A stretch of DNA of 13,171 bases from positions 1-13,171 of the forward strand of contig JAGBGB010000014.1 of assembly GCA_017936205.1 (NCBI GenBank). The letters run 5' to 3'. This document shows positions 1-13,171 of this stretch, piece by piece. Under the pieces are notes generated by a model. That model worked only from the letters and a program-made list of their open reading frames with translations, had not been told where the DNA came from and searched no databases. Each line of letters begins with the position of its first letter. The stretch's first letter is position 1. Both the position numbers and the translations under genes were made by a program. This stretch comes from Oscillospiraceae bacterium (GTDB taxonomy: Bacteria > Bacillota > Clostridia > Oscillospirales > Oscillospiraceae).

Positions 1-20
1 AGAGTATGTATCATTTTATT

Positions 21-141
21 ATGCCGCTGGTAAGCGGCATGGCGGCAAAGCCGCCAAGAAATGCCGGGTAATACAGTTCTTGCCGCCATAGGCGGTGCAG
101 GATATTCATCCTGCAATAAAATGGTTTTCAAACCATTTTAT
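21..141. repeat. Array of five adjacent hairpins downstream of pulA
   Basis: Five inverted repeats lie almost end to end. They are ATGCCGCT/AGCGGCAT (21-28/33-40), GGCGGC/GCCGCC (41-46/50-55), CCGCC/GGCGG (83-87/91-95), TGCAGGAT/ATCCTGCA (96-103/108-115) and ATAAAATGGTTT/AAACCATTTTAT (116-127/130-141). CAAGAA/TTCTTG (55-60/77-82) could also bracket the middle. All arms are perfect as read from the sequence. The array starts about 35 bp beyond the pullulanase stop codon, so it may form the 3' end of that transcript. However, no run of T follows a stem on the minus strand as in a classic terminator. It could equally be an intergenic repeat element that continues left of the window. Confidence 0.6.
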
Positions 142-175
142 CAAGAAACAGTATTATAAAGTCAATGATTACAGA

Positions 176-2131
176 TCAGGACAAATCACGCCGCTTTGCA
201 CCAAGAACCTGAGCAGTTTTAGGAGGAACCGAGCAAGAACCGCTGATGCTGTGTTCCTCCTTCCAAAGGAAGCTGCTCTCTCCATCTACAAGGATCTGCC
301 ACTTGCCTTCCGGTAGCTTTGTTTCTACCAAAGTCTGTCCACAATTAAAAATCAGAAGCAGATTATCCCACAAAGAATCTGCACCCTCATTATTCACACA
401 AGCTAATGCGCAGAAGGGTGTCTCGTTCTCCACCCATAGTAAGCGTTGCTTCCCCTGTTCCGAAAGATCCTTCGTCCATGGCAGCTGCTTTCGCAGAGCG
501 ATCAGACCCCGGTAGTAATCCACCAAGCCCTCATGCTTCCATGCACGAGTCCAGTCTATTTGATTGATCTCTGCGGAGGAACAATAGCTGTTCTTCACGC
601 CTCCTTTTGTTCTGCCAAATTCCTCACCGGCATGAAGAAACAGCCGTCCCTGACAACAAAAATGAATGGCAGCAGCCAATCGATTGGCTTGCAGGATCAC
701 AGCTTCACTCCCACAAAAATCCTTCTTAGGATCCATGGTGTAAACCAGCTTATCCCACAGCGTCCAATCGTCGTGGCAGGATAAATAGCAAATAGACTGT
801 CCCGCATTTCGGAAAACTCCGTCCTCCCCCGTCCATGCAGTTAGGCACTTCCCAAGAAGCTCTGCCGGAATAGGATTTCCGTTTACGAAGCCTACTGAGT
901 CTACATCCATCACGCTGCCTTTTACCAGATCCCGGGTATCATCACAGAAAGCTCCGATCCCTTCATGAATCTGCTTGAGGTTTCCCTTGTGGCAAAGGAT
1001 CGTCCCCGGTCTGTGAGCTGTAGGTCCCGCACTCCACGGTTCACCGTAAACCAGCTTCTCGCCCATACCATAACGGGCATCCAGCTCCCTGCGGATCTGC
1101 TCCATGAGCTCCTGATCCAACAACCCCATGAGATCAAAGCGGAAGCCATCAATGTGATATTCCTCTGCCCAATATAACACAGAGTCCAGAATATATCTGC
1201 TGCACATACTACGCTCCGAGGCAATATCATTCCCGCAGCCGGATCCGTTTGAAGGTGACCCGTCTTCATTCTGCCGATAAAAGTACCAAGGAGCCGTCTT
1301 GAACAAAGGAGACTCCAAATCATAGGTATGATTGTAAACCACATCCATGATCACTCGCAAGCCTGCTCGGTGAAGCTGCAGGATCATTTCCTTCAATTCC
1401 CGAATACGAACAGCACCGTTATAGGGATCGGAGGAATAACTTCCCTCAGGCACATTGTAATTCACAGGATCGTAGCCCCAGTTATATCCCTTCTCAGGCT
1501 CTGCCTCATTTACAGAACCATAATCATACATGGGGAGGATCTGAACATGAGTGATCCCAAGTCTCTTCAGATAATCAAGCCCCGTTGGATACAGACCTGA
1601 ATGATTCAAGGTAGTTCCTTCCTGCTTCAGTGCTGAAAAGCGTCCTCGGTCTCTATCAAAGAACCCCCCGTTGGGATCCCAGGAAAAATCCTTCACATGG
1701 AGCTCATAGATAATATCACAGTCAGGCTTTGCGGGAGAAGTATCTGCTCCCCATCCTTCCGGGTCTGTTTCAGACGGATCCGGGATCATACTCCGCTCAC
1801 CGTTTAAGCCACAGGCGCGGCAATAGGGATCCGCACTACAAAAGGATTCCCCATCTACAATGAGCATATAGTCATAATACACACCCCTCAAGAGGCGATC
1901 CGTTTTATATTCCCAAACGCCTTTTTTCCACAGTGACATCTGGAACTGCTCTGAAACCGTACAATGATCCCCTCTTAGGTATAAACGCAGGGTAACGGAC
2001 TGTGCGGTGGGCGCCCATAGACGGAACACAGTTCCTTCCTCGGACAGAAAGACCCCTAACGGAACAGCTGTATAAAACCGTTCATGGAATTCCTTACTAT
2101 CAAATAGGTGATCGTTTCTACTGAAACCCAT
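176..2131 (-). CDS. pulA: Type I pullulanase (glycogen/starch debranching enzyme)
   Basis: This is a GH13 debranching enzyme that hydrolyses alpha-1,6 branch points in pullulan, glycogen and branched maltodextrins. No signal peptide is visible, so it probably acts in the cytoplasm on stored or imported glucan. Residues about 25-110 look like the CBM48-type N-terminal beta domain (FRLWAPTA at 36-43). The pullulanase signature YNWGYDP is at 216-222. The GH13 regions follow: DVVYNH (263-268), GFRFD with nucleophile D333, VYGEPW with acid/base E364, and SCHDDWTLWD (451-460) with the transition-state-stabilising D454. Its 651 residues are ordinary for intracellular type I pullulanases. The ATG at 2131 is supported by AAGGAG 10 bases upstream; an ATG slightly further up is followed at once by TAA. 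Two terminator hairpins separate it from the upstream unit. No convincing promoter was found between those hairpins and the start. Confidence 0.95.
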   Translation of the reverse strand: MGFSRNDHLFDSKEFHERFYTAVPLGVFLSEEGTVFRLWAPTAQSVTLRLYLRGDHCTVSEQFQMSLWKKGVWEYKTDRLLRGVYYDYMLIVDGESFCSADPYCRACGLNGERSMIPDPSETDPEGWGADTSPAKPDCDIIYELHVKDFSWDPNGGFFDRDRGRFSALKQEGTTLNHSGLYPTGLDYLKRLGITHVQILPMYDYGSVNEAEPEKGYNWGYDPVNYNVPEGSYSSDPYNGAVRIRELKEMILQLHRAGLRVIMDVVYNHTYDLESPLFKTAPWYFYRQNEDGSPSNGSGCGNDIASERSMCSRYILDSVLYWAEEYHIDGFRFDLMGLLDQELMEQIRRELDARYGMGEKLVYGEPWSAGPTAHRPGTILCHKGNLKQIHEGIGAFCDDTRDLVKGSVMDVDSVGFVNGNPIPAELLGKCLTAWTGEDGVFRNAGQSICYLSCHDDWTLWDKLVYTMDPKKDFCGSEAVILQANRLAAAIHFCCQGRLFLHAGEEFGRTKGGVKNSYCSSAEINQIDWTRAWKHEGLVDYYRGLIALRKQLPWTKDLSEQGKQRLLWVENETPFCALACVNNEGADSLWDNLLLIFNCGQTLVETKLPEGKWQILVDGESSFLWKEEHSISGSCSVPPKTAQVLGAKRRDLS

Positions 2132-2170
2132 TACATAATGACTCCTTTTCCGATAAAGAATGAATTAGAT

Positions 2171-2205
2171 AAAAAACTGCTCAGTGTCCTCTATTGAGAG
2201 AGCAG
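2171..2205 (-). terminator. Rho-independent terminator just upstream of pulA
   Basis: Read on the minus strand, the stem CTGCTC/GAGCAG (2200-2205 with 2177-2182) encloses a small inner CTC/GAG pairing and is followed directly by six T (2176-2171). It lies 17 bases downstream of a second, longer hairpin. It could back up termination of the radical SAM unit, or act as a leader terminator for pulA, whose ATG is about 40 bases further on. Confidence 0.6.
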
Positions 2206-2221
2206 AGCAAGAATTCGCTCA

Positions 2222-2259
2222 AATGCCGCTTCCGAAGCAGCTGATTCGGAAGCGGCATT
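2222..2259 (-). terminator. Strong hairpin terminating the radical SAM unit
   Basis: The perfect 15-bp stem AATGCCGCTTCCGAA (2222-2236) pairs with 2245-2259 around an 8-base loop. It begins about 33 bases beyond the radical SAM stop codon. The run of T on the minus strand is short, so termination may depend on the second hairpin at 2171-2205. Confidence 0.65.
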
Positions 2260-2291
2260 GGGTTAAACGATATTATTCGTCAGCCACAGTC

Positions 2292-3374
2292 TCAATCTGT
2301 AGCCAGAGCTTGTAGGTTACGGATATATGCCTCAGTAAACTTACAAAGATAGTCGCCATGCTCTGTTACGCTTCCTGTCTCGCAATATCGAGAGGCAGCA
2401 CAGCTTGGGCACACCCTCTTATTGGGACAATTCACACACTCCGAGCAATTAGGAAGATGAACTACTTCCTCATTGATCTTGCTCCATGCCTCTCGGAAAC
2501 CAACCTCAAAGGGATCAGAACTGATTTGAGGTAGCATACCGCAAGGCAGCATCTTACCGTTCCAAGTCACCCAAAACTGGGAGCGACCTGCCAGACAGGA
2601 GATTCCCTCTTCTGTTTCGTGGTAGCAGTCCTCCATAACAAGCTGGCTCATAGCTTTTTTCCGCATATCCTCTTCCCCGTTGAAGAGAAGCTGGGATCGG
2701 AATGCTACGCAGCCGGCGTTCTCGGGAGGCAACCGATATGCGCTCTCAAGACCACCACGGCGACTGGGCGGGATCACGTAGCTGGTGCTGCGCAATGGAA
2801 GCCCTCGCTCCTTGGCAAAACGTACCAATTCATCAAGCTCATGATAATTGTCCGGCGTAAGGGTCCCATTCAAGCAAACCAAGATTCCACTGTTACGGAG
2901 CAAATCAATGGCATGGACTACACGATCAAAAGCACTTCCGTCCCCGCATAAATCCTCATAGGTCTGTCGAGAAGCACCATAGAGGGTAATATTAATCTTG
3001 GAGGGAGGTGCCTGAAGCAACTTGTCAACAACGGCTTCATTAATGAGGGTGCCGTTGCTATTTATATCCGTAATGATACCCATAGAATTTAATGCACTCA
3101 GAAGTTCGAACAGATCAGGGCGTAGGAATGGCTCTCCACCTGTCAGCAACAGGAATGTCATTCCCATTTCCCGTGCCTCACGAGCCAGTTCGATCCACTG
3201 GGAAACCGATCTTTCTTCTCCAATGGGACGCATTTGCTCCGGAGTCATACGAATATAGCACATTTTGCAGTTTAATGAGCAACGGGGTGTCAGTTCAAAC
3301 GCACCGTTGACCGGAATATTGCGATGGGCAGCCCTTCTGCATAAGGTCTGCCGAATCGGATGATCTTGTCTCAA
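2292..3374 (-). CDS. Radical SAM/SPASM enzyme, probable RiPP maturase
   Basis: This is a radical S-adenosylmethionine enzyme with a C-terminal SPASM domain. The [4Fe-4S]-SAM motif CxxxCxxC is C32-C36-C39, followed by Y40, and a GGEP-like motif follows in LLLTGGEPFLRP. The SPASM cysteines appear as C260 ... G273xxxxC278, then C310, C313, C316, C322, C325, C331 and C344, enough to hold auxiliary iron-sulfur clusters. SPASM proteins commonly modify ribosomal peptides by forming thioether or C-C bonds. The gene lies 84 bases after a small Cys-containing peptide gene on the same strand, so that peptide is the likely substrate (inference). The start is TTG, supported by AAGGGGAG with 6 intervening bases. 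The SAM motif begins only 32 residues in, so no N-terminal peptide-recognition (RRE) domain fits. Alternatives are an enzyme modifying another protein, or a general SPASM oxidoreductase. Confidence 0.88.
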   Translation of the reverse strand: MRQDHPIRQTLCRRAAHRNIPVNGAFELTPRCSLNCKMCYIRMTPEQMRPIGEERSVSQWIELAREAREMGMTFLLLTGGEPFLRPDLFELLSALNSMGIITDINSNGTLINEAVVDKLLQAPPSKINITLYGASRQTYEDLCGDGSAFDRVVHAIDLLRNSGILVCLNGTLTPDNYHELDELVRFAKERGLPLRSTSYVIPPSRRGGLESAYRLPPENAGCVAFRSQLLFNGEEDMRKKAMSQLVMEDCYHETEEGISCLAGRSQFWVTWNGKMLPCGMLPQISSDPFEVGFREAWSKINEEVVHLPNCSECVNCPNKRVCPSCAASRYCETGSVTEHGDYLCKFTEAYIRNLQALATD

Positions 3375-3414
3375 ATAGCTCTCCCCTTCTGAACAATACT
3401 ATATAGAGGAAAAA

Positions 3415-3440
3415 CTGCTGCAGAGGCATTTCTGCAGCAG
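3415..3440 (-). terminator. Terminator/attenuator hairpin between peptide and radical SAM gene
   Basis: CTGCTGCAGA (3415-3424) pairs perfectly with TCTGCAGCAG (3431-3440) around a 6-base loop. On the minus strand the stem is followed directly by TTTTTCC. It lies 18 bases after the peptide stop codon and 40 bases before the TTG of the radical SAM gene. No separate promoter is evident after it, so it probably ends most transcripts and lets some read through. Confidence 0.75.
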
Positions 3441-3458
3441 CGTGAATTATGGTCATAA

Positions 3459-3737
3459 TTAGGAATTCAGGAAAATATCCGAGATACCCCAAGTGGAATG
3501 AGGTCCATGATAGCAAACGGACTCTCCGCCTCCGGGACCGTTGCCAACTAAGTCAGTCTGACAATTATAATAGCCGAAGAACTCGCCACCGGCAGTCCAC
3601 CACTGCTCGTCAGCAGCTAAGCTGGTGCTGCACTGAGTAGTAGTGTTGCCAATGGGAACTTGACACTTATCCGCAATCGCAGCATCCAGCTGATAGGACT
3701 CGAAAGCCAACTGAGGCCGAGAGTAAGATTTTTTCAT
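3459..3737 (-). CDS. Cys-containing small peptide, probable RiPP precursor
   Basis: This is a 92-residue protein of unrecognised family. The N-terminal 24 residues (MKKSYSRPQLAFESY... to ADK) resemble a leader: charged and amphipathic, with no cysteine. The rest, starting at C25, is rich in Gly, Thr, Ser and aromatic residues, and has cysteines at 25, 36, 59 and 75, a WW pair at 46-47, and GGG at 69-71. There is no signal peptide or membrane segment. The ATG at 3737 is preferred over an in-frame GTG three codons earlier because GAGAGGG sits 8-9 bases before it. The gene lies directly upstream of a radical SAM/SPASM enzyme with a terminator-like hairpin between them, an arrangement typical of sactipeptide or ranthipeptide-like systems. 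That role is inferred from context; it could instead be an unmodified small protein. Confidence 0.72.
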   Translation of the reverse strand: MKKSYSRPQLAFESYQLDAAIADKCQVPIGNTTTQCSTSLAADEQWWTAGGEFFGYYNCQTDLVGNGPGGGESVCYHGPHSTWGISDIFLNS

Positions 3738-3868
3738 GATAAGCACCCTCTCATCTAAGGTAAAGTTCTACAATAACTATAAAAATCTATTCAATATATC
3801 ATAACAAAAACAGTGTTAAATTCCCACAAAACCTACATCATATAGGCACACGTATAACACTACTTGGA

Positions 3869-3897
3869 ATTATATCCTAAGTTCTAAAAATATGCAA
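3869..3897 (-). promoter_or_regulatory. Sigma-A-type promoter for the peptide/radical SAM unit
   Basis: On the minus strand TTGCAT (3897-3892) and a perfect TATAAT (3874-3869) are separated by 17 bases. Transcription would start near 3862, giving a leader of about 125 bases before the ATG at 3737. A weaker alternative lies closer: TTTAAC and TATATT (3798-3793) 16 bases apart, with an extended TG -10. Confidence 0.6.
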
Positions 3898-4017
3898 GTA
3901 TTTTTTTCAGTTTTCATATACTTTGTTTATTTTTTTATCATTTCAACAAGTTTGAATCATTTTTGAAAGGTATTTTGTAAAAAACGCAAAGAAATACAAA
4001 ATTTCATACTCATTTGA

Positions 4018-4046
4018 TTGACAGCATGATTAAGATATGATAAATT
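4018..4046 (+). promoter_or_regulatory. Sigma-A-type promoter for the ddh operon
   Basis: A perfect TTGACA (4018-4023) is followed after 17 bases by TAAATT (4041-4046). An overlapping option is TTGATT (4014-4019) with TATGAT (4036-4041) and a 16-base spacer. A second TTGACA at 4045-4050 lacks a good -10. The start would fall around 4050, leaving a leader of about 60 bases that contains a palindrome. Confidence 0.55.
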
Positions 4047-4061
4047 GACAATGATCAGCGT

Positions 4062-4077
4062 GTGCTCATACGAGCAC
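4062..4077 (+). promoter_or_regulatory. Palindrome in the ddh leader, possible operator
   Basis: GTGCTC (4062-4067) and GAGCAC (4072-4077) are perfect inverted repeats around ATAC, just after the predicted transcription start and 37 bases before the ddh ATG. A related TATGCTC follows at 4080-4086. It may be a repressor site or a short leader hairpin; no regulator is identified. Confidence 0.35.
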
Positions 4078-4114
4078 TGTATGCTCAAACCCCTATTATG
4101 AAAGGATGTTGATC

Positions 4115-5098
4115 ATGCTTAAAATTGGAATCGCCGGATACGGAAATTTAGCCAGAGGTGTAGAGTGCGCACTTCGTTCTTGTGCAGATATGCAGCTTTG
4201 TGCTGTGTTCACTCGCAGAGATCCCTCCTGCGTAAAAATCCTGACCGAAGCGGTACCGGTGCTTCCCTTAGACAGTATTACGGAGTGGAAGGACCATCTG
4301 GATGTTTTATTGCTCTGTGGTGGCAGCGCATCTGACCTCCCCGCCATGACCCCCCTCCTTGCACAGCATTTCAATGTTGTGGACAGCTTTGATACCCATG
4401 CACGGATCCCGGAGCATTTTTCAGCCGTTCAGAGAGCCGCAGAGGGAAGTGGACATATTGCAGTAATTTCAGCCGGTTGGGATCCCGGTCTTTTCTCCCT
4501 GAATCGCCTATATGCCTCTGCGATCCTGCCTAACAGCAGTACCTATACCTTCTGGGGACGGGGTGTCAGTCAGGGCCACTCCGATGCGGTTCGCCGCATC
4601 CCCGGTGTTTTGGATTGTCGACAGTACACCATCCCTGTTCCCCAGGCTATAGACTCCGTGCGAAGCGGTCACGCTCCGCAGCTGACCACCCGACAGAAGC
4701 ATACCAGGCATTGCTTCGTCGTAGCTGCTCCGGATGCAGATCTCCACAGAATCGAAGAGCAAATCAAAACCATGCCCAACTATTTTGCTGACTACGATAC
4801 AACAGTCACCTTTATAACACAGCAAGAGCTTCAGAGGGACCATGCCGGCCTTCCCCATGGTGGCCATGTGATCAATACCGGTGCTACAGGCTGGAACGGT
4901 GAGCATAAGCAACGGATCGAATATACGCTGGAATTAGATTCCAATCCGGAGTTTACTGCATCCGTCCTTGTAAGCTGTGCCCGTGCAGCCATGCGCATGG
5001 CAGGAAGAGGCTGCAAAGGCTGCTACACCATGCTGGATATTGCTCCTGCAGATCTCAGCCCCCTGAGCCGCGAAGAGCTGATGGCATCCCTCTTATAA
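4115..5098 (+). CDS. ddh: meso-Diaminopimelate D-dehydrogenase
   Basis: This NADPH-dependent cytoplasmic enzyme reductively aminates L-2-amino-6-oxopimelate (tetrahydrodipicolinate) to meso-diaminopimelate in one step, supplying lysine and peptidoglycan synthesis. The N-terminal Rossmann motif is GIAGYGNLARG (residues 5-15). The family-specific stretch SAGWDPGLFSLNR (119-131) and the substrate-site motif FWGRGVSQGHSDA (146-158) are intact. At 327 residues it matches the roughly 320-residue Corynebacterium-type enzyme. The ATG at 4115 is chosen over an in-frame ATG at 4106 because AAAGGA (4101-4106) sits 8 bases before 4115 and overlaps the earlier codon. It is the first gene of a co-directional group of four with short gaps. 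The sequence is intact and unremarkable for the family. Confidence 0.95.
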   Translation: MLKIGIAGYGNLARGVECALRSCADMQLCAVFTRRDPSCVKILTEAVPVLPLDSITEWKDHLDVLLLCGGSASDLPAMTPLLAQHFNVVDSFDTHARIPEHFSAVQRAAEGSGHIAVISAGWDPGLFSLNRLYASAILPNSSTYTFWGRGVSQGHSDAVRRIPGVLDCRQYTIPVPQAIDSVRSGHAPQLTTRQKHTRHCFVVAAPDADLHRIEEQIKTMPNYFADYDTTVTFITQQELQRDHAGLPHGGHVINTGATGWNGEHKQRIEYTLELDSNPEFTASVLVSCARAAMRMAGRGCKGCYTMLDIAPADLSPLSREELMASLL

Positions 5099-5140
5099 GA
5101 ACAGCATAGAGAGTCAAGCAGAAGAACAGGAGGTACAAAT

Positions 5141-5620
5141 ATGGCATCTTGCAAAAGATTGGTCCTTGGGATCATGGTCTTAGTTCTATCCCTATCCCTT
5201 TGCGGCTGCCTCATTATACCGATCTCCCAGCACTATGATTTTCCTATTGAGGATGTGGCATCGATCCAGTTTTATGATTTGCGTGGAGAAGATGCAAGTC
5301 ATTATCACGGCTTTCATAACAGCTGCGAGCCTGCATACACCTTAGCAGAGGAAGATAAGGCTGCATTCTTAGAGGATTTTTCTGCATTGGAGTTTACGGA
5401 TACCATTTTGATCGTGCTTGCAGCAGTTGATCCAAGTTTCGAATACGGTGATTGGGTCGTAAGGTTTAACTTCACCAACGGAAGGTATGGTTTTTGCTCC
5501 TATGCCGGCTTTGGCGAAACCTTTGAAGCCGACGGAAGCCGCATTTCCTCCACACACCTAAGCTGCGAAAAGGAGGAGCTGGAAGCCCTGATCCGCAAGT
5601 ATTATCCGGATGCTTTTTAG
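5141..5620 (+). CDS. Small predicted lipoprotein, function unknown
   Basis: This is a 159-residue protein with a lipoprotein signal peptide: a basic start (CKR), a hydrophobic stretch at residues 7-20, and the lipobox LCGC ending at C23. The mature part would be lipid-anchored on the outer face of the membrane. It is acidic and contains a CxxxY-type patch and further cysteines near residues 62, 119 and 142; I recognise no family. AGGAGG at 5128-5133 sits 7 bases before the ATG. The gene begins 42 bases after ddh and ends 29 bases before the Nudix gene, so it is probably co-transcribed. Nothing in it points to a role in diaminopimelate metabolism. Confidence 0.8.
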   Translation: MASCKRLVLGIMVLVLSLSLCGCLIIPISQHYDFPIEDVASIQFYDLRGEDASHYHGFHNSCEPAYTLAEEDKAAFLEDFSALEFTDTILIVLAAVDPSFEYGDWVVRFNFTNGRYGFCSYAGFGETFEADGSRISSTHLSCEKEELEALIRKYYPDAF

Positions 5621-5649
5621 AAAAGATAAATATAGATCGGAGGTTCCCC

Positions 5650-6159
5650 ATGCGTCTTTTGTTCAACATTGACAAAAAGGATTATGATCCGAATGCAAAA
5701 CCCGTTGTGCGTCCCTCTGCCCGTGGGATCATCATCCGTGACGGCAAGGTTGCCATGGTACATAGCACGAAATACAACTACTACAAATTCCCCGGTGGTG
5801 GAATAGAAGCCGGAGAAACCATGGAGCAGACCTTGATCCGTGAGGTTCGGGAAGAAACCGGTCTGCAGGTACTCGCCCACACCATCCGTGAGTACGGAAA
5901 TGTTCATCGAGTGCAGAAGACAAGTAAGGCTGACCTGTTTATTCAGGATAACTTCTACTTCCTCTGCGATACAGAAGATGCTCCACAACAGCAGAACTTG
6001 GATGATTATGAAGAAAAAGAAGGCTTTACCCTTGTATATGTGGATCCCTACGATGCCATCCGTGTTAATTGCGAGGAAGATCACGGTCCGACCATGAGTT
6101 CTATGATCGAGCGGGATGCAGGCGTTCTGAGGCTACTGATCGAGGAAGGTCTGATTTAG
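5650..6159 (+). CDS. Nudix hydrolase
   Basis: This is a member of the Nudix superfamily, which cleaves nucleoside diphosphates linked to another group, using divalent metal. The full Nudix box Gx5Ex7REUxEExGU occupies residues 50-72 (G50, E56, R64, E65, E68, E69, G71), so the catalytic site is intact. Its 169 residues are typical of single-domain members. The substrate cannot be read from the sequence. GGAGG at 5639-5643 lies 6 bases before the ATG. It sits third in the ddh-led operon, 29 bases after the lipoprotein gene. Confidence 0.9.
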   Translation: MRLLFNIDKKDYDPNAKPVVRPSARGIIIRDGKVAMVHSTKYNYYKFPGGGIEAGETMEQTLIREVREETGLQVLAHTIREYGNVHRVQKTSKADLFIQDNFYFLCDTEDAPQQQNLDDYEEKEGFTLVYVDPYDAIRVNCEEDHGPTMSSMIERDAGVLRLLIEEGLI

Positions 6160-6230
6160 GATTCAGGAAAGAAGGCATTTCATACAGGAGCACATTCCCC
6201 ATAAACTCTACGGGAGGAGCATGAACCATC

Positions 6231-6644
6231 ATGGAACCGATCATCGTGAGGAAACGCAGTAGTCATAGAATTTTCGCTGCTGTCTTTTCTATTATTTCAC
6301 TCATTCTCATAGGAGTTTTTGCTGCACACATAGGGATCATAATGGCATTGATTGCGTCTATTCCTCTCTTACTGATCCTCGTTCCCATGTTCCTGTACTA
6401 TTTTTCATGGCATTTGGATTTCGGAAGGAGCCACATTGTTAAACACTTATTTTTTCGAGAAACAAGACGATACTCTTATATTCAGCTTCGGGATGTTGAA
6501 AAACGCTTTTACGGCAAAGAAGGCTATTGCATCACCATGACCTTCCTTGATGGTAGAACAATTTGGTTCCGTATGGATGATGAACAAGCTGCACAAGCAA
6601 TTAAAAAACTAAAAAAGCATCGCAGCATCCGTACACCCAAATAA
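6231..6644 (+). CDS. Two-TM membrane protein with C-terminal PH-like domain
   Basis: This 137-residue membrane protein has hydrophobic segments at about residues 14-33 and 36-57. A basic soluble region of about 75 residues follows, in which short beta-like stretches (YSYIQLRDVEK, YCITMTFLDGRTIWFRM) and a final helix rich in Lys and Ala resemble bacterial PH-like domains found after paired TM segments. That assignment is by pattern only. GGGAGGAG (6212-6219) precedes the ATG by 11 bases; a nearer ATG at 6221 opens an out-of-frame ORF that stops quickly. It is the last gene of the ddh-led operon, and a strong terminator begins 20 bases later. Confidence 0.75.
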   Translation: MEPIIVRKRSSHRIFAAVFSIISLILIGVFAAHIGIIMALIASIPLLLILVPMFLYYFSWHLDFGRSHIVKHLFFRETRRYSYIQLRDVEKRFYGKEGYCITMTFLDGRTIWFRMDDEQAAQAIKKLKKHRSIRTPK

Positions 6645-6664
6645 ATAGAGGTACACCAGAGGAA

Positions 6665-6718
6665 AGTCCTGCAGGAATCCAAAAGGATCCTTGCAGGACT
6701 TGTTTATATTCTATTTTT
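6665..6718 (+). terminator. Rho-independent terminator of the ddh operon
   Basis: A 16-base stem (6665-6680 with 6685-6700) closes around AAAA, with one wobble and one mismatch. It is followed by a T-rich tail, TGTTTATATTCTATTTTT. It lies directly after the membrane-protein gene. Confidence 0.85.
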
Positions 6719-6719
6719 C

Positions 6720-6748
6720 TTTACTTTTTCCGTATTTGGTGCTATGAT
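6720..6748 (+). promoter_or_regulatory. Promoter for the GNAT gene
   Basis: TTTACT (6720-6725) and TATGAT (6743-6748) are 17 bases apart, immediately after the operon terminator and about 40 bases before the GNAT start. This fits an independent transcription unit. Confidence 0.55.
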
Positions 6749-6786
6749 TTGATTATTAGAGCAGCAGCATACATAGAAAGGGTTAT

Positions 6787-7236
6787 ATGACTATGTTTTA
6801 TGATACACAGGACTTGCGAAATCAGGAGATCTATCTCCATCTGCGCAGGACAGCCCCTGCACAGCCGGATAAAAAATGGCTACCTGCTTATTTCTTTGAC
6901 ATCTGCCTTTTAAGTGGAGAGATCGTAGGCAGCTGCGACCTGCGAATCGGTCACAATGAGAATACCTACATTGGCGGGAACATCGGTTACGAGGTTCTTC
7001 GTGCCTTCCGTGGCAATCATTACGCTGCGAAGGCTTGCAAGCTCCTTTTCCGTCAGGCAAGAAAGCATGGTATGGATCACCTAATCATCACCTGTGATCC
7101 CAACAACATTGCCTCTGCCAGAACCTGTGAGTTAGCCGGAGGTATTTTATTGGAGATAGCCGATATTCCTGAAGACAACGAATTGTATTCCGACGGAAAA
7201 ACAAAGGTCAATATCTATAGATTTGACATTGGATAG
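6787..7236 (+). CDS. GNAT-family N-acetyltransferase
   Basis: This is a GNAT fold acetyltransferase that would transfer an acetyl group from acetyl-CoA to an amine; the acceptor is unknown. The acetyl-CoA-binding motif A is seen as YEVLRAFRGNHYAAKA in the middle of the protein (RxxGNHYA replacing the usual RGxGxA). It is followed by LIITCDPNNIASARTCELAGG, the typical motif B helix with Asn and a late Gly-Gly. At 149 residues it is a normal single-domain size. AAAGGG (6777-6782) is 4 bases before the ATG at 6787 and 10 before a second in-frame ATG at 6793, so the latter may be the real start. It has its own promoter and is convergent with the next gene. Confidence 0.87.
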   Translation: MTMFYDTQDLRNQEIYLHLRRTAPAQPDKKWLPAYFFDICLLSGEIVGSCDLRIGHNENTYIGGNIGYEVLRAFRGNHYAAKACKLLFRQARKHGMDHLIITCDPNNIASARTCELAGGILLEIADIPEDNELYSDGKTKVNIYRFDIG

Positions 7237-7280
7237 AACAAGCACATTTATCCGATATGATGCCGAAAAGGAACAGAAGA

Positions 7281-7312
7281 GAGGGATGGTCGGTGCAAGT
7301 CGACCATCCCTC
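7281..7312. terminator. Hairpin between convergent genes
   Basis: GAGGGATGGTCG (7281-7292) pairs perfectly with CGACCATCCCTC (7301-7312) around an 8-base loop. It lies between the convergent GNAT gene and the small membrane-protein gene, so it probably stops transcription from both sides. The minus-strand flank is pyrimidine-rich; no long T run follows on either strand. Confidence 0.65.
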
Positions 7313-7348
7313 CCATGCTAAAAGAAAGGAATTATGTAAGAAGCTAAA

Positions 7349-7738
7349 TTACTTCTTCATTGCGCTGTAGGTGTACAGCACGGGAACAACCAGACCCAGA
7401 GCGATGGACAGGATATCCAGCTCGCCGCCGCCGATCAGGCTCAGGATGTTGGACAGGATGCTCAGAGCAATGATAGCAATGCCCAGCTTTACGCAGCCGG
7501 GAGCCTTCTGTGCATTGGTTGCAGCACCAATGCCCTTAATGCCGGCAACGATCTGCAGAACAGAACCTGCAACAGACAGAGCAACACCGCCGTAGAGCAG
7601 ACCGGAGTTCGCACCGAGAGCTGCCAGAACAGCAACACCGGCAATACCGATGAGGGAAACAATAGCGGAGAGAATGCCACAGACCAACATGATGATGGCC
7701 ATAGTCTTCAGGAAGCTGTTTACTTTCACTTCGTTCAT
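7349..7738 (-). CDS. Small multi-TM membrane protein, strongly codon-biased
   Basis: This is a 129-residue hydrophobic protein of unrecognised family with about four membrane segments: near residues 10-35, 40-65 (Gly/Ala/Leu-rich), 80-100 and 105-124. A short hydrophilic loop (GAATNAQKAPGC) separates the second and third. The ATG at 7738 is preferred because AGGAG sits 10 bases before it; a TTG two codons earlier is also possible. Codons are strongly skewed to CTG, ATC, AAC, TCC and GGC, unlike the neighbouring genes, suggesting high expression. A good promoter lies about 95 bases upstream and a perfect hairpin follows the gene, so it is a single-gene unit. Confidence 0.85.
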   Translation of the reverse strand: MNEVKVNSFLKTMAIIMLVCGILSAIVSLIGIAGVAVLAALGANSGLLYGGVALSVAGSVLQIVAGIKGIGAATNAQKAPGCVKLGIAIIALSILSNILSLIGGGELDILSIALGLVVPVLYTYSAMKK

Positions 7739-7831
7739 TTTCAATTATCTCCTTTTCTCAATGGTTCTGTAAATATGTTCCTACACATAGGATCTTGCAC
7801 CACATCTCTCTGTGACTGAAACACATTCAAT

Positions 7832-7860
7832 ATTTTAACATATTATGACCAAAAAAGCAA
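7832..7860 (-). promoter_or_regulatory. Promoter for the small membrane protein
   Basis: On the minus strand TTGCTT (7860-7855) and TAAAAT (7837-7832) are 17 bases apart, giving a leader of about 85 bases before the ATG at 7738. No other strong promoter lies in this gap. Confidence 0.6.
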
Positions 7861-7968
7861 GCCCATGATCGCAACGGTCTGCTATAAAAATTAGAAAATC
7901 ACTCTTTTCGCCATTCCACACCTAATTTTGAGCTTCATAAAGGTCGTCAAATTACATAGAAAAATCGA

Positions 7969-8685
7969 TTATGTTTTCGGAGCTTCTGACAGAAAAACAG
8001 GGGGATTTTTGTACCCACACACCTTCTCATTAAGCATCTGCGTGATGAATGCCATAAAAGGTGCAGGCATACTGCGGCAATGTAAGGGGCAAAGCTGTAC
8101 GCAACGCAGACAGTTGATGCACAGCTCACTGTTACAGGAGCTACAGTTATCCACAGGAATGGCTCCCACAGGACAGTTTTCTGCACACAGAACACAGTTT
8201 ACACAATTCTCATCCGCCGATGGATGGAAGGGTGTAGGCTTAGGCTCTACATAGGGCTCATTACCGGGAACCTGAACACCCTCAGTCTCACTCAGATTTT
8301 CCAGAATCTTCTGTGCAAACTTATGAGCGATCCTGACATCCTCCGCATCAGGTCGTCCGGCTGCAATAGAGCGGACAATGGAATGCTCTGCAATAAAGGC
8401 TGCAGCAGCAACGACTTGAAATCCATTTCCCTCTAAGGTATTCTTTGTTTCCAACAAGCCATCGTCAAATTCCCGATTGCCGTATACTACAACTGCAACC
8501 GCCTTCTGCCCCTCCCCCTTGAGGGCAGATAATCTCTCCAAAGCAACCTTTGGGATCCGACCTGCATATATCGGCAGAACCGACATCAAGATATCCGCTT
8601 CACCCAAACCGATTTCCGAGCATTCCTTGGTCAAGTCCACATCTGCTGTGGGCATATTGAAGCCTGCGGCAATGGCATCTGCCAC
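7969..8685 (-). CDS. Flavodoxin/2[4Fe-4S] ferredoxin fusion, N-terminus apparently frameshifted
   Basis: This is a cytoplasmic electron carrier with a flavodoxin-like N-terminal half and a bacterial-type ferredoxin C-terminal half. In the readable 238-residue part, LPIYAGRIPKVALERL (37-52) is the typical flavodoxin stretch of this family. Cluster motifs CxxCxxCxxxCP are at C161/164/167/171 and C189/192/195/199. The frame opens at GTG 8685, but the codons upstream in the same frame encode PTGGTKR, the FMN-loop motif, so the GTG is not a natural start. The natural ATG appears to be at 8729 with AGGAAG before it. From there MNTQKLI is encoded in another frame, as if about 7 bases were missing before PTGGTKR. 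Either the gene is a recent pseudogene or the assembly has an error. As it stands the FMN site is disrupted. Confidence 0.8.
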   Translation of the reverse strand: MADAIAAGFNMPTADVDLTKECSEIGLGEADILMSVLPIYAGRIPKVALERLSALKGEGQKAVAVVVYGNREFDDGLLETKNTLEGNGFQVVAAAAFIAEHSIVRSIAAGRPDAEDVRIAHKFAQKILENLSETEGVQVPGNEPYVEPKPTPFHPSADENCVNCVLCAENCPVGAIPVDNCSSCNSELCINCLRCVQLCPLHCRSMPAPFMAFITQMLNEKVCGYKNPPVFLSEAPKT

Positions 8686-8729
8686 CCTCTTCGTGCCTCC
8701 GGTGGGGCGATCAGTTTCTGCGTATTCAT
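8686..8729 (-). pseudogene. Displaced 5' end of the flavodoxin/ferredoxin gene
   Basis: From ATG 8729 (reverse strand) the codons give MNTQKLI, a normal first beta strand. Then only two bases (GC) separate that from the CCC ACC GGA GGC codons for PTGG, which lie in the frame of the downstream ORF. Family members usually have about three residues at that point (for example YFS), so a loss of roughly 7 bases would explain the shift. AGGA lies 11-12 bases before this ATG and a good promoter lies further upstream, so the expression signals are intact. Confidence 0.55.
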
Positions 8730-8826
8730 AAACAAGCTTCCTAATTCAGATCCGCTGTGGTATCTTTATTATGGTATTTCGCTTCAGTCTCAGAAGGACC
8801 CCCCACAGCTTTGAAGTTATAGGAAA

Positions 8827-8855
8827 AGTATATCATACTTGAGGGTAGAATACAA
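8827..8855 (-). promoter_or_regulatory. Promoter for the flavodoxin/ferredoxin gene
   Basis: On the minus strand TTGTAT (8855-8850) and TATACT (8832-8827) are 17 bases apart, with a TG giving an extended -10. The leader to ATG 8729 would be about 90 bases. Confidence 0.6.
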
Positions 8856-8974
8856 CATAAATAAGCATCTCTGGGATAATCCTAACAAATCCATATGATA
8901 GCATTGCAGGGCCGGGCCCAACACAAGAGGAACACATCCTACGAGCAACTCCTGCCCGTATACTCTTTTTACTC

Positions 8975-9184
8975 TAAATTCCGATTTATCGTACCATTCG
9001 TAGGGGCGCGCCTTGCGCGTCCGACAACCACCAAGACTTGGGGGGTGTGAAAAATGTTGCGATTTTTGAAAAAAATACATCATTTTCGGTGGTTTTTGTG
9101 TTCATGGCGTTCCGCCATGAACCGGACGCGCAATGCGCGCCCCTACGCAGCGTTAAATCAAACTGTTCGACAAATCGGAATTTA
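8975..9184. repeat. MITE-like nested inverted-repeat element
   Basis: A 210-bp element is bounded by TAAATTCCGATTT (8975-8987) and its exact complement (9172-9184); the match extends to 17 bases with one mismatch. Inside lie 25-base arms starting CGTAGGGGCGCGC (8999-9023 and 9123-9147, one mismatch), then AACCACC/GGTGGTT (9026-9032/9088-9094), AAAATG/CATTTT (9051-9056/9081-9086), and a perfect 10-bp hairpin GTTCATGGCG/CGCCATGAAC (9100-9109/9113-9122). The whole could fold into long hairpins on either strand. There is no transposase and no coding capacity. A related repeat is at the right end of the window. It resembles a miniature inverted-repeat element; no clear target duplication beyond TA is seen. 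Confidence 0.7.
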
Positions 9185-9199
9185 ACATGGAATTATCAT

Positions 9200-9246
9200 A
9201 GAGGCTATCTCACATTTTTAGCGAGATAGCCTCTTGTTGTTTTTTA
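9200..9246 (+). terminator. Hairpin with plus-strand T run after ahpF
   Basis: AGAGGCTATCTC (9200-9211) pairs perfectly with GAGATAGCCTCT (9223-9234). On the plus strand TGTTGTTTTTTA follows. It lies about 41 bases beyond the minus-strand AhpF-like stop codon, so it may serve that transcript too, but the T run favours plus-strand transcription. Confidence 0.6.
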
Positions 9247-9274
9247 TCCCTCAGACATGGAATGAATCCTATCA

Positions 9275-10897
9275 CTATCCATCAGCTTGAGATTCCATCA
9301 TATCCAAGATCTGATGGATGCTTTTCTTTCCGAAGGATACATGTTTACGATTCACAACCATACACGGAACGCTCATAATTTGATACCGCTCCTTCATGGC
9401 TTCAAAGTGATGAATGTCGTATACCTCTGCCGTTACCTTGGGATTTACCGCAGCGATCCTCTGGGCTGCCAGTACCAGATCGGGGCACATATTGCAGGAC
9501 AAGGTTACGAAGATCTGCAGATCTGTCTCCTGTTGGATCCTTTGAATCCGTGTTTTCGTTTCCTCGTCCAAAGGCTGTCCGGGACCCGCTGCATTATACA
9601 AGCCCAATACAAAGGAAGTAAACTCATGTCCGCTCGGAATGCCGTGGAAGGCAAGACCGATTTCGCTCCCGTCCTCTCGGCAAACCCTTACGCAAGGAGC
9701 AACGGAAGAATCCTCTTGCGGATCCGCTACCTCCACAGAGAGCTTGTCTGTCATGCTTACAAGAGAGCGGATAAATGTCTCAAGCTCTTTGGATATAGGT
9801 CGGTTATCCGGATAGAGTCTAAGCAAAAGCTTTCCTTCCATTTTAGAGAAAAGCTCCTTCAACTGTCCCCTCATTTTTTCATCAAACAAATCCCCTGATA
9901 CAGCAGACGGTACTTGTGTGCCTTTTTCAGGATCCACGGGAGCCGGGGAAGAACGGAGCCCGGTCTTTCTCTGTAGCTCAGCGACATATTTTTCAAGCTC
10001 TGTTGCAGCCAATGCACCGTCAGCCGTAGCTGTCACTACCTGTCTAAGGGGCTTCACGCACACATCTCCTGCACCGAAGACACCGGAAACAGTGGTCTGC
10101 TGTGCCTCGTTGGTCAGGAGATAGCCCTGTTCATTCAGCCCAACAACCCCTCTGAGAGCTTCCGTAGCCGGCTGATAGCCTGTGAAGACAAAGACACCAA
10201 AAGTGTCGTAGCTTTTGTATTCCTGCACTTCACCTGTAGCTGTATTGCGGTATCTGGCGTAGGTAAGCCCATTCTCCCCTGCCACTTCCTCCATCACTGT
10301 ATGCGTCAGAACGGTGATTTTAGGGTGCTTTTTTGCCTGCTCTGCTACGGATGCGGCACAGGAGAAATCCTCCTTCCGAATGAGAACGGTTACATGACGG
10401 GCAAATCTGGTCAGAAAAACGCTTTCCTCTGCCGCTGCATAGCCCCCACCTATGACAAACACCTCTTTCCCCGTGAAGAATTCTCCATCACAGGTAGCAC
10501 AGTAAGCCACTCCCCTACCCTTGAATTCCTCCTCTCCACGGAATCCGGCACTTCTGGGATGGGCACCGGTTGCCAGCAGCAAGCCCAGACATTGGAATTT
10601 GCCCACAGTTGTGGTGACGGTTTTTACATCTCCCTTTAGGTCGAAGGCTGTTGCCTCTGCCTGCAGGAATTCCGCACCGAAGCCTTCCCCCTGCTGACGG
10701 ATGGTATCTGTCAGCTCTCTTCCGCTGATTTTAGCAATGCCCGGATAGTTGACTACCTCTTCCGTAATGGCGATCTGACCACCGAATTGATCCTTCTCCA
10801 GCACCAACACTGTGTACCGTGCTCTTGCAAGATACAGGGCGGCGGTAAGCCCCGCAGGGCCACCGCCTACCACAATGACATCATAGAGCTTCTCCAT
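9275..10897 (-). CDS. AhpF-like disulfide reductase: thioredoxin reductase with C-terminal AhpF thioredoxin-fold module
   Basis: This flavoprotein probably passes electrons from NAD(P)H through FAD and disulfides to the adjacent peroxiredoxin. Residues 1 to about 310 form a thioredoxin reductase: FAD motif GGGPAG (11-16), redox pair CATC (C133-C136), and nucleotide-binding GGGYAA (150-155). After a linker, residues about 345-540 match the tandem thioredoxin-fold module normally found at the N-terminus of AhpF: the stretch GHEFTSFVLGLYN, then SCNMCPD with redox pair C468-C471, and a cis-Pro at SVP (511). The order is thus reductase first, module second, the reverse of enterobacterial AhpF. The ATG overlaps the stop codon of the peroxiredoxin gene by one base (TAATG), so the two are translationally coupled. 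It could be annotated simply as thioredoxin-disulfide reductase. Confidence 0.92.
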   Translation of the reverse strand: MEKLYDVIVVGGGPAGLTAALYLARARYTVLVLEKDQFGGQIAITEEVVNYPGIAKISGRELTDTIRQQGEGFGAEFLQAEATAFDLKGDVKTVTTTVGKFQCLGLLLATGAHPRSAGFRGEEEFKGRGVAYCATCDGEFFTGKEVFVIGGGYAAAEESVFLTRFARHVTVLIRKEDFSCAASVAEQAKKHPKITVLTHTVMEEVAGENGLTYARYRNTATGEVQEYKSYDTFGVFVFTGYQPATEALRGVVGLNEQGYLLTNEAQQTTVSGVFGAGDVCVKPLRQVVTATADGALAATELEKYVAELQRKTGLRSSPAPVDPEKGTQVPSAVSGDLFDEKMRGQLKELFSKMEGKLLLRLYPDNRPISKELETFIRSLVSMTDKLSVEVADPQEDSSVAPCVRVCREDGSEIGLAFHGIPSGHEFTSFVLGLYNAAGPGQPLDEETKTRIQRIQQETDLQIFVTLSCNMCPDLVLAAQRIAAVNPKVTAEVYDIHHFEAMKERYQIMSVPCMVVNRKHVSFGKKSIHQILDMMESQADG

Positions 10898-11460
10898 TAA
10901 AGCTGTCCCACAAGATCCAGACTGGGCTTCAGAGTTTCTTCCCCGGGTTTCCAGTTAGCAGGACAAACCTGGTCCCCGTGAGCATAGACAAACTGACATG
11001 CTTGTACCTTCCGCAGCAGCTCCTCTGCATTCCTGCTCACATTCCCCGCTGCAACCTCGTAACCCACGATCTTTCCTTCCGGATTGACGATGAAGGTTCC
11101 TCGCTCTGCAAGCCCTTCCTCGTGGATCAGCACCTCAAAGTCCGCAGATAGGCTGTGGGTGGGGTCTGCAAGCATGGGATAATTGATCTTCTTGATCCGC
11201 TGGGAGGCATCATGCCATGCCTTGTGGACAAAATGGGTATCGGTGGACACAGAGTAGACCTCACAGCCCATGGCACGGAACTGCTCGTACTTCTCTGCCA
11301 GATCCTCCAGCTCCGTAGGACAGATAAAGGTAAAGTCCGCAGGATAGAAGAAGAACACACTCCACTTCCCCAGAATATCCTCCTTGCTTACAAACTTGAA
11401 GGTATTTTCGTGATATGCGTAGGTGCGGAAATCAGAGACTTCCTTATTGATCATTGACAT
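10897..11460 (-). CDS. ahpC: Alkyl hydroperoxide reductase C (typical 2-Cys peroxiredoxin)
   Basis: This cytoplasmic peroxiredoxin reduces hydrogen peroxide and organic hydroperoxides. The peroxidatic cysteine lies in FYPADFTFICPTE (about C47) and the resolving cysteine in VCPANW (about C166), so it is a typical 2-Cys AhpC. It has 187 residues, as usual for the family. The ATG at 11460 has AAAGGAGGAG 8 bases upstream; the frame stays open for another 25 codons, but that extension has no good RBS and does not match family N-termini. It is the first gene of a two-gene operon with its reductase. A TATACT -10 sequence (11488-11483, minus strand) lies close upstream with a poor -35. No PerR box could be recognised with confidence. 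Confidence 0.95.
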   Translation of the reverse strand: MSMINKEVSDFRTYAYHENTFKFVSKEDILGKWSVFFFYPADFTFICPTELEDLAEKYEQFRAMGCEVYSVSTDTHFVHKAWHDASQRIKKINYPMLADPTHSLSADFEVLIHEEGLAERGTFIVNPEGKIVGYEVAAGNVSRNAEELLRKVQACQFVYAHGDQVCPANWKPGEETLKPSLDLVGQL

Positions 11461-11482
11461 TATAATCTCCTCCTTTAACGGA

Positions 11483-11508
11483 AGTATAACCAAAATACCG
11501 CCTATAAT
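11483..11508. promoter_or_regulatory. Divergent -10 elements between ahpC and the MFS gene
   Basis: In the 91-bp gap, TATACT is read on the minus strand (11488-11483) toward ahpC, with TGCATT 17 bases upstream. A perfect TATAAT is read on the plus strand (11503-11508) toward the transporter gene, without a clear -35. Such weak -35 sequences could indicate activator dependence, but this is uncertain. Confidence 0.35.
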
Positions 11509-11551
11509 GCATTGAAATCGGGTCATACTAAACACAAAAGGATGTGAGACA

Positions 11552-12967
11552 ATGACACATGGGAATTCATATAAAAGAGGCTTTGTCCCCTACGCACTTG
11601 CTGCCTTCCTCATAGGCATCGTAGGCGGCTTCTCTACTGTTTTAGGTCCTGCTTTCACACAGGATCTGGGAATCCCGTATAACAATACCACTTGGACTGC
11701 ATTGGCTCAAGCCATGTCTACAGCCTCCTGTGCCCCTATTTTGGGTAAGCTTGGAGATGTTGTAGGGAGAAAACGAACCTTACTTTTAGGAATTCTGGTA
11801 TTTACCTTGGGCAATCTGTTGTCAGCATTGGCAAATACTCTCATGATCATGATGGTTGCCCGATTCATCGTTGGTCTTGGCACTGCAGCCATGAGTCCGG
11901 TGATCCTTGCCTATATTGCAGCAGAGTTTCCTCAGGAAAAAGCAGCAAAGGGCTTCGCTCTGTATATGCTCCTGTCCAGTGCCTCTGTGATCCTCGGTCC
12001 CAGTCTGGGTGGAATGCTGGTAGCATCCTACGGGTGGCGGTTTATGCTATGGATCTGTGTAGGGATCTGCGGAGCTGTATTTGCTGCCTGTCTCGTGACT
12101 TCTCATGGTGACACATCTCAAAGAAAGCCCTTGGACAATTTTGATCTGCCCGGTGCTCTACTGATACTGGTGTTTTTCAGTCTTGTTCTTTGCATTCCCT
12201 CCTTCGGTCAGAATTTCGGCTGGTCTTCTACCGCATTTCTGATCGTTCTGATCGCTGCACTGCTTAGCCTTATAGGATTGAGGGAAGTAGAACGCAGAGT
12301 GGAGCACCCCATTCTGTCTCCGAGCTTTCTGAAACGAATGAGCTTCCTCCTCAGCATCCTTACCCTGTTCCTGACCCAGGGCTTGATGCAGGCCAACATG
12401 ACAAACACCATCGTTTTTGTAAACTACACTCTCTCCGGAAATTCCACCGTGTCCGGCTATGCCCTCTCTGTGATGTATGTGGGAATGAGCCTTGGAGCCA
12501 TTCTCATAGGTCCTCTTGCGGATCGCTTTGAGCCTAAAAAAGTGCTGGTAGGCTCTCTGCTTGTCACTGCCACGGGCTGTGCCGGGTTCCTTCTGTTCTC
12601 TGCCCATACACCGGTATTCCTCCTTATGGCAGCCTTAGGAGTCTTAGGTTTTGGATTGGGCGGAAATGGCACGATCTTTATGAAGGTATGCTTGTCCGGG
12701 CTTCCCCCGGAGGAAGCAGGAGGCGGAACAGGAACCTACGGGCTGTTCCGAGATCTGGCAGCTCCTTTTGGTGTCGCTGTGTTTGTTCCCCTGTTTACAA
12801 ACCTGATCACAGGCAGGATCGCTTTGGGAATGGAAGAAGCCGCTGCTGCAGTATCCTCCATTCATACGCTGGCAGTGGCAGAGCTATTCTGCGTAACCGT
12901 CGGCATCCTCGCTGTACTGTTTCTTCCGAGATCACAGGAGGAGCCCCGTTTTGAGCTCAACGAATAA
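11552..12967 (+). CDS. MFS transporter, DHA2-like (14 TM), probable drug efflux
   Basis: This major facilitator superfamily membrane protein of 471 residues has about 14 hydrophobic segments, the number seen in the proton-coupled DHA2 (EmrB/QacA-type) drug exporters. Motif A is clear between TM2 and TM3 as GKLGDVVGRKR (65-75, with D69 and R73). TM5 carries a Gly-Pro pair typical of exporters (SASVILGPSLGG). A second motif-A-like loop is GPLADRFEPKK. The substrate cannot be deduced; sugar or metabolite export is possible. AAAGGA (11537-11542) lies 9 bases before the ATG. It diverges from ahpC with a 91-bp gap. No terminator is evident immediately after the gene; the palindromic repeat from 13059 may act as one. 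Confidence 0.9.
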   Translation: MTHGNSYKRGFVPYALAAFLIGIVGGFSTVLGPAFTQDLGIPYNNTTWTALAQAMSTASCAPILGKLGDVVGRKRTLLLGILVFTLGNLLSALANTLMIMMVARFIVGLGTAAMSPVILAYIAAEFPQEKAAKGFALYMLLSSASVILGPSLGGMLVASYGWRFMLWICVGICGAVFAACLVTSHGDTSQRKPLDNFDLPGALLILVFFSLVLCIPSFGQNFGWSSTAFLIVLIAALLSLIGLREVERRVEHPILSPSFLKRMSFLLSILTLFLTQGLMQANMTNTIVFVNYTLSGNSTVSGYALSVMYVGMSLGAILIGPLADRFEPKKVLVGSLLVTATGCAGFLLFSAHTPVFLLMAALGVLGFGLGGNGTIFMKVCLSGLPPEEAGGGTGTYGLFRDLAAPFGVAVFVPLFTNLITGRIALGMEEAAAAVSSIHTLAVAELFCVTVGILAVLFLPRSQEEPRFELNE

Positions 12968-13058
12968 GCGTCGAAATAACAGACAAATATCGCATCAGGT
13001 TATAACCTTTAATATGCAAACCGCTATATAGCAAGGCCTTCAGCGAAAATCATGCGCT

Positions 13059-13171
13059 GTAGGGGCGAAGCTGTGTCTTCACCCGTGGCACTACGATTTT
13101 GAACCATACTCAAAAAGAACAATGCTCTTTGCCATTCGGTAGTTTCTCGGGCGAAGACACAGCTTCGCCCC
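13059..13171. repeat. Palindromic repeat at the right window edge
   Basis: Arms of 24 bases (13062-13085 and 13148-13171) beginning GGGGCGAAGCTG are inverted copies with one mismatch, around a 62-base centre. The left arm is preceded by GTA, so it starts GTAGGGGCG exactly as the arm at 9000-9008 does. The element probably continues beyond the window. It follows the MFS gene by about 90 bases; that gap holds only two short palindromes (AGGTTATAACCT at 12997-13008 and GCTATATAGC at 13023-13032). No coding sequence is seen. Confidence 0.6.

Follow-up and report, generated by a model that had tools for sequence, protein, structure and literature searches.

Two adjacent genes in an Oscillospiraceae genome probably encode a RiPP precursor and the radical SAM maturase that modifies it. 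With moderate confidence we propose that the cysteines of this peptide are probably thioether-modified, that its leader is bound by an RRE supplied in trans, and that the pair stands alone as a reduced branch of a wider system of Oscillospiraceae. This wider system appears to be a coherent RiPP-type system of gut Oscillospiraceae in which radical SAM chemistry is combined with an RRE of the lasso/LPP type and a kinase that is HprK-like. It is apparently undescribed: in full-text searches of a mostly non-subscription literature, none of the titles and abstract openings listed described this gene combination. The stretch of DNA that was analysed, hereafter the window, is 13,171 nucleotides long (GCA_017936205.1, contig JAGBGB010000014.1). 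A second copy of the pair is found in an Oscillospiraceae MAG from cattle rectum (locus L027).

The precursor peptide

The peptide gene, P0001, occupies positions 3459..3737 of the reverse strand and encodes 92 residues. A preliminary description of the window, made from the sequence alone, had reported cysteines at residues 25, 36, 59 and 75 and none in residues 1-24, and this is borne out. Among about 5.8 billion proteins searched, 15 relatives were found at E <= 1, the worst with an E-value of 9.2e-23, all with full query coverage and 59 to 95% identity. These homologues align with 36 invariant columns, so P0001 is a genuine gene and not a chance ORF. The invariant columns include the four cysteines, each present in 16/16 rows (reverse-strand codons 3663..3665 for Cys25, 3630..3632 for Cys36, 3561..3563 for Cys59 in NCQTDL and 3513..3515 for Cys75 in VCYHGP). 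They also include the C-terminal serine, Ser92 (3462..3464, reverse strand), a candidate phosphorylation site by analogy; its column is serine in 16/16 rows, and one relative, P0003, extends two residues beyond it. Aromatic residues are conserved beside the cysteines in this close family, in EFF, YxNCQ and VCYHGP.

The first 24 residues, MKKSYSRPQLAFESYQLDAAIADK (3666..3737, reverse strand), form a putative leader, and the remaining core of about 68 residues has widely spaced cysteines. A YxxP motif at residues 5-8 (3714..3725, reverse strand) is conserved in the homologues and is a candidate RRE-binding site. Neither Pfam nor NCBIfam gave a match to P0001 at E <= 1, and no Sec-like signal was seen by eye. 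The unmodified peptide is predicted to be unfolded (pLDDT 34.9, no confident model), a low score that the 16-row alignment may explain. The single match of the peptide profile to a solved structure (E 0.091) was disregarded.

A purine-rich, ribosome-binding-like stretch can be read just 5′ of both start codons, GAGAGGG at 3746..3752 for P0001 and AGAAGGGGAG at 3381..3390 for the enzyme gene, both on the reverse strand. The 84-base spacer between the two genes contains a terminator- or attenuator-like hairpin with an 11-pair stem followed by a U-run (3414..3441, reverse strand; spacer fold z -2.77). The L027 spacer differs in sequence; we read in it a GC hairpin and then a T-rich run, and its fold has a z of -3.10, with a lowest-energy fold that pairs otherwise than the hairpin read by eye. 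Terminator-like sites in the region number 3, not clearly above the shuffle mean of 2.1. A hairpin in this position would favour an excess of precursor. An inverted repeat 3′ of the enzyme gene (2222..2259, a self match to the opposite strand at 95%) may mark the end of the operon. A scan of the window against Rfam gave no match at gathering scores.

The genes that flank the pair encode a type I pullulanase (176-2131, reverse strand) and a diaminopimelate dehydrogenase (4106-5098, forward strand), both above their NCBIfam cut-offs. No peptidase, transporter or immunity gene adjoins the pair, as had been noted from the sequence, and no lasso cyclase or B2 peptidase was found among the ten window proteins scanned.

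The radical SAM enzyme

The second gene, P0002, follows the peptide on the same strand, as first described. It begins with TTG, occupies positions 2292..3374 of the reverse strand and encodes 360 residues. Pfam places a radical SAM domain (PF04055) at residues 27-187 with 96.9 bits. When 8000 candidates were scored, 5153 matched P0002 at E <= 0.001, and an alignment of 64 rows was made from P0002 and 63 of its best 120 relatives. The CxxxCxxC cluster motif (Cys 32, 36 and 39; 3258..3281, reverse strand) is invariant in 64/64 rows. A further cysteine region at 2343..2627 (reverse strand; Cys 250, 260, 278, 313, 316, 322, 325 and 344), assigned as SPASM by its motif spacing, has seven cysteines that are invariant in the 64 rows, with Cys250 kept in 90% or more. 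NCBIfam returned 78 families at E <= 1; the 25 of these that were listed all score far below their curated cut-offs, the best of them being heme b synthase, with 121.5 bits where the cut-off is 500.

Comparison with solved structures points in two directions. A radical SAM profile places the sactisynthase SkfB nearest (E 1.3e-19), followed by cytosylglucuronate decarboxylase (5e-15), PqqE (2.5e-13), 5v1q (4.8e-13; labelled 'Radical SAM' only, which we take to be CteB) and anSME (8e-11). The single P0002 sequence finds PqqE first (3.8e-14), with SkfB fourth among the matches listed (1.2e-10), so P0002 comes nearest to a thioether maker in the profile comparison alone, and this nearness is not firm. 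PqqE is a maker of carbon-carbon bonds. An RRE fused at the N terminus of the maturase is usual in AlbA, SkfB and CteB. P0002 has no room for one, since its radical SAM domain starts at residue 27 of 360, and no RRE was found beside or fused to it at the window locus.

Thioethers are our first guess for the chemistry because no other core residues are as well conserved as the cysteines and because the profile places SkfB nearest among the structures. The alternative that fares best, and which partly overlaps with this reading as the other rivals below also do, is that the enzyme acts on the peptide otherwise, by carbon-carbon or ether cross-links, epimerisation, or conversion of cysteine or serine, with the cysteines forming disulfides after export. 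We regard this as possible and rather doubtful. Each of these reactions on peptides or proteins is known from radical SAM enzymes, according to the available text of a review (PMC8326336); P0002 by itself lies nearest to PqqE, anSME is among the profile matches, aromatic residues are conserved beside the cysteines of the close family, and an even number of cysteines would suit disulfides. Against this stand the position of SkfB as the nearest structure by profile and the cysteines themselves, which outrank all other core residues in conservation across the wider set of peptides.

The wider peptide family

Peptide-profile searches covered 300, 394 and 400 genomes, in draws that overlap. They revealed divergent peptides with a shared plan: a leader of the form MKKxYxKP, a cysteine near residue 25, further cysteines and a C-terminal serine, the last in 28 of the 29 rows of the divergent-peptide alignment. 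From the loci that were collected, 62 of 63 peptide ORFs passed the E-value filter, a few of them with weak scores (E 1e-5 to 1e-3). YxxP lies within the first 14 residues in 60/62 of these wider peptides, and 56/62 end in serine. The aligned cysteine columns are largely kept (59/60, 59/60, 58/59 and 50/58). The number of cysteines per peptide varies, with four in 38, three in 12, five or six in 10 and none in one; the L032 peptide, which was wrongly trimmed to 17 residues, is one of the 24/62 not scored as having four. The expectation that homologues would conserve the four cysteines therefore holds for all 16 close rows and, column by column, for most of the wider set, while exactly four cysteines are found in only 38/62.

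The preliminary description had also proposed to check whether homologues of the peptide always neighbour this enzyme family, and here the outcome depends on scale. Of 400 genomes from the taxonomic family, 34 have the peptide (E <= 0.01), 33 the enzyme (E <= 1e-60) and 30 both, a strong co-occurrence; two of the four peptide-only genomes have weak peptide matches (E 0.006 and 7e-4). Strict adjacency is not supported. A same-strand radical SAM gene lies within 6 kb downstream of 29/56 peptide loci and is absent at 27/56, and 29/47 enzyme genes have a peptide placed likewise (same strand, within 6 kb). In several genomes the peptide loci and the enzyme are on separate contigs. Homologues that mostly lack a radical SAM gene had been named as evidence against a modification system; this is nearly the case when loci are counted, and it is not the case when genomes are counted. 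A cysteine-bearing precursor beside a SPASM enzyme thus stands, and a strict neighbourhood does not.

Locus organization and associated genes

What the first reading had overlooked is a relation to a larger system with a kinase, an RRE and giant secreted proteins. Neighbours were annotated in 78 sources, the window and 77 loci; the loci were picked for their peptide or radical SAM matches and are not a random sample, and some of the genomes scanned with profiles A2 and A5 had also supplied loci for building them. The commonest gene order is a giant secreted protein carrying a region that we call GDOM, the peptide, an HprK-like kinase, the radical SAM enzyme and a PqqD-like RRE. In these chosen loci 38/63 peptide ORFs sit behind a GDOM ORF that ends between 60 bases inside and 400 bases before the peptide. 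Downstream of the 63 peptide ORFs a kinase-like gene is found within 3 kb in 37, a radical SAM gene within 5 kb in 36 and a PqqD gene within 6 kb in 23. Kinase-like genes also lie at most 500 bases upstream of 42/53 radical SAM genes; the 11 that lack one include those of the window and L027. Some loci contain additional genes, namely NTP_transf_5 (PF14907, 6 matches) and S24/S26-like genes (11 matches). In a 90-row tree the window enzyme, 17 close proteins and the L027 enzyme form one clade (100/99) within the wider family. At one locus (L167:8812-11072) two tandem radical SAM genes of the family follow one peptide and one kinase-like gene.

Twelve kinase-like proteins were compared, and H, GK and NGD are invariant across them. 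Their NCBIfam matches are to ScmC (10), HprK-related B (9) and HprK-related A (8), below the cut-offs where these are shown. None of them matched the Pfam HPr kinase family, and their profile reaches a solved HPr kinase at E 0.089 only. Of the PqqD-like proteins, 12/12 match two lasso chaperone models, below the cut-off in the member shown, and the best structural match of the RRE profile is the lasso RRE TbiB1 (E 1.3e-11), followed by 9x90 and 9x8z.

Giant secreted proteins

GDOM is a region of about 185 residues common to the giant proteins. No Pfam or NCBIfam family had its best match in this region in the eight proteins scanned. Elsewhere these proteins carry GH20, GH88, VWA, Ig-like or fibro-slime domains. 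Judged by eye, a Sec-like signal stands at the start of many of these proteins. GDOM was found in 33 of the 400 genomes (E <= 1e-10), 32 of which hold the peptide (Fisher p 9e-44) and 31 the enzyme (2e-41); these p values are inflated by related genomes, though the matches come from 14 genera, and some of the genomes scanned had contributed to the profile. Peptide, radical SAM enzyme and GDOM occur together in 30/400 genomes, with pairwise Fisher p values from 2e-37 to 9e-44 for genomes that are not independent. In a hand-picked set of 25 genomes, GDOM was found in 13/13 with the peptide and in 0/12 others.

The window genome is rich in these proteins, with 18 GDOM matches on 17 contigs; the L027 genome has 15 and the other 11 positive genomes of the hand-picked set 1 to 6. 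Peptides are found on 4/17 of the GDOM contigs of the window genome (C247, C105, C211 and C213). The remaining 13/17 have no detected peptide, and some of them are cut by contig ends. Nine of these 13, whole or in part, hold ten GDOM ORFs and gave no peptide match at E <= 0.01; two of the ten ORFs have a 3′ end that runs off the contig and two stop within 170 bases of a contig end. Several of the GDOM proteins of loci L188-L196 share an extra C-terminal stretch that ends like SDSAKAFF.

The near-perfect co-occurrence of peptide and GDOM (32 shared genomes, 33 against 34 of 400) suggests a function, in which RiPP-like peptides would be working parts of cell-surface proteins, not antibiotics. 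It also gives room to another rival reading: that the peptide is a disulfide-linked or metal-binding partner of the giant secreted proteins, and that the enzyme modifies something else, e.g. GDOM. The genome counts, the 38/63 peptide ORFs behind a GDOM ORF and the peptides without an adjoining enzyme are all in keeping with a partner role. Yet at the window locus and at L027 the peptide gene is followed by the enzyme gene, and a GDOM gene adjoins neither pair. The peptide itself carries a YxxP that resembles a leader motif; by eye it lacks a Sec-like signal, and its structure prediction gave no confident fold. We consider this reading improbable.

At one locus of the window genome (L028:1932-3569) a single reading frame joins a peptide to the C-terminal part of a GDOM protein. 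We considered this fusion as functional proof of a link and rejected it. In genome G751 the same GDOM protein (L187) is about 137 residues longer, and the peptide is encoded apart from it behind a ribosome-binding-like site of its own; because G751 keeps both genes apart, the fusion is probably a local deletion or an assembly join.

The two-gene form

In the window and in L027 the locus consists of the peptide and the enzyme only, with kinase and RRE genes absent beside both. A diaminopimelate dehydrogenase-type gene is divergent on the peptide side in each (by model in the window, by eye in L027). The two-gene form rests on these two independent loci, from two genomes of one genus, in which 4/17 genomes matched the close peptide profile at E <= 1e-8. 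A locus of G751, the only strong new match among these, was put forward as a third independent case and rejected, as it is the reverse complement of L027 from the same genome.

The partner genes are found elsewhere in the window genome. One locus has an HprK-like, a radical SAM and a PqqD gene without a peptide (L056), another an HprK-like gene and a peptide on a contig with a GDOM protein (L057), and another HprK-like, PqqD and S26-like genes (L058); L056 and L058 are on contigs other than that of the window. This genome is 72.5% complete, so that absence of a gene from the rest of it cannot be claimed. Between the window and L027 we obtained pN 0.275 and pS 0.90 for the peptide and pN 0.255 and pS 0.80 for the enzyme; since synonymous sites are saturated, constraint is evident and an exact ratio is not given. 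This purifying constraint, the 15 full-cover peptide homologues and the kinase and RRE genes elsewhere in the genome make it very improbable that the pair is a decayed relic, inactive after the loss of the adjoining kinase and RRE genes that both the window and L027 lack.

Comparison with known systems

The nearest described system is that of the linear polyphosphorylated peptides (LPP; Popov et al. 2026, PMC13381572). In the available text of that paper, an RRE binds YxxP leaders, a motif that acts in lasso and LPP leaders alike, and an HprK-like kinase phosphorylates serine multiply; the phosphorylated serine is the third residue of the core, not the last. The wider family shares with LPP the YxxP leader, a discrete PqqD-like RRE, an HprK-like gene and, in some loci, NTP_transf_5 and S24/S26-like genes. 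It differs in its cysteine-bearing cores, its radical SAM enzyme and its GDOM protein; no radical SAM enzyme is reported for LPP, and the main text of the paper (PMC13381572) mentions 'Radical SAM' 0 times. The window pair is further removed. The LPP precursor consensus is YxxPxVLxHQxIxFETxxS (PMC13381572), of which P0001 has YxxP and FES and lacks the HQ segment, and the LPP gene set (HprK-like kinase, discrete RRE, SpI, NTP transferase, exporter) is not beside the pair, nor does the window as a whole carry any of the LPP enzymes; genes of the kinase, RRE and S26-like kinds occur on other contigs. The wider family could, by analogy, be described as LPP-like logic plus a radical SAM step on a cysteine-bearing core.

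Certain lasso peptides also resemble the wider family. Paeninodin is phosphorylated on its C-terminal serine and pseudomycoidin is phosphorylated and hexosylated; the kinases PadeK and PsmK act on the C-terminal serine, and PsmN is a nucleotidyltransferase (as given in the available text of PMC9266682). A kinase directed at a C-terminal serine, a nucleotidyltransferase and an RRE that is lasso-type by profile are thus points of likeness, and the radical SAM enzyme and cysteine-bearing core are points of difference. In the available text of another paper (PMC4289311) HPr kinase is mentioned solely with lasso clusters.

Sactipeptides and ranthipeptides share with the pair a SPASM radical SAM enzyme beside a cysteine-bearing precursor (available text of PMC8326336). 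They differ from it in that the core here is about 68 residues long with wide cysteine spacing, the enzyme has no fused RRE, and relatives show a link with a kinase-like gene and with giant secreted proteins. SCIFF peptides have six cysteines in forty-five residues, against four in 92 for P0001. Features of a radical SAM-modified RiPP (RaS-RiPP) are present: in the window and L027 a radical SAM gene adjoins the precursor gene, which is not so at the 27 wider loci mentioned above, and CxxxCxxC and SPASM cysteines mark the enzyme family in all 64 rows, except for Cys250 (90% or more). The preliminary description had found no subclass that fits, and among the subclasses we compared this remains so; what can be said is that a leader-bearing cysteine precursor stands beside a SPASM radical SAM enzyme.

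The SynChlorMet cassette combines ScmE and ScmF radical SAM proteins with ScmD (PqqD) and ScmC (HprK-like). Weak matches to ScmC, ScmE, ScmF and ScmD (NCBIfam ScmC-F) are found here, below the cut-offs where those are shown. A search of the literature by name for SynChlorMet with radical SAM found nothing.

Proposed mechanism

The sequences show the two genes, their conservation and their association across genomes; on this footing we propose the following course of events. The ribosome would make the 92-residue peptide, with its first 24 or so residues as a leader, and an attenuator between the genes would hold the level of precursor above that of the enzyme. The YxxP of the leader would be read by a PqqD-like RRE of the lasso/LPP type, whose gene lies at another place in the genome. 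The SPASM enzyme would then modify the core, most likely by linking at least one conserved cysteine to residue carbons as thioethers, and the conserved C-terminal serine would probably be phosphorylated in trans by an HprK-like kinase. The modified peptide probably acts with the GDOM giant secreted proteins at the cell surface.

A bolder version of this idea, which we offer as a tentative and on balance unlikely proposal, is that the wider system is a new form of surface display. A cross-linked, serine-phosphorylated peptide would dock or anchor GDOM glycosidases and adhesins, and the window pair would be a stand-alone supplier of peptide in a genome where GDOM has multiplied.

Other features of the window

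Other parts of the window were annotated in passing. An EFR1 family ferredoxin-like gene (7969-8685) scores below its curated cut-off. Between 9275 and 12967 are genes for an AhpC peroxiredoxin and an AhpF-like reductase, which share one base, and a divergent gene for an EmrB/DHA2-like MFS transporter, below cut-off. Positions 8990-9185 contain a dispersed repeat of about 195 bases. With 8990-9240 as the query, 225 first-look candidates were found in the window genome, 40 of which were scored; full-length copies are about 88-94% identical over about 180-200 bases. Within the repeat there are short inverted matches (query 10-34 with 134-158), and it looks like a MITE-like element.
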